Below, piece after piece: positions 1-64,000 of a stretch of DNA of 64,000 bases. Below the pieces are notes generated by a model. The model ran no database searches, was not told the origin of the DNA, and saw nothing but the letters and a program-made list of their open reading frames with translations. Position numbers and translations under genes: made by a program. The stretch is taken from positions 1-64,000 of the forward strand of contig CAMATH010000014.1 in NCBI GenBank assembly GCA_945860955.1. Direction: 5' to 3'. Within the stretch, counting starts at the first letter, position 1. Each line of letters begins with the position of its first letter. The stretch is from Planctomicrobium piriforme (GTDB lineage Bacteria; Planctomycetota; Planctomycetia; Planctomycetales; Planctomycetaceae).

Positions 1-556
1 CATGTATCCCTCTCCTGCACACAATTCCAGGCGTGGTGGCCAGTCCCACCCACGTCGTCGCATAAGTATACTAATGTATATTCATGTTGTCAAGGGGGAA
101 ATCTCGCTTTTTTTGACTAAAACGACAGACCCCAAGCCGGATGGGGTCTCCAGGCGCATCTCCCCTGAATCCGCGATTGAATCGCGTCGCTGGGAGGGCG
201 CAACAAAAAATACGAAACCCCAACACGGAAAACGCGAGTGTCAATTCCGAATTTTCATCACCCCAGTGCCGCTTCCCGCTGGGGCCGTGGGAGCGGAGGC
301 GACTTGAGGCCACTGCGGCAAGGTGCCTCGAGTCCCTGCCCCTTGACGGGAGGTCCGGACGGGAAATCGAGAAAAATTGGAGTAGACCTCGATTTCCGTG
401 TGAGCCTGGAGAGCCGGACGGCGTTTTGATGGCAGAGAACTGAATGAATTGACTGCCGATCGATGCTCCTCAGGGTTGCGAACCGTTCCACGAGTGCGGC
501 CGACAGCTTACGAGGACGTGTCGACTGTGACTTCCAATGCGGGAGTATCTGGTGCC
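1..556. other. Leading intergenic region with one hairpin
   Basis: I see no convincing gene here. A perfect inverted repeat has 8-bp arms AGACCCCA (127-134) and TGGGGTCT (142-149) around a 7-nt loop. No strong T-run follows on the plus strand and only a short one on the minus strand, so its role as a terminator is uncertain. The region directly precedes the first zinc-ribbon gene and probably carries its promoter, but I cannot name a clear -35/-10 pair. Confidence 0.4.
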
Positions 557-1996
557 ATGCGTGAGTTCAAGCAAACGTGCCCGACCTGTCAGGTGACGGT
601 CGACCTCGAGGCACTGCGGAAGTCTGGAAGGGTCGTCTGCCCGTTTTGCGCGGCGGATTTGGCGGGATCGATTGCCGGGGTAACCACGCCGGTTTCGAAT
701 CAAAGCGCTGCGGGGTCGGGCCGGAACTCTCTCGACTTCCCGCCCTCGGGCAGCAAGATTGAGATCATTGAGCAGACGCCAGAGAAACTGGTGGTCTGTT
801 TGCGTTCCCCCTACGCGGGATTGCTGGGCTGTGTTGCCGGCTTCTACCTTGCGATCCTGCTAGCCGTTTCATCGATCGCCTTGACTCAGCATTCTGACCG
901 CATCACATGGGCCGGTGCCGCCGTTCTCGGTGCGATGCTGCTGGGGGGGCTGTCGATCGCCTGGCAAGCCTGGGGGCTGCGGATGCAGCGGACCTTTCTG
1001 TTCGTTGATTCCGAGAGGGTTCTCCTACGACGGGTTGAGTTCTCGCGACAGACGGAAAGAGAAACCGAACTGGGGCCGAACGCGCGGGCGGAGCTCCGGG
1101 AAGTGGAAACCCAGTCAGATTCCAAGTGTTATCAGGTGGTGATTGTCGGTGGATCACACTGGTTGGGTTTCGGTTCCGACCAAACCAATGCCGACCAGAA
1201 TTGGCTCGTTGCGCGGATCAACCGACAGCTCCAGACAACCCAGTTGGGGGGCGAGGGAGCGCATCATTCGGCCACTGCGGCGCGGGCTGTACTCCCGAAG
1301 AGGTCCGTGGCGACGAGTCTCGCGGAAGTGAGGGCCTCTGGCATGTCAGTTGGCAAGCCCGAGGCCGCCCGCCAGGGGAGCAGGATCCAGATCCTGGAAC
1401 AGTCTCCGGAGAAACTATTGCTGTTTCTACCACCAACAGGAGTGAATACGAAGCAACTCATCGGTGCCTTCATCTGGAACAGCTTACTGGCCTTGTTTGT
1501 GACTCTCGTGTCGACACAAGAGAACGCGATTGACGGGATGATCAAGGCTGTCGGGCCGGTCTTGGTTTTTGCGCTTTTCGTGGCGATCGGGCTGTGGTGG
1601 GTGTGGATCGCCTTGAAGCCCGCCTTCGAGCGGGAACTGCTCAGCATCGACCCCCAGCGGGTGGTACTGTGGAGAACTCTATTCTTCCGAAAGTCCCGTC
1701 AAGAGTCCTTGATGGGGCCGGGGCTGCGGGCCGAATTGCAGTTGAACGGCTCGCAAAGTCATCAGCCGGATGATCCCGACTTCCGTGTGGCGATAGTGGG
1801 AGACTGGTCGGGCTTCATTTTTGGCACCAGTCAATCTCAGCCCGACAAGGAATGGCTCGTCGCAGTGATCAACCGCCGGGTCGAGGCGATGCGGTTGGTG
1901 TGCGGTCGCGAGTCGCCTGGGGCCCGACCGGAACGCGAGGCGTCGGCTGCAGACATCACCGAAAACGACTGGCATAAAGTAGACCAGTTCGAGTGA
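557..1996 (+). CDS. Zinc-ribbon membrane protein with two copies of a repeated module
   Basis: I do not recognise a named family. The 479-residue protein starts with a four-cysteine zinc ribbon (C8, C11, C28, C31). Two copies of one module follow, at about residues 66-225 and 274-442. Each module has an opening strand with the pattern I-x-I-x-E-Q-[TS]-P-E-K-L, two hydrophobic helices (87-110 and 117-140; 300-320 and 331-353), a segment around V-D/I-D-x-x-R-V-[LV]-L-x-R followed by GPxxRAEL, and a closing pattern ending WLVAxINRxx. The start at 557 is chosen because it places the ribbon at the N-terminus, as in the next gene; an upstream in-frame ATG at 449 would add 36 residues of unlikely sequence. 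It is probably an integral membrane protein with cytoplasmic zinc-ribbon and soluble parts. Its function is unknown. Confidence 0.85.
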   Translation: MREFKQTCPTCQVTVDLEALRKSGRVVCPFCAADLAGSIAGVTTPVSNQSAAGSGRNSLDFPPSGSKIEIIEQTPEKLVVCLRSPYAGLLGCVAGFYLAILLAVSSIALTQHSDRITWAGAAVLGAMLLGGLSIAWQAWGLRMQRTFLFVDSERVLLRRVEFSRQTERETELGPNARAELREVETQSDSKCYQVVIVGGSHWLGFGSDQTNADQNWLVARINRQLQTTQLGGEGAHHSATAARAVLPKRSVATSLAEVRASGMSVGKPEAARQGSRIQILEQSPEKLLLFLPPTGVNTKQLIGAFIWNSLLALFVTLVSTQENAIDGMIKAVGPVLVFALFVAIGLWWVWIALKPAFERELLSIDPQRVVLWRTLFFRKSRQESLMGPGLRAELQLNGSQSHQPDDPDFRVAIVGDWSGFIFGTSQSQPDKEWLVAVINRRVEAMRLVCGRESPGARPEREASAADITENDWHKVDQFE

Positions 1997-2031
1997 CAAT
2001 CGCCAGTGCCGTTTCGCGACGCAAACAGACT

Positions 2032-2040
2032 GGAAGGAGC
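2032..2040 (+). promoter_or_regulatory. Shine-Dalgarno site deciding a TTG start
   Basis: The stretch GGAAGGAGC lies 7 nt upstream of an in-frame TTG at 2047. A GTG at 1993 that overlaps the previous stop is the alternative start. The TTG gives an N-terminus in which the zinc ribbon sits in the same position as in the upstream paralogue, so I take the TTG as the start. Confidence 0.65.
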
Positions 2041-2046
2041 AATACT

Positions 2047-4227
2047 TTGGCTCAACTCAACAATACAAGCTGTCCGCAATGCTGGGCGCAACTGGACCTC
2101 GAACTGCTACGCGAATCCGGGCAGGGCTGCTGCCCGATGTGCGGACGGGAGGTGACCGCGCTTCGCCTGCCGGTCGAGATTTTCAACGGACGCAACGTTG
2201 AGGAGAATTGGTGGACACCACCCGAAGGGAGCCAGATCCGGGTTGTCGAACGGACGCAGGATTTTCTCGAGCTGGACCTTCCTCTGGGGGGGGCAAAGGG
2301 TGGCCACTGGAAGTCGCCGCTCGTTGTGACCGCTGTCCTTCTGCTCGTAACATGGTTCGTATTACCCCAACGATGGCTCCAGTGGCCTGTGATCCTGGAG
2401 CCGTCCACCGATGTGTTCATCACAGGGTTGGTTCTTCCGCTCCTCGGGCTGGTTTGGTTCTGCAGCCTGATCCACACGTTCCGGGGAGTTGAGCTGAGCC
2501 GAAAACGGACGAATGTTCGCGTGAATCGTCGAAGGGTTGTCTTGCGGCAGACGCTGTTCTGGTGGAGTTCTGAAGTGGTATCGGAACTGGGCCCGGAAGC
2601 GCGAGCCGATTTGCGACTGACGCCGCGCGCCATCGGGGGCGAAGACCTCGCGTCCCGATGCGTGGAGATCATCGGGGGCTCACAGCGGATTGCTTTGGGA
2701 GCGTGTCAGTCGGACTTCGAAAAGCGCTGGCTGGTGAACGCGATCAATCGGCAACTCGGTCGCTTCGAGGAGGATCTCGCGAGAAACCGACTGCCGGAGG
2801 ACGCTGGGGTTGTTCTTGAAGAGACTTGGGAGCCAACCTGTGCGCCCGGCTCGATGGCGTATGAAAGCTTGCAGGCCCTGTTGCGAAAAAACGAGATCCG
2901 GATTGTTGAAATGACACCGGAGAAACTCGTACTGAAAAGGCAGTCCGGGGGGCGCGCGATGTCCGTCCCGAACCGCATTGGGTTGACGGTCTTCACGTTT
3001 CTTATCCTGCGTTTCGTGTTCCATGGGCAGTTTCCAGAGACATCTTCGGCTTGGGAACTCGGGCTGTTTGTCGTGATTGCAGGGCTGGTCTGGTTCGTTG
3101 GTTCCTTTCTGGTGAAGACGCGGCGGATCGTCGAAACGGTCCGGGTGGAAACGAATCGGGTCGTAGTCGAAAAGACTCGGTTCGCCCGGCAGACGCAAGT
3201 CGTGACCGCGCTGGAACCCACATCCCGGGCCAGACTGGAATCGTCGTCGGGGGAAAAATCCAGTTACTGGGTCGAGATCTCTGGGAAACCGCGGGCAATC
3301 TTCTTCCGGTTTAACGAAATGAGAATGGAAGACGGATTGAAGGGAGTGGTTGACGCGATCAATCAACTTTTGGAGCGGGCACCATCGCGGACCGCCAACC
3401 TGTCCGTCGGCGGACATTCCACGAAGATCGCGGCTCCCGGAACCTGCCGGCACTGTGCAGTCCCGTTGCGCGTCGAGGTGCTAAACGACATCTCGATCTG
3501 CCCCCAATGTCGAGTGGTTTACCGCTGGACGGCATGGCCTGCCGAGAAGGTTTGGCATCTGTTGCCCGAACCGGCCCCCCCGTTGCGACCCGAGCAATTG
3601 CCTGCCGATTCGGAGATTCAGATCGAGACCGATCTGCCCAATGAGCTGGTTTTCAGTTACCCCGTCGCCAGCCGGAACCTGGTTTGGATTCCCCTGCTGC
3701 TGTGTGGATTCATTCTGGTGTCGCTGGCCGAAGCCGGTCGGATGCTTTCAATCACAATCAGCGGCCCGGTCCCGGACGCCGGGTTCTGGTACACCCCGAC
3801 AATTGTCACAACCTGCCTGATCGGGCTGGGACTGTTGGTCCACGGGCGATTCATGTCGCCGGGGCGAGTGACCGTCCGCCTCACTCCTGTGGAACTTGAC
3901 TGTCGCTGGCGGCTGGGGCCGTTTGGCTCGAGTTCGAGTCTGTCGGTTGGGGCACTCTTGCCCTGCTTCGCGATCCTCGGCCAAACGTCAATCCGCAAGT
4001 GTCGAGAATCGATCGACAAGGCCCGGCAGCAGGGTCGGTCGTTGGAGCCTGACGGGGCGGATTGGCCGGTATGCCGGTTCCGCACGGGCGAACAGTCGCT
4101 GCAACTGTCGATGGTCCACACCGCAGCGATGCGGCAGCAACTGTTCTCGCTGGTGTCCACGCGATTGAACGAATGGGGGATCGATCTGTGGCGTGCCAAG
4201 TCGAGCGAGTCTCAAGAGGGAGGGTAA
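2047..4227 (+). CDS. Zinc-ribbon membrane protein with three copies of the same module
   Basis: This is a paralogue of the preceding gene, again of unknown family. With the TTG start the 726-residue protein has a zinc ribbon (C9, C12, C29, C32), a module at about 61-238, a second at 282-443, a second zinc ribbon (C467, C470, C485, C488) and a third, more diverged module from 521. Each module has the opening I-x-I/V-x-E pattern and two membrane helices; the first two end in an INRQL/INQLL-like motif. The reading frame is open from a GTG at 1993 that overlaps the stop of the upstream gene (GTGA), so the two genes are certainly cotranscribed and may be translationally coupled. The architecture suggests growth by tandem duplication. 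No enzymatic motif is visible. Confidence 0.85.
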   Translation: MAQLNNTSCPQCWAQLDLELLRESGQGCCPMCGREVTALRLPVEIFNGRNVEENWWTPPEGSQIRVVERTQDFLELDLPLGGAKGGHWKSPLVVTAVLLLVTWFVLPQRWLQWPVILEPSTDVFITGLVLPLLGLVWFCSLIHTFRGVELSRKRTNVRVNRRRVVLRQTLFWWSSEVVSELGPEARADLRLTPRAIGGEDLASRCVEIIGGSQRIALGACQSDFEKRWLVNAINRQLGRFEEDLARNRLPEDAGVVLEETWEPTCAPGSMAYESLQALLRKNEIRIVEMTPEKLVLKRQSGGRAMSVPNRIGLTVFTFLILRFVFHGQFPETSSAWELGLFVVIAGLVWFVGSFLVKTRRIVETVRVETNRVVVEKTRFARQTQVVTALEPTSRARLESSSGEKSSYWVEISGKPRAIFFRFNEMRMEDGLKGVVDAINQLLERAPSRTANLSVGGHSTKIAAPGTCRHCAVPLRVEVLNDISICPQCRVVYRWTAWPAEKVWHLLPEPAPPLRPEQLPADSEIQIETDLPNELVFSYPVASRNLVWIPLLLCGFILVSLAEAGRMLSITISGPVPDAGFWYTPTIVTTCLIGLGLLVHGRFMSPGRVTVRLTPVELDCRWRLGPFGSSSSLSVGALLPCFAILGQTSIRKCRESIDKARQQGRSLEPDGADWPVCRFRTGEQSLQLSMVHTAAMRQQLFSLVSTRLNEWGIDLWRAKSSESQEGG

Positions 4228-4281
4228 AAGATGTGAAATCGTGGCTGCGATTCCGGACTCGATCATTCCTCGAGAGGCGAC

Positions 4282-5292
4282 CTATTGGGTTCTCACAACA
4301 CGGAACCCTGCGCTGCAGTTCCGGCTGTCGGGTGTCGTCCCGTTGCGCTCGGCGGAACGGGCGCCGAGCGGCCTGAAGCCCCAAGTGCCGCCACGAAGGG
4401 CGCGGTCGCGGCCGATTTTCGGCCCGGTGGGATCGTCTGTGGGAGATTCGGCGTAGTAGTCTGCTCCGTACCAATCGGCGCACCACTGGAAGGCATTCCC
4501 GTGCATGTCGTGCAGTCCGAAGGCATTGGGCTTGGTCTTTCCCACCGGCGACGTGAACACATAGTTGTCGCTATGACGGATCATGTATTTCCAGTCCGGG
4601 ATTTTCGACTTGACCGTCGCGTCGGCCAGGTCACCAACCTGGCCCAGTGTCTGGGGATCGTCGCCACTGGGGTACCGCGTTGTCGTCCCGGCACGGCAGG
4701 CGTATTCCCACTCTGCCTCCGTGGGCAATCGAAAGGTCGTGCCTTCCTTGTTGCTCAGCCACTGACAGAAGGCCACCGCGTCGTTCCACGAGACGTTCAC
4801 AACGGGGTGCTCGTCGGTCTGCTCGAAACCCGTGTTTCGCCACGAATACTTCTCGTCGAAGCTGAATTCCTTTTTGTCGGGATCCCAGCCCCACGCCCAC
4901 CGCTTTTCTCCCTTCTCCGTATCCGTCTTGTGCGCTGTGGCGGCAACGAACTGCCGAAACTGACCCCGCGTGACCGGGTAAATACCCAGGAAGAACGGCT
5001 TCGTGATCCGTACCTCGTGCTGTGGGTGTTCGTTTTCGAAAAAGTTGGCTTCCAGTCCCCCCATGCCGTCCGCCGGAAAAACCTCGCGGTAGGTCTTGTT
5101 GAAATAGACCGCCGTCTCCTCCGCCGACTCGCCACTACCCATCTGGAACGTGCCGGCCGGGATGAGTACCAGCTCCATCTTCATCCCGCCCCCCAGGTCG
5201 ACCGCATGTTTTTTAAGTGCTTGTGGCGGCCCGCTGCGAACGGTCTGGGCCATTGAGAAGAGGGCGATGCAAACGGCTGCGAATTTTCTCAT
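4282..5292 (-). CDS. Exported formylglycine-generating-enzyme-fold (SUMF1) protein
   Basis: The 336-residue protein has a signal peptide (about residues 1-20) and then an FGE-sulfatase/SUMF1 domain. Recognisable blocks are the opening LIPAGTFQMGS, the central FRLPTEAEWEYACRAG, and a C-terminal HDMHGNAFQWCADW, RALRGGTW and SAGFRVV. The start is placed at the ATG preceded by GAGG rather than 46 codons upstream, because this exposes the signal peptide. The active-site cysteine pair of true formylglycine-generating enzymes, which follows the RGG(S/T)W block, is absent, so catalysis of sulfatase maturation is unlikely and a binding or structural role of the fold is more plausible. It converges with the zinc-ribbon gene pair. 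Confidence 0.9.
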   Translation of the reverse strand: MRKFAAVCIALFSMAQTVRSGPPQALKKHAVDLGGGMKMELVLIPAGTFQMGSGESAEETAVYFNKTYREVFPADGMGGLEANFFENEHPQHEVRITKPFFLGIYPVTRGQFRQFVAATAHKTDTEKGEKRWAWGWDPDKKEFSFDEKYSWRNTGFEQTDEHPVVNVSWNDAVAFCQWLSNKEGTTFRLPTEAEWEYACRAGTTTRYPSGDDPQTLGQVGDLADATVKSKIPDWKYMIRHSDNYVFTSPVGKTKPNAFGLHDMHGNAFQWCADWYGADYYAESPTDDPTGPKIGRDRALRGGTWGFRPLGARSAERNGTTPDSRNCSAGFRVVRTQ

Positions 5293-5469
5293 CAGTTGAC
5301 CTCGATCCTTCAAAAAAGTGTGTTCTGGCTCCGCGACGAAAACGCAATTGCGGCGGCCGATCCAATTCGATCTTGCGATGATTGGCCCGCGAAAGCGCAC
5401 GTACGTAGACGCTTGCGGATTCGACTTCATTCACAACCGCGATCGTTCTTCGAATCGGTGCAACGCGCG

Positions 5470-6234
5470 CTAACGCAGGAATCGGCCCCCACTGATGTCG
5501 ATGAGCGCTCCGTTCACAAACTTCGCCGCGTCACTCACGAGGTACAGCACGGTGTGCGCGACTTCCTCGGCGGTTCCGTTTCGCCCCAGAGGGGTCTGGG
5601 CGCGATACTCGAGCATCCGTTGCGGCGACGTGAACTGTTCGTGGTGGCGGGTCTCAATGACCCCCGGCATGATGGCATTCGTGCGAATCTCCGGTGCCAG
5701 TTCCCGCGCCAGAGTGCGGGTCAGAACCTGAAGTCCCCCCTTGGCGGCGGCATAGGGACCGGCTCCATTCGCTCCACCGGTTTGCACACTCAGCGACAGA
5801 TTGTTGACGATCGCGCCCTGGCCGCTCGCCCGTAGATGGGGAATCGCCCGCTGTGTCACCAGAAACGCGGAGGTCAGGTTGACGGCCATTGCCGACTGCC
5901 AGACTTCCAGCGGACACTCTTCGATCCGCACCCGCCGCACCACGGACCCGGTGTTGTTGACCAGAATATCGAGCCTGCCCGCAGCAAGAATCACTTGGTC
6001 AACCAGTTCCACTGCCTGTTTCGGATCCTCCAGATCGGCGGCGAACACCCAGCCTTCACCGCCCCGTTGACGAATCCCCGCCAGTGCTTCCTCAGCACCG
6101 TCCCGGCTCTGATGACAGTGCAGCGCCACCTTGGCACCGGCATCAGCCAGAGTTTCGGCGATGGCCCGCCCGATGCCGACACCAGCACCGGTGACGAGCG
6201 CGGTTCGTCCGGTTAGATCAAACGGGTTCTTCAT
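5470..6234 (-). CDS. SDR-family oxidoreductase
   Basis: A 254-residue classical short-chain dehydrogenase/reductase. The N-terminal Rossmann motif TGAGVGIG binds NAD(P). The structural NNAG motif is present as NNTG. A Ser in NNLSLSV and the YAAAK motif give the Ser-Tyr-Lys catalytic set, and the C-terminus ends in the usual ISGG block. The frame is open far upstream, antisense to mfd, but homology begins at the Met of MKNPFDLTGR, so that start is used. The gene lies between the FGE-fold gene and the divergent mfd. The substrate cannot be told from sequence; the closest general resemblance is to FabG/glucose-dehydrogenase-like SDRs. Confidence 0.9.
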   Translation of the reverse strand: MKNPFDLTGRTALVTGAGVGIGRAIAETLADAGAKVALHCHQSRDGAEEALAGIRQRGGEGWVFAADLEDPKQAVELVDQVILAAGRLDILVNNTGSVVRRVRIEECPLEVWQSAMAVNLTSAFLVTQRAIPHLRASGQGAIVNNLSLSVQTGGANGAGPYAAAKGGLQVLTRTLARELAPEIRTNAIMPGVIETRHHEQFTSPQRMLEYRAQTPLGRNGTAEEVAHTVLYLVSDAAKFVNGALIDISGGRFLR

Positions 6235-6345
6235 CGGAGATCTCTCGTTCGTCACAGTTCGCACGGGTCGAGTCGGGAATCGTTCCGGACTCGCCGCGAG
6301 CGACAATTGTACCGAGCGCGGTCGGAAATCGAACGGCTCAGCGCG

Positions 6346-6405
6346 CAGAGCCGCGCCCGTCAGAAAGCAGTTACTGGTTTCCGCATCCTGACGGGCGCGG
6401 CTCTG
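6346..6405. repeat. Perfect 18-bp inverted repeat between SDR gene and mfd
   Basis: The left arm (6346-6363) reads CAGAGCCGCGCCCGTCAG and the right arm (6388-6405) is its exact reverse complement, with a 24-nt spacer. It sits in the divergent promoter region upstream of mfd. No T-run follows either arm. It may be a palindromic repeat unit, an operator or an RNA hairpin in the mfd leader. Confidence 0.85.
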
Positions 6406-6519
6406 CCAGAACGACTCAACACCTGCCGCGCGGGGTATAGCCGATTCATTGATCTCTGGAATTCCCCGTCCCCTCCCGCAGTTCGACCGTTCCCGGTAAA
6501 CTGCGGCCCATCCACTCCC

Positions 6520-9500
6520 ATGTCCTCCGCCACCCGGAATGACGCGGAGCTTGCGGCACTGACGGAGGTGATTCGCCAGTCGCCCGGCTTCGCTGACGTG
6601 CTTCAGGCGCTCGACGCCGGACGGCCCGCCCTTGTCGACGGTGCCTGGGGATCGGCGTCCGCGCTCACCTGTGCCGCCCTTCTCCCGCCACAACAAGAGA
6701 CCGGCGATGCGACGGCATCTGTCGCCCCCGATGGCGGCCCCGTGCTGCTGATCGTTCTCCCCCGCATCAGCGACGTCGACGATTTCGCCGACGACCTCGC
6801 CGGCTTCGCGCGACGCACTCCGCTCGTCCTCCCCGCGTGGGAAGCGGTCCCCAGCGAGGAACGGGCCGACGATCCGGTGTTTGCCGGCCGAATCAGGATT
6901 CTGCGTGAATTCGACCGCCCGGTGCGAATGCCTGAACCGGTCGCCGCCAGCGCCGTCCCGGCCAAGTCCAAAGTCGGACCCGGCATTCGGGGCATGCTCA
7001 AACGGAAAAAGGGAGACGAAGCCGAGACTTCTCCGGCGGTCGCCGTTCCACAATCCGCCTCCCCTCCCCGACCCAAGCGGATTGTCGTCACCAGCATTGC
7101 TGCCCTGCTTCAGCCGGTTCCCGACCGGGCGGAACTCGAACGGGCCACCCGCACCCTCAAGGTGGGGGATACGCTCGAACCCGAGGATCTTGTTCGCTGG
7201 TTGATCGATCGCGGCTTTTCGCGCGTCCCCGCCATCGAGCTGCCGGGGGAGTTTTGTGTGCATGGCGGAATTGTCGATGTCTTTCCATTCGCCGAGACGG
7301 ATCCGGTCCGGATCGAATTCTTCGGCGATCAGATCGAATCGCTCCGCCGATTTGATGTCGAAACGCAGCGCAAGATCGAAGACCTCAAGACCCTGTCGAT
7401 GCTGGTCGCCGGCCGAAAAAAATCGGACGAACCGGCTGCAGAGGAGGCGAGTGAAGAAGACGACGAGGCGTTGATCGCGCTCGCCAATTTTGCCCGCCGA
7501 CGGTCGGCCCCTCCCCCAGCGGCCGTCACGGGGGAAGCTCACACCGCCGACTGGCTCCCGGCGGGAAGTTGGGTGGCCCTAGTCGACTTGGTCGAATTGA
7601 CCAACGAAGGCCGGCAGTATCTGCAACGACTGTCGAACCCGCGAGGGTACTACACGGTCGACGCGACACTGGCGCGATTGAATCGGCTGCCGATCGTGAC
7701 GGTCTCGGGTATCTCGGAACACGGGTATGAGACCTCCTGTCATCTGCGGGTCGAGTCGGTCGAGCGGTTTCAAGCCCCGGCGGCGGAGATTGTCGCAGAA
7801 CTCGATCAACTCGTCGCCGCCGACGAGCGGGTGCTGCTCGCCTGTCACAACGCCGGCGAGAAGCACCGGGTGACGGAACTTTTCGCTGCGTCGAAACTCA
7901 CACAGCATGGTCGCCTGCGGGTGTGCGAAGGGAGACTGGTACGCGGGTTTCGGTTGGTTGACGAACGGCTGATCGTTCTCAGCGATCACGAGTTGTTCCA
8001 CCGGAGGGAAGTCCGCCGAACGACCCGCAAACAAACGGCCTCCACCGCCGCCCGGGCGATCGACAGCTTCCTCGAGCTGAAGGAAGGGGATCTGGTCGTT
8101 CACCTGATGAAGGGGATCGCCCGCTATCGCGGCATGCAGATGCTGTCGAAAGACGATCAGCAGGAAGAACACTTGGTTCTGGAGTTCAAAGAGGGGGCGC
8201 GGGTCTATGTGCCGGTCTCGCTGATTCATCTGGTGCAGAAATACGTGGGAGGGGCGAAGTCGGCTCCCAGTCTGTCACCGTTGACGGGGACTGCGTGGGA
8301 GAAGAAGAAGCAGGCCGCAGCCGCCGCCATCGCCGACTTGGCGGGGGACATGCTCGCGCTGCAGGCGGCGCGCGATTCGAAACCGGGAATCGCGTCTCCT
8401 CCCGATTCGCACTGGCAACGTGAATTTGAAGAGGCGTTTCCCTACGACGAGACCCCCGACCAGCTCACCTCGATTGATGCGCTCAAGCAGGATATGCAGC
8501 GTCCCCGGCCCATGGACCGTCTGATCTGTGGCGACGTCGGTTATGGCAAGACCGAAGTCGCGATGCGGGCCGCGTTCAAAGCGATCGACAGCGGCCGACA
8601 GGTGGCGGTTCTGGTTCCGACCACAGTTCTCGCCGAGCAGCACTACCGCACGTTCAGCGAACGGATGGCCGAGTTTCCGTTTCAGATCGACGTGCTGTCC
8701 CGTTTTCGCACCAAGAAGGAACAGCGGGGTGTTCTGGAAAGGCTGGAAACGGGGACGATTGATCTGGTGGTGGGGACACATCGCATCGTCTCCCCCGATG
8801 TGAAGTTTTCGGACCTGGGGCTGCTGATTATCGACGAGGAGCAACGCTTTGGGGTCGAAGCGAAAGAGATGCTCAAGAAGCTGCGGCTGGAAGTCGACGT
8901 GCTGACCCTCACCGCGACTCCCATTCCCCGAACGTTGCATCTGTCGCTGTTGGGGCTGCGGGACATTTCCAACCTGCAGACGCCTCCGCAGGATCGGGTG
9001 GCGGTGGAAACGCGGGTCTGCCGGTATGACTCCGACCTCATCCGCCGGGCGATCGTGCGGGAACTGAATCGTGGCGGGCAGATCTATTTCGTCCACAACC
9101 GGGTCTACAACATCGAGACAATCGCCGACCAGTTGCAGGCGATTGTCCCCGAAGCCCGAATTGGAATCGTCCACGGGCAGATGGGGGAAGAGGAGCTGGA
9201 AGCAACCATGGTCGCGTTCGTGAACCACCGTCTCGACATTCTGGTGGCGACCACGATCATTGAGAGCGGGCTGGATATTCCCAACGCAAACACGATTTTC
9301 ATCCACCAGGCCGACAAGTACGGCTTGGCCGACCTGCACCAGTTGCGGGGCCGGGTCGGACGGTACAAGCACCGGGCGTACTGTTATCTGCTGCTGGAGG
9401 CGGGGCAGAGTCTGACGGGGACGGCGGCAAGGCGGTTGAAAGCGATCGAGGAATTCAGCGAGCTGGGGGCGGGATTCAAGATCGCGATGCGCGACCTGGA

Positions 9501-10065
9501 GATCCGGGGGGCGGGGAACATTCTGGGGACCGAGCAAAGCGGCCACATCGCCGCCGTCGGGTATGAACTGTATTGCCAACTGTTGGAGACCGCCGTCCGC
9601 AAACTGAAGCAAGAGCCGCTCAAAGAGACGGCGCACGTGGCGATTGACCTTCCGGTCGAGGCGTTTATTCCCACCGAGTACATACCGGCGGGCCGACCGA
9701 AAATCGAAGCGTATCGCCGGTTCTCGCGGATTGCGAGTTTTGAGGAGCTCGAGGAATTGACCGCCGAGCTGGTCGACCGGTTCGGCCAGCTCCCCGAGCC
9801 GGTGGAGAGGCTGGTTGAGTTGAAGCGGATCCAGCTTCTGGCGCAGCCGTGGCAGTTGGACGACATTCATCTGGAACCGGGGTTTCTGGTTCTGGGCTAC
9901 CGCAATCCCTTGCGGTTGAAGCAATTGGTACGGGCCTCAGGGAACCGACTGCGCGTGGTCGACCAAAGGAGCGCGTATCTGCCTTTGGCCGATGAAGTCG
10001 CGTCGGGACGCAAGTTGTTGGTGGTGGTAAAAACGCTGTTGCAGCAATCGGCCATTCCGGTGTAG
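6520..10065 (+). CDS. mfd: Transcription-repair coupling factor Mfd
   Basis: The 1181-residue protein is a DNA translocase that removes stalled RNA polymerase and recruits UvrA. The N-terminal UvrB-like part (about 1-350) contains an insert rich in Lys, Pro and Ala around residues 147-185. The RNA-polymerase-interacting and CarD-like region comes next (SFLELKEGDLVVHLMKGIARY). The SF2 motor carries Walker A GDVGYGKTEVAMRAAF, the DEEQRFG box, TATPIPRTLHLSL and GRVGRYKHRAYCYLL. The C-terminal TRCF domain contains YIPAGRPKIEAYRR. Length agrees with the family. The start is the ATG at which homology begins; the frame is open further upstream, through the inverted repeat. The gene diverges from the SDR gene and is followed by a PpiC-type lipoprotein. 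Confidence 0.98.
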   Translation: MSSATRNDAELAALTEVIRQSPGFADVLQALDAGRPALVDGAWGSASALTCAALLPPQQETGDATASVAPDGGPVLLIVLPRISDVDDFADDLAGFARRTPLVLPAWEAVPSEERADDPVFAGRIRILREFDRPVRMPEPVAASAVPAKSKVGPGIRGMLKRKKGDEAETSPAVAVPQSASPPRPKRIVVTSIAALLQPVPDRAELERATRTLKVGDTLEPEDLVRWLIDRGFSRVPAIELPGEFCVHGGIVDVFPFAETDPVRIEFFGDQIESLRRFDVETQRKIEDLKTLSMLVAGRKKSDEPAAEEASEEDDEALIALANFARRRSAPPPAAVTGEAHTADWLPAGSWVALVDLVELTNEGRQYLQRLSNPRGYYTVDATLARLNRLPIVTVSGISEHGYETSCHLRVESVERFQAPAAEIVAELDQLVAADERVLLACHNAGEKHRVTELFAASKLTQHGRLRVCEGRLVRGFRLVDERLIVLSDHELFHRREVRRTTRKQTASTAARAIDSFLELKEGDLVVHLMKGIARYRGMQMLSKDDQQEEHLVLEFKEGARVYVPVSLIHLVQKYVGGAKSAPSLSPLTGTAWEKKKQAAAAAIADLAGDMLALQAARDSKPGIASPPDSHWQREFEEAFPYDETPDQLTSIDALKQDMQRPRPMDRLICGDVGYGKTEVAMRAAFKAIDSGRQVAVLVPTTVLAEQHYRTFSERMAEFPFQIDVLSRFRTKKEQRGVLERLETGTIDLVVGTHRIVSPDVKFSDLGLLIIDEEQRFGVEAKEMLKKLRLEVDVLTLTATPIPRTLHLSLLGLRDISNLQTPPQDRVAVETRVCRYDSDLIRRAIVRELNRGGQIYFVHNRVYNIETIADQLQAIVPEARIGIVHGQMGEEELEATMVAFVNHRLDILVATTIIESGLDIPNANTIFIHQADKYGLADLHQLRGRVGRYKHRAYCYLLLEAGQSLTGTAARRLKAIEEFSELGAGFKIAMRDLEIRGAGNILGTEQSGHIAAVGYELYCQLLETAVRKLKQEPLKETAHVAIDLPVEAFIPTEYIPAGRPKIEAYRRFSRIASFEELEELTAELVDRFGQLPEPVERLVELKRIQLLAQPWQLDDIHLEPGFLVLGYRNPLRLKQLVRASGNRLRVVDQRSAYLPLADEVASGRKLLVVVKTLLQQSAIPV

Positions 10066-10256
10066 ACTCCGCGCCCCCTCATAAGAACTCGACTCTCCTC
10101 ACCGCGCCCAACGGGGAGTGTCCGAGCCCGCTTCCCGCCGAACAATCCCCCTTCCGTCACTTCAACCCCACCGGCCCCCTCTGATGGATTGGCTGTGAAT
10201 GGGACGCCTTCCGCGCGTCTTCCCCACACCAACTTGGGCCGGCCATCGAACGACTC

Positions 10257-11495
10257 ATGGACGAGCATCTGATTCCGCCGAATCGACCGTTGCTGGTCAG
10301 CGCGACACTTCTGATGGCCGCGCTCGCGGGCTGCGAAGGCTCTGGCTCAAAGGTCAAGGATCCCGTCGTCCCCCCTCCGCCCCGGCGGATTTCGATGGAC
10401 GACACTCCCGACCCCCGGCGATCGAAAGGGGACGATTCCGACGAAACGGCGGTCGCTTCCACCGATGGCTGGAAGCAGATGGGGAAATCGAAGGATGTGA
10501 AGCTCTCGGGCGGGGCGGTTGGCAGTCAAGACGAAGTCGCGGTCGCGTCGGTGGGGATGCCACTGTCTAAGGGTGAGGTCGCCGCCATCGTCAATGGCCG
10601 GCCCATCTTCTACGACGATGTCGCCGTCCGTGCGACACCCCAGTTGAAGCAGGCCAAGGCCCAGCTTTCGCCGGTCGAATATCGCAAATTCCGCCGGATG
10701 GTCGTCGAGAAATACCTGGAACCGTACATCGAACGCGAACTGCTGCTGCAGGCATTGCGTCGCAAGCTCAAGCCGGAACAGTTCGACAGTCTGCAAAAAG
10801 GGTTGAACAAGCAGGTTGACGAAGATCTCAAGCAAGAGATGGAGCGGCTCGGCGTCAGCAGCATCGGGGAACTCGAAGTCGAACTGCGGAAATCGGATTT
10901 GTCGGTCGAAGCGATGCGAACGATGATTCGCAACCAGAAAATGGCCGAGCAGTTTCTGGCCAGCCGGGCGATACCCCGAGATGGTTTCGACCGTCCCGAT
11001 CTGGTCGCCTTCTATCAAGAGAATCTCGACAAGTACCGGATCGAAGCGCGGGTCCGCTGGCAGCAGATTCAGCTCACCTATTCCAAGAACGGCGGCCCGA
11101 AGAAGACAGAGGAACTCGCGAAACAACTGATCGCGCAACTCAAGTCGGGTGTCAGTTTCGACGAACTGGCCAAGAAGCACTCCGACGGCATCAACAGTGA
11201 CAAGGGGGGCGTTCGCGACTGGACGACGCAGGGGAGTCTCGCGGCGGAAGAGGTCGACAAACTGCTGTTCGAGTTGCCGATTGATGGCATCAGCGGTCCG
11301 ATGAAGATTAAAGACTCGATCTGGATCGTGAAGGTGATGGACCGGGACGAAGCCCGGCACAAGCCGTTCGAAGAGGTTCAGAACGAAATCAAGGAAGATT
11401 TGCGAAAGGCGCGATTCGCCAATTCGGTCAAAGACATTTTGAAGGAATTGCGGGATCAGTCGACAATCTGGCTATTCCCTGAAGATGGCAACTGA
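10257..11495 (+). CDS. PpiC/SurA-type peptidyl-prolyl isomerase lipoprotein
   Basis: The 412-residue protein has a lipoprotein signal with the lipobox LAGC (Cys26), so it is probably anchored to a membrane facing the periplasm. A Pro/Asp-rich linker follows. A SurA-N-like segment begins near VNGRPIFYDDV, and a parvulin (PpiC) domain lies at about residues 265-375, with blocks such as ELAKKHSDGINSDKGGVRDW and ISGPMKIKDSIWIVKV. The expected job is folding or quality control of exported proteins. The gene lies 191 nt after mfd in the same direction and converges with the DUF1501 gene. Confidence 0.92.
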   Translation: MDEHLIPPNRPLLVSATLLMAALAGCEGSGSKVKDPVVPPPPRRISMDDTPDPRRSKGDDSDETAVASTDGWKQMGKSKDVKLSGGAVGSQDEVAVASVGMPLSKGEVAAIVNGRPIFYDDVAVRATPQLKQAKAQLSPVEYRKFRRMVVEKYLEPYIERELLLQALRRKLKPEQFDSLQKGLNKQVDEDLKQEMERLGVSSIGELEVELRKSDLSVEAMRTMIRNQKMAEQFLASRAIPRDGFDRPDLVAFYQENLDKYRIEARVRWQQIQLTYSKNGGPKKTEELAKQLIAQLKSGVSFDELAKKHSDGINSDKGGVRDWTTQGSLAAEEVDKLLFELPIDGISGPMKIKDSIWIVKVMDRDEARHKPFEEVQNEIKEDLRKARFANSVKDILKELRDQSTIWLFPEDGN

Positions 11496-11526
11496 GACGG
11501 ACGAACCGGTTGCGTTGGAACCCTCT

Positions 11527-11541
11527 GCCGGCAAAGCCGGC
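11527..11541. terminator. Short hairpin between convergent genes
   Basis: A perfect 6-bp stem GCCGGC (11527-11532) pairs with GCCGGC (11536-11541) around AAA, located between the convergent ppiC-like and DUF1501 genes. There is no T-run, so it is only a candidate bidirectional terminator. Confidence 0.3.
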
Positions 11542-11584
11542 GTGAAACCCGAGCGACTGCCGGGCCATTGAACGCAACGGGATA

Positions 11585-13006
11585 TTATGCGAGCAGCTCG
11601 CCCACAATCTCGGCTCCCGTCACGCTCGCGTCACTGAGGCTGGCGTCGCGCCCTTCAAACGGAAATGTCAACTTGCGATGGTCCAGACCGAGTCGGTCCA
11701 ACAGTGTCGCATGCAAATCGTGGACAGTGACGACCTTGTCGACTGATTTGTAGGCGAAATCGTCGGTTCCCCCATGCACATAACCGGGCTTGAAACCTCC
11801 ACCAGCGATCCATAAGGAAAAGGCGTGACGGTTGTGGTCGCGGCCGTCCGTCCCTTGCGATACCGGAAGTCGACCAAATTCGCCGGTCCAGATCACAATC
11901 GTCGAGTCGAGCAACCCCCTCCGCTTGAGGTCGGTCACCAGTGCCGCGCTCGGTTGATCCGACATCGCGCACAACGACTTCAAACTGTCCGCGTTTTTGC
12001 TGTGCGTGTCCCAAGGCTGGCCATTGTGGACAAGCTGCACAAACCGCACTCCTTTTTCCACCAGGCGACGAGCCAGCAGGCACCGCGCCCCATACTCCGC
12101 CGAGGCCGGGTTGTCGAGACCGTACAACTCCCGAGTCTCGGCGGTCTCCCCCGACAGATCCGCGACTTCGGGAACGGACGACTGCATCCGGGCCGCGATT
12201 TCAAAATTGCGAATCCGCGCCGCCAGTTCGGTACTTTCCGGATACGCCGCCATGTGTCTGCGGTTCAGTTTCTCCAGAAACGCCAATTGATTCTTGCGAG
12301 CCGCCGGCGTGACTCCGGACGGCGTCTCCAAGTTGTGGACCGGCGAGGCCCCCGACCGAAACATCGTCCCCTGATTGATCGCAGGGAGGAATCCCGACGA
12401 CCAGTTCTTTTCGCCATCGACGGGCAATCCTTTCGGATCGGATAGCACGACATACGCGGGCAGGTTCTCGTTTTCTGTCCCGAGGGCATAGGTGACCCAC
12501 GAACCCCAGACCGGCAGACCCGCGAACAGTTTGCCGTTGTGAATCAGTCGCAACGCCGCTTCATGGTCGACCGACTCGGTGTTCATCGAACGCACCAGAG
12601 TCAAATCGTCGGCGATCGCCCCAAGCCGTGGCATGAGTTCGCACAACTCCATCCCGCACTGCCCTTGCTTGATGAACTTGTAGGGACTGCCGAGAACGTT
12701 TCCTTTTTGTTTGTCGAAGTGGGCTTCGACTTCCCCCGCCGGATAGGGCTGACCGCTGTATTTGTTGAGCGCCGGCTTGGGATCAAACAGATCCATCTGG
12801 CTGGGGCCGCCATGTTGAAACAGGCAGATCACCGCTTTTGCCCGCCCCTGCCCTGTTTCGGCCGGGTGATTCTTCCGGTCGTCCCCCAATGCCCCCCCAC
12901 TTCGCGTCAACAACTGAGCCAGAGCCAGAGCCCCGATGCTGCCGGCGTAATTACCCAACCAGGCGCGACGAGAGAGTGCGGCGTCGGAGTTCAACAGGTC
13001 GAACAT
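11585..13006 (-). CDS. DUF1501 domain-containing protein
   Basis: This 473-residue protein belongs to the DUF1501 family, abundant in planctomycetes and related to the alkaline-phosphatase/sulfatase superfamily. The N-terminus has a twin-arginine-like leader (SRRAWLGNY followed by a hydrophobic stretch), so export through Tat is likely. Characteristic blocks are CLFQHGGPSQMDLFDPKP, RSMNTESVDHEAALRL, TIVIWTGEFGRLPVSQG and GRDHNRHAFSLWIAGGG, ending with the TVHDLHATLLDRLGLDH segment. The Met chosen begins the leader; homology does not extend to the earlier in-frame Met. These genes are usually paired with DUF1549/DUF1553 genes, but none is next to this one. The substrate is unknown. Confidence 0.93.
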   Translation of the reverse strand: MFDLLNSDAALSRRAWLGNYAGSIGALALAQLLTRSGGALGDDRKNHPAETGQGRAKAVICLFQHGGPSQMDLFDPKPALNKYSGQPYPAGEVEAHFDKQKGNVLGSPYKFIKQGQCGMELCELMPRLGAIADDLTLVRSMNTESVDHEAALRLIHNGKLFAGLPVWGSWVTYALGTENENLPAYVVLSDPKGLPVDGEKNWSSGFLPAINQGTMFRSGASPVHNLETPSGVTPAARKNQLAFLEKLNRRHMAAYPESTELAARIRNFEIAARMQSSVPEVADLSGETAETRELYGLDNPASAEYGARCLLARRLVEKGVRFVQLVHNGQPWDTHSKNADSLKSLCAMSDQPSAALVTDLKRRGLLDSTIVIWTGEFGRLPVSQGTDGRDHNRHAFSLWIAGGGFKPGYVHGGTDDFAYKSVDKVVTVHDLHATLLDRLGLDHRKLTFPFEGRDASLSDASVTGAEIVGELLA

Positions 13007-13121
13007 GGAACGGCTTCGGTTTCGCGGGAGGAATCCGGTCGGCGCGCCGCCCCGGTCAGCCGGCGGACGCACGCATCAACTCCCCGTGATTCTACCGCAG
13101 CGCCCGACTGCGATTCCAGAC

Positions 13122-13340
13122 TCACTCGTCGCCGAACTCGTCGTCTAAACCCTGGTGTTCCAGTTCCTCCCTGAGTCGTTCTGGAGAAAGTTCATCAACG
13201 ATCTGGTACTGACCTTTCGACCATCGCAACAGGTCAATCTGCCGACAGCGTTCGGAACAGAACGGAAAATATCGGTTTCCGCCCGGTTCCGGCGGTGGCG
13301 CGGGCTTGTCACAAATCGGGCAGGTGAGCGGACGAATCAT
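13122..13340 (-). CDS. yacG: YacG-type zinc-binding protein (DNA gyrase inhibitor family)
   Basis: A 72-residue protein with the YacG pattern: CPICDKP near the N-terminus, then PFCSERCRQIDLLRW, which together give four zinc-binding cysteines, and an acidic C-terminal tail. E. coli YacG binds GyrB and inhibits gyrase; whether this protein does so is inference from family. Its ATG overlaps the stop of the preceding zinc-ribbon gene (ATGA), so it is the last gene of the chaperone operon. Confidence 0.9.
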   Translation of the reverse strand: MIRPLTCPICDKPAPPPEPGGNRYFPFCSERCRQIDLLRWSKGQYQIVDELSPERLREELEHQGLDDEFGDE

Positions 13341-13648
13341 TTCTTGTCGCCCGATGAACCCGAGTCGCTCTTCCCTCCCTTGGAATCGCCCTTCGATTCA
13401 CTCTTCGACTCCGAGGCGGCACTCGCCGACTTCGAATCGGCGTCGGACGCTTTCTTGTACGAATCGCTGCGGTAGTCAGTCTGGTAAAAGCCCGAACCCT
13501 TGAAGATGATCCCCGCTCCGGGGCCAATCCGTCGCCGGGCCTTTTTCTTCTTGCACTCCGGGCACTTCTTCGTCGCCTCAGCCATCATCGACTGAAACTC
13601 TTCCCACACGTGCCCGCAGGCGTCGCAAACGTAATCGTAGGTTGGCAT
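13337..13648 (-). CDS. FmdB-family zinc-ribbon protein
   Basis: The 103-residue protein opens with MPTYDYVCDACGHVWEE and continues with KKCPECKKKKARRRI, giving the two CxxC knuckles of the FmdB/CxxC_CxxC_SSSS family. A GxGFYQTDYR block follows, and then a low-complexity Ser/Lys/Asp/Gly tail of about 40 residues. Family members are often found near chaperone and ribosomal genes; the function is unproven. It lies 28 nt after grpE and overlaps yacG by 4 nt. Confidence 0.9.
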   Translation of the reverse strand: MPTYDYVCDACGHVWEEFQSMMAEATKKCPECKKKKARRRIGPGAGIIFKGSGFYQTDYRSDSYKKASDADSKSASAASESKSESKGDSKGGKSDSGSSGDKK

Positions 13649-13676
13649 GGTCTGCTGTCTGAAGTTTCGGAAGAGG

Positions 13677-14231
13677 TCAGGACGGGGGAGCCGCCACGAT
13701 GACCGTGCTGGGACGGACCACGCGGTCGTGCATCTGGTAACCCCGTTCGTACTCCACGAGAACGGTCATCGGGGGATGCTCGGCGCTGGGAACCTGTTGG
13801 ATCGCGCGATGGACGTTGGGATCGAATGCTTTTCCGACCGATTCGATCGTCGTAATCTGGTGCTTCGCCAGAATGTCGTCGAACTGTCGGGCGACCATCT
13901 GCACGCCCAGGACAAGTTGGCTGGCATCGGTCGCGGTCTTCGAGGCTTCCAGAGCGCGCTGCAGGTTGTCGAGCGCCGGGAGCAAATCCTCGGCGAGCGG
14001 CAGAGCGGAGAATTTTCGCTGCTCGTCCGCCTCCTTGCGCATCCGCCGACGGTAATTGTCGAGGTCGGCGAGCGCCAGCATCCACTTCTGCAAACTCGCG
14101 TCGCGCTCGGCGAGCGCAAATTCGAGTTGCTTTTCCAGGCTCACGCCCCCACCGGTCGCCGCCTCCGCAGGAGCTTCATTCACGACCGGTTCCGTCTCTG
14201 ATTGGGCTGGGGCTTCTTCGGGATCATTCAC
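13677..14231 (-). CDS. grpE: GrpE nucleotide exchange factor
   Basis: A 184-residue GrpE, the exchange factor of DnaK. An acidic, Ala/Glu/Pro-rich N-terminus precedes the long dimerisation helix with the family block DLDNYRRRMRKEADEQRKF, and the beta-rich head ends in FDPNVHRAIQQVPS and GYQMHDRVVRPSTVIV. The start is a GTG that overlaps the dnaJ stop as GTGA, which suggests translational coupling. dnaK itself is not in this window. Confidence 0.96.
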   Translation of the reverse strand: MNDPEEAPAQSETEPVVNEAPAEAATGGGVSLEKQLEFALAERDASLQKWMLALADLDNYRRRMRKEADEQRKFSALPLAEDLLPALDNLQRALEASKTATDASQLVLGVQMVARQFDDILAKHQITTIESVGKAFDPNVHRAIQQVPSAEHPPMTVLVEYERGYQMHDRVVRPSTVIVAAPPS

Positions 14232-15394
14232 GGTTGTTCCTCCGATTCATCCGAGGCAACGAATAGACTCTTCAGCTTTTCCAAAAACGATTTCTGGTGC
14301 GAGCTGACATTTTTGTGTTCCAGTTCCGCAAGTTCGCGAATCAGTTCTTCCTGTCGCGGACCGAGTTTTCGTGGGATCTCCACCTGCACCTCGACCAGCA
14401 CATCTCCCTTGCGCTGCGTCTGGTAGTGCGGCATTCCCTGCCGGGCGATTTTCAATACGTCTCCCGGTTGCGTCCCAGGCGGGATTTCGAGGACGTGCTT
14501 TCCGTCCAGCAAGGGGATTTCGAAGCTCGTTCCGAGCGCCGCCTGGGTGAAACTGATCGGCACAGTGCAGTGCAGATTCGAACCATCGCGCTCGAAGAGG
14601 GGATGGGGCTTGATGTGAAGTTCGCAATACAGATCGCCGCGTGGCCCTCCCCGATCACCAGGGTCCCCCTCGCCACGAAGACACAATTGCATGCCATCTT
14701 CGACCCCTGCCGGGACGCGAACATCCAGCCGGGCCCGCTTCGACTTTCGGCCACTCCCACTGCACGAACCGCATTTTTCGCGGACCACCTCACCCGCCCC
14801 TTTACAGGCCGGGCAAGTCGTTTGAATCCGGAAAAACGCCTGCTGCTGGATCACCTGGCCGCGACCGCCGCAGTAGTCGCACTTGACCGGACTCGAGCCG
14901 GCCTTGGCTCCCGATCCCTTGCAGTCCTCGCACAACTCGTCGCGGTCGACTTCAACGGTTTTGGAGCAGCCGAACGCGGCTTCTTTTAGTTCCAATTGAA
15001 TCCGGCAGCGGAGACTGTCTCCTTTCGACGCACGCGGACCACCGCGCCCGCCTCCACCCCGCTGCGCCCCGCCGAATAGTCCCTCGAACACTCCCCCAAA
15101 CGCTCCAAAGATCTCTTCGAGATCCTGAAAGCCGGCGGTCGGACCGCGTCCGCCCCCACCACCTCGGGAAAACGCGTCGTGACCCAAGCGGTCGTAAAGC
15201 TGGCGCTTGTCGTCATTCGACAACACGTCGTACGCTTCGGCAGCTTCCTTAAATCGATCCACCGCCTCGTCGTCGCCTGGATTGCGATCCGGATGATTGG
15301 CGGCGGCGGCTTTACGATAGGCGCGCTTGATCTCGTCGGCGGAGGCGGATTTCGCCACCCCCAGTACCTCGTAGTAATCGCGCTTCGCAGGCAT
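14228..15394 (-). CDS. dnaJ: Chaperone DnaJ
   Basis: A full-length type I (class A) DnaJ of 388 residues that stimulates DnaK ATPase. The J-domain contains the HPD motif in AAANHPDRNPG. It is followed by a Gly/Phe-rich region, four CxxCxGxG zinc motifs (CEDCKGSG, CDYCGGRG, CPACKGAG, CGSCSGSG) and the C-terminal substrate-binding domains, ending in a short acidic tail. A second in-frame ATG 12 nt upstream (15406) is an equally possible start; neither has a clear Shine-Dalgarno. It lies between the second groEL and grpE in the chaperone operon. Confidence 0.97.
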   Translation of the reverse strand: MPAKRDYYEVLGVAKSASADEIKRAYRKAAAANHPDRNPGDDEAVDRFKEAAEAYDVLSNDDKRQLYDRLGHDAFSRGGGGGRGPTAGFQDLEEIFGAFGGVFEGLFGGAQRGGGGRGGPRASKGDSLRCRIQLELKEAAFGCSKTVEVDRDELCEDCKGSGAKAGSSPVKCDYCGGRGQVIQQQAFFRIQTTCPACKGAGEVVREKCGSCSGSGRKSKRARLDVRVPAGVEDGMQLCLRGEGDPGDRGGPRGDLYCELHIKPHPLFERDGSNLHCTVPISFTQAALGTSFEIPLLDGKHVLEIPPGTQPGDVLKIARQGMPHYQTQRKGDVLVEVQVEIPRKLGPRQEELIRELAELEHKNVSSHQKSFLEKLKSLFVASDESEEQP

Positions 15395-15482
15395 GGTCGC
15401 TGGCATGGTCTGGACGGCATAAGGAAACGGGCCACCCGCGCGGGGTGGCCCGTTTGTAACGAGCGGTCTGAACGCGATCCGC

Positions 15483-17108
<1,626 letters not shown>

Positions 17109-17147
17109 GCCTCAAACTCCTCGGGAAGATCTCTGCGGAAGGGAAAA

Positions 17148-17441
17148 CTAGACAAGCTTGGCGAGAATGTCGCTCTCGCGCAGGATCTTCACATCCTTGC
17201 CGTCGACTTCGATGTCGGTGCCGCCATACTTGCTGAACAGCACTTCGTCACCAACCACAACGGCCAAAGGCGAACGCTCGCCACTGTCCATCATCCGGCC
17301 GGGACCGACAGCGGTCACCTTGCCACGCTGGGGCTTTTCTTTCGCCGTGTCGGGGAGAACGATTCCACCGGCAGTGGTGGTCTCGGCTTCCATGGGCTGA
17401 ACAACCACGCGGTCATCAAGCGGCTTCAACGTCGTTGCCAT
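17148..17441 (-). CDS. groES: Co-chaperonin GroES
   Basis: A 97-residue GroES ring subunit that caps GroEL. The family pattern is clear: [15 protein letters not shown], then [24 protein letters not shown], then [20 protein letters not shown] and a C-terminal DILA. The mobile loop (TTAGGIVLP) is intact. It sits between two groEL genes, so it may serve both. Confidence 0.97.
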
Positions 17442-17548
17442 TGCGTATTACTCCAGTTCCAGAGTGAGGTTCTTGCAGTTGTGTCTAAGTCTTCGAAATC
17501 AAGCAGCCAGCGGAATGCGATTGCGTGAGCGAATCGGATTGAGGAAAC

Positions 17549-19246
17549 CTACATCCCCATATCCATTCCACCCATGCCTCCCATGCCACCCATTCCGCCC
17601 ATGCCACCCATCCCCCCCATGCCGCCGCCATCGTGGTGATGGTCGTGATGGGAATCTTCTTCCTTCTTCGGTTCGTCAACGATGACCGAATCGGTCGTCA
17701 GCAACAGACACGCAACGCTGGCGGCATTCTGCAATGCCGAGCGGGTGACCTTCGTCGGGTCAACGATGCCGGCGTCAAACATGTCGCCGTACGTGTCGTT
17801 GAGCGCGTCGTAGCCGTGGGTCTTCGTCTTCAGCTTGCGAACGTTGTTCGCCACCACCGAACCGTCAAGGCCGGCATTGGTGGCGATGTACCGCAGGGGA
17901 ATCTCCAGCACGTTCTGGACGATCTTGCCACCGAACCGCTCGTCTCCTTCGAGACCCAGCTTTTCGATGCCCGCACCACACCGCATCAGTGCGACGCCAC
18001 CACCGGGGACGATCCCCTCTTCGAGCGCGGCACGAGTCGCGGCGAGCGCGTCTTCAATCAGGTCTTTCCGCTCCTTCATGGCGGTTTCGGTCGCGGCACC
18101 GACGTTAATCTGCGCCACACCACCGGCCAGTTTCGCCAGACGTTCCTGCAGCTTCTCGCGGTCGTATTCGCTGTCGGTCTCTTTGACCTCGCGGCGAATC
18201 TGTTCCGCACGACCTTCGATCTCGGCCTTGGAACCACCGCCCTTCACGACGGTGGTGTTCTCGGCGTCAATGTTGATCTTCTTCGCGGTTCCCAAGTCGC
18301 CGAGCGTGACATTCTCGAGCTTGATTCCCAGGTCTTTGAAAATCGCCTTGCCGCCGGTCAGCACGGCGATATCGCCGAGCATCGCCTTACGACGGTCGCC
18401 ATAGCCGGGGGCTTTCACAGCCGCCACGGAGATGATGCCGCGGAGCTTGTTGACCACCAGCGTCGAGAGGGCTTCCCCTTCGATATCTTCGGCGATGATC
18501 AGCAGCGGCACGCGGGCCTTCGAGATCTTTTCGAGCAAAGGAACCAGCGATTTGGCGCTGGTGATCTTCTCTTCGTAAATCAGGATGCGGCAGTTTTCCA
18601 GTTCGCAGGTCTGCTCGTCCTGATCGGTGACGAAATGCGGCGACAGGTAGCCGCGATCAAACTGCATCCCCTCGACCAATTCGACGGAGGTGCTGGCCTG
18701 ACGGCCTTCCTCAACCGTGATCACGCCATCTTTGCCGACTTGAACCAGAGCCGAGGCGAGAATGCCCCCGATTTCCGGGTCATTGTTGCCGGCGATGGTC
18801 GCGACGGTCTGAGTCGCCTTCTTGTCCTTGGCGTCAACGCTCTTCGAGAGCTTTTTCAGCTCTTCGACGACCGCCAGAACCGCCTTTTGGATGCCGCGGG
18901 AGAGCGACATCGGGTCGGCACCACTTGCGAGGTACTTCAGACCCTCTTTGTAGATGGCTTCGGCAAGGATCGTGGCGGTGGTTGTTCCGTCACCGGCGAC
19001 ATCGCTGGTCTTCGACGCCGCCTCCTTCACCAGTTGAGCCCCCATATTCTCGAATGCGTCTTCGAGGTCAATATCCTCCGCGACGGTGACACCGTCTTTG
19101 GTGACCTTGGGAGCGCCCCACCCCTTGTCGAGCACGGCATTTCGGCCGCGGGGGCCCAGCGTGCTTCCGACAGCGCGGGCGAGCTTGCCGACCCCTGCCA
19201 GCAGACTCTTATGCACATCCTCATCGAAGATCATCAGTTTCGCCAC
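17549..19246 (-). CDS. groEL: Chaperonin GroEL, first copy with His-rich and GGM tail
   Basis: A 565-residue chaperonin and the first gene of the chaperone operon. [12 protein letters not shown] and the equatorial and apical blocks are intact. The C-terminus has a His/Asp-rich segment ([11 protein letters not shown]) and then a run of Gly-Gly-Met repeats ending in MDMGM, the usual flexible GroEL tail that lies inside the cavity. The His cluster before it may bind metal. Translation starts at GTG with a good Shine-Dalgarno. 107 nt separate it from groES. Confidence 0.97.
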
Positions 19247-19716
19247 AGCTTCTCCTCAACGAATAGAGACTCTCAGCCAGTTCAACACGTGCGTGTTCGC
19301 GTGGTTCCGAATTCTGCCTGAACCACAAAGCAATCGCTGTGCCAAGCAGACAGGAAACGCGCAAGCATCAATGGCTTAACGATTTACACGGCGTACGCCG
19401 AAATTCGGCAGGCTGTCAGTCTGCCAAACTGACAGGTCCGCCGTGAGGTTTCCCTCCTGACTGACAGTTTTGTCGCGGCCCCTGGGACTCATTGCCGGGC
19501 ACGGAGCCGTGAACGACGACTGGCTCGGTATTCGGGCGTGATCAGTCTCTTTAACGTCGGACCCTGCCTAGAGACTGTCATTGGCGATCGAACGATTCTG
19601 TCGTACTCGGATCCCTAGAATCCGCAACCGTTGCCACCTTGTCCCGCCAGCTCGTATCGCGATATCGTACACTCTCGACTCTCAGTCACCGATGGAATCC
19701 TTTGGAAAGCCCTCTC
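19247..19716. other. Divergent promoter region of the chaperone operon with palindromes
   Basis: No gene is visible in these 470 nt. They hold a perfect 12-bp palindrome CGGCGTACGCCG (19389-19400), and an inverted repeat with 8-bp arms CTGTCAGT (19413-19420) and ACTGACAG (19428-19435) whose right arm recurs at 19460-19467. I found no CIRCE element (TTAGCACTC-N9-GAGTGCTAA), so regulation by a standard HrcA site is not supported. Confidence 0.6.
19251..19257 (-). promoter_or_regulatory. Shine-Dalgarno for a GTG-started groEL
   Basis: On the minus strand the sequence GAGGAGA ends 4 nt before the GTG start of the first groEL. This supports GTG rather than the ATG four codons further in. Confidence 0.7.
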
Positions 19717-20109
19717 ATGAGTTCCGACGATCGCAAACCGTGTCCCGTGTGCGGCGAGGCGATCGCCGCCAGTGCCCGAAAGTGCCGATTTTGCGGCGAG
19801 GAATTCGGTTCCGTCAAAAAAGAGGAGGAGGGAGATTCAACCGGCGGCTTAATCCCCTACAAGAACGCCCCGGCGCTGATCGCGTACTATTGCGGTCTGT
19901 TCTCGATATTCCCCTGTTTTCCACTGGGCTGGGTCGCGTTTATCATGGGAATCAAGGGACTGAACAAGGTGAAGAAAGAGCCGCAAGTCCGGGGGACGGT
20001 CCACGCCTGGATCGGGATTATCATGGGCGGGCTTTTTGGCTCGATTTGGACGTTGGTCACTCTCGGCAGTATCGCGGCTTTGGTCTTCGGGCACACAACC
20101 CGCCCCTGA
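19717..20109 (+). CDS. Small zinc-ribbon membrane protein (DUF4190-like)
   Basis: A 130-residue protein. A zinc ribbon at the N-terminus (CPVCGEAIAASARKCRFCG) is followed by an acidic linker and two hydrophobic helices, YYCGLFSIFPCFPLGWVAFIMG and IGIIMGGLFGSIWTLVTLG with a further hydrophobic stretch. The pattern, with a GIKGL/GxxH turn between helices, resembles DUF4190-type small membrane proteins. The ATG at 19717 is preferred because it places the ribbon at the N-terminus. It precedes the GTPase gene by 31 nt and is probably cotranscribed with it. The function is unknown. Confidence 0.8.
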   Translation: MSSDDRKPCPVCGEAIAASARKCRFCGEEFGSVKKEEEGDSTGGLIPYKNAPALIAYYCGLFSIFPCFPLGWVAFIMGIKGLNKVKKEPQVRGTVHAWIGIIMGGLFGSIWTLVTLGSIAALVFGHTTRP

Positions 20110-20140
20110 CGATCAGAATTCACTCCCTTTCAAACGATCC

Positions 20141-21961
20141 ATGACCCCAACGGCCTCACCCGAGCTGACCCAACTGGAACTGCTGGCGCAGGTTGATGAC
20201 CTGGTCCTCCGGCTGGAACGTTTCACCGAACCAAACTCAGTCTGGGATCCCCTGGCCCGCGGACAAGCGTTGGTCCGCCGACTTCTCGCGCGGGTCGACA
20301 CGCTCCGTTCGCGATCGCAGGCACCGCTGGTCGTCGCGACGTTTGGCGGAACCGGTACGGGAAAGAGCGCCCTGGTCAACGCTCTGGTCGGGCAGGAATG
20401 CACGGCGAGCGGCCGACAGCGACCGACAACGACCCGTCCGGTTCTGATTGTCCATCCGGAAACCGACTTGAGCCTCTTGGGGTTGCCGATTGAGAATTTT
20501 GAGATCGCGAAGATCGCCGCCCCCATGTTGACCGATCTGGTCATTCTCGATTGCCCCGATCCCGACACCAACGAAGCCGAAACGGCCGGCAGCAACCTGG
20601 CGATGCTGCACGGACTGCTGCCATGGTGCGATGTGCTGCTGTACGTTTCCACGCAGCAAAAATATCGCTCGGCACGTGTCACGGGCGAGTTGCTGCAAGC
20701 GGCGACCGGTTGCCGACTGGTGTTTGTGCAGACCTGCGCCGACCTCGACAGCGATATTCGCGACGACTGGAAGAAGCAGCTCTCGGAACACTATTCCGTT
20801 CCCGAGATTTTCTTCGTCGACTCGCTCCGGGCACTGCGGGAGCAGCAGGGAGGAGCGGAAGCGTCGGGGGAATTCCGGCGGCTGCGGGGTCTCTTCTCGG
20901 CGGAACTCGCGGCGGGTCGCCGGGCACAGATCCGCCGGGCGAACTTGCTGGATCTGACCTCCACCACACTGGAGCGGTGTCAGGAATACTGCGGCACAAA
21001 GCTCGACGCGATCGGCCGGCTGGAAGAGACGCTTGACCTACAGGAGCGGAAACAGATCGATGTGATGTCGGCGCGATTGAAAGACGAATTGCTGTCGAGC
21101 CGACAGTTGTGGGAACGACGGCTGTTGCAGGAGATCACAACCCGTTGGTCATTGACCCCATTTTCGGCGGTGCTGCGAATCTACAACAGCCTGGGGAGCC
21201 TGATCGCGTCGGCGAGTTTCTTCCGGGCGCGAAGTTCGGTGCAACTGGCGCTGATTGGAGCGGTGCAGGGAGTGCGCTGGCTCAACGCGCGAAAAGAGGA
21301 GCTGGTTTCCGACAATCGACTCGACCGTGCCGCGAGCCTGGGGTTGGATGATTCGGTCCTGCGGGAAACGCAAATCGAGGTGGCGGGCTATGTGCGGGAC
21401 GCCGGCCTCGACCCGGCGCTCGCGCAGGGGGGAAGCATCGAACAATTGCGGAGCGAGGCGTTGCGGGTCGAAGGGCAATTCCTGGGTGATGCCGCCGGCA
21501 AGATCGATGAGATCATCGCGGAACTGGCCGTTCGTCACTCCGGCAGTCTGGGGCGGATTGTCTATGAGACACTGTTGTGCCTGCTCTTGGCGTACATCGT
21601 TGGCTGGCCGGCCTACAATTTTTTTGTGGCCCATCCGATTTTCGACAAAGATCTCATCTCGTCCGATTTCTACATTCACGGCGGGGTGTTTCTGGTGATC
21701 TGGTCGGCGATACTGGTGATGGTGTTCACGTCGCGTCTGCGGGTGGGGCTGGTCGATCGCGTGGGGGATCTGGCCCAGCAGATGGCCCAACAGCGGTTGG
21801 CCAACGGGTTGTTCCCCAAGCTGGAACACGCATGCCAGGATCTGCGGATTCAGAGGGAACAACTGGCCGCGCTCGGGGCTCAAACCGCCGCTTTACGCCG
21901 CGAATTGCCGGCGTCGACGGGTTTGGGGAATGCCAGAGCCGACACTGCCGGTGTCGGCTGA
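20141..21961 (+). CDS. Dynamin-like GTPase with membrane segments
   Basis: A 606-residue protein with a P-loop GTPase domain near the N-terminus: Walker A/G1 GGTGTGKSALVNAL (69-82), a threonine-rich switch (RPTTTRPV), and G3 as DCPD (DxxG is not strictly kept). A long helical region follows, and two hydrophobic segments near the C-terminus (TLLCLLLAYIVGWPAYNFF and GVFLVIWSAILVMVF) lead into a final coiled-coil part. This layout fits bacterial dynamin-like or YfjP/YeeP-like GTPases, which remodel or sense membranes. The canonical N/TKxD specificity motif is not obvious. It is convergent with mcsB. Confidence 0.8.
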   Translation: MTPTASPELTQLELLAQVDDLVLRLERFTEPNSVWDPLARGQALVRRLLARVDTLRSRSQAPLVVATFGGTGTGKSALVNALVGQECTASGRQRPTTTRPVLIVHPETDLSLLGLPIENFEIAKIAAPMLTDLVILDCPDPDTNEAETAGSNLAMLHGLLPWCDVLLYVSTQQKYRSARVTGELLQAATGCRLVFVQTCADLDSDIRDDWKKQLSEHYSVPEIFFVDSLRALREQQGGAEASGEFRRLRGLFSAELAAGRRAQIRRANLLDLTSTTLERCQEYCGTKLDAIGRLEETLDLQERKQIDVMSARLKDELLSSRQLWERRLLQEITTRWSLTPFSAVLRIYNSLGSLIASASFFRARSSVQLALIGAVQGVRWLNARKEELVSDNRLDRAASLGLDDSVLRETQIEVAGYVRDAGLDPALAQGGSIEQLRSEALRVEGQFLGDAAGKIDEIIAELAVRHSGSLGRIVYETLLCLLLAYIVGWPAYNFFVAHPIFDKDLISSDFYIHGGVFLVIWSAILVMVFTSRLRVGLVDRVGDLAQQMAQQRLANGLFPKLEHACQDLRIQREQLAALGAQTAALRRELPASTGLGNARADTAGVG

Positions 21962-22013
21962 ATCACGGGATTACGATTCAGTTGTTCTGAAAGCGAAGGG
22001 GTTGAGTATTGCC

Positions 22014-23084
22014 TTAGTTCTTATCCCCTTGAGCGGGAGGCGAAAGTCGATGCCGCAGGTAACCGGCCCGCGCTGCGTTCCGATCTGCTGAATCGAGCGT
22101 CGTCTTCCGCAGTTTCTGCAAATGAGCGGGTTGCGTGTGTATGAACAGTTCGTTCACTGTGGGGATCGACAAATCGTCGATGAATCCCAAATTCACTCCC
22201 ATTCGCACACTCGACAGCAGGTCCATTGTCTCCTGAGAACTGATCGATTGAGCCGACCGCAACAGGCCATACGCCCGTGAGATCTTATCGTGCAACTCGG
22301 CCCGATTGTCTTTCACAAGCGCCGACCGCACTTTCCGTTCGTACAGAATGATGTTCGGGATGACATCCTTCAGGCTGCGAATCAGTTTTTCTTCGCTCTT
22401 TCCCAGCGTGATCTGGTTCGAGATCTGGTAAAAGTCCCCCATCGCCTGGGTTCCTTCGCCATACAAACCACGCACCGCGAGATTGATCTTCTGGAGCGCC
22501 TGAAACACTTTCTTCACTTCACCCGTCATCACCAGGGCCGGCAGGTGCAACAACACGCTGACCCGGATTCCGGTCCCGACGTTCGTCGGGCACGCGGTGA
22601 GGTAACCCAGTTCTTCGCTGAACGCGTAGGTCACCCGCTCCTCAAGCAGATCGTCGATCCGATTGATCTGTTGCCAGCAGGAATCAAGATCGAAGCCGCT
22701 GTGCAACACCTGAATCCGCAAATGGTCCTCTTCGTTGACCATCAGGCTGATATTCTCTCCCTCGGTGAAGCAGACCCCGCGCGAACCGTGACTCTCGGAT
22801 AACTCGCGGCTGATGAGTTGGCGTTCGACCAGAAACTGCCGATCGAGTCGTTCGAGATGACTGACGTCGAGGTAAGACCGCGGCCCACCCAGCGAGAGTT
22901 CGTTGAGATGTCGCCGGAGCGTCCGCTCGATCTCGGACCGAACGCTGTCGTCGGCCCGATTGAGGAAGGGAAACTGCGCCAAGTTGCGAGCCAGGCGGAT
23001 CCGGCTTGACATGACAATGTCGGAGTCCGATCCGGTCCCTCGCAACCATTCGCCGCGGCGCGGCACCAGGTCATTCAGCTCCAC
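22014..23084 (-). CDS. mcsB: Protein arginine kinase McsB
   Basis: A 356-residue ATP:guanido phosphotransferase. Key family blocks are VMSSRIRLARNL, NEEDHLRIQ and TACPTNVGTGIRVSVLLHLP, which carries the catalytic-loop cysteine. In Firmicutes McsB phosphorylates arginine residues to mark proteins for ClpCP. Near the C-terminus RNAARA resembles the RDxxRA phosphoarginine-sensing motif, with Asp replaced by Asn. The start is GTG with a GGAAGAG Shine-Dalgarno. It lies 41 nt after mcsA; no ctsR or clpC is adjacent. Confidence 0.95.
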   Translation of the reverse strand: MELNDLVPRRGEWLRGTGSDSDIVMSSRIRLARNLAQFPFLNRADDSVRSEIERTLRRHLNELSLGGPRSYLDVSHLERLDRQFLVERQLISRELSESHGSRGVCFTEGENISLMVNEEDHLRIQVLHSGFDLDSCWQQINRIDDLLEERVTYAFSEELGYLTACPTNVGTGIRVSVLLHLPALVMTGEVKKVFQALQKINLAVRGLYGEGTQAMGDFYQISNQITLGKSEEKLIRSLKDVIPNIILYERKVRSALVKDNRAELHDKISRAYGLLRSAQSISSQETMDLLSSVRMGVNLGFIDDLSIPTVNELFIHTQPAHLQKLRKTTLDSADRNAARAGYLRHRLSPPAQGDKN

Positions 23085-23125
23085 GACTGCTCTTCCTTGT
23101 TCATGCTACACCGGTCCACTGGGGT

Positions 23126-23620
23126 TTATGCTTCGCCAGCGTCGGCCGACTCGTGTTCCAGCGACTGGATCTGATCGCGCAGTTTGGCTGCCTGTTCATA
23201 CGACTCTTCCGCAACCGCCGCCTGAAGTTCGTTTCGCAATCGGACCAGTTCATAGCGTTTGCGACTGTCGACCGGAGCGCGGCGGGGGAATTTTCCCACA
23301 TGCTGGGTGTCGCCGTGAATGTTCTCGAGCAACGGCACGAGTTCGTCTCGAAACGCGGTGTAGCACTGGGGGCAACCGAGGCGCCCCTGGCTGCGGAATT
23401 CGCGAAACGTGAGTTTGCAGTGCGGGCAAACCAAGCGTTCCAATTCCTCCAACTCCGACTCGCTCATGCCGGCGGGATTGGCACTGGAGACGGGTTCCGG
23501 AGAGGCGGTCACCATGTACTTCTGCGCGCACTCTTCGCACAGGTGCAGTTCCTGAGTCTGCCCTTTTTCAATCTCAGTCACGTGCAGAGTCGCCACTTTG
23601 GGGCAGCGGTCGCATTTCAT
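23126..23620 (-). CDS. mcsA: McsA-like activator of McsB (UvrB/UvrC motif protein)
   Basis: The 164-residue protein has zinc-binding CxxC pairs (CDRC and CEEC, then CPHC and CPQC) and a C-terminal UVR motif (ELQAAVAEESYEQAAKLRDQ). This is the layout of McsA, the zinc protein that stimulates the McsB arginine kinase. The ATG of MKCDRCPKVATLHV is chosen because the first zinc knuckle starts there. It is directly followed by mcsB in an operon and divergent from trpE. Confidence 0.93.
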   Translation of the reverse strand: MKCDRCPKVATLHVTEIEKGQTQELHLCEECAQKYMVTASPEPVSSANPAGMSESELEELERLVCPHCKLTFREFRSQGRLGCPQCYTAFRDELVPLLENIHGDTQHVGKFPRRAPVDSRKRYELVRLRNELQAAVAEESYEQAAKLRDQIQSLEHESADAGEA

Positions 23621-23891
23621 TCCTGGTTCGCCCTGGCGAATCGCCAATGCGGGGATTGGCTGGTCGACGACGTGCGGTGGTTGGATCGATCCAACGCACG
23701 GGCGAATCGAACGCGAACACACGTCGCGCCGGCCGGCTTGGACAGATCCCCGGAACGTCTGCTAAAACAGTGTTGCATTCTACCCGTAGGGAGGGGGCTG
23801 TCAAGCCGCGTTCCCGCCACGGAGAATCACCTAAATCACCACCCGGCTTATGGATGCGACACGCCTCCTCGGCCGACCCCTCGGGTAACCC

Positions 23892-25379
23892 ATGTCCCGT
23901 TTTCTCCCCGACTTTGAGACTTTTTCCCGGTTGGCCTCGCAGGGGAGTCTCGTTCCCATTTACCGCCAACTCGTGGCGGACACCCTCACCCCCCTGTCCG
24001 CCTACAGCAAACTCCAGTGGGGCGAGTCGAGTTTCCTTTTCGAAAGTGTCGTCGGCGGTGAGCAGATCGGCCGGTTCAGCTTTTTAGGTGCCGATCCGTT
24101 TTTGCAGATCGAGGCGTTTGGCAACACCGTGGTCGTCACCCAGGACGGGGTCCCGCAAAGTCACACTTCGGACGATCCTCTTCGAGATCTCGAAGAACTC
24201 GTCGCGAAATACCGCGCGCCTCATGTTCCCGGACTGCCCCGATTCTGCGGTGGAGCCGTGGGGTATTTCAGTTACGACGTGGTCCGCTACACCGAGCGGC
24301 TGCCGAACGCCCCGACCGACGACCGGCAACTCCCCGATCTCTCATTCGCTCTCTACGACCGCATGGTCATCTTCGACCAGATCCGCAAGACGATTCTGGT
24401 GGTGGCCCACGCCCAGACCCAGGGAGGTGACTTGCGGGCGCTGTACGACGCCGCCTGCGAACGGATTGACGAAACCTGCCGCCGACTGCACCGGGGCGCG
24501 GTCAACCTGCAACTGACCGACATCGACCTTTCGGGCGACCCGCATCTGGAATGGAAGTCCAATTTCACCCGGGATGGATTTGAAAACGCCGTCCGCAAGT
24601 GTCAGGAGTACATTCGCGCGGGCGATATCTTTCAAGTCGTGATCAGCCAACGGCTACAAATCGAAACTTCGACCCGCCCGATCGACATCTACCGGGCGCT
24701 GCGGATCGTGAACCCCAGCCCGTTCATGTTTCTGCTCCGCACCCCCGGCGTCAACCTGGTCGGGGCGTCTCCAGAAATCATGGTGCGGGTCGAAGAGGGC
24801 GAAGTGACCATTCGACCGCTCGCCGGTACCCGACCACGCGGCAAGAGTGACGAAGAGGACGCCAAGCTCGAACGGGAACTGCTGGCCGACCCCAAAGAGT
24901 GTGCCGAGCATGTCATGCTGGTCGACCTTGCCCGGAACGATGTCGGCCGGGTCGCGCAGTATGGCTCGGTCGAACTCTCGGATGTGATGAAGGTCGAACG
25001 CTACAGCCACGTGATGCACATCACGTCGAACGTTATCGGCCAGTTGCAACCGGGAAAAACGGCGCTCGACGCGCTGCGGGCGGGATTGCCGGCAGGAACC
25101 GTTTCGGGGGCTCCCAAGGTGCGGGCCATGCAGATCATTGACGAGATCGAACCACACCGTCGCGGCCCCTACGCGGGCGCGGTCGGGTACATGGACTTCA
25201 CCGGCAATATGGACACCTGCATCGCGCTCCGCACCCTGGTAATGATCGGCCAGACTGCGTACGTGCAGGCGGGAGCCGGGATCGTCGCCGACAGCGTCCC
25301 CAGCGAGGAATACCAGGAAACGCTCAACAAGGCGAAAGGGCTGATGAAGGCGATCGAGATCGCTCAGCGGCAATTGTAA
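23892..25379 (+). CDS. trpE: Anthranilate synthase component I
   Basis: A 495-residue TrpE, which converts chorismate to anthranilate with ammonia from the TrpG subunit. The N-terminal tryptophan-binding region is present ([21 protein letters not shown], equivalent to the LLES feedback site). The chorismate-binding domain has [39 protein letters not shown] and [13 protein letters not shown]. The gene stands alone; trpG and the other trp genes are not adjacent. I see no leader peptide with tandem Trp codons upstream, so attenuation is not supported. Confidence 0.97.
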
Positions 25380-25492
25380 GGGACGCCACCGCTAACGATC
25401 TCCGAACAGTGTCGTAAGATCCACTTTCGTTTAATGGTTTCTCCCACGCCGTTCTTTCATTTCACTCCGAACCAAATCACTGGCCGTCTCGA

Positions 25493-26884
25493 CTACGACG
25501 GGCTCTTGCGCAACGCGCGGAAGATTTTTCCCCCCGCGTACCCCGCCCGCGAACCGAGCTTTTCCTCCAATCGCAAAAGCTGATTGTACTTGGCCAATCT
25601 CTCACTACGAGCGACTGAGCCGATCTTGATCTGACCCGCCCCGGTCGCGACCGCCAGGTCGGCGATGAAGGAATCTTCGGTTTCTCCACTGCGGGCGGAG
25701 ACGACCGGCCAATACCCGACCGAGAGCGCCATCCGCAATGTCACCAGCGTCTCTGTCAACGAACCAATCTGGTTCAGCTTGATCAGCACGCTGTTGGCGC
25801 AACCCCTTTCAACCCCCCACTTCAGTCGCTCGGGATTCGTCACAAACAAATCATCGCCAATCAGTTGCAATCTCCCCCCGAGCCGATTCGTCAACAGGTT
25901 CCACCCGTCCCAGTCATCCTCGGCACAACCATCCTCAACGCTGATCAACGGATAACGCCGCGACCAGTCGTCGAGCAGGTCGACCATCCCCGCCGCGTCG
26001 AATTCCACATCTCCCCCCGACCGCAACCGGTAGCGGCCGGCATCAAAAAAGTGCGTACTGGCGACATCCAGTCCCAAGGCGACATCGATCCCCGGCCGCA
26101 GTCCCGCCTGTTCAATCGCCAGCGTCAAAAACGACAGCGCCATTTCATTGCTGGTCAGCCGCGGTCCATAACCCCCCTCGTCCCCGACCAGCACCCCTTC
26201 GCAACCAGCCGATGTCAGCGCCTCTCCCAGTCGCCGGTAGATGGAAACGATCCACCCGAGCGCCTCGCGATAACTGCCGGCCCCCACGGGGAGTATCAGG
26301 AAATCCTGCAAGTCGAGATTGCGACCCGCATGCAATCCCCCGGAAATCATGTTGACCATGGGCAGTGGCAGCAGCAGTTCCTGACCCAAAGGTGCCAGTG
26401 ATGCATCCGACATTCCCATCCGCCCTGGCGTCCGTAATTCGACGGGAAGGGCCGTCTGTTGCCACAGATCGAGCAGATGAACCACCAAGTCGACGCGCCG
26501 CGCGACCGCCGCCGCCTGAGCGTTCGCCAGCGAGATTCCCAAAATCGCGTTGGCCCCCAGTCGCGATTTGTGCGGCGAACCATCCAACTCAAGCAGACGG
26601 CGATCGAGGGCGACCTGATCGACAGCATCCATTCCCACACATTCCGGTCCCAGCACCGCCGCGACGGATTGCACCGCTTTCAAAACCCCCTGGCCACCGA
26701 AACGGGTGGGATCACCGTCACGCAACTCGTGCGCTTCGAATTGACCGGTACTCGCGCCACTGGGAACGATCGCCCGACCAACGGCGTGAGGTCCACAGTG
26801 GACCTCAACCTCAACGGTCGGTTTGCCCCGACTGTCGAGAACCTCGCGGGCATGAACGTGAGTGATCTTGGTGGGATGTGACAT
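25493..26884 (-). CDS. eno: Enolase-family protein with altered active site
   Basis: A 463-residue enolase (2-phosphoglycerate to phosphoenolpyruvate). Kept features are the loop SGAST, the base Lys369 (LIKLNQIGSLTET), the acid Glu236 (GDEGGYG), metal ligands Asp273, Glu317 and Asp344, and His185 (GGLHAG). In the block normally reading SHRSGETEDT the His is Ala397 (SARSGETEDS), confirmed in the codon GCC. There is also an insert around 145-168. Activity may therefore be reduced or changed; it may be a paralogue beside a standard enolase elsewhere. The ATG overlaps the stop of the response-regulator gene, so expression is coupled to that two-component system. Confidence 0.9.
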   Translation of the reverse strand: MSHPTKITHVHAREVLDSRGKPTVEVEVHCGPHAVGRAIVPSGASTGQFEAHELRDGDPTRFGGQGVLKAVQSVAAVLGPECVGMDAVDQVALDRRLLELDGSPHKSRLGANAILGISLANAQAAAVARRVDLVVHLLDLWQQTALPVELRTPGRMGMSDASLAPLGQELLLPLPMVNMISGGLHAGRNLDLQDFLILPVGAGSYREALGWIVSIYRRLGEALTSAGCEGVLVGDEGGYGPRLTSNEMALSFLTLAIEQAGLRPGIDVALGLDVASTHFFDAGRYRLRSGGDVEFDAAGMVDLLDDWSRRYPLISVEDGCAEDDWDGWNLLTNRLGGRLQLIGDDLFVTNPERLKWGVERGCANSVLIKLNQIGSLTETLVTLRMALSVGYWPVVSARSGETEDSFIADLAVATGAGQIKIGSVARSERLAKYNQLLRLEEKLGSRAGYAGGKIFRALRKSPS

Positions 26885-28329
26885 CAATCCAGTCTGTCTT
26901 GATCGGGGAAATCTCGCTTCATCGAACGGATTTTGCCGCGTAACGTCGGGCGGCTCAATCCCAGCAGTTCGGCGGCCGAGGCCTGGTTACCATGTGTTCT
27001 TTTCATCGCGCCGGTCACCACAATTCGGTCGAACTGGCGCAGCGCCCGCCGATACAGACCCCGCTCCTGGGACAGTAATCCCGCGTCGACCTCGCGTGCC
27101 AGTGACTCCCAGGTCGCAACCACATTGGAGTCCACCTCTGACGACTCTTCCGGAACCGGTTGTCGCAAAAACTCAGAAGGCAGATACTCGGGAATCAACA
27201 CGGGGCCCGACGATCGAATCAGTGACTCCCGAATCACGTTTTGCAATTCGCGCACATTGCCCGGCCAGTTGTACTGCTGCATTCGCTCGAGGGACTCTTC
27301 CGAAATGGAAGTGACCGCCGTTCCCAGTTGGCGGTTCTTGCGAAACAAGAAGTAGTGGGCAAGTTCGGCGATGTCCTGAGCCCGGTCACGCAGCGGCGGC
27401 AACGCGATCGTGAATCCGCGGAGGCGAAAGTACAGATCTTTGCGGAACCGCTGATGTTCCATCAACTGCTCGAGATCCTGGGTGGAGGTCGCCAGAATCC
27501 GCACATCGGCGACCTGAGTCTCGCCCCCCCCCACGCGCTCAAACTGTTTGTCTTCCAGTAATCGCAACAGTCGGGCCTGCGCGTCGTGCGACAATTCCCC
27601 CACTTCGTCGATCAGCAGGATCCCCCCCATCGCCTGTTCGACCTTCCCAATGCGACGCCGGTCGGCTCCCGGGTAGGCACCCGCTTCATGACCAAACAGC
27701 TCGCCATCAATGTGTTGCGGTGAACGCCCCGCGCAGTTCACCAGCAGGAATGGCCCGCCACGACGGTCACTGTGCTGATAAATCGCTCGGGCCGCGAGTT
27801 CCTTGCCGGTTCCGACTTCGCCCAACAGCAGGACGCACCCTTGCTGCCCCGCCACCCGTCCAATCTGCTTGAACACCGAACGCATCGCGGCGCTGGAACC
27901 CACCAGCAGATCCGCCTGCTCCGTCACCGGCCCTCCCTCTTCCATGATCGCGGGGCGACGCATGACCCGCGCCACCTCGGCTCCCTGTTTCACGATTTCT
28001 CGCAAATGCCCCGCGTCGAGTGGTTTGACCAGATAGTCGTACGCCCCGCGGCGCATCGCTTCGATCGCCGTTTCTGCGGTCCCGTGTCCTGTAATGAAAA
28101 TCACCACGCATTTCGGGTCAATCGATCGCAATTGATCGAAGACCTTCAGTCCGTCGGCGTTCCCCAGGCGGATATCGAGAAGAATCACATCGGGCGACTC
28201 GTCGCGCAGTTGGCGGACCGCGCTCTCCGCACTGTCGGCCTCGAGGACTGTGATCTCGTCCTGTGCGAACACCTGTTGGACACTGAACCGAATTCCCGGC
28301 TCGTCATCAACAATCAGCAACTTAAACAT
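26884..28329 (-). CDS. NtrC-family response regulator with non-canonical GAFTGA loop
   Basis: A 481-residue regulator. The receiver domain has the phosphoacceptor Asp52. The AAA+ domain has Walker A GEVGTGKE (170-177) and Walker B GGILLIDEVGEL. A C-terminal Fis-type helix-turn-helix (QASAAELLGLSRPTLRGKI) completes the protein. The sigma-54-contacting loop, normally GAFTGA, reads GAYPGA (217-222), so activation of sigma-54 polymerase by the usual mechanism is doubtful. Its start overlaps the histidine kinase gene by 8 nt and its end overlaps the enolase start, so the three genes form one operon. Confidence 0.93.
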   Translation of the reverse strand: MFKLLIVDDEPGIRFSVQQVFAQDEITVLEADSAESAVRQLRDESPDVILLDIRLGNADGLKVFDQLRSIDPKCVVIFITGHGTAETAIEAMRRGAYDYLVKPLDAGHLREIVKQGAEVARVMRRPAIMEEGGPVTEQADLLVGSSAAMRSVFKQIGRVAGQQGCVLLLGEVGTGKELAARAIYQHSDRRGGPFLLVNCAGRSPQHIDGELFGHEAGAYPGADRRRIGKVEQAMGGILLIDEVGELSHDAQARLLRLLEDKQFERVGGGETQVADVRILATSTQDLEQLMEHQRFRKDLYFRLRGFTIALPPLRDRAQDIAELAHYFLFRKNRQLGTAVTSISEESLERMQQYNWPGNVRELQNVIRESLIRSSGPVLIPEYLPSEFLRQPVPEESSEVDSNVVATWESLAREVDAGLLSQERGLYRRALRQFDRIVVTGAMKRTHGNQASAAELLGLSRPTLRGKIRSMKRDFPDQDRLD

Positions 28330-29875
28330 TTGACGTCTCCTGCGGGTTCAGTCTTTTTTGGGTGGAGTCGCTCGTGAATGTCTCAATGACACAGGGCAAT
28401 CGCATGATGAAACAGGCCCCACGCTCCACGCGGTTGGTGGCTCGCAACTCACCGCCGTGTTCCTCCACGATCCGGCGACTCACGGCCAGCCCCAGCCCAG
28501 TGCCCCGTTCCTTGGTCGTGACGAACGGTTCGAACAGGTGGTCCAGGACTTCGTTGGGAATTCCCTCACCGTTATCCAGAACCTCGACCTGGCAAAACGG
28601 GGCTTCGTCCTCAGCCTGGGATTCGCGGTCCGGTGGGTGGAGCGCCACGCTCAGGGTTCCCCCTCCCGGCATCGCTTCGATTCCGTTCAGCAGCAGGTTG
28701 ACCAGAACCTGCTGCAATTGACTGGGGTCGCCGTCAATCAAAATGGGCTGTTGCGCGGCGGCATAGCCGATCGTGACATTTTGCTGTGCCGCCCGGGCAT
28801 GGACCAGATTCCCCACCCGTCGCACCGTGTCTCGCAAATCGTGCCGCGCGCGACGCTGCCGGGGCGGGCGGGCGAAGTCGAGCAAACTCTGAATCGTCCG
28901 CTCCATACGTTCAATTTCATCAAGAATGACCTGAAATTGACGTCCTTTGTCCTCGGTGTTGTGATCGGCGGGGGCGGAGCTTTTCGTGGGACGACCTGCC
29001 TGGGGAAATCCGGTCTGGACCAGCAGCTTCACGGAAGTGAGGGGATTTCGCAGTTCGTGGGCCACGCCGGCCGCCAGTTGCCCAACCGCCGCCAGGCGCT
29101 CGTTTCGCAACACCTCTCGTCGCGCCGAGTTGAGTTCGGTGACCGTCGTTTGCAGACGCTCTTGAACGCGGGCCACTTGCTGATCCAGGGATTCCAGGTC
29201 GGCCGGATCGGCCGACGAGACTTCGAGCCGACCCATGTCGGCATCGAACCCCTCCAGGCGGACGGTGATTCGCGAAATCTGTTTCCGTAATCGGGACGCC
29301 GCCCGATACCCCAGCCAGACCCCCAGCATCGGCCCCGCGATGTTGAGAACCTGACGAATGGTCAGAACCAATTGGATGTAGTGACGAAATTCCGCCTGCC
29401 GTTGCTGAATCACCTGGTCATTCGACTCGATGAAGGTGTGACAGTCGGTCGACATCGCCGACGCCAGCCGAGCGAGTCTTCGAGATCGGGCCTGGCCTTC
29501 ACTGGTTCGATCGAATTCCCCGACAACACCTTGAAATTCTTGAAAATTCGATTCAACTTGAGACAGAAGGCCCTTATCCTGTGGAGCGCCCAGCGCGCGC
29601 ATTCGGCTCACCGCATTGGCAAAATCGATATTTGCAATCGGTTCCGAATCGAGTTCAATGGGGTCAATCAACCCGAGTTTGCTCTGGTACACCTTCCAGA
29701 CCGCCTGCTGCATGTCGTTGGCGGCATCGACCGCCGCCACGTTGCGGGTCAGCAGATCCTGATACCCGTTGTCCTGCCATGCCATGAAGATGGTGGTCGA
29801 CGTGCTGACGGCGAGCCACAAGCCGCCCAAAAGCAGCGTCGGACCCAGCACTTCTCTCCAAACTGGCAACTTCAT
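28322..29875 (-). CDS. Membrane sensor histidine kinase (NtrB/AtoS type)
   Basis: A 517-residue sensor with a first membrane helix at about 8-31, an extracytoplasmic helical region, a second helix at about 168-190, a HAMP-like/coiled-coil linker, a HisKA domain with phosphoacceptor His273 in AAGVAHELRNPLTSVKLL, and a HATPase domain (LVNLLLNGIEAMPGG, DNGEGIP, GTGLGLAVSRRIVEEHGG). The start at the Met of MKLPVWREV is used because the membrane helix begins just after it. It is the partner of the adjacent response regulator. The signal sensed is unknown. It is divergent from pyruvate kinase. Confidence 0.94.
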   Translation of the reverse strand: MKLPVWREVLGPTLLLGGLWLAVSTSTTIFMAWQDNGYQDLLTRNVAAVDAANDMQQAVWKVYQSKLGLIDPIELDSEPIANIDFANAVSRMRALGAPQDKGLLSQVESNFQEFQGVVGEFDRTSEGQARSRRLARLASAMSTDCHTFIESNDQVIQQRQAEFRHYIQLVLTIRQVLNIAGPMLGVWLGYRAASRLRKQISRITVRLEGFDADMGRLEVSSADPADLESLDQQVARVQERLQTTVTELNSARREVLRNERLAAVGQLAAGVAHELRNPLTSVKLLVQTGFPQAGRPTKSSAPADHNTEDKGRQFQVILDEIERMERTIQSLLDFARPPRQRRARHDLRDTVRRVGNLVHARAAQQNVTIGYAAAQQPILIDGDPSQLQQVLVNLLLNGIEAMPGGGTLSVALHPPDRESQAEDEAPFCQVEVLDNGEGIPNEVLDHLFEPFVTTKERGTGLGLAVSRRIVEEHGGELRATNRVERGACFIMRLPCVIETFTSDSTQKRLNPQETSNV

Positions 29876-30165
29876 CGAAAAGGGCGATCCCACTCGGCAG
29901 AACAACGGGTTTCGGGACTCGACAGGCTGAATCCCCGCGACAATCGTCCATGGTATCGGTCGCAATGGTGATGTTCCATGCGAACTTCGGTTTTCTTCGA
30001 CCGCGAAATGCCGTAACGGGCCGGCACTGGGAAAAATCCCTTTCAGAATGGGAAAAAACACCGTTTGCAAGGCGGCAAACTTGCCATTCCGTCCCACAGG
30101 TCTGGCCTCGCGGCTCCAATTTGCGGATACTACCCCACTTGAAACCGCCTCACCTGGAGTGACGA

Positions 30166-31626
30166 ATGCCCCACCTCACCACCGGCGAACGGATGACGTT
30201 CGTCAAAACAAAAATCGTCGCGACCATTGGGCCCGCGGTACAAACCGTCGAGAAACTCACGCAACTCGTCCAGGCGGGAGTCGATGTTTTCCGCCTCAAT
30301 TTCGCCCATGGCCAACACGACTGGCTGTCCAAGATGCTTGCGAATATCCGCGAAGTCTCCCGAATTCTGGGACGGCCGGTTGGAGTTCTGGGAGATCTTT
30401 CCGGACCGAAAATCCGCCTCGAAGAAATTCCGGGTGGGGTCGCGAGATGCGCCATGGGGGATCAGTTCATCTTCGCGCGCGAAGCCGACCCGACCGATCC
30501 AAAGGTCTTCACCTGCACCTACGACCGGCTGATCGACGACCTGCGGGTGAATGACCGGGTTCTGCTGGCCGACGGGACCGTCGGGCTGCGGGTCGTCGAG
30601 CAAACAGACGAACGGGTGATCTGTGTCGTGGAACAGCCGGGTGAGGTCCGCAGCAGACAGGGGGTGAACCTCCCCGGTGCCGTCCTCAGTACCCCCAGTC
30701 TCACCGAGAAAGACCGCGCCGACCTGAAATGGGCATTGGCCAACGGCGTCGATTTCATCAGCCTGTCGTTCGTGCGGTCGGCAGACGACATTCGGCTGTT
30801 GCGTTCAGAGATCGCCGCGTTCGGGCCGAAGTACGAACCGCAAATCGTCTCGAAAATCGAAAAACTCGAAGCGGTCAACGACCTCGACCAGATCCTGGAG
30901 CAGACCGATGTGGTGATGGTCGCCCGGGGGGATCTGGGGGTCGAGGTCGACCTCGCTCAGGTTCCCATGATCCAGAAGCGAATCATTCGCCTGTGCAATC
31001 AGCACCGTGTCCCGGTGATCACCGCGACACAGATGCTGGAGAGCATGACGCACTGCAACCGCCCGACGCGAGCCGAGGCGACCGATGTCGCCAACGCGGT
31101 TCTCGATGGAACCGATGCCGTGATGCTCTCGGGGGAGACGGCGGTGGGCGACTACCCGGTCGAATCGGTCCGCACGATGAACCGCATCGCGCATGAGGCG
31201 GAACGGGTATTGTCCCCCGCGCGAGGCAACGACCCGTTCAGTCAGTTGCGATCGCGGGCGATGGCGGTGACCGAGGCGGTCACCGTCGGTGCGGTGCGAG
31301 CCGCCGAGCATTTGACGGCCGACCTGATTGTGGTGGTGACGAAAACGGGCAAGACCGCGCTCGCGATCTCCCGGCAACGGAGTCAGACTCCCGTGTTGTC
31401 ACTGACCTCGTCCGAAGAAACCGCGCGACGCCTGGCCCTCTATTGGGGCATCACTCCGCTTTGCACGCCCATCAGCCAGGCGACACCTCCCGAGATCCTG
31501 AAGTTCGTTGTTGATTGGGGGAAGCGGGAAGGAGTGTTGCGTTCGGGAGCGAAGATCATCCTGATCGCGTCGTCCGGAACTTCGACCGTCGGGCACGATG
31601 TGATGCTGGTTCACTCCGTCCCCTGA
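30166..31626 (+). CDS. pyk: Pyruvate kinase
   Basis: A 486-residue pyruvate kinase, making pyruvate and ATP from phosphoenolpyruvate and ADP. Recognisable are TKIVATIGPA, FRLNFAHG, GDLSGPKIR, ISLSFVRSADDI, MVARGDLGVE, TATQMLESM and the nucleotide-binding DAVMLSGETAVGDYP. The C-terminal domain (ITPLCTP) is present. A GGAG Shine-Dalgarno stands 8 nt before the ATG; a second in-frame ATG at codon 10 is possible. It is divergent from the histidine kinase operon that ends in the enolase gene, the preceding glycolytic step. Confidence 0.97.
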   Translation: MPHLTTGERMTFVKTKIVATIGPAVQTVEKLTQLVQAGVDVFRLNFAHGQHDWLSKMLANIREVSRILGRPVGVLGDLSGPKIRLEEIPGGVARCAMGDQFIFAREADPTDPKVFTCTYDRLIDDLRVNDRVLLADGTVGLRVVEQTDERVICVVEQPGEVRSRQGVNLPGAVLSTPSLTEKDRADLKWALANGVDFISLSFVRSADDIRLLRSEIAAFGPKYEPQIVSKIEKLEAVNDLDQILEQTDVVMVARGDLGVEVDLAQVPMIQKRIIRLCNQHRVPVITATQMLESMTHCNRPTRAEATDVANAVLDGTDAVMLSGETAVGDYPVESVRTMNRIAHEAERVLSPARGNDPFSQLRSRAMAVTEAVTVGAVRAAEHLTADLIVVVTKTGKTALAISRQRSQTPVLSLTSSEETARRLALYWGITPLCTPISQATPPEILKFVVDWGKREGVLRSGAKIILIASSGTSTVGHDVMLVHSVP

Positions 31627-32043
31627 TGGGGATCTCTTCATCCACGTCAACCTGCTTGTAATGTTTCGCCCAATCGCACCGTCAAGCGAACGCGTTGACC
31701 CGACGCATTGACACACATCTCCGGCAATGTCTTGGGCGGCCCAAAGTGCGTCGCCCGAACTGCACAACGTAGGCGGCACTCTCTGAGTGCCGGCCCCATG
31801 TGCGTCCGCCGCGAAAAAACACGCCCGAAGGCCATCCCCACGACCCGGTCGGTACCTTTCCGCCAATCCGCTTCCGTCAACGCCGATCTATTAAGACACA
31901 GTTCCGGCAATGTCGACGGCGACCCAAAGTGCGTCTCTCGGACGGCGCACCAACAGCGGGCCGCGCACTCAGAAAGTGCGGGCTACGTTGCCGAAATCGC
32001 CCCGTTGAACCCAACACAACCACGGCTTTTTCTTAACGGAACC
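31627..32043. repeat. Intergenic repeat pair with hairpins
   Basis: No gene is visible. Two diverged direct repeats, about 31711-31766 and 31894-31953, share ACACA-(C)-TTCCGGCAATGTC-like starts, then GGCG-(G/A)-CCCAAAGTGCGTC. Each is followed by a hairpin: arms GGCACTC and GAGTGCC around TCT at 31775-31791, and arms CGCACT and AGTGCG at 31964-31980. The second hairpin, with its flank, is an inverted relative of the first (GTAG...GCACT-CTG-AGTGC). It looks like a remnant of dispersed intergenic elements between convergent genes. Confidence 0.7.
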
Positions 32044-33109
32044 TTACTTCGGCCCCGGTTGGCTCGGTTTCGCTGGCGGCGGAAATGCCGGAAACCCGCC
32101 TTTTGTCGGCGGCTTTTCTGCGGGCACCTTCACCGCCGGGGGACTGACCGGTTCTTCGACTTCCGTAGCCGGTGTGGTGGGAAATCCTTCAGCCGACGGC
32201 CGGGTCGCGGGAGTACGGGGGCGCGTCCGTGAATTGCGGGCGGTACCGGTCGCCCCCGGCCGGGTCGGCCGGACCACGTTGGCTCCCGAGATGGCCAACA
32301 CTGTGGGAGGCAACAGCACGACATTGCCCTCGGGATCAACCATTTTGGGCTGAACCGTCACCTGTCGGGTTTCGTTCGACTTGGGGAGTTCGATCGGCAG
32401 GTCAGCTCGCCCCACGACACCGTCCACCCGCACATTGGCAATTCCTCCGGCCCCCTCGCTGACAATCGATTTCACGGGACCACCAATCTCGGTCGAAACC
32501 AGTCCCTCAACGTACCGGATCGACACTTCCCCCAGTTTCCCCAGGGGATCCATGACGGGAAGTTCAACCTGAACGCGGGGAGGCGCGTCGGCATTCTCTT
32601 GATACACCATCACGGTCGGTTTCCCCACGTTGCCGCTCAGCACCGACTCGAGTTCGGCCGTGGGAATCGCCAACCCGATATTGCTCCCCCGAATCGCTTC
32701 CACAGCGATCCCCAGCAATTCCCCCTTCGCGTTGATGATGGGACCGCCGCTGTTTCCGGGATTCAGTGAACCGTCGCTATGGAAGACGACCTGGACCGTG
32801 CCATTCGTCGCGGGGGGGGCGGTGGGAAAATCCCGAGGCTCCCGGACGAGGATTCAGGTTGGATCTCGGCCGCGCCCCGCGTTGGGTCACCACATGCTGA
32901 TTGGTGGCGACCAGGGCGGTGTCGTCGGTCACCCGAATGACAAAGCCTGATCCAGACTGCTGTGTGGCCCCTTTGCCCGATTTCACATACACCACGGCCG
33001 ACTTGGTTCGGCTCACGATGTCAGCGGTCAGACTCTCTTGAGCTTGAACGCTTGCCAGTCCCCACGCCAATCCCACAACCAAACAACCGTACGGAACCAG
33101 TCGCCCCAT
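32044..33109 (-). pseudogene. Broken trypsin-like (S1C/HtrA-type) serine protease
   Basis: The N-terminal part (from 33109 down) has a signal peptide and the catalytic-His region ALVATNQHVV. The C-terminal part has the catalytic-Ser block GSLNPGNSGGPIINAKGELLGIAV in another frame and then a Pro-rich tail. Between them the region with the catalytic Asp (normally about 100 residues including DLAVL) is missing, and the frames are not continuous: after QHVVTQRG the frame runs into a stop, and the Ser frame has a TGA just upstream, near a run of eight G at 32812-32819. So an internal deletion plus frameshift has probably destroyed the gene. A sequencing error could explain the frameshift but not the missing Asp region. 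Confidence 0.75.
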
Positions 33110-33155
33110 CGCCCGTGTCTCTCTGTGAATTCTTGGGTTGAAACCTCAATGGCGT

Positions 33156-33190
33156 TGACGTGATCGTTCGCGCGTCGAACGATCACGTCA
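33156..33190. promoter_or_regulatory. Perfect 35-bp palindrome in divergent intergenic region
   Basis: The arms TGACGTGATCGTTCG (33156-33170) and CGAACGATCACGTCA (33176-33190) are exact reverse complements around CGCGT. It lies 47 nt before the start of the broken protease gene and 165 nt before the FHA-sigma-54 activator gene. With no T-run it is more likely an operator or a leader hairpin than a terminator. Confidence 0.7.
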
Positions 33191-33354
33191 CCAAAACACC
33201 TCGGGAAAATCTCGGGGGCAACTGCAATAACGCCGATGCGGCACCGGTTTTTCGCGGCCCGACTTTCGCCCCCCTCCCCGCGCGGGCTATAATCCCCCTT
33301 CCGGTCCCATTCGCAGTCCCCTTGGAAACCTGAACAGGAAGCTTTCTAAATCGA

Positions 33355-35358
33355 ATGAGCGCCTATCTGGTCGTTCGAGAGGGAACGCATTTTCAGGAGG
33401 TTCATCGCCTCATTCCCGGCAAGGCGATGACGATCGGTCGCGCGCCTTCCAATTCGATCGTCGTTCACGACGATATCTGCAGCCGGCATCATTGCGAAGT
33501 CACGGAACGGAACGGCGAATGGTTCGTTCGTGATCTCCAAAGCCGCAACGGAACGACGCTCAACGGAGAGCCACTGGAAGGGGAGGCCCCACTCGGCCCG
33601 GGCCAATCGATCAAGATTGGTCCCTGCGAGTTGGTTTTCACGTTCGACCTGGCGACCGTCTATTCGAGCGGTGATGCCGATCCCGAGGATCCGGAACGCG
33701 ACACGGCGGCCGACGTCGCGATTTATTCTGCGACCGTCCAGGAACCAACCATTCAGGGAGCCATCACCCGTAACGCCTACATTTCGGGTGACCGGACGAA
33801 GCAGTTGGAACCGTACCGCCCCGGGCGGGAACTGGCCGCGTTGTATCGGCTGGCGCTCGAAATGGGCAAAGCGACGAATTCCAAACAGCTCGCCGACGCG
33901 GTATTGAACGGGCTGGCCGCCGGGACATCGGCCGACATTTCGGCACTCCTGCTGTTGCCTGCAGCGGTGGCGTCGGCGGCCGATCCTGCGGATTTGACCG
34001 TTGTCGCCTTCCGGTCGCCAACGCAGCAAGAATATCAACCCGTCTCCGTCTATCTCTCGTCGAAGGTGCTGAGGAATCACGAAGCGATTCTGGCCAAGGA
34101 TGCCGAGGATGACAGCGCCCTGCGGGAGCGGGACAGCCTGGGGGAGATCTCGGTGAAGAGTGTGATCTGTGCCCCGATTCGCCACGAGCGAAAGATCTAC
34201 GGCCTGATTCACCTCTATTCCACGAATCCGGCGAAACCGCTGGAAGAAGATGATCTGCACTACACGCTGGCGGTCGCCGACCAGTGCGCGGGGGCACTCG
34301 ATCAGTTGCTGAAGCAGGAGAAGCTGGCCGAGGGGCTGGCCCAGTTAAGGAACGACAACGCGAAGTTGCGGGAACAATTGGGGATCGAAAGCGATCTGGT
34401 GGGGAGCAGTCCCAGCATGCAGACGCTGAAGATGAAAATCGGGCGGATCGCCCCAACCGACGCGACCGCGTTGATTCGGGGGGAAAGCGGGGTGGGAAAG
34501 GAGCTGGTCGCGCGGGCGATCCATATGTCGAGCCGGCGTCGCAACGGGCCATTCGTCTGCATGAACTGCGCGGCTCTCACCGAGAGTTTGCTGGAGAGCG
34601 AACTTTTCGGCCACGAAAAAGGGGCGTTTACCGGGGCGACGACGCGCAAGATCGGCAAGTTCGAGCAAGCGCACAAAGGGACACTTTTTCTGGATGAAGT
34701 GGGGGAGATGGGGGGCACAATCCAGGCGAAGTTCTTAAGAGTTCTGGAAGGGCATCCGTTTGAGAGAGTGGGGGGATCGACGCCCGTTCATGTCGATGTG
34801 CGGGTGGTGGCCGCGACGAACCGGGATCTGGAGAGGGCCGTGGAGGAGGGGCAGTTTCGGAAGGATTTATATTTCCGGCTGCAGGTGGTGGAACTGTACG
34901 CCGAGCCGTTGCGGGAACATCCCACCGACATCCCGCTGCTGGCCGATCATTTCCTGCGGAGATTCGCGGCGAAGACAGGCCGGCAGGTTCGGGGATTTTC
35001 GCCGGCGGCGATGGAAAAACTGACCGCGTATGATTGGCCAGGAAATGTGCGTGAACTTCAGAATACCGTTGAACGGGCGATGGTGTTGTGTCTGGGGGAT
35101 CTCGTGGAGGTTCATGACGTGTACCTGTCGGGGCTGGGGGGCGGGGAGACGTCGCGGCTGGCGGCGGCGGCCGTCGCGGCGGCCGAGCCGGGGACGTTTG
35201 GAGATATTTCGCTGGAGTCGCTCGAGCAGCAGCACATTTTGGGGGTGCTTGACCGAACCAATTGGAACAAATCGCAAGCGGCTCAGATTCTGGGTATCGA
35301 ACGGTCGACGTTGGATCGCAAGCTGAAGCGGTACCGCGTTTCGCGACCGGGCCGCTAG
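33355..35358 (+). CDS. FHA-GAF sigma-54-dependent transcription activator
   Basis: A 667-residue regulator. The N-terminal FHA domain (about 1-95; [29 protein letters not shown]) binds phosphothreonine. A GAF-like domain covers about 155-325. A coiled-coil linker leads to the AAA+ domain with Walker A GESGVGKE, an intact GAFTGA and Walker [14 protein letters not shown]-terminal Fis-type HTH ([22 protein letters not shown]) follows. It is expected to activate sigma-54 promoters in response to a Ser/Thr-kinase signal and a GAF ligand, a combination common in planctomycetes. No kinase gene is adjacent. A terminator follows. Confidence 0.96.
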
Positions 35359-35679
35359 AGTCAGTTGAGAGGCCCGATCTTTGTGGATCGGCGAAGGCCC
35401 ATGAGTCTTGTGTTCGCGAGTGTCCGACTGGGGTGGAGAGGGAAAGTGAACCCGGTTCCGGGTCATCCAAAACCGAGAAAATCCTCGGATTAGGATTTTT
35501 TTGTTTGACTTTCCCCAAAAAGTGCGAAGAATGTGAACTTGACATGGAAATCGCGTTGATTTCCACGGCCCACCCCACCCCCCCGCGGAGCCTCTCGAGT
35601 CCATCGAGAATCTTGGGCTCACCCTTGAGTTCCTACCCGATTTCAAGTCGCGATCAGTTTTGTGATGGAGAAGAGTTTT
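35359..35679. other. Intergenic region before small acidic gene
   Basis: Apart from the terminator at 35478-35502 I see no gene. The stretch after it, to 35679, must hold the promoter of the small acidic gene; I cannot assign clear hexamers. Confidence 0.4.
35478..35502 (+). terminator. Rho-independent terminator after the FHA activator
   Basis: Arms AAAATCCT (35478-35485) and AGGATTTT (35492-35499) enclose the loop CGGATT, and the T-run continues to 35502. It ends the transcript of the FHA activator gene. Confidence 0.75.
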
Positions 35680-36000
35680 ATGCCGAAAGAGGTTGGAGAC
35701 GACATCGACCACAAGAACCTGGACGACCTCGACTACGACTACGACGACGGCGCCACGTTCGACCTCGAGGAGTTCGCTGCCATGGGAATCAATCCGTCGG
35801 CGCCGACAACCGCACGGCCTGGATCGGAAGAGAAAGTTCTGATGCTGTCGGCCCGCTATGCGGCGGGAATGCCGTTGTGGCATGATGCGGACTGCTACGA
35901 TCACGGCCCGAATGAACTGCAGTTGATGGGAAATCACGGTCTCGCGATTCCCTCAGCCCCCCTCATCCCGCTCGACGAGTCGGATGAAGACGACCTTTAA
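35680..36000 (+). CDS. Small acidic protein of unknown function
   Basis: I do not recognise the family. The 106-residue protein is strongly acidic at both ends (DDIDHKNLDDLDYDYDDG near the start; LDESDEDDL at the end), with a neutral middle containing PGSEEKVLMLSARYAAGMPLWHDADCYDH. GGAGAAGAG about 8-14 nt upstream supports the ATG at 35680; an ATG five codons earlier is possible. It has its own strong terminator, so it is probably a single-gene transcript. Acidic mini-proteins of this kind may be DNA mimics or binding partners of basic proteins, but that is speculation. Confidence 0.7.
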   Translation: MPKEVGDDIDHKNLDDLDYDYDDGATFDLEEFAAMGINPSAPTTARPGSEEKVLMLSARYAAGMPLWHDADCYDHGPNELQLMGNHGLAIPSAPLIPLDESDEDDL

Positions 36001-36365
36001 TCCCATCGCCCCCTCCCGCACGTAAGCCATCAGTCGACCGGGCCAGCAATGACCGGTCGAGGACGGCGAGGGGAGGTGGCGGGATCGCAGCCAGCTTTCG
36101 ATAGGATTGGATCTGCGGATCGACCTGATCTGGCTCGCTGCATTCCCCCTGGGGTTTGCTTTTCGAAACTGTGCGTCGTTCCAGTATCTTCCTCGGGACG
36201 AACTCATTTTGATTCTGCCTCAACCCGCGTTCAATTTTTGAACGCGGGTTCTTTTTTTGGTTGACCCGCAGCGCCCCATCCTGCGATCATGGCGACTTCT
36301 ACGCACAACCATTTCCCGAGTTCACCGCGAATTCGCGGCACCCCCTGGTCCGTCGCCTCTCGACA
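36001..36365. other. Intergenic region before XPB helicase gene
   Basis: It contains the terminator of the acidic gene near its right end and no convincing gene. The promoter of the helicase-nuclease pair would lie between 36260 and 36365 or be read through. Confidence 0.4.
36222..36258 (+). terminator. Strong Rho-independent terminator
   Basis: Arms AACCCGCGTTCA (36222-36233) and TGAACGCGGGTT (36239-36250) are a perfect 12-bp match with a 5-nt T-rich loop, followed by CTTTTTTT. It ends the transcript of the small acidic gene. Confidence 0.9.
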
Positions 36366-37775
36366 ATGTCCGTCTCGGGTCACCGTCACGTTCCCCTCCG
36401 TTTCGATGCGGGAACCTTGCTGCTGAAGGGGGCGGGAAAGACCAATCCCAACGAGGCGACCGGGGGAATTCCCTGGCAGTGGGATCCCCGCGTCGCGGCG
36501 TGGCGTTGCGATGCCCGCCACTATCCCGATCTGGCCCCGGCCATCCTGGCGGGGAATCTGCCGCTCGATGATCAGGTTCCCGCATGGCAACCGATCCACT
36601 GGCCGCAAGTCAACGTTCGCCAACTGCGCCCTGAACAGATCAAAGCGGTCTCGGCCTGGCTCGCCGCCCGCCGGGGTTGCGTGATCATGCCGACCGGAAC
36701 GGGGAAGACCGAAGTCGCTCTGGAGATCATGCGTCAGACCGCGGTCTCGACGCTGGTCGTCGCTCCGGTGCGCGACTTGATGTACCAGTGGCATCGTCGC
36801 ATTCTCGAAAGTCTGGGTTACGACGCGGGAATCGTCGGGGACAACACGTTTCGCGTGCAGCCCGTTTCCGTAACGACCTACGACAGCGCCTGTATCCACA
36901 TGGAAAAGTTCGGCGACCGGTTTGGGTTGATTGTGTTTGATGAGTGTCACCATTTGCCCGGTGCCATGCGACGTGACGCGGCGGCTCAATCGGCCGCTCC
37001 CTTTCGACTCGGACTGACCGCGACTCCTGAGCGGGGCGATGGCCGGCATGTGGATCTCAATTGGCTGATTGGTCCCACTCTCTACGAATTGCCTCTCTCG
37101 GAAGTTCGTGGCGCGTCGCTCGCCGAATATGATGTCGTTCGCGTTCCCGTCCATCTCTCCGAAGAGGAGCAGACGCGTTACGATCTTCTGTCGCGTGACT
37201 TGCGCGACTATTTCGTCAAACGCACCCAGGACGACAAATCGTTCACCTGGGAGAAACTCTGTCGCGAGATGATGCACTCCCCCGAAGCCCGCCGAATGAA
37301 CCGGGCGTTCCGTGCCAAAGTCGCGATTGAAGACCGCGCGGAAGAGAAACTCCGCATCCTCGAAGATCTCTTCCGACTGCACGCAGGCGAACCGGTGCTG
37401 GTCTTTGTCGGTTCCAATGCGATGGCCCGCGACGTCTCCGTCCGGTTTCTCGTTCCCTGTCTGCTCAGTCATACCCGGAAAGAGGAACGTCTCGATTACC
37501 TCCGCGGTCTGGAATCGGGTGTATACCCTGTGCTGGTCGCCAACCAGGTTCTTGATGAAGGGGTCGATCTCCCCGAAGTGAAGACGGCGATTGTGATCGG
37601 CGGTCAGGCGTCGACCCGCCAGGCCCGGCAGCGACTGGGACGCATTCTCCGACGTTCGGGGAATGCGCGTGCCGTTCTGTACGAAGTCGTTTGCGTCGAA
37701 ACCGGAGACGAAGACCGCTCGCGCCAAAGGCGCAGTCACGATGCTTACTCGGGAACACGCACTCGCCGAATTTGA
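36366..37775 (+). CDS. XPB-type superfamily 2 DNA helicase
   Basis: A 469-residue helicase with Walker A MPTGTGKT (108-115), Walker B DECHH (192-196), TATPERGDGRH (motif III), and late motifs ANQVLDEGVDLP and RQRLGRILR. The run TTYDSACIHMEKFGDRFGLIVFDECHHLP is the signature of archaeal and bacterial XPB. An N-terminal domain of about 90 residues corresponds to the damage-recognition part. XPB opens DNA in nucleotide excision repair. The Met of MSVSGHRHVPLRF is chosen because homology starts there. The end overlaps the Bax1-like gene by 35 nt in another frame, a strong sign that the two products work together. Confidence 0.92.
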   Translation: MSVSGHRHVPLRFDAGTLLLKGAGKTNPNEATGGIPWQWDPRVAAWRCDARHYPDLAPAILAGNLPLDDQVPAWQPIHWPQVNVRQLRPEQIKAVSAWLAARRGCVIMPTGTGKTEVALEIMRQTAVSTLVVAPVRDLMYQWHRRILESLGYDAGIVGDNTFRVQPVSVTTYDSACIHMEKFGDRFGLIVFDECHHLPGAMRRDAAAQSAAPFRLGLTATPERGDGRHVDLNWLIGPTLYELPLSEVRGASLAEYDVVRVPVHLSEEEQTRYDLLSRDLRDYFVKRTQDDKSFTWEKLCREMMHSPEARRMNRAFRAKVAIEDRAEEKLRILEDLFRLHAGEPVLVFVGSNAMARDVSVRFLVPCLLSHTRKEERLDYLRGLESGVYPVLVANQVLDEGVDLPEVKTAIVIGGQASTRQARQRLGRILRRSGNARAVLYEVVCVETGDEDRSRQRRSHDAYSGTRTRRI

Positions 37776-38982
37776 CTACCGCCGCGGCATCGTCATCCCG
37801 GACCGGTTGACGCGTGCGGCGCACGCCCATTACATCCCCCTTGCCGAGCAGATGCTGCGCATTTACCGGGAGGGAACCGGCCGGTTGCGACGCGATCTCC
37901 ATCGGCAGGTCGACGCGTTGTTCGAACACGAAGACGATTGCCCGCTCCGCCGGGTGAAGGCGTTTTGCAAACTGCTGGACGACGCCGCCGAGTACGACCT
38001 CGACTCCTCGGGAAAAGCCGCCGAATTGAGGCAGCGGGTTTTTCGTCTCGCCGCCCCCCGGCATCCATTACGCCGCACGCGCAGTGATCAAATCCCCGGG
38101 GGGGAACGGACCGTCAAACGCGAAATCGGGGAAGAACTCCAGACGACGTGGAGCGCAATTGAGGCGAGCCTGTTTTCCGACGTCATCGAATTCCAGCGGA
38201 TGCTGACCTTTACCGGATACTCCTCCGCGTCGGCGTTTCTGTCGCGGTACAATGTCGCCCAGGTGCAGGTCGCGTTGTTCGACGCCATTCAACTGACGGT
38301 TTGGGCGAGGGAGGATTTCAAGACGATTTTGCGCTATGCGAAACTCGCCCGGCTCATGCATTCGATACTGCTGTTGCCGGACGGTACCCACCAGTTTCGA
38401 TTTGACGGTCCGGCGTCGATTCTGCGTGAAACCCGCCGCTACGGCTCGGCGTTCGCCCGGTTCCTTCCGGGCCTGCTCGCCTGCCGAAATTGGAAACTGC
38501 ATGCGGTGATGTCGACCCCCCGCGCGGGCTGGAGTCTGGCATTGGATCTGGCCGACACGGACGGGTTGCGGAGTCATGTCCCGCCCCCGTCGGACTTCGA
38601 TTCCGAGATTGAAGAACAGTTCGCCGACCGGTGGGACTCGAAACCGCGTGACGGTTGGATGTTGATTCGGGAAGGGGAAGTGCTGCACTCGGGTCAGAAA
38701 GTGTTCGTACCCGACTTCACGCTGAAACACCCCGACGGACGAAAGGCGTTTCTGGAAATCATCGGGTTTTGGACGCCGGAATACCTGGCAAACAAACGGG
38801 AGGTTTTGCGGACTTTCGCCGACGTACCCATCGTATTGGCGGTGGCGAACAGCGTACTCCATTCACTCGCCGACCTGCCGGCCAATATCGTCGTCTACAA
38901 AACCCGGTTGTCGGTCGATGAAGTTCTGGCCGCTGTCGCGAAGACTGCGGCATCCCTCGACTCGGCAGCGAAGTCCGGATGA
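37741..38982 (+). CDS. Bax1-like nuclease (DUF790)
   Basis: A 413-residue protein of the DUF790 family, whose archaeal member Bax1 binds XPB and cuts DNA next to the bubble. The N-terminal half is helical and may be the XPB-binding part. The C-terminal half has the PD-(D/E)XK-like site: VPDF (Asp325), then LEIIGFWTPEYLANK (Glu339, with Lys352 further on). The highly conserved IGFWTPEYL block is the family hallmark. The ATG is the Met of MLTREHALAEFDYRRG; this start lies inside the helicase gene. The product probably forms a helicase-nuclease complex with its neighbour for excision repair. Confidence 0.88.
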   Translation: MLTREHALAEFDYRRGIVIPDRLTRAAHAHYIPLAEQMLRIYREGTGRLRRDLHRQVDALFEHEDDCPLRRVKAFCKLLDDAAEYDLDSSGKAAELRQRVFRLAAPRHPLRRTRSDQIPGGERTVKREIGEELQTTWSAIEASLFSDVIEFQRMLTFTGYSSASAFLSRYNVAQVQVALFDAIQLTVWAREDFKTILRYAKLARLMHSILLLPDGTHQFRFDGPASILRETRRYGSAFARFLPGLLACRNWKLHAVMSTPRAGWSLALDLADTDGLRSHVPPPSDFDSEIEEQFADRWDSKPRDGWMLIREGEVLHSGQKVFVPDFTLKHPDGRKAFLEIIGFWTPEYLANKREVLRTFADVPIVLAVANSVLHSLADLPANIVVYKTRLSVDEVLAAVAKTAASLDSAAKSG

Positions 38983-39478
38983 TCCCGCGCTCGTGTTGAG
39001 TGCGTCTCAGGAATGAGGGATGGAACGCGGGTCGGCTTTTGGAGTGTGGCACGACGCGGTCGCGGCTCCGATCTGGATCCACGCGCATGGACTCGATGAC
39101 CGTGGCGTGACCGATTTATAGCCTCTGATACCGGCTGCCGAGTGAAATCGCTCGGTTCCGAATGTGGTGTGGAGGGGGCTGACTCCGGGCAATAGACTCC
39201 ACGCGGCCTGAATTCAGGCGTTCGGCATCGGCCGCCGTAGGACGGGTCTCTGACCCGTCCGGAGCGGAGGCATCCCAAACGAAACACAATCAGCCATATT
39301 GGGCGGACGAGGCAGAGACCCGTCCTACCAAGCAAACGTCACGTTTTCGGCCGCGCGGAGTAAATGTCGCGCCATTCCGTGCCGATTCTCAGATGGCTAC
39401 AATCCCCGGTTTGGCGGCGGCGGCGCTCTCGCGATGCCCGCCGTCCGGCCGCTCATTGTCGTCATTGAGGCATTCCCA
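38983..39478. other. Intergenic region carrying a repeat element
   Basis: No gene is supported. The right half contains the MITE-like element described at 39197-39360; the left half shows nothing I can name. A sigma-54-like TGGCAC at 39047 lacks the matching -12 part. Confidence 0.5.
39197..39360. repeat. MITE-like repeat element, long copy
   Basis: Terminal inverted repeats CTCCACGCGGCC (left) and GGCCGCGCGGAG (right) match at 11 of 12 positions and bound 164 bp. Inside is a hairpin with 9-bp arms GGACGGGTC and GACCCGTCC around TCT (39240-39260), and near the right end its half-copy CAGAGACCCGTCCTACC. The other copy, at 46410-46508, matches both ends in reverse orientation. It encodes nothing. 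It lies upstream of the ThuA/haem-fusion gene. Confidence 0.8.
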
Positions 39479-44005
<4,527 letters not shown>

Positions 44006-44381
44006 CCCTGGCAAGCGGGGCGGCGTCAGCCCCCTGTGTCCTGTTTGGGAAGAGGCCTTTCGCGTCCTCCAAATTGGTTCAACCGGCGGTGGATCGCGGA
44101 TTGTCGTGAGGTGCGACGACGGAGCCGTACTGGTTCTCCCGCCGGGTCGAATCGTTCAGGGAAAATATGCACCAACGAGGATTCAGCCAAAAAATGCCGG
44201 AACGACGATTGAGGAGTTTCTTGAACACCTCTTGCGTGACTTGACTGCCGTGGTGAACGATGAACGGAACCACAAATTCCTCGTTTCATGAATCCGGCGC
44301 TTTCGCTGTGCGTAAGTGAATCTGTCCGAAGGCCAGCAACCGGCCTCAGCGAGCAATACTTGCCCTTTCGCGAGCCACCGC
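44006..44381. other. Intergenic region before PQQ-propeller gene
   Basis: The only coding signal is a possible short reading frame at 44106-44291. No terminator with a T-run is obvious after the haem-fusion gene. Confidence 0.4.
44106..44291 (+). CDS. Possible 61-residue protein of unknown function
   Basis: A GTG-started frame encodes a compositionally ordinary protein with the blocks AVLVLPPGRIVQGKY and TIEEFLEHLLRDLTAVV, not the Arg/Ser-rich sequence of shadow frames here. The frame stays open upstream with sensible residues (WEEAFRVLQIGSTGGGSRIV) but without an ATG, so it may be the remnant of a longer gene. No Shine-Dalgarno and no recognisable family. Confidence 0.3.
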   Translation: MRCDDGAVLVLPPGRIVQGKYAPTRIQPKNAGTTIEEFLEHLLRDLTAVVNDERNHKFLVS

Positions 44382-46394
44382 GTGACCAGACGACCACACT
44401 GTTTGCGCTGGGCGATTCCCCTGGAACTGCTGATTGCGTGCTGTCTCATCGCGGGGAGTCTTCAGGGGGGAGACTGGCCGCAGATCCGCGGACCGAATTC
44501 CGACGGAATCGCGGTCGATGAGACACTTGCCGACTCCTGGCCCGCCGACGGTCCTCCCCTCTTGTGGACAGTCCGACTCGGCCAGGGTTTCTCTGGATTC
44601 GCGATCGCGGGGGGCCGTGCCATCACCCAGTACCAGACCCCACTGGGTCAGTATGTTCTCTGTCTCGATGTTCGGGATGGCGGTGTGTTGTGGGAACACA
44701 AGTACGGCGAGGCGTACGATCCGGTCGGTATCTACCCCGGTCCTAGGTCCACGCCTGCGATCGCCGATGACGTGGTTGTCTTTCACGCCCCCAATGGCCT
44801 GTTGGGCTGTCTCGATCTTCAACAAGGCCGCGAGATCTGGCAGGTCGATCTCAAGAAAGTGTATGGGCTTTCGGGAACCGGGTTTGGTTGCGCGGCTTCA
44901 CCCCTGGTGCGCGACGGCCGAATCTACCTTCCGGTCGGTGGAAAAAACGCCGCCGTCGTCGCCTTGAGTCTGAAAGATGGCTCGCGTCTCTGGAGCCATG
45001 GCGATGACCCGGCGAGTTACTGTACCCCCACGCCGTTCGAACTTGATGGTGTCGAGCTGGTTGCCAATTTCTTGCAGAACTGCCTGGTGGTTCATGAACG
45101 GAGAACCGGACGCGAAGTGTGGAGACTGGATCTGTCGGCAGGCTACGACGAACACGCCGCGTCCCCGTTGTTCGCCGACTCGTTGCTGGTGGTCAGTTCT
45201 CCCTTTCGCGCCGGCGCGAGCGCGTATCGTTTGCAAACGGAACGCGCGGAGGGTGGTGATCCGAAGTTGTCGGGAAAAATCGCCTGGCAATCCCCGTCAC
45301 TCTCGAACGATACCGCCTCCAGCGTCGCGTTCGAGGGAGCGATCTACGGCTTCGACTTGAAAGATGTGCAGGCGAAGGCGCACCGTCCATCGCGCGGTGA
45401 ATTCCGTTGCCTGAATGCCAATGACGGCAAAGTTCGCTGGTCGTCGAGTGATCCGGGACATGCGACCGTGATCGTCGCCGATGGGAAACTCATCCTGTTC
45501 AATGACAAAGGGGAATTGATCCTGGCGCGAGCCGACCGTGATCAATACCTGGAGCTGGGCCGGCGGACCGTCTTCGAAGACGAGGTGTGCTGGACAGCCC
45601 CCGCGCTGGCCGACGGGCGGGTGATTGTCCGATCGCACGGCCGGGCCACCTGCTTCTGGCTGGGAGTTGGTGATCCAGTCAATCCCCCGCGCGACGCCAT
45701 CGCCACACTTCCAACCCGGCCACTCTGGCGTCGCTGGCACTGGGCCTGGTTGTTGGGTGGCGAGCGCGAGCATCCTTTCATGCGGGCGGAACCAAGTGAG
45801 TTGGTGCGCTGGTACCTGTTCTGCCTTCTCGGTTGCTGGTCCCCCGCGTGCGTTCTTTCGATGTGCGTCACACATCGCCAACACGCCAGAAACACCGTTG
45901 ACCGTGGTCTCGAGGCAATTGGTTGCGATGCGTCGAGCCACGCGCTCCACGAGTGGGCGTTCGCGTCTTTGGGATGGACGCTCATTGTGTTGGGAATCGT
46001 GGTGACGCCGCTTGCCAATCGGTTCACCAACGACTTCGTGCTGACCTGGCCCGCCGCGATTTATGGAGCGTTTCAAACATCGCTGGCCTACTCACTCGAA
46101 CTCTGGCACCGGCCGAGCGATCGCGCGTTGAAACGCCGGGCGAGACTCACCGGTGCCGCCCTGATCGCCATTTGCGCGGCGTACTTCTTGTTGTTGCGAG
46201 ATCAGAGTCTGCCACACGAATGGGTCTTCCTGATCTGCGGCGTGTTCTCAGTTCCCACAACCCTTGCCGCCATGGCGATCGTCCGACGGAATTCGTGGAG
46301 CGGGACGCTGCCTCTGGCGTCGCTGGTCGCGTTCTCCGCGTACTACTGGCTGGCCCCGGTGTTGCCTTTGGTGCGCGACTGGATAATGCCTTAG
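44382..46394 (+). CDS. PQQ-like beta-propeller protein with membrane C-terminus
   Basis: About 670 residues. An N-terminal hydrophobic leader precedes DWPQIRGPNSDG, the planctomycete mark of secreted PQQ-propeller proteins. The beta-propeller (BamB/PQQ-like repeats such as LCLDVRDGGVLWEHKY, GCLDLQQGREIWQVD, RCLNANDGKVRWSS) covers about 40-440. The last 200 residues hold four or five hydrophobic helices (for example LGWTLIVLGIVVTPL and LTGAALIAICAAYFLLL), so the propeller is tethered to a membrane. The GTG at 44382 is chosen because it starts the leader; an in-frame GTG at 44316 is the alternative. Ligand and function are unknown. Confidence 0.85.
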   Translation: MTRRPHCLRWAIPLELLIACCLIAGSLQGGDWPQIRGPNSDGIAVDETLADSWPADGPPLLWTVRLGQGFSGFAIAGGRAITQYQTPLGQYVLCLDVRDGGVLWEHKYGEAYDPVGIYPGPRSTPAIADDVVVFHAPNGLLGCLDLQQGREIWQVDLKKVYGLSGTGFGCAASPLVRDGRIYLPVGGKNAAVVALSLKDGSRLWSHGDDPASYCTPTPFELDGVELVANFLQNCLVVHERRTGREVWRLDLSAGYDEHAASPLFADSLLVVSSPFRAGASAYRLQTERAEGGDPKLSGKIAWQSPSLSNDTASSVAFEGAIYGFDLKDVQAKAHRPSRGEFRCLNANDGKVRWSSSDPGHATVIVADGKLILFNDKGELILARADRDQYLELGRRTVFEDEVCWTAPALADGRVIVRSHGRATCFWLGVGDPVNPPRDAIATLPTRPLWRRWHWAWLLGGEREHPFMRAEPSELVRWYLFCLLGCWSPACVLSMCVTHRQHARNTVDRGLEAIGCDASSHALHEWAFASLGWTLIVLGIVVTPLANRFTNDFVLTWPAAIYGAFQTSLAYSLELWHRPSDRALKRRARLTGAALIAICAAYFLLLRDQSLPHEWVFLICGVFSVPTTLAAMAIVRRNSWSGTLPLASLVAFSAYYWLAPVLPLVRDWIMP

Positions 46395-46711
46395 GAAGGT
46401 GCTGTTATGCTCCACGCGGCTGAAAACCAGACGTCTGCCTGGTAGGACGGGTCTCTGACCCGTCCAACGGCGGCCGGTGCCCAATGACTGAATTCAAGCC
46501 GCTTGGAGTATAAGTACGGAATCGCAGACAAGAGACACCGCCCTTCCGGCTGTGACCGGGGGCCAACTCCCCTTTTCAGGCTGCGCTGTGTGGGGTTCCC
46601 CTTGCCTCCGCGAACGCGCCCGGGTACACCGGAATTCAGGCGATTGCAGGAACGGCTCGGCCGGCTCGGTTCCGTTTCGCGTTCACCATTGGAATTTGAC
46701 CTCAACTCTCC
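46395..46711. other. Intergenic region carrying the second repeat element
   Basis: No gene is seen. It contains the MITE-like copy at 46410-46508, 16 nt after the PQQ gene, and then the promoter region of the TPR gene. Confidence 0.5.
46410..46508. repeat. MITE-like repeat element, short copy
   Basis: A 99-bp element starting CTCCACGCGGC and ending GCTTGGAG, with the same internal hairpin (9-bp arms GGACGGGTC and GACCCGTCC around TCT, 46445-46465). In reverse complement its left part matches the left part of the element at 39197 (CTCCAAGCGGCTTGAATTCA against CTCCACGCGGCCTGAATTCA), and its right part matches that element's right end. It lacks the 65 bp that the longer copy has between hairpin and right end. 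Confidence 0.8.
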
Positions 46712-48031
46712 ATGCCTCAACCTGTCTCCGCCAGCGCTGATCCGAAACGCCCCCCCCACGTCGGTTCGAACCGACGTCGAATGCTGCTGGTCCTGCTCGC
46801 GATTCCCCTGACGACCGGAGTGTTGCTGTACGCGTCCCTCTGGTGGAGCGAACGCCCACTGAAAGCGGTCGAGCGGGCGCTGGCTCAGCGCGACTTTCCC
46901 CGCGCCATGGAGCTGGTTGATAACTACCTCAAGTCCGACCGCAACAGCAGCCGGGCGCTCGACCTCAAGGCGCAGGCACTGGTCGGCCTGCGCAAGTTCG
47001 GCGACGCCCTCGCGATTTACGACCGCGTCGGAACCGATACCGTCCCTGGTCTGCGCGCCTGGGCCGAGGCGATGCTTCATGAAAAACGCTGGTCCGACGC
47101 GCTCCTTCTCCTGCATGAGGTCGACCAGCGGAAACCCCATGATCCCGATGTCGTCCACCAGCTCTCGGCGTGCGCCATGCAGACGGGCGACTTCGAAGAG
47201 GCGGTACGGAAAGCCGAGGAATTGACTCTCATTCCCGACCATTTCGAACGGGGAACGTTGTTGCTGGGGGTGCTGCACATCAATCATGGCAATTACCGCT
47301 CCGCCGCCGAGGCGTTCGAACAATTGCTGGAGAAAAACCCGCAGGCGACCGGTTTGCAGATCAGTCCCGAGGAGTTTTTTCAGGGACTGGGACAGTCGTA
47401 CCTGGGGGACGGCAAGCCCGAACAGGCGATCGAGCGACTCGAACAGGCGATCGCCATTCAGGAGACCGCCGACCGGTTCGCGTTCTTAGGAGACGCCTGG
47501 GAACTCAAGGGAGATCTGGCGAAAGCCGTGGCGGCCTGGGTGAAGTCGATCGCGCTCGATTCCGATCAGGTTCGCGCCCGCGAGGGATTGGCGCGGGCGG
47601 CACTCGAAGAGAGACAGCCGGCTCAGGTGATTGAATGGCTCACCCCGCTTTCAACACCCGACAAACTCACCAGTGCCATCGCCCACTCGCTGAAACGGGC
47701 GAATTCACAATTGGGAGACACTGAGGCGGCGAAAAAATGGGAGGTCGAAGAATCCCGTTTGCGCGACTCCGAAGATCGCAAACGGGCGCTCGACGATCTC
47801 GTGAAACAGTCGCCCAGATCGTTCTGGGCTCTCGCCGTTCGTGCCCATCGGTTCGCCTCAGAAGGGAACACCCCCCAGGCAGCCAACCTCCTGCGGACCG
47901 TCGACGAGGTCCGCCGGTCGAGTGCCAAAACGCACGACGACCCCCGGAAGTTCATCGACAAACTGCTGAACGCCGTCCAGGAAGGGACCGAACTCCCCAG
48001 TCTGGATCTGGTGCCGATCGAGATACATTGA
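46712..48031 (+). CDS. Membrane-anchored TPR protein
   Basis: A 439-residue protein with one N-terminal membrane helix (RMLLVLLAIPLTTGVLLYASLWW, about 23-45) and then tetratricopeptide repeats over about 55-330 (for example AQRDFPRAMELVDNYLKSD, LRKFGDALAIYDRV, GNYRSAAEAFEQLLEKNP, GKPEQAIERLEQAIAI). The C-terminal 100 residues are helical and charged. TPR proteins usually serve as scaffolds for complexes; partners cannot be named. It is convergent with the S9 peptidase gene. Confidence 0.88.
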   Translation: MPQPVSASADPKRPPHVGSNRRRMLLVLLAIPLTTGVLLYASLWWSERPLKAVERALAQRDFPRAMELVDNYLKSDRNSSRALDLKAQALVGLRKFGDALAIYDRVGTDTVPGLRAWAEAMLHEKRWSDALLLLHEVDQRKPHDPDVVHQLSACAMQTGDFEEAVRKAEELTLIPDHFERGTLLLGVLHINHGNYRSAAEAFEQLLEKNPQATGLQISPEEFFQGLGQSYLGDGKPEQAIERLEQAIAIQETADRFAFLGDAWELKGDLAKAVAAWVKSIALDSDQVRAREGLARAALEERQPAQVIEWLTPLSTPDKLTSAIAHSLKRANSQLGDTEAAKKWEVEESRLRDSEDRKRALDDLVKQSPRSFWALAVRAHRFASEGNTPQAANLLRTVDEVRRSSAKTHDDPRKFIDKLLNAVQEGTELPSLDLVPIEIH

Positions 48032-48051
48032 ATCGCGGCATCGCGCGGTAG

Positions 48052-50112
48052 TCACCGCAAATATCGCCGCAACCACTCGACAATTTGCGTCAGGCGGTGC
48101 TTTCGCATATCGGGGGGGCCACTGCGGCTCATGCCGTGACTGGTCGATCGGGGATAGCGCACGAATCGTGACGGAACCCCGTTCAACTGCAGCACTGTGA
48201 AAACCTGTTCTCCCTGTTCCACGTTGCACCGCAGATCCCCCTCGCTGTGAATCACCAGGGTGGGAGTCCGCGCTGCGCCCAGGTGTTTGAGCGGACTCAT
48301 CTCCCACAGCGCCTCGGGACGATCCCACGAGTTTCCCGGGAAATACGCGTCCGGCAGATCGGGCAGATCGCTGGAGCCGAACATGCTCACCAGATTGGAA
48401 ACACAACGGTCCGTAATCGCGACCGCGAATTCGCGGGTGTGTCCAATGACCCAGTTGGTCATGTAACCGCCGTAGCTTCCACCCATGACTCCCAGTCGTT
48501 TCGAATCGACACAGGGCTGGGCTCGCATGAACTGTGTGACGGCCTGAATGTCCACCCAGTCGGCCGACCCCCAGGCACCACGAATCGCGGCGCAGTGGTC
48601 GCGACCGTACCCCTTGCTCCCGCGCGGATTCGAAAAGAACACCACGTAACCCTGTGCCGCCAGAAGTTGAAATTCATGAAAAAATCCGACGCCATACTGG
48701 GCGTGCGGCCCACCATGGATCTCCAACACGCCGGGCATTTTGGCCTTCCGAAGTCGGGCTGGTGGCTGCAGCATCCAGACATGGACCCGGGCACCATCGT
48801 CGGCGGTGATCCAGTGTTCGGTCGGCTCCGCGAGCTCCAGCTCATCCAACAACGGCTGATTGAATCGCGTGAGCGGGGTCACGCGAATCTGGTCGGCATC
48901 GACCTTGCCGACACAGATTTCCGCCAGACTCGTCGCGGTCCCCACACACAGCCCGAACAACGAGCCACGTTTCGCGACGCTGCCCAGGTGGTGGTCGGCG
49001 ACCGCGGTGGTGAGAAATGTGAACTTTCCACCGGCGACCGTCACCGACGCGATGTGCGATCTTCCGTGCTTGCCAAACTTCGCGTACAGGCGTTTGCTAT
49101 CGGGACTCCATTCAAATCGCGGCGCGAACGCGGCTTCGGCTGAATCGGAGATACTGACGGCGAGCAGACATTCGTCCGTACCCGCCGTCAGGCTGCGGGC
49201 CTGACCCTGTTCGGGATCGCAGATGAACAACTCAAGATTCTCGACACTGTACGCGCCATCTTTTCCAACCCGGCCGGCGTACGCGATGTGTTTCCCGTCG
49301 GGTGACCAGGCGACGGAGGATTTGGGGCCCTCGGGAAGCCCGGGGATCGGCGTGAATTCCCCGGTCGTCAGATTCCAGCGCATCAATTCGTCGAATTCTG
49401 GATGCAGAATCGCCCGTGGGTGACGGTTCGTCGCGATCACCAGTTGTGTGGAGTCAGGTGAGAAATCGAACGAAAAGGCCCCCAGCGTATCGTCTCGGTA
49501 GACATGGCGGGTCTCTCCCGTGACGGCGTCCAGGACATACAACTGGTACCGCTGACCGTTGAAGTATCCATCGCCATCCAGGCGATACCACATGTCGTCC
49601 AAGACGCGAGGCGGGTCATTTTCTCCCGATTCGGTCCGGGCCTTTTTTGCGGTCTCGGTCCAAGCCGCCTCCTGTTCGCGAAAACTGACGGCGATCCACC
49701 GGCCATCCGGGGACCAGGTGAACTCCCCAATGGATCCTTCGGGGAATTTCGTCAAAGGAGTCGCCTCCCCCCCGCCGGTCGACATCGTCAGAATCTGTGC
49801 CCCCCCTTTCTCACGGTCCGAGACGATCGCCAGCCGGGTACCATCGGGCGAAAAGCGAGGACGCTGATCTTTGCCGCCGGAGGTGAATTGTCGCGGTTCG
49901 CCCCCATCGGTCGACACCGACCAGATGTTGGTGACAAAGTTGTTCTTCTCCCCGACATGCTTGCGGACAAATACAATCGACTTGCCGTCGGGAGCGATCT
50001 GTGGGTCGGATACCCTGATGATTCGCGTGAGATCGTCGATCGTGATCAGCCGACGAGTCCCGGCTTCTGAGGTGGAAATTGCAGCGGCGCGACGACGGGA
50101 ATTCGGCTTCAT
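48052..50112 (-). CDS. S9-family prolyl oligopeptidase-like peptidase
   Basis: A 686-residue serine peptidase. The N-terminal beta-propeller shows repeated TolB-like blocks (SDPQIAPDGKSIVFVRK, RFSPDGTRLAIVSD, WSPDGRWIAVSF). The C-terminal alpha/beta-hydrolase domain has the nucleophile in GGSYGGYMTNWV, the Asp in HSEGDLRCN and the His in TSHGMSR, with EIHGGPHAQYG as oxyanion block. It resembles acylaminoacyl-peptidase/dipeptidyl-peptidase types. No signal peptide is evident, so it is probably cytoplasmic. An in-frame GTG 18 codons upstream is an alternative start. It is divergent from the CBM9-like gene. Confidence 0.94.
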   Translation of the reverse strand: MKPNSRRRAAAISTSEAGTRRLITIDDLTRIIRVSDPQIAPDGKSIVFVRKHVGEKNNFVTNIWSVSTDGGEPRQFTSGGKDQRPRFSPDGTRLAIVSDREKGGAQILTMSTGGGEATPLTKFPEGSIGEFTWSPDGRWIAVSFREQEAAWTETAKKARTESGENDPPRVLDDMWYRLDGDGYFNGQRYQLYVLDAVTGETRHVYRDDTLGAFSFDFSPDSTQLVIATNRHPRAILHPEFDELMRWNLTTGEFTPIPGLPEGPKSSVAWSPDGKHIAYAGRVGKDGAYSVENLELFICDPEQGQARSLTAGTDECLLAVSISDSAEAAFAPRFEWSPDSKRLYAKFGKHGRSHIASVTVAGGKFTFLTTAVADHHLGSVAKRGSLFGLCVGTATSLAEICVGKVDADQIRVTPLTRFNQPLLDELELAEPTEHWITADDGARVHVWMLQPPARLRKAKMPGVLEIHGGPHAQYGVGFFHEFQLLAAQGYVVFFSNPRGSKGYGRDHCAAIRGAWGSADWVDIQAVTQFMRAQPCVDSKRLGVMGGSYGGYMTNWVIGHTREFAVAITDRCVSNLVSMFGSSDLPDLPDAYFPGNSWDRPEALWEMSPLKHLGAARTPTLVIHSEGDLRCNVEQGEQVFTVLQLNGVPSRFVRYPRSTSHGMSRSGPPDMRKHRLTQIVEWLRRYLR

Positions 50113-50361
50113 GGTGTGGCCCACTTGGGGGAGCGTGCGGACGATTTCGAGAGTTTGACCGGACACTGCAATTTAGCTCTTTCAACCGCTCCGTGACAGC
50201 GGATCTCGGGCGCGGTGAGACGAGACTCCGTTTCCCTCGCGTCGGGACACGTGGCGAGATCGGAACCGTCAGCTCGGTTTTCCTCGCGGAGGCAATTCGC
50301 CACAATACGCGTTCCGGATCCCCGCCATTGAGTCCACGTTTCTCCAAAGCACACCACAATC

Positions 50362-51516
50362 ATGCGCCAGCCCACCGACACACACTGGAGATCTGTCGTC
50401 ACCGCCTGCGTTCTCCTCGCCGGCGCGGTTGGTGTGTTCGCCGACGATCAGGCGGTTGAGAACCTTCGGGTTCGTCCGGATCCGCGATACATTCCCCCCA
50501 GGGGATATGTCTGTTTTCGCACCGCCGCCAAGCCAACAATCGATGGCCGGCTCGATGAGACCGCCTGGCAGCAGGCTCCCTGGACTGACGATTTTGGCGA
50601 TATCGAAGGGGACGCCAATACGGTCCCCCGATTCCGGACACGGGCGAAAATGCTATGGGACGACGAGTTCTTCTATGTCGCCGCCGAACTCGAAGAACCG
50701 CACGTCTGGGGCACACTCACCAAACACGATTCCGTCATCTTTCAAGACAACGATTTCGAAGTGTTTGTCGATCCCGATGCGGATGGACACAACTATGGCG
50801 AATTCGAAATCAACGCCCTCAACACCGGTTGGGATTTGCGTCTGCCGATCCCGTACAAGGATGGGGGCTCCGCCGACGATGGCTGGGAAATTCCCGGATT
50901 GAAAACAGGTGTCGCGATCGAGGGGACACTCAACGACCCCTCCGACATGGACAAACGTTGGACGATTGAACTGGCGTTTCCCTGGAAAGTTCTCTCGGCT
51001 CTCAAGGCGAAGCCCCCCGAAATCGAACACAGCGCCCCGCGTGACCGCGAACAGTGGCGGGTGAATTTCTCGCGCGTTGAATGGAAACACGAAATCGCCG
51101 ACGGCAAGTACCGCAAGATTCCCAACATGGCCGAGGACAACTGGGTCTGGTCACCGCAATACACCGTGAACATGCACCGTCCCGAAACATGGGGAGTCGT
51201 GCAGTTCTCGACGGCGAAAGTCGGGAGTCGTCCGGCCCGCGAGGTCCGATTCTCCCCCGATCCCGCCGGCCAGGCGAAGTATCAGCTCACGCGGATTTAC
51301 TACGCGCAGCAGGCGCACCGCGCCCGGCATGGGGAATACGCCGACGTGATCACCAAACTCGATTTGACCCGACTCGAAGATCCCTCCCTTGTCGGAGAGA
51401 TTCGACTCACTCCGTTGGAAAAGAGCTACCGCGCGACTGCGATCATCAAGACTTCCGATGGAACGGAAGAGACCTGGCACATCAGCCACGACGCCCGGAT
51501 CTGGAAGGGCCCCTGA
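50362..51516 (+). CDS. Secreted CBM9-like carbohydrate-binding domain protein
   Basis: A 384-residue protein with a signal peptide (hydrophobic VVTACVLLAGAVGVFA). The domain that follows (about 50-290) has the CBM9/DOMON-like pattern: KPTIDGRLDETAWQQAPW, then AKMLWDDEFFYVAAELEEPHVWGT, then DNDFEVFVDPDADGHNYGEFEINALNT, and the closing ELAFPWKVL. The last 90 residues form another small domain with no name I can give. Family members bind sugars or act as heads of outer-surface enzymes. No glycoside hydrolase domain is present here. Confidence 0.88.
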   Translation: MRQPTDTHWRSVVTACVLLAGAVGVFADDQAVENLRVRPDPRYIPPRGYVCFRTAAKPTIDGRLDETAWQQAPWTDDFGDIEGDANTVPRFRTRAKMLWDDEFFYVAAELEEPHVWGTLTKHDSVIFQDNDFEVFVDPDADGHNYGEFEINALNTGWDLRLPIPYKDGGSADDGWEIPGLKTGVAIEGTLNDPSDMDKRWTIELAFPWKVLSALKAKPPEIEHSAPRDREQWRVNFSRVEWKHEIADGKYRKIPNMAEDNWVWSPQYTVNMHRPETWGVVQFSTAKVGSRPAREVRFSPDPAGQAKYQLTRIYYAQQAHRARHGEYADVITKLDLTRLEDPSLVGEIRLTPLEKSYRATAIIKTSDGTEETWHISHDARIWKGP

Positions 51517-51556
51517 TCCGCCTGAACGACGGTCGAAGAATCTTCTTTGACACTTG

Positions 51557-52915
51557 TCAGGCCGCCGGCGACATCAAACGCAGACACAACAGCGCCACGT
51601 TGTAATAAATCAGCACCCCCAGCGCATCCGACAGAGACGCAATCAGCGGGTTCGACATCAGCGCCGGGTCACAGCCCAGGTGTCGTAGCGCGATGGGCAA
51701 CAGCGTGCCGTTGGTCGTTCCGAACGTGACCACCAGCGCGATCGTCGACGCCACAACCAGCGCGTGCGGCCACTGGACGTATTGCGACGCGAACACAAAT
51801 GCCATCAGCCCCATCGCTGATCCCAGCACCAGCCCGGTCGCGAATTCCCGTCGAATGATCCGCGGCTGATTCGCCCGACTCATTTCCCCCAGAGACATCG
51901 AACGGATGATCAAGGTGGCGGACTGTGAACCGGAGTTGCCACCACTGGCGAGAACCAGCGGCAGAAACCAGACCAGCCACTCGTGCTGTTCGGTGACACC
52001 GTCGTAGAGATTCAGCAGCGACGACGTCCCAAAGCCGGCGACCAACAGCAGAATCAGCCAAATCCCCCGCTTCCACGCGAGGGTGAAAAACGGTGTCGAG
52101 AGATAGCCATCTTCGAGCGGAGCGACAGCACCCATGCGATGGGCGTCCTCCGTCGCCTCTTCCCGCATGACGTCGAGAACGTCGTCGTGGGTGATGATGC
52201 CGACCAGGCGTTCTTCTGCGTCGACGACCGGAATGGCGATGAAGTCATACCGGGCCATTTTGTTCGCGACCGCCTCCTGATCGTCGTTCACGTTGACCGA
52301 CAACACGTCGGTCTCCATGATATCGCGCACCAGCGCATCGGGCCGGGCGAGAATCAGCTTGCGGAGGCTGACGAAACCGTGCAGATGGCGGGCTTCATCC
52401 AGAACGTAGACGTAGTAAATCGTCTCGCGATTGGGAGCCTGGCTGTGCAGGGCGGCGAGCGCCTCGCGCACCGTGAGTTCTTCCCGCAGCGAGGCGTACT
52501 CGGTGGTCATCAGCGCGCCGGCGCTGGATTCGGGGTACGAGAGCAGCTTGCGGATGTCGCTGCGCTCGGCCTGCGCGATCAACGGCAGCAGCAGTTCGAC
52601 CTGATCCTCGTCCATATTGCGGAGCAGTTCGGCCCGGTCGTCCGCGGACATTTCCTCGATCAAAGCCGACAGGCGCGGCTTGTCGATGGTTGAAACGAGT
52701 TCGATCTGCCGATCGAGTTCCATGAACTCGAAAATCTCAACCTGCTGCCTGAGGTTGGATTGAGAAAGGACGTGCCATGCCTCGGCGGGGGTGAGGGCGG
52801 CGAGATTCTCGGCGACGACCCCGGGATGAAAGATCGTGCAGAACTCCCGCATGGCCGGCGCGTCGTTCTCGTTCAGCATTTCCCGGAGTTCGGGGAGCAG
52901 CAACGGATCGTGCAT
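51557..52915 (-). CDS. mgtE: MgtE magnesium transporter
   Basis: A 452-residue Mg2+ channel. The N-terminal helical MgtE domain (EEMSADDRAELLRNM) is followed by two CBS domains (about 130-260; VRDIMETDVLSVNVNDDQE, IIPV-like DFIAIPVVDAEERLVGIITHDDVLDVM). Five membrane helices follow, with the family blocks ASGGNSGSQSATLIIRSM and TFGTTNGTLLPIALRHLGCDPALMSNPLIASLSD, where the Mg-site Asp lies. The start is the ATG of MHDPLLLPELRE. It lies 151 nt after rpsI, separated by that gene's terminator. I see no M-box riboswitch in the short leader. Confidence 0.96.
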   Translation of the reverse strand: MHDPLLLPELREMLNENDAPAMREFCTIFHPGVVAENLAALTPAEAWHVLSQSNLRQQVEIFEFMELDRQIELVSTIDKPRLSALIEEMSADDRAELLRNMDEDQVELLLPLIAQAERSDIRKLLSYPESSAGALMTTEYASLREELTVREALAALHSQAPNRETIYYVYVLDEARHLHGFVSLRKLILARPDALVRDIMETDVLSVNVNDDQEAVANKMARYDFIAIPVVDAEERLVGIITHDDVLDVMREEATEDAHRMGAVAPLEDGYLSTPFFTLAWKRGIWLILLLVAGFGTSSLLNLYDGVTEQHEWLVWFLPLVLASGGNSGSQSATLIIRSMSLGEMSRANQPRIIRREFATGLVLGSAMGLMAFVFASQYVQWPHALVVASTIALVVTFGTTNGTLLPIALRHLGCDPALMSNPLIASLSDALGVLIYYNVALLCLRLMSPAA

Positions 52916-52929
52916 GGTCGGGCCGTGGC

Positions 52930-52972
52930 AAAAAAAACCCGAGGAGGAAAGTTGGGGACTTTCCCCCTCGGG
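52930..52972 (-). terminator. Rho-independent terminator of the rplM-rpsI operon
   Basis: On the minus strand a 15-bp stem (52958-52972 pairing with 52938-52952, one mismatch) with a 5-nt loop is followed by eight T (52937-52930). It ends the ribosomal-protein transcript before mgtE. Confidence 0.93.
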
Positions 52973-53066
52973 GCTTGCAGACGAGGGAAGATTGAAGCGG
53001 TCGTTGGGGACGGAGTAAAACCAGGACGCCAGTTCGGATCCGAACCAGCACCCCACCCGACGAATG

Positions 53067-53675
53067 TTAGCGCTTCGAGAACTGGAAGCTGCGGCGGGCT
53101 TTCTTGTGGCCGTACTTCTTGCGTTCCACCATGCGGTCATCGCGCGTGAGGTAGCCGCCGTCGCTGAGCAGTCCGTGCAGTTCGGGGTTGAGCGCTTGAA
53201 TCGCGCGGGCCATGCCGAGAACAATCGCCCCGGCCTGACCGTTGATGCCACCACCGCTGGCACGGACCGTGATGTCGACCTGGCCGAACATTCCCAAAAC
53301 CTTGAGAGGCTGTTCGATGATCAGACGATTGCGTTCGATAGGGAAGTATTCATCGAAGGCGCGGCCGTTGACGGTGATTTTGCCTGTTCCCTTGGCGACC
53401 CGCACGCGGGCGACAGCGGTCTTGCGACGTCCAGTCGCCAGCGAGCTGCCATCGGCCTGCACTTTGCCACGCAGCATCGCGGGGAGGCGGATTTTGGGTT
53501 CTTCGGGAACCGAGCCCAATTCGAGGCCCAAAGTGTTCCCCGCAGGGGATTCCACCGCGTCTTCCACCGCGTCTTCGACCACATCTTCGATCGCGTCGAC
53601 AACTTCCACTTCTTCGATCGCGTCTTTGTCGATCGGATCCAGGTGGGCGTCGTCAATGTTCATTGGGTCTGCCAT
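53067..53675 (-). CDS. rpsI: Ribosomal protein S9 with long acidic N-terminal extension
   Basis: The C-terminal 125 residues are a standard S9: ATGRRKTAVARVRV, GFDEYFP-like block, SGGGINGQAGAIVLGMARA, and the end KKARRSFQFSKR that reaches the P-site tRNA. Unlike usual S9 (about 130 residues) it has about 78 extra residues at the N-terminus, very acidic with an EDVVEDAVEDAVE run. A GAGGAAG Shine-Dalgarno stands before the upstream ATG and none before the later Met, so the extension is probably translated. It is in the usual order after rplM. Confidence 0.95.
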   Translation of the reverse strand: MADPMNIDDAHLDPIDKDAIEEVEVVDAIEDVVEDAVEDAVESPAGNTLGLELGSVPEEPKIRLPAMLRGKVQADGSSLATGRRKTAVARVRVAKGTGKITVNGRAFDEYFPIERNRLIIEQPLKVLGMFGQVDITVRASGGGINGQAGAIVLGMARAIQALNPELHGLLSDGGYLTRDDRMVERKKYGHKKARRSFQFSKR

Positions 53676-53760
53676 GGCCGTCTACTTCCTCACACCACTG
53701 AAAAAATCTGCTGGGAGCTGCTGCGTGCGACGCATGCCACACGGATGGATTCTCTGAAAA

Positions 53761-54231
53761 TTACGTCGCGGGAATCGGCTGAGGAACCTGCGCCTGATGA
53801 TCGTGCGTCGGCCCCACAAAGAGCTTGAGCTTCTTCAGCATCGCCCGACCCATCTTGGTCTTGGGCAGCATGCGCCGCACCGCCAGCCGCAAAATTTCTT
53901 CGGGCTTCCGTTCCAGCATGTCGGCGGCACTCGTCAGCTTCTGGCCGCGGGTGTAGCCTGTGAACCGCTTGTACTGCTTCGTCAGCATCTTCGAGGAGAA
54001 CGACGGATGCGTCGGGTGAGCCACCCGATGTCCGCCGAATTTCACCTTTTCGCAATTGACCACGACCACAAAGTCGCCGCAATCGACATGCCGCGTGTAG
54101 GTCGGCTTATGCTTTCCCATCAGGATGGTCGCCAGCTTCACCGCCAGCCGACCCACGACCTGATCGTTCGCGTCGACCAACAGCCACGCCGGCTGGACCG
54201 TTCCAGCCTTCGCCAGAAAACACTTATTCAC
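53761..54231 (-). CDS. rplM: Ribosomal protein L13
   Basis: A 156-residue L13 of the large subunit. Family blocks are PAWLLVDANDQVVGRLAVKLA, LMGKHKPTYTRHVDCGDFVVVVN, and LRLAVRRMLPKTKMGRAMLKKLKLFVGPTHDH. The start is taken as the GTG that opens with VNKCFLAKAG, preceded by AAGG at suitable distance; the frame is open further upstream without homology. It is followed by rpsI after 85 nt, the near-universal gene order. Confidence 0.96.
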   Translation of the reverse strand: MNKCFLAKAGTVQPAWLLVDANDQVVGRLAVKLATILMGKHKPTYTRHVDCGDFVVVVNCEKVKFGGHRVAHPTHPSFSSKMLTKQYKRFTGYTRGQKLTSAADMLERKPEEILRLAVRRMLPKTKMGRAMLKKLKLFVGPTHDHQAQVPQPIPAT

Positions 54232-54388
54232 GGCAATCAACCTTGCAGCTCTGCACGTCTGAACACGGCCCTTGACGAGAAACCGCCAAGCAACCTGGAA
54301 GAACACAATCCACAAAGACCGCCCACGATGACCATAGATCACAATGACCGCAGATCATAGCGAACACCCTTCACGCACACACCAAACG

Positions 54389-54409
54389 GCCAGGAACCCC
54401 TGGCTTTTT
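54389..54409 (+). terminator. Short terminator-like hairpin
   Basis: A perfect 6-bp stem GCCAGG / CCTGGC with loop AACC is followed by TTTTT on the plus strand. No plus-strand gene lies immediately upstream, so its role is unclear. Confidence 0.4.
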
Positions 54410-54933
54410 CGCGCATCTCGACCCCGCCCCACGGACCGGGAGTTTGCCGAAACGGGCATTGTAGCGGCAACGGACTGGCGGTTCAACCCATTTCGTGGAG
54501 CCTGGACTGCCAGGAGTTTGGTCGACAGGTTGCTTACCGGCCGGCTTAAGAACGGAACGATGTCCGAGTTGACTCCGCAGGTTCTCCAATCGCTCTGTTC
54601 GGCCGCTGTGAAAATCCGTTCGACTCCGGTTCGCAATGCGTTTTCGGATGGAATACCGAAATTCAAACCGAGTTTTTGCCAGACAGCCGAGCGAGGTCGC
54701 CCGAAGTCCACTGCTTCGCGGCGGACGAATGCGACAGTTCCCTTGCCTGGATGAAATTTGAGTGATCCGAGCTCCGAAGCGGGCCGTTGTCTTTTGGCCG
54801 CCCGCATGAAGGCGGGCCGCGAACTCATTGAGCCCGTTTTACAATCGCGACAGGCTTTTGTTTGACTCTCCACGGTGAGGGGTGTTGTTCGGGTGAGCCG
54901 CGACCTTAGGAACTCCTTTTTTGGAGATTCCCA

Positions 54934-55426
54934 ATGGCTGGGCGAGTGAATCGGTTCGGAGTGGTGTTGTTGGCGTCTGGGGTCGTGTTGTTTTCGAGAG
55001 GTTCCCGGTTGGAGTTCGCACAGGGTGCTAGCGGAACCGGTGGGAGACCGCGAATGGCGTGAGCTGGTGCTTAAGCCGATGCGGGCGAATTTGGAGGGGG
55101 CTGTCGGCCAGGCGGGAGCCGGGGGAATGGGGGTGTTGTATGGCAGTCAGGCGACGTGGAAGGTGGTGGAAGTGCGGGAGGAATTGGTGGCGCTGGTGGC
55201 GCAGGTCGAAATGGCGACGCGGCCAGGCGCCGCCAAAAAGGGGCGCGGGGCGGGAAACGCGCCCCTCGTGGACGGCGTGCCTAGGGAACTTGTTGTAGGC
55301 GAGACGCTCCGTGGTTCGCCTCAACGCGCCGCAGGTGCCGGTCGGAAGTGGAAACCGACAGCCAGTCCCTCATTTACCACTTGTCGCTTAACGCGAGTGC
55401 GAGAGGCGGAGGTGAGCGCGGGTTAA
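54934..55426 (+). pseudogene. Possible decayed secreted protein
   Basis: An ATG at 54934 with GGAG 7 nt upstream starts a 43-residue frame that looks like a signal peptide (NRFGVVLLASGVVLF...EFAQG) and then stops. From 55025 another frame (+1) continues with ordinary protein-like sequence (REWRELVLKPMRANLEGAVGQ, WKVVEVREELVALVAQVEM) to 55426. Together they suggest one exported protein broken by a frameshift. No family is recognised, so this is tentative. Confidence 0.25.
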
Positions 55427-55585
55427 GATCCACGCTCACCCCTGTTCATTTTCCCGTCGCAGGTGAGTGGGAAGAAAAACTCGCGATGGCGACCGCAACA
55501 TTGGTTCGCAGACGGGGTTCAATCCTCCGGAGGGGGATTGATGTGTTCTGGTTCACGTTCTGCAAACTAGGTGGAGATGTCTGAG

Positions 55586-56401
55586 ATGCACATGACTTCG
55601 AGCCGTTGGCGCGGTCTGGTTCTGGCGATGTTGTGCGTGGCCTTGGCCCCGGCTATATCGTTTGCCCAACAGGGACGTGGCGGTGCAGGCGGAGGCCGCG
55701 GGGGTTTTGGTGGCGGATTCGGCGGCGGGACTGGCGTGACCGGTTTGCTCGCCATGCAGGAAGTTCAGACCGAACTGAAGCTGACAGATGAACAAAAGAC
55801 CAAGCTGCGTGAAGCTCAGTCTGAACTTCGTGGCGGTTTTGGTGGCGGCGCGGGGGGGAATCGGGAAGAGATCCGCAACCTCAGCCGCGAAGAACGCCAA
55901 AAGCGGATGGAAGAATTCCGCAAGCAGATGGAAGAGCGGACCAAGAAAGCCGAAGAGCTGGTGAAGGGGACGTTGACCGCCGACCAGTCGGCCCGCTTGA
56001 ACCAGTTGCGGCTGCAACGAGAAGGCTTCCAATCGCTGTCGCGAGCCGAAGTCGCCGCCGCCCTGAAGGTGACGGATGCGCAGAAAGAAGCGATTGCCGA
56101 CATTCTGCAAGCGGCTCGTCCGCAGCGCGGTGCCGGCGGCTCGGGAGCTGGCGGGGCTCGCCCGTCGGCCGAAGAACGTGAAAAAGCGGCCACCGAGGCG
56201 GCCGAACGTCGCAAAAAGACCCAGGCCGACGTCGAAGCGGTGTTGACCGACGACCAGAAGGCCGAATGGACCAAGTTGCTGGGTGCGAAGTTCGAATTTC
56301 CCGAACGTCCTGCCGGTGGCGGTCGTGGCGGACGCGGTGGTCAGGGGGGAGGGCAAGGTGGCGGCCAGAACCGCCGTCAGCGCCGCCCGGCCGAGGCCTA
56401 A
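55586..56401 (+). CDS. Secreted Gly/Arg-rich helical protein
   Basis: A 271-residue protein with a signal peptide (LVLAMLCVALAPAISFAQQ). Glycine-rich segments flank a charged helical core with repeated motifs of the type LTDEQKTKLREAQ, LTADQSARLNQLRLQ, VTDAQKEAIADIL and LTDDQKAEWTKLLG, which recall Spy/CpxP-like LTxxQ repeats. The C-terminus is Gly/Arg/Gln-rich. Such exported proteins are common in planctomycetes; a periplasmic chaperone-like or metal-stress role is only a suggestion. The Shine-Dalgarno GGTGGAG fits the ATG at 55586 best; ATGs at 55577 and 55592 are alternatives. Confidence 0.8.
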   Translation: MHMTSSRWRGLVLAMLCVALAPAISFAQQGRGGAGGGRGGFGGGFGGGTGVTGLLAMQEVQTELKLTDEQKTKLREAQSELRGGFGGGAGGNREEIRNLSREERQKRMEEFRKQMEERTKKAEELVKGTLTADQSARLNQLRLQREGFQSLSRAEVAAALKVTDAQKEAIADILQAARPQRGAGGSGAGGARPSAEEREKAATEAAERRKKTQADVEAVLTDDQKAEWTKLLGAKFEFPERPAGGGRGGRGGQGGGQGGGQNRRQRRPAEA

Positions 56402-56458
56402 TCGTATTATGACTTGAATCGGATGGGCTGTTTATCAGTCCCGACCGCGTGGTTCTCC

Positions 56459-56499
56459 AAGCTCCCGCATACCAGAATTCTGGTGTGCGGGAGCTTTTT
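56459..56499 (+). terminator. Strong Rho-independent terminator
   Basis: A long stem starting AAGCTCCCGCA and ending TGCGGGAGCTT, continued by ACCAG/CTGGT around AATT, with one internal T-G mismatch, is followed by TTTTT. It ends the Gly/Arg-rich protein transcript. Confidence 0.92.
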
Positions 56500-56628
56500 C
56501 GTTTCCAGATCGCCGCTTCCCTTCCAGCGTTCAACCGATAAACTGCGTATTGCCCATGGGTCATTGGGGAGTCTCCCCCGCGCCATGCCCCGCTTGACTT
56601 CGCACTCCCGACCACCGGACGCTTCCGC

Positions 56629-58467
56629 TTGACCGCCATTCTCGGCATCTCCGCCTATTTCCACGACTCAGCGGCGGCTTTGGTCGTCGATGGCAAGATT
56701 GTCGCAGCGGCTCAGGAAGAGCGGTTCACCCGCCGTAAGCACGATCCCGAATTCCCCAAACTCGCGGTCGAATACTGTCTGCGGGAAGCGGGAATCTCAC
56801 CGGGCGAACTCGACTACGTCGGCTATTACGACAAGCCGCTGCAGAAGTTTGAACGGTTGATGGAAACCTGCCTGGCGTTCGCCCCCCGGGGGTTTCGCAT
56901 GTTCGCGCAGGCGATGCCGTTATGGGTCAAGCAGAAGCTCTACCTGCCACGAGAGATCAAGGCGGGGTTGAACGGCCAGTTCAAAAAGCGGTTCGTATTC
57001 ACCGAACACCACGAGTCGCACGCGGCGAGCGCCTTTTTCCCCTCCCCCTTTGAAGAGGCGGCGATCCTCACGCTGGACGGCGTGGGGGAGTGGGCGACCG
57101 CCAGCTACGGCGTTGGTCGAGGCCATCGGATCGAACTCCTCAAGGAACTTCGCTTTCCGCACTCGCTGGGGATGCTCTATTCGGCGTTCACCTACTTTTG
57201 CGGGTTTCGGGTCAATTCGGGGGAATACAAGCTGATGGGGCTCGCCCCCTATGGCAAGCCCCGGTTCGCCGACCTGATTCGGCGGGAACTGGTCGACATC
57301 AAAGCCGACGGGTCACTGCGACTCGACCTGTCGTACTTCGATTACTGCGTCGGGCAGAGGATGACTTCACGCAAGTTCGACCAGCTTTTTGGCGGTCCGC
57401 CTCGAAAACCTGAGAGCCCGCTGACCGAACGGGAAATGGATCTGGCCGCCTCCATTCAAGAGGTGACCGAAGAAGTCATGCTGAAGATGGCCCGACACGT
57501 CCATGCGCAAACGGGGATGAAGAATCTCTGTCTGGCCGGGGGGGTGGCGCTCAACTGCGTGGGGAACGGCAAGATTCTGCGTGAAGGGCCATTCGAACAG
57601 ATCTGGATTCAGCCGGCGGCGGGCGATGCGGGGGGGGCATTGGGGGTCGCCACGTTCATCTGGCATCAACTGCTCGGCAACCCCCGCGTCCCGCAACCCC
57701 GCGACGCGCAGCACGGCTCCCTGTTGGGCCCCGCCTGGAGCGACGAGCAGGTCGAGACATTCCTCAAGTCGGTGGGAGCGAAATACCGGCGGCTCGAATC
57801 GGACGACGAACTCTGCACCGAAGTGGCGCGTTTGATCGGCAGCGACAAAGTCGTGGGCTGGGTTCAAGGGAGAATGGAATTTGGTCCGCGTGCGCTCGGC
57901 TCACGTTCGATTCTGGGGGACGCCCGCAGCCCCAAGATGCAGTCGGTGATGAACGTGAAGATCAAATTTCGCGAGTCGTTTCGTCCGTTCGCCCCGTCTG
58001 TTCTTGAGGAACATGTCGACGAGTACTTCCAGATGCGGCACGGGGAGCAGAGTCCGTACATGTTGCTCGTCGCGCCGGTCCAGGAGAGTCGGCGGACCGA
58101 TCGCGATGGTGAAATGGGGCGACTGAACGGCATCGACAAACTGAAAGTTCTGCGTTCCGAAATTCCCGCGGTCACTCACGTCGACTACTCGGCGCGCGTG
58201 CAAACGGTCGACGCCGATCGCCACGGGCGCTACTACCGATTGCTGAAGAAGTTTCATGAGCAGACCGGTTGCCCGGTCATTATCAACACCAGTTTCAACG
58301 TGCGCGGCGAGCCGATCGTCTGTTCGCCGCAACACGCCTACCGTTGTTTTCTATCGACCAATATGGACGTCCTGGTTCTGGAGCGATGCGTTCTTCTGAA
58401 GGAAGACCAGCCGACGATTCCCCAAGAGGATGTGGCGGCGTATTTGAAGCAGTTCAAGCTGGACTGA
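56629..58467 (+). CDS. NodU/CmcH-family carbamoyltransferase
   Basis: A 612-residue O-carbamoyltransferase that uses carbamoyl phosphate and ATP to carbamoylate a sugar or hydroxyl acceptor. The N-terminal ASKHA-like domain has ILGISAYFHDSAAALV, the EHHESHAASAFFPSPF block with metal-binding histidines, and LTLDGVGEWATAS. The C-terminal domain has GRMEFGPRALGSRSIL, the VMNVKIKFRESFRPFAPSV block and INTSFNVRGEPIV. Translation starts at TTG; no in-frame ATG lies nearby upstream. No sugar-synthesis or nodulation genes are adjacent, so the acceptor is unknown. Confidence 0.93.
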   Translation: MTAILGISAYFHDSAAALVVDGKIVAAAQEERFTRRKHDPEFPKLAVEYCLREAGISPGELDYVGYYDKPLQKFERLMETCLAFAPRGFRMFAQAMPLWVKQKLYLPREIKAGLNGQFKKRFVFTEHHESHAASAFFPSPFEEAAILTLDGVGEWATASYGVGRGHRIELLKELRFPHSLGMLYSAFTYFCGFRVNSGEYKLMGLAPYGKPRFADLIRRELVDIKADGSLRLDLSYFDYCVGQRMTSRKFDQLFGGPPRKPESPLTEREMDLAASIQEVTEEVMLKMARHVHAQTGMKNLCLAGGVALNCVGNGKILREGPFEQIWIQPAAGDAGGALGVATFIWHQLLGNPRVPQPRDAQHGSLLGPAWSDEQVETFLKSVGAKYRRLESDDELCTEVARLIGSDKVVGWVQGRMEFGPRALGSRSILGDARSPKMQSVMNVKIKFRESFRPFAPSVLEEHVDEYFQMRHGEQSPYMLLVAPVQESRRTDRDGEMGRLNGIDKLKVLRSEIPAVTHVDYSARVQTVDADRHGRYYRLLKKFHEQTGCPVIINTSFNVRGEPIVCSPQHAYRCFLSTNMDVLVLERCVLLKEDQPTIPQEDVAAYLKQFKLD

Positions 58468-58722
58468 ATTCGGTCTTGACCGCGACCGTGAGATTGGGGT
58501 ATCTCCCCGCTCCCTCCTGATGATCCGTAGCGATCCCCCACCTCGTCTCCCTTCGCTTTCCTCCCCAGTCCGCCAATCGATCTGTCGTCGCGTCCCCGTA
58601 TCGCGACTCGCGCTACCCGACCGTATTCCGACCTGTGTTCGTGGTCGCACGTCGTCGCGAGTTGTTGTTTCGCGGGTTCTGCGTGTCGTTGATTGCGCGG
58701 GCTCACGCCTCGAGAGTGTCCC

Positions 58723-59730
58723 ATGTCGATCGATTCTGATGGCGACAGTTCACTCGCATTGCGTGGTTCTCGCGGCAGGTTCGCGGCACTGATCGCCACT
58801 TGCATGTGTCTGCATCTGTCGGGTTGTGCCGGCTTTCTGGGAGGGATGATTTCGAGCGCCCCGAACCGCTGGATTCCCTGGAGCAACGCCTCGGCCCGTA
58901 CGCATCCGGCCGTCCGTCGCATCCTGGGAATCGACCAGGAATTCCGCGTCGAGGTGGGAACCGCCGAAGAACCGTTGTCACTCTCAGTTGAGATCATCGA
59001 GCCTCCCGAAGACCTGTCGCCCCCCAAGGGGACCGTGCTGGTGCTTCACGGCGTGGCGTCCAACGCGAAGTTCATGCTGCGGCACGGGCGGATGCTGGCC
59101 CATCATGGATATCGCGCGGTCCTGGTCGATTTACGTGGTCATGGAAAATCGGAAGGAACGCGTTTGACCTATGGCGTCCTGGAATCTGACGATCTGATGC
59201 GCGTAATCGACGAACTGGAAAACAGAAATCTGGTCGCCGGTCAGTTGGGGGCGCTGGGAGTTTCTTACGGAGCGACGACAGCGATTCATCTCGCGGGGAA
59301 AGACCCGCGGATCAAGTCGGTCGTGGCAGTCGCCCCCTTCAGCACCATGCGCGATGTTGTTCCCGATTTCGGCCGGACGGTGCTGCCCGGGGTTGGTTCA
59401 CTGGTTCCCGATGAGACGCTGGACGCGGCGATCACCCGGGCGGGTGCCCAGGGGCATTTCGACCCCGATCTGTCCAACGCTTGTGAGGCGATTCAGCGAA
59501 CCGAGGCGCGGGTGCTGATCATTCACGGCAAAGAAGACTGGATGGTCCCCACGTATCACGGCCGCCGACTGCACGAGGCGGCACCGGATAACAGCGAACT
59601 GGTGCTGCTGCCGTGGACAGGCCATCTGGCGGCGTGGCTTGACCCGACGCATCGCGTGGCAAATCACACGTTCGACTGGTTCGACGAGAACCTGGCGCAA
59701 GACCCGATGGTCGCCACGGCCGAGGAGTGA
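58723..59730 (+). CDS. Alpha/beta-hydrolase lipoprotein
   Basis: A 335-residue serine hydrolase with a lipoprotein-like leader (lipobox LSGC). The fold blocks are VLVLHGVASNAKFML, LVDLRGHGKSEG, nucleophile elbow GVSYGATTA, the Asp in IIHGKEDWMVP and the His in WTGHLAAW. It may be an esterase or peptidase anchored outside the cytoplasm. It is convergent with the DUF1501 gene, with 1 nt between stops. Confidence 0.88.
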   Translation: MSIDSDGDSSLALRGSRGRFAALIATCMCLHLSGCAGFLGGMISSAPNRWIPWSNASARTHPAVRRILGIDQEFRVEVGTAEEPLSLSVEIIEPPEDLSPPKGTVLVLHGVASNAKFMLRHGRMLAHHGYRAVLVDLRGHGKSEGTRLTYGVLESDDLMRVIDELENRNLVAGQLGALGVSYGATTAIHLAGKDPRIKSVVAVAPFSTMRDVVPDFGRTVLPGVGSLVPDETLDAAITRAGAQGHFDPDLSNACEAIQRTEARVLIIHGKEDWMVPTYHGRRLHEAAPDNSELVLLPWTGHLAAWLDPTHRVANHTFDWFDENLAQDPMVATAEE

Positions 59731-59731
59731 A

Positions 59732-61663
59732 TCAGAGCGACTGAGGCGTTTCGCCAGTCAGCAGTGCCAGATGAACATCGCGGATCTTGTCGCCAACAAC
59801 CGCGACATCCGTCAGTTTGCAGCCAGGTGCCGTGACTCGCAATTCAAACGTCCCCAACGCACTCATCAGTCCCTGGGGAAACGGGATCTGCCACACCGCG
59901 CTCGGGGATGCGGCTGCGAGGTCCGCCGGTATCGGCAGCGGCGTGTCTCCGACCGCCAGTTTCACGCCGGCGATGGACCTTGGCTCGGCGAGACGAAGCA
60001 CCAGCCAGCCGTAGTCAAAGTGGTTGTAGTAAAACCCTTTGTACTTGAGTCGGGCCGCGTTCTCGCTGAGCGGGCGGTGACGATCGGGTCCATCACCTTG
60101 CGGCTCGCCCAGACCTTCGAGTTCCCAAAGCCGTTCGCTTTCGGGAAGTCCTAAATCGACCGTGAAAAACCGGTTGCCACGTTCCCGCAGCATGCGACCG
60201 AACGGGCCAAACTCGGCGAGCGCGATACGGGGCACCGGATCGGGTTTCGGTTCGGGGCGGGCGACTCCCCCCAAGAGCTTGGCGATCGGTTGTCCCAGCG
60301 CGATGGGAAACGGACGTTCGGTCCGATCGTAAATCGGGGTCTCGGGTTCGAGTCCCAACAGGTGGTACATCGTCGCCGCGATGTCGTCTTGCGTGACCTT
60401 GTCAGCGATGGGGTACGCCGCCTTGTCGTCGGTCGCGCCAAAGACCTGACCGCCGGGAACACCTCCCCCCGCCATCACCACACTGTTGCACGGTCCCCAG
60501 TGGTCGCGGCCGGCGTTGGAGTTTATCGCCGGTGTGCGACCGAACTCGCTGTTCCACACAATCAGTGTTTCGTCGAGCAGACCACTCTCTGACAGATCCT
60601 CCAGGAGCGCCGCGATGGGGCGGTCAACCGAGGGCATCAGTCGGCACTTCAGTTCGCGGAAATTGAGAGCGTGGGTGTCCCAGGTCGTGTCGATCGTCTT
60701 CTTTTCACGATGCCAGTATACGGTGACCAGTTTGACACCGGCCTCAATCAGACGGCGGGTCATCAACACGCTCTGACCGAAGGCATGCCAGCCATACCGC
60801 GCCCGCATCGCGTCGGTTTCTTGAGAGACGTCGAACGCCCGGCGCGCTTGTGGCGAGAGAACCATATCGAGCGCCCGCTGGTAGAACGAATCCATCGAGC
60901 TGGCGAGTTCCGACCGGTCGGCGACCCGCGCCGCCTGATCGACTGCGTCGAGCAGATGTCGGCGTTCGACCATCCGGGGAACCGCCAGTTCACGCGGCAG
61001 CCGCAAGCTGTCGATTTGAAAGTCCGGGCGATCGGGATGATCGCTGATCTGAAACGGATCGTACTGCCGACCGAGCAGGCCTCCCCCCTGCCCGGGCGTG
61101 ACGGAACCGTTGGTAGTGTGAATCACTTCTGGGAGTGCGACAAACGTGGGGAGCCCCTGTCGATTCGGACTGAGCCTTGACAGCACGGAACCAAAGTGGG
61201 GGAAGTCGGTGTCCCGCGCTCCGAAACTCTCGGCCTTTAACTCATGGCGTCGACCGGTCAGCCCCGCGTGTGCCCCGGTCGAATGGTTGTTGTCTTCCTG
61301 TCCGACCGACCGCAGGATTGCCAGTTTGTCGGCATGGCGGGCGATCAACGGGAAATGTTCGCTGATATGGATTCCCGGGACGTTGGTTCCGATGGGAAGG
61401 AATTCGCCGCGCGACGCTTCGGGACCGTGCGGTTTGAGATCCCAGGTATCCTGATGGGCGGGGCCACCCCACATGAAGAAGAGGATGACTCGCTTCGCCT
61501 TTCCAAACGTACCCGTCCCCAATTCGTCCCCCTGCGCGGACCGCCGCAGCAGGTGAGGCAGACCGAGTCCCAGGGTTCCCAGAGCGCCGATCTGCAGCGC
61601 GTCGCGTCGAGACACGCCATCGCAAAATCGCAAAGCCGGTCCGGTGGTGGGGAGACTGAGCAT
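59732..61663 (-). CDS. DUF1501 protein with C-terminal extension
   Basis: A 643-residue DUF1501 protein with a Tat-like leader (SRRDALQIGALGTLGLGLPHLL). The family core (about 55-470) has ILFFMWGGPAHQDTWDLKP, LAILRSVGQEDNNHSTGAH, TLIVWNSEFGRTPAINS, GRDHWGPCNSVVMAGGGV and VTQDDIAATMYHLLGL. About 170 residues follow beyond the usual end, including a WLVLRLAEPRSIAGVKLAVGD segment that looks like a beta-rich binding domain. It is divergent from the GTP cyclohydrolase gene. Confidence 0.92.
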   Translation of the reverse strand: MLSLPTTGPALRFCDGVSRRDALQIGALGTLGLGLPHLLRRSAQGDELGTGTFGKAKRVILFFMWGGPAHQDTWDLKPHGPEASRGEFLPIGTNVPGIHISEHFPLIARHADKLAILRSVGQEDNNHSTGAHAGLTGRRHELKAESFGARDTDFPHFGSVLSRLSPNRQGLPTFVALPEVIHTTNGSVTPGQGGGLLGRQYDPFQISDHPDRPDFQIDSLRLPRELAVPRMVERRHLLDAVDQAARVADRSELASSMDSFYQRALDMVLSPQARRAFDVSQETDAMRARYGWHAFGQSVLMTRRLIEAGVKLVTVYWHREKKTIDTTWDTHALNFRELKCRLMPSVDRPIAALLEDLSESGLLDETLIVWNSEFGRTPAINSNAGRDHWGPCNSVVMAGGGVPGGQVFGATDDKAAYPIADKVTQDDIAATMYHLLGLEPETPIYDRTERPFPIALGQPIAKLLGGVARPEPKPDPVPRIALAEFGPFGRMLRERGNRFFTVDLGLPESERLWELEGLGEPQGDGPDRHRPLSENAARLKYKGFYYNHFDYGWLVLRLAEPRSIAGVKLAVGDTPLPIPADLAAASPSAVWQIPFPQGLMSALGTFELRVTAPGCKLTDVAVVGDKIRDVHLALLTGETPQSL

Positions 61664-61967
61664 CGAAGCAATTCACGAGAGTTCGAGGGTCGACCGTCGA
61701 AGGCTGCGACGGGAAACCGGCGGAAGGGAGACATCTTTAAGATATCAACAATGGTCGATCATTGGGATGGCAGGCAAGTGTTCCACCCGTTGCAATCGGA
61801 TTTTTTTGGGAGGCGACATCGGCAATTGTCGCAATTCGCGGGTTGAAAGGGTCGAACCGGGTAATAGAATCAAGGGTTTCCCCGCGTGGATACTGTCGAT
61901 CAGTACAACGATTCCGGAATCCTACCTTGGATTCCACACCCCTGTTTTCGTCTGAAGTGCGAAGCCC
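61664..61967. other. Divergent intergenic region
   Basis: It holds the promoters of the DUF1501 gene and of the GTP cyclohydrolase operon. I see no gene and no striking repeat. Confidence 0.4.
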
Positions 61968-62948
61968 ATGAGTCTGCCGATTCACCAGCGACACACCCCG
62001 GAATTCCACGGAGTGTTCGAGCGGACCGCGCGGGAGACCATCGCGACGATGAACGAACTGGGGCGCGATGTGGCGAATCAACGCGCGACGCAGCCACTCG
62101 CCCTCCAAAAAATGGGTGTCATCCGCACCTCCGTTCCAGTCGGCATTTCCGATCCCTTCGGAGGCTCCGCTCCTGTTCAACTTGCCTGCACTGTTGATCT
62201 GAGCGTTGGCGTTCCCCAGGATCGGCGGGGGATTCACGTCTCCCGGATCGGCGACGTTCTGGCTCGTCTGACCACGCGTGCCTACTCGAGCCTGGTTGAC
62301 TACGCGACCCACTTGGCGCAAGAACTGGAAACGACGCAACACGCTCCCGAAGCGCACGTCCGAGTCGAGGGCGACCTGGTGTACCTCGAAGAAAACCAGG
62401 GGGTCAAAACCAAGCAGTCGCTGGAAGCGCTCGGACTGTTTGCAAGTGTCGATCGAGTCGGCGGCACAAGCACTCTGTCGCAGGGACTCGCCTTCAGCCA
62501 CATCACCGCGTGCCCTTGTGTGCAGGAAACGTATCGTCAAAGCCATTCCGAGGCGAGCGCCGGCTTCCTGCGTGACGTCGATGGTCGGCAGATGCCTTTC
62601 ATGACACATTCACAGCGCTGCCGAACCCGGCTCTCGCTGATTGGAATCAAAGCTCCGCTGGATACGCTCGCGCTGTTGAACCGGATTGACAAAATTGTCG
62701 TTCGTACACGGAACACAATGCCCCGCGAACTGGAACTGATGACCGTGTATCAGGCGCACGCCCGGCCGCAGTTTCTGGAAGATGTGTTACGCGATTTGAC
62801 GTTCGCGCTCAGCGGCGATCTGGCGAGTGAGTCGCCGCAGAGCCGAATTCACATTCATTCGGTGAGCATGGAGTCGATTCACGATTTCGACCTGCATGGC
62901 GAAATCGATTTCACACTCGACGAATTGCGACGAGCGCTCCATCGATGA
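61968..62948 (+). CDS. GTP cyclohydrolase FolE2/MptA family
   Basis: A 326-residue type IB GTP cyclohydrolase, the first enzyme of pterin synthesis from GTP. The signature ITACPCVQ contains the active-site cysteine, and MPFMTHSQRCRTRLSL supplies the conserved His. The start of the family domain is HQRHTPEFHG-like. ACPC and THSQR are closer to archaeal MptA than to the CPCSK and HNQRS of bacterial FolE2 as I recall them. The last 4 nt overlap the start of the RibD-like gene, so the two are translationally coupled. Confidence 0.92.
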   Translation: MSLPIHQRHTPEFHGVFERTARETIATMNELGRDVANQRATQPLALQKMGVIRTSVPVGISDPFGGSAPVQLACTVDLSVGVPQDRRGIHVSRIGDVLARLTTRAYSSLVDYATHLAQELETTQHAPEAHVRVEGDLVYLEENQGVKTKQSLEALGLFASVDRVGGTSTLSQGLAFSHITACPCVQETYRQSHSEASAGFLRDVDGRQMPFMTHSQRCRTRLSLIGIKAPLDTLALLNRIDKIVVRTRNTMPRELELMTVYQAHARPQFLEDVLRDLTFALSGDLASESPQSRIHIHSVSMESIHDFDLHGEIDFTLDELRRALHR

Positions 62949-63646
62949 GCCGGCCGTTCACAGTGGCCAATTTCGCCATGTCGCTCGACGGGCGGATCAC
63001 GACGAAAGATCGCGCCACCCACGCGTTCGGCGGTCCGGAAGACCGGGATCTGATGGAGCGGTTGCGAGCGGAAGCCGACGCCGTGATCATCGGCGCCGGG
63101 ACGGTACGCGACGAAAATCCACGGCTTCAGGTGACTTTACCCAAGTGGCGGAATCGACGAGCCGAGTTGGGGCTGTCCTCGCAACCGTGGCCGGTCGTCG
63201 TGAGCGGTTCGCTCGATTGTCCATTCGAGGATCGCGACTTGTTCAAAGCGGTCGACGTGCGGAAGTTCTTGTTCACCCGCGCCGGACATGATCCGGCACG
63301 GCTTCGGAGACTCGGACACCTCGCCGAGGTCGTCACAGTTCCCCAGTGCGACCGCGGTTTGGATCTGTCCGCGGTGGTTGAGTCGTTGTCGGTCGCGGGG
63401 GTGCGGCATCTCCTCCTCGAGGGGGGAGGCGAGCTGAACTTCGCCATGTTGTCCGCAGGCCTGATCGACGAAATCTACGCGACCCTCTGTCCGTTGGTTT
63501 TTGGGGGTACCGCTCCGGGGAATTTCTCGGGTGGCGGATTCGTTGCGGGCGAAGTGGCGTCCCTGGAATTGCTCGATGTGCGACGCGGTGCCAATGATCG
63601 CCTCTTCTTGCGTTATCGCTGTCTGAACAGTCTCCCGCGAAACTAA
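62945..63646 (+). CDS. RibD C-terminal-domain / dihydrofolate-reductase-like reductase
   Basis: A 233-residue reductase of the RibD_C/DHFR-like fold. Blocks are FTVANFAMSLDGRITT, then ADAVIIGAGTVRDENPRL, then HLLLEGGGELNFAMLSAGLIDEIYATLCPLVFGG. Such proteins reduce pterin or ribosylaminopyrimidine substrates with NADPH. Directly after an MptA-like GTP cyclohydrolase it is a candidate dihydropterin (for example dihydromethanopterin) reductase, which is inference. The ATG overlaps the previous stop (ATGA). Confidence 0.88.
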   Translation: MSRPFTVANFAMSLDGRITTKDRATHAFGGPEDRDLMERLRAEADAVIIGAGTVRDENPRLQVTLPKWRNRRAELGLSSQPWPVVVSGSLDCPFEDRDLFKAVDVRKFLFTRAGHDPARLRRLGHLAEVVTVPQCDRGLDLSAVVESLSVAGVRHLLLEGGGELNFAMLSAGLIDEIYATLCPLVFGGTAPGNFSGGGFVAGEVASLELLDVRRGANDRLFLRYRCLNSLPRN

Positions 63647-63649
63647 ACG

Positions 63650-64000
63650 ATGTCCGCGCGCGTCTACATCAAGATCTGCGACAGCGGCTGGATCATCGAG
63701 AAGATGGCGCGGCAACTCGCCGAGCGGATTCCCGGGGTGGAATACGGGCTCGTCGATCGCTTCGACGTCCCGCTGAATTACTACATGCCGTACCTCACGT
63801 ATGCGACTCCCGGGCACCGAAGGGCGATGGGCTATTTCACTCACCAGGAGGCGGACGAGCAGCGGCACCAGTTGTTCGAACGGTCGGCGACACTGTTTGA
63901 ACTGTGCGTCAGCCACTCAGTCCGCTATGCCGAGGTGTTGAAACGGCTCGGTGCGACCCGTGTCAGCGTCATCTCACCCGGTGTCGATCTCGGGACATTC
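63650..64000 (+). CDS. Glycosyltransferase-like protein, N-terminal part (cut by window end)
   Basis: An open frame from an ATG 4 nt after the RibD-like gene runs without stop to the window end (117 codons). The start reads MSARVYIKICDSGWIIEKMARQL, and later FELCVSHSVRYAEVLKRLGATRVSVISPGVDL. The C-terminal VISPGVDL is typical of the hinge before the second domain of family-4-like glycosyltransferases. It is in the pterin operon, so it may glycosylate a pterin or be an unrelated neighbour. Confidence 0.7.
   Translation, partial: MSARVYIKICDSGWIIEKMARQLAERIPGVEYGLVDRFDVPLNYYMPYLTYATPGHRRAMGYFTHQEADEQRHQLFERSATLFELCVSHSVRYAEVLKRLGATRVSVISPGVDLGTF

Follow-up and report, generated by a model that had tools for sequence, protein, structure and literature searches.

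What would a helicase and a nuclease known together from Archaea do in a planctomycete, and why do their genes share 35 nt? The question is raised by the 64,000-nt stretch of Planctomicrobium piriforme DNA analysed here (the window), which carries on its plus strand an XPB gene running into a gene for Bax1, a DUF790 protein. Judged by its reading frames and residues, the gene pair is real and intact and looks functional, and it probably encodes a translationally coupled bacterial XPB-Bax1 helicase-nuclease heterodimer, which would open bubbles or forks in DNA and nick them.

The XPB gene (36366..37775, plus strand) starts at ATG 36366, with an in-frame TTG at 36261 as an alternative start, and encodes a 469-aa SF2 DNA helicase of the archaeal DRD type, identified through its reading frame, Pfam and PDB matches, tree position and residues. 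Four domains exceed their Pfam cut-offs, giving a DRD, an SF2 motor and an ERCC3 C-terminal domain: XPB_DRD (38.7 bits), ResIII (92 bits), Helicase_C, and ERCC3_RAD25_C (34 bits). The closest PDB matches by sequence are archaeal XPB proteins, namely XPBII from Sulfurisphaera tokodaii (E 2e-82) and XPB from Archaeoglobus fulgidus (1e-75), and the signature GxRFGLIVFDExHHLP, pointed out in the earlier note, is present as FGLIVFDECHHLP. Among the 65 XPB sequences of its clade (see below), the Walker lysine K114 and the DExH residues D192, E193, and H195 are invariant. So is W295, the aromatic wedge of the long thumb (65/65 in the clade, aromatic in archaea), and the thumb of S. tokodaii XPB (StXPB) aligns without gaps. 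The Arg-finger residues Q422/R423/R426 are found in 64 of the 65 sequences, with one gap. The RED motif reads RGD in the window, where R223 (60/65) and D225 (64/65) are largely kept in the clade and the middle residue is not acidic. Of the interface residues, E374 is invariant (65/65), its equation with StXPB E357 being based on a pairwise alignment that is offset by one residue, and D377 (StXPB E360) is acidic in just 38 of 65. The NCBIfam equivalog for the mycobacterial type (NF045503) scored 161.9 bits, short of its 610-bit cut-off. By its domain content, this XPB is thus of the archaeal type, with a DRD and a long thumb, unlike the mycobacterial type.

The Bax1/DUF790 gene (37741..38982, plus strand) starts at ATG 37741, with another ATG at 37663 as an alternative, and encodes a predicted structure-specific nuclease of 413 aa, identified through its reading frame, Pfam and PDB matches, structural model and residues. 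DUF790 (PF05626) matches residues 1-398 with 298.7 bits, the motif VPDF...LEIIGFWTPEYL claimed earlier is present, and the closest PDB sequences are again archaeal, those of S. tokodaii and A. fulgidus Bax1 (E about 4e-35). An AlphaFold model based on a 15-sequence alignment (mean pLDDT 84.4, pTM 0.76) aligns end to end with 6p4w, 6p66, and 8gy8; archaeal Bax1 structures were its only strong matches in the PDB (E 1e-26 to 9e-23, TM 0.64-0.70 by query), no other structure falling below E 0.01. Residue roles were taken from the A. fulgidus and S. tokodaii proteins (PMC7293015; PMC7672443), and their conservation was then scored in the clade. The check for lost nuclease residues proposed in the earlier note revealed no loss, as the triad E291, D325, and E339 (E275, D305, and E318 in A. 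fulgidus) is present in 86/86 clade sequences. The N-terminal site, formed in A. fulgidus by D133, E135, Y155, and N156 (PMC7293015; PMC7672443), has D147, Y170, and N171 invariant in the same 86 sequences and a variable second acidic position (E150). At the XPB interface, R97 is invariant and F101 is found in 85 of 86. The NCBIfam Bax1 equivalogs, which are species-narrow models (A. fulgidus, S. tokodaii), gave 153 and 128 bits and did not reach their 500-bit cut-offs.

Both proteins fall into one mostly planctomycete clade, with an SH-aLRT of 100 in each tree (67 Bax1 and 65 XPB sequences). The trees are congruent, with a mirror-tree r of 0.86 in the clade (0 of 2000 permutations as high) and of 0.77 overall, indicating that the pair travels together. 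A transfer from archaea, for which a phylogeny had been suggested, is neither supported nor contradicted: the branch leading to the clade is long for both genes (1.5 changes per column), and the clade joins the haloarchaea, though weakly (support 82), in the Bax1 tree and stands apart in the XPB tree. The archaea sampled are haloarchaea and two non-halophilic species with PDB entries and the deep branches are weak, so that the trees do not settle the direction of transfer.

Nor is the pair as unusual in a bacterium as the earlier note implied. DUF790 has been on record since 2005 in Archaea and Cyanobacteria, where it neighbours COG1061 helicases (PMC1189080), and the annotation of Deinococcus and haloarchaeal plasmids includes overlapping XPB-DUF790 pairs, which occur in other planctomycetes too. 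The implied rarity is therefore wrong, and the pair belongs to an already known family, widespread in planctomycetes and also found in Deinococcus and haloarchaea. Of the 402 relatives found when 84,980 species genomes were scanned, the best 80 are nearly all from Planctomycetota (Pirellulales, Phycisphaerae, Sedimentisphaerales); a few of these 80 bear other labels, including Verrucomicrobiota, Lentisphaerota, Acidobacteriota, Aminicenantes, Armatimonadetes, and more, some of them possibly misassigned bins. The DUF790 gene is present in 39 of 394 Planctomycetota genomes and in 3 of the 37 from the window's own family, the window's included, while a different, divergent type is found throughout the planctomycete families f2 and f3. 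Being patchy in its own family and missing from most Planctomycetota, the pair is dispensable. A cultured planctomycete with a pair of this clade is Rhodopirellula solitaria CA85 (L111). One planctomycete genome (G072) holds two different XPB-Bax1 pairs (L155 and L156), with overlaps of 14 and 41 nt.

In the window, XPB and Bax1 would form a separate transcription unit, since an intrinsic terminator at 36222..36250 (plus strand; 13-bp stem, loop of 3, T-rich tail) ends the upstream one. Terminator-like sites numbered 6, against 3.6 expected from shuffles, and this stem is by far the longest; a promoter scan remained at chance level. Upstream of the pair lie a gene for an FHA-GAF-sigma54 activator-Fis protein (33355-35358) and then, before the terminator, a 112-aa ORF without a Pfam match (35662-36000). 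No third gene is generally conserved beside the pair across the clade loci. An SNF2/SWIM helicase gene lies nearby in about 9 of 79 clade loci and a RecQ gene in about 6 of 79 (L095, L097, L102, L126, L077, and others), and a SWIM zinc-finger gene adjoins the haloarchaeal plasmid pairs L139 and L141.

The best-supported mechanism is, by analogy, that of the archaeal complex. XPB would act as a 3'-5' SF2 motor which, equipped with a damage-recognition domain, an R-x-D motif, and a thumb, opens double-stranded DNA where it is distorted or forms a bubble or fork. Bax1 would bind the other arm and nick near the junction of double- and single-stranded DNA with its PD-(D/E)XK-like site (E291, D325, E339). 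We infer that the two proteins form a complex with this activity, which would help to maintain the genome alongside UvrABC and Mfd. The transcription-repair coupling factor Mfd is indeed encoded in the same window, as had been stated, at 6307..10065 (plus strand; UvrB_inter, CarD_TRCF_RID, DEAD, and TRCF domains), outside the pair, and the survey for UvrABC that had been proposed found UvrA (several), UvrB, and UvrC elsewhere in the genome, all above curated cut-offs. XPB-Bax1 can thus only be an additional route, and a repair function cannot be assigned to it by elimination. The UvrA-like genes (C5 65888-72103, C155, C20, C2) comprise a canonical one, a tandem-double one whose open frame is 2454 aa long, and two that are more divergent. 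UvrC (G000:C105, L051:3810-5258; 482 aa by ORF call) has GIY-YIG, UVR, and RNase H-like parts and lacks the usual C-terminal helix-hairpin-helix region.

The earlier note saw in the pair the excision-repair complex of archaea. The helicase-nuclease identity and the catalytic residues bear this out, but the repair role is unestablished even in archaea (PMC1590041; PMC7690668), where deletion of xpb in T. kodakarensis causes only slight UV sensitivity (PMC7690668). Two damage-processing routes, as also proposed there, are possible in a cell with UvrABC and Mfd, though excision repair is only a presumed role of the pair. Processing of replication forks or recombination intermediates, with XPB-Bax1 cleaving forks or flaps instead of excising lesions, is quite possible as well, if somewhat short of probable. 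Halobacterium uvr mutants show zero residual dark repair of UV lesions despite XPB homologues, the Uvr proteins accounting for all of it (PMC1590041), which agrees with such a role, as do the forks and bubbles that are substrates of archaeal Bax1 (PMC7293015), and RecQ and SNF2/SWIM helicase genes adjoin the pair in several clade loci. These neighbours, however, are found in a minority of loci and are absent from the window, and the preferred substrates of StXPB are small bubbles and distorted DNA (PMC7672443). The preferred reading is still the heterodimer that opens and nicks bubbles or forks. Its boldest extension, a Planctomycetota-centred excision machine offering a second incision route beside UvrABC, in which the 35-nt dual-coding segment of XPB tail and Bax1 start couples translation and assembly, seems doubtful.

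The overlap of 35 nt noticed earlier is confirmed with ATG 37741: positions 37741..37775 (plus strand) are read in frame 0 as the XPB tail (AYSGTRTRRI and stop) and in frame +1 as the Bax1 start (MLTREHALAEF). What is new here is that exactly this overlap recurs despite diverged Bax1 proteins. Of 65 clade pairs, counted without the near-copy of the window itself and one duplicate record, 45 have a spacing of exactly -35 nt, the remaining ones ranging from -56 to widely separated. The 35-nt pairs fall in 34 Bax1 clusters (80% identity), and the median identity among their Bax1 proteins, compared pairwise, is 53%. With the same 35 nt recurring in 45 of 65 related pairs, the overlap is not due to chance. 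Outside these 45, the pair L081 keeps the -35 register at the junction, with the XPB frame broken upstream. In all 47 of the -35 pairs checked, Bax1 starts with ATGCTTAC, which doubles in XPB as (GA)T GCT TAC, encoding D-A-Y, and a conserved SDAYxGT tail is the C-terminus of XPB in the clade. No description of this conserved dual-coding junction and XPB tail was found in the literature searched.

Coupled production, which the earlier note took the overlap to imply, is likely, because the overlap is conserved and there are signs of an embedded ribosome-binding site. Bax1 would thereby be translated in step with XPB, and the two proteins, being made together, could assemble during their synthesis. 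The putative ribosome-binding region lies within the codons of the XPB tail, at 37716..37740 (plus strand; cgctcgcgccaaaggcgcagtcacg). Tail arginines are encoded by AGA or AGG in 65 of 158 codons (41%) in overlapping pairs and in 8 of 50 (16%) in non-overlapping ones, the AGR share of arginines in the rest of the genes being 11% and 5%, respectively. The odds ratio between overlapping and separated pairs is 3.7, with a Fisher p of 0.001 that is optimistic, as the sequences are related. Through this bias, stretches that are rich in purines and resemble a Shine-Dalgarno sequence (AAGGAG, AGGAGA) come to lie 5-15 nt ahead of the Bax1 ATG in the clade, as is expected if the tail arginine codons double as the Bax1 ribosome-binding site. 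It is a clade-level support for the putative region and not a direct one for the window copy, whose weak core, AAAGG alone, stands farther upstream of the ATG than the AAGGAG/AGGAGA of the clade.

The overlap could also be passive, two conserved protein ends being locked by each other's codons without any translational coupling. The XPB tail has a role or constraint of its own, because non-overlapping pairs keep SDAYxGT too (for instance, as RSRRRRDSDAYAGTKHQRRSS in L056), and the overlap has been lost repeatedly, its state changing 14 times on the clade tree. Yet the AGR bias before the Bax1 ATG is stronger where the genes overlap, the comparison being made among non-independent sequences, and the pairs of other lineages overlap as well, usually by 14 nt, which is 21 nt, or seven codons, shorter. 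A passive overlap is therefore possible but rather unlikely, and translational coupling is preferred.

A defence or restriction module, with the SF2 helicase and the PD-(D/E)XK nuclease cutting foreign or modified DNA, is improbable. XPB does match the PADLOC PbeA models (E 1.6e-49) and an NCBIfam DNA-phosphorothioation restriction model, and the pair is patchily distributed and often plasmid-borne in Deinococcus and haloarchaea. However, PbeA proteins have about 670 aa, the alignment spans the motor only, and the matches to archaeal XPB are far stronger (E 2e-82), all of which speaks against such a role. Bax1 has no PADLOC match, neither methyltransferase nor Dnd genes lie beside the window's pair, and a phage and IMG/VR search for the pair gave no match. 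Programmed +1 frameshifting into an XPB-Bax1 fusion, to which the +1 frame of Bax1, the two frames open across the overlap, and the ATT TGA C at the XPB stop in the window might point, can be rejected as extremely improbable, since the XPB stop codons of overlapping pairs are mixed (TGA 19, TAA 16, TAG 12) and hence form no conserved RF2-type site, and as few as 9 upstream codons are open in the Bax1 frame of some pairs.

XPB-Bax1 has been studied almost only in thermophilic archaea, in which genetics is hard and the repair role is unsettled, and by 2012 no such complex had yet been identified in bacteria (PMC3353954). A clade from mesophilic bacteria whose active sites are intact and whose hosts also have UvrABC would allow a direct test of lesion removal versus fork action.

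Among known systems, the bacterial XPB of the mycobacterial/Kineococcus type shares the XPB motor with the window, but it has another N-terminal domain, no long thumb, and no known Bax1 partner (PMC3353954). The "type B" planctomycete XPB-DUF790 pairs (families f2 and f3) consist of the same two genes and come from the same phylum, with about 28% (Bax1) and 40% (XPB) identity to the window, and often do not overlap or do so by 14 nt. In their Bax1 (L003-L015), the E291 column is hydrophobic (L/M/V) and a YxPxE motif lies nearby, which suggests a rearranged active site. The pairs on Deinococcus and haloarchaeal plasmids have the gene order, an overlap, and the catalytic residues in common with the window, but they form separate clades, with about 30% (Bax1) and 38% (XPB) identity and a 14-nt overlap in nearly all those seen. 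The archaeal XPB-Bax1 complexes (S. tokodaii 6P4F/6P4W/6P4O; A. fulgidus 6P66) share with the window the DRD, the two RecA domains, and the long thumb of XPB, the NTD, Cas2-like, and nuclease domains of Bax1, and the catalytic and most interface residues, at about 27% identity between the Bax1 proteins. In the window's clade, by contrast, the middle residue of the RED motif is G, S, or A and the thumb wedge is W in place of the archaeal F, and the window adds to the archaeal plan the C-terminal SDAYxGT tail of XPB, the 35-nt overlap, and a host that encodes UvrABC.
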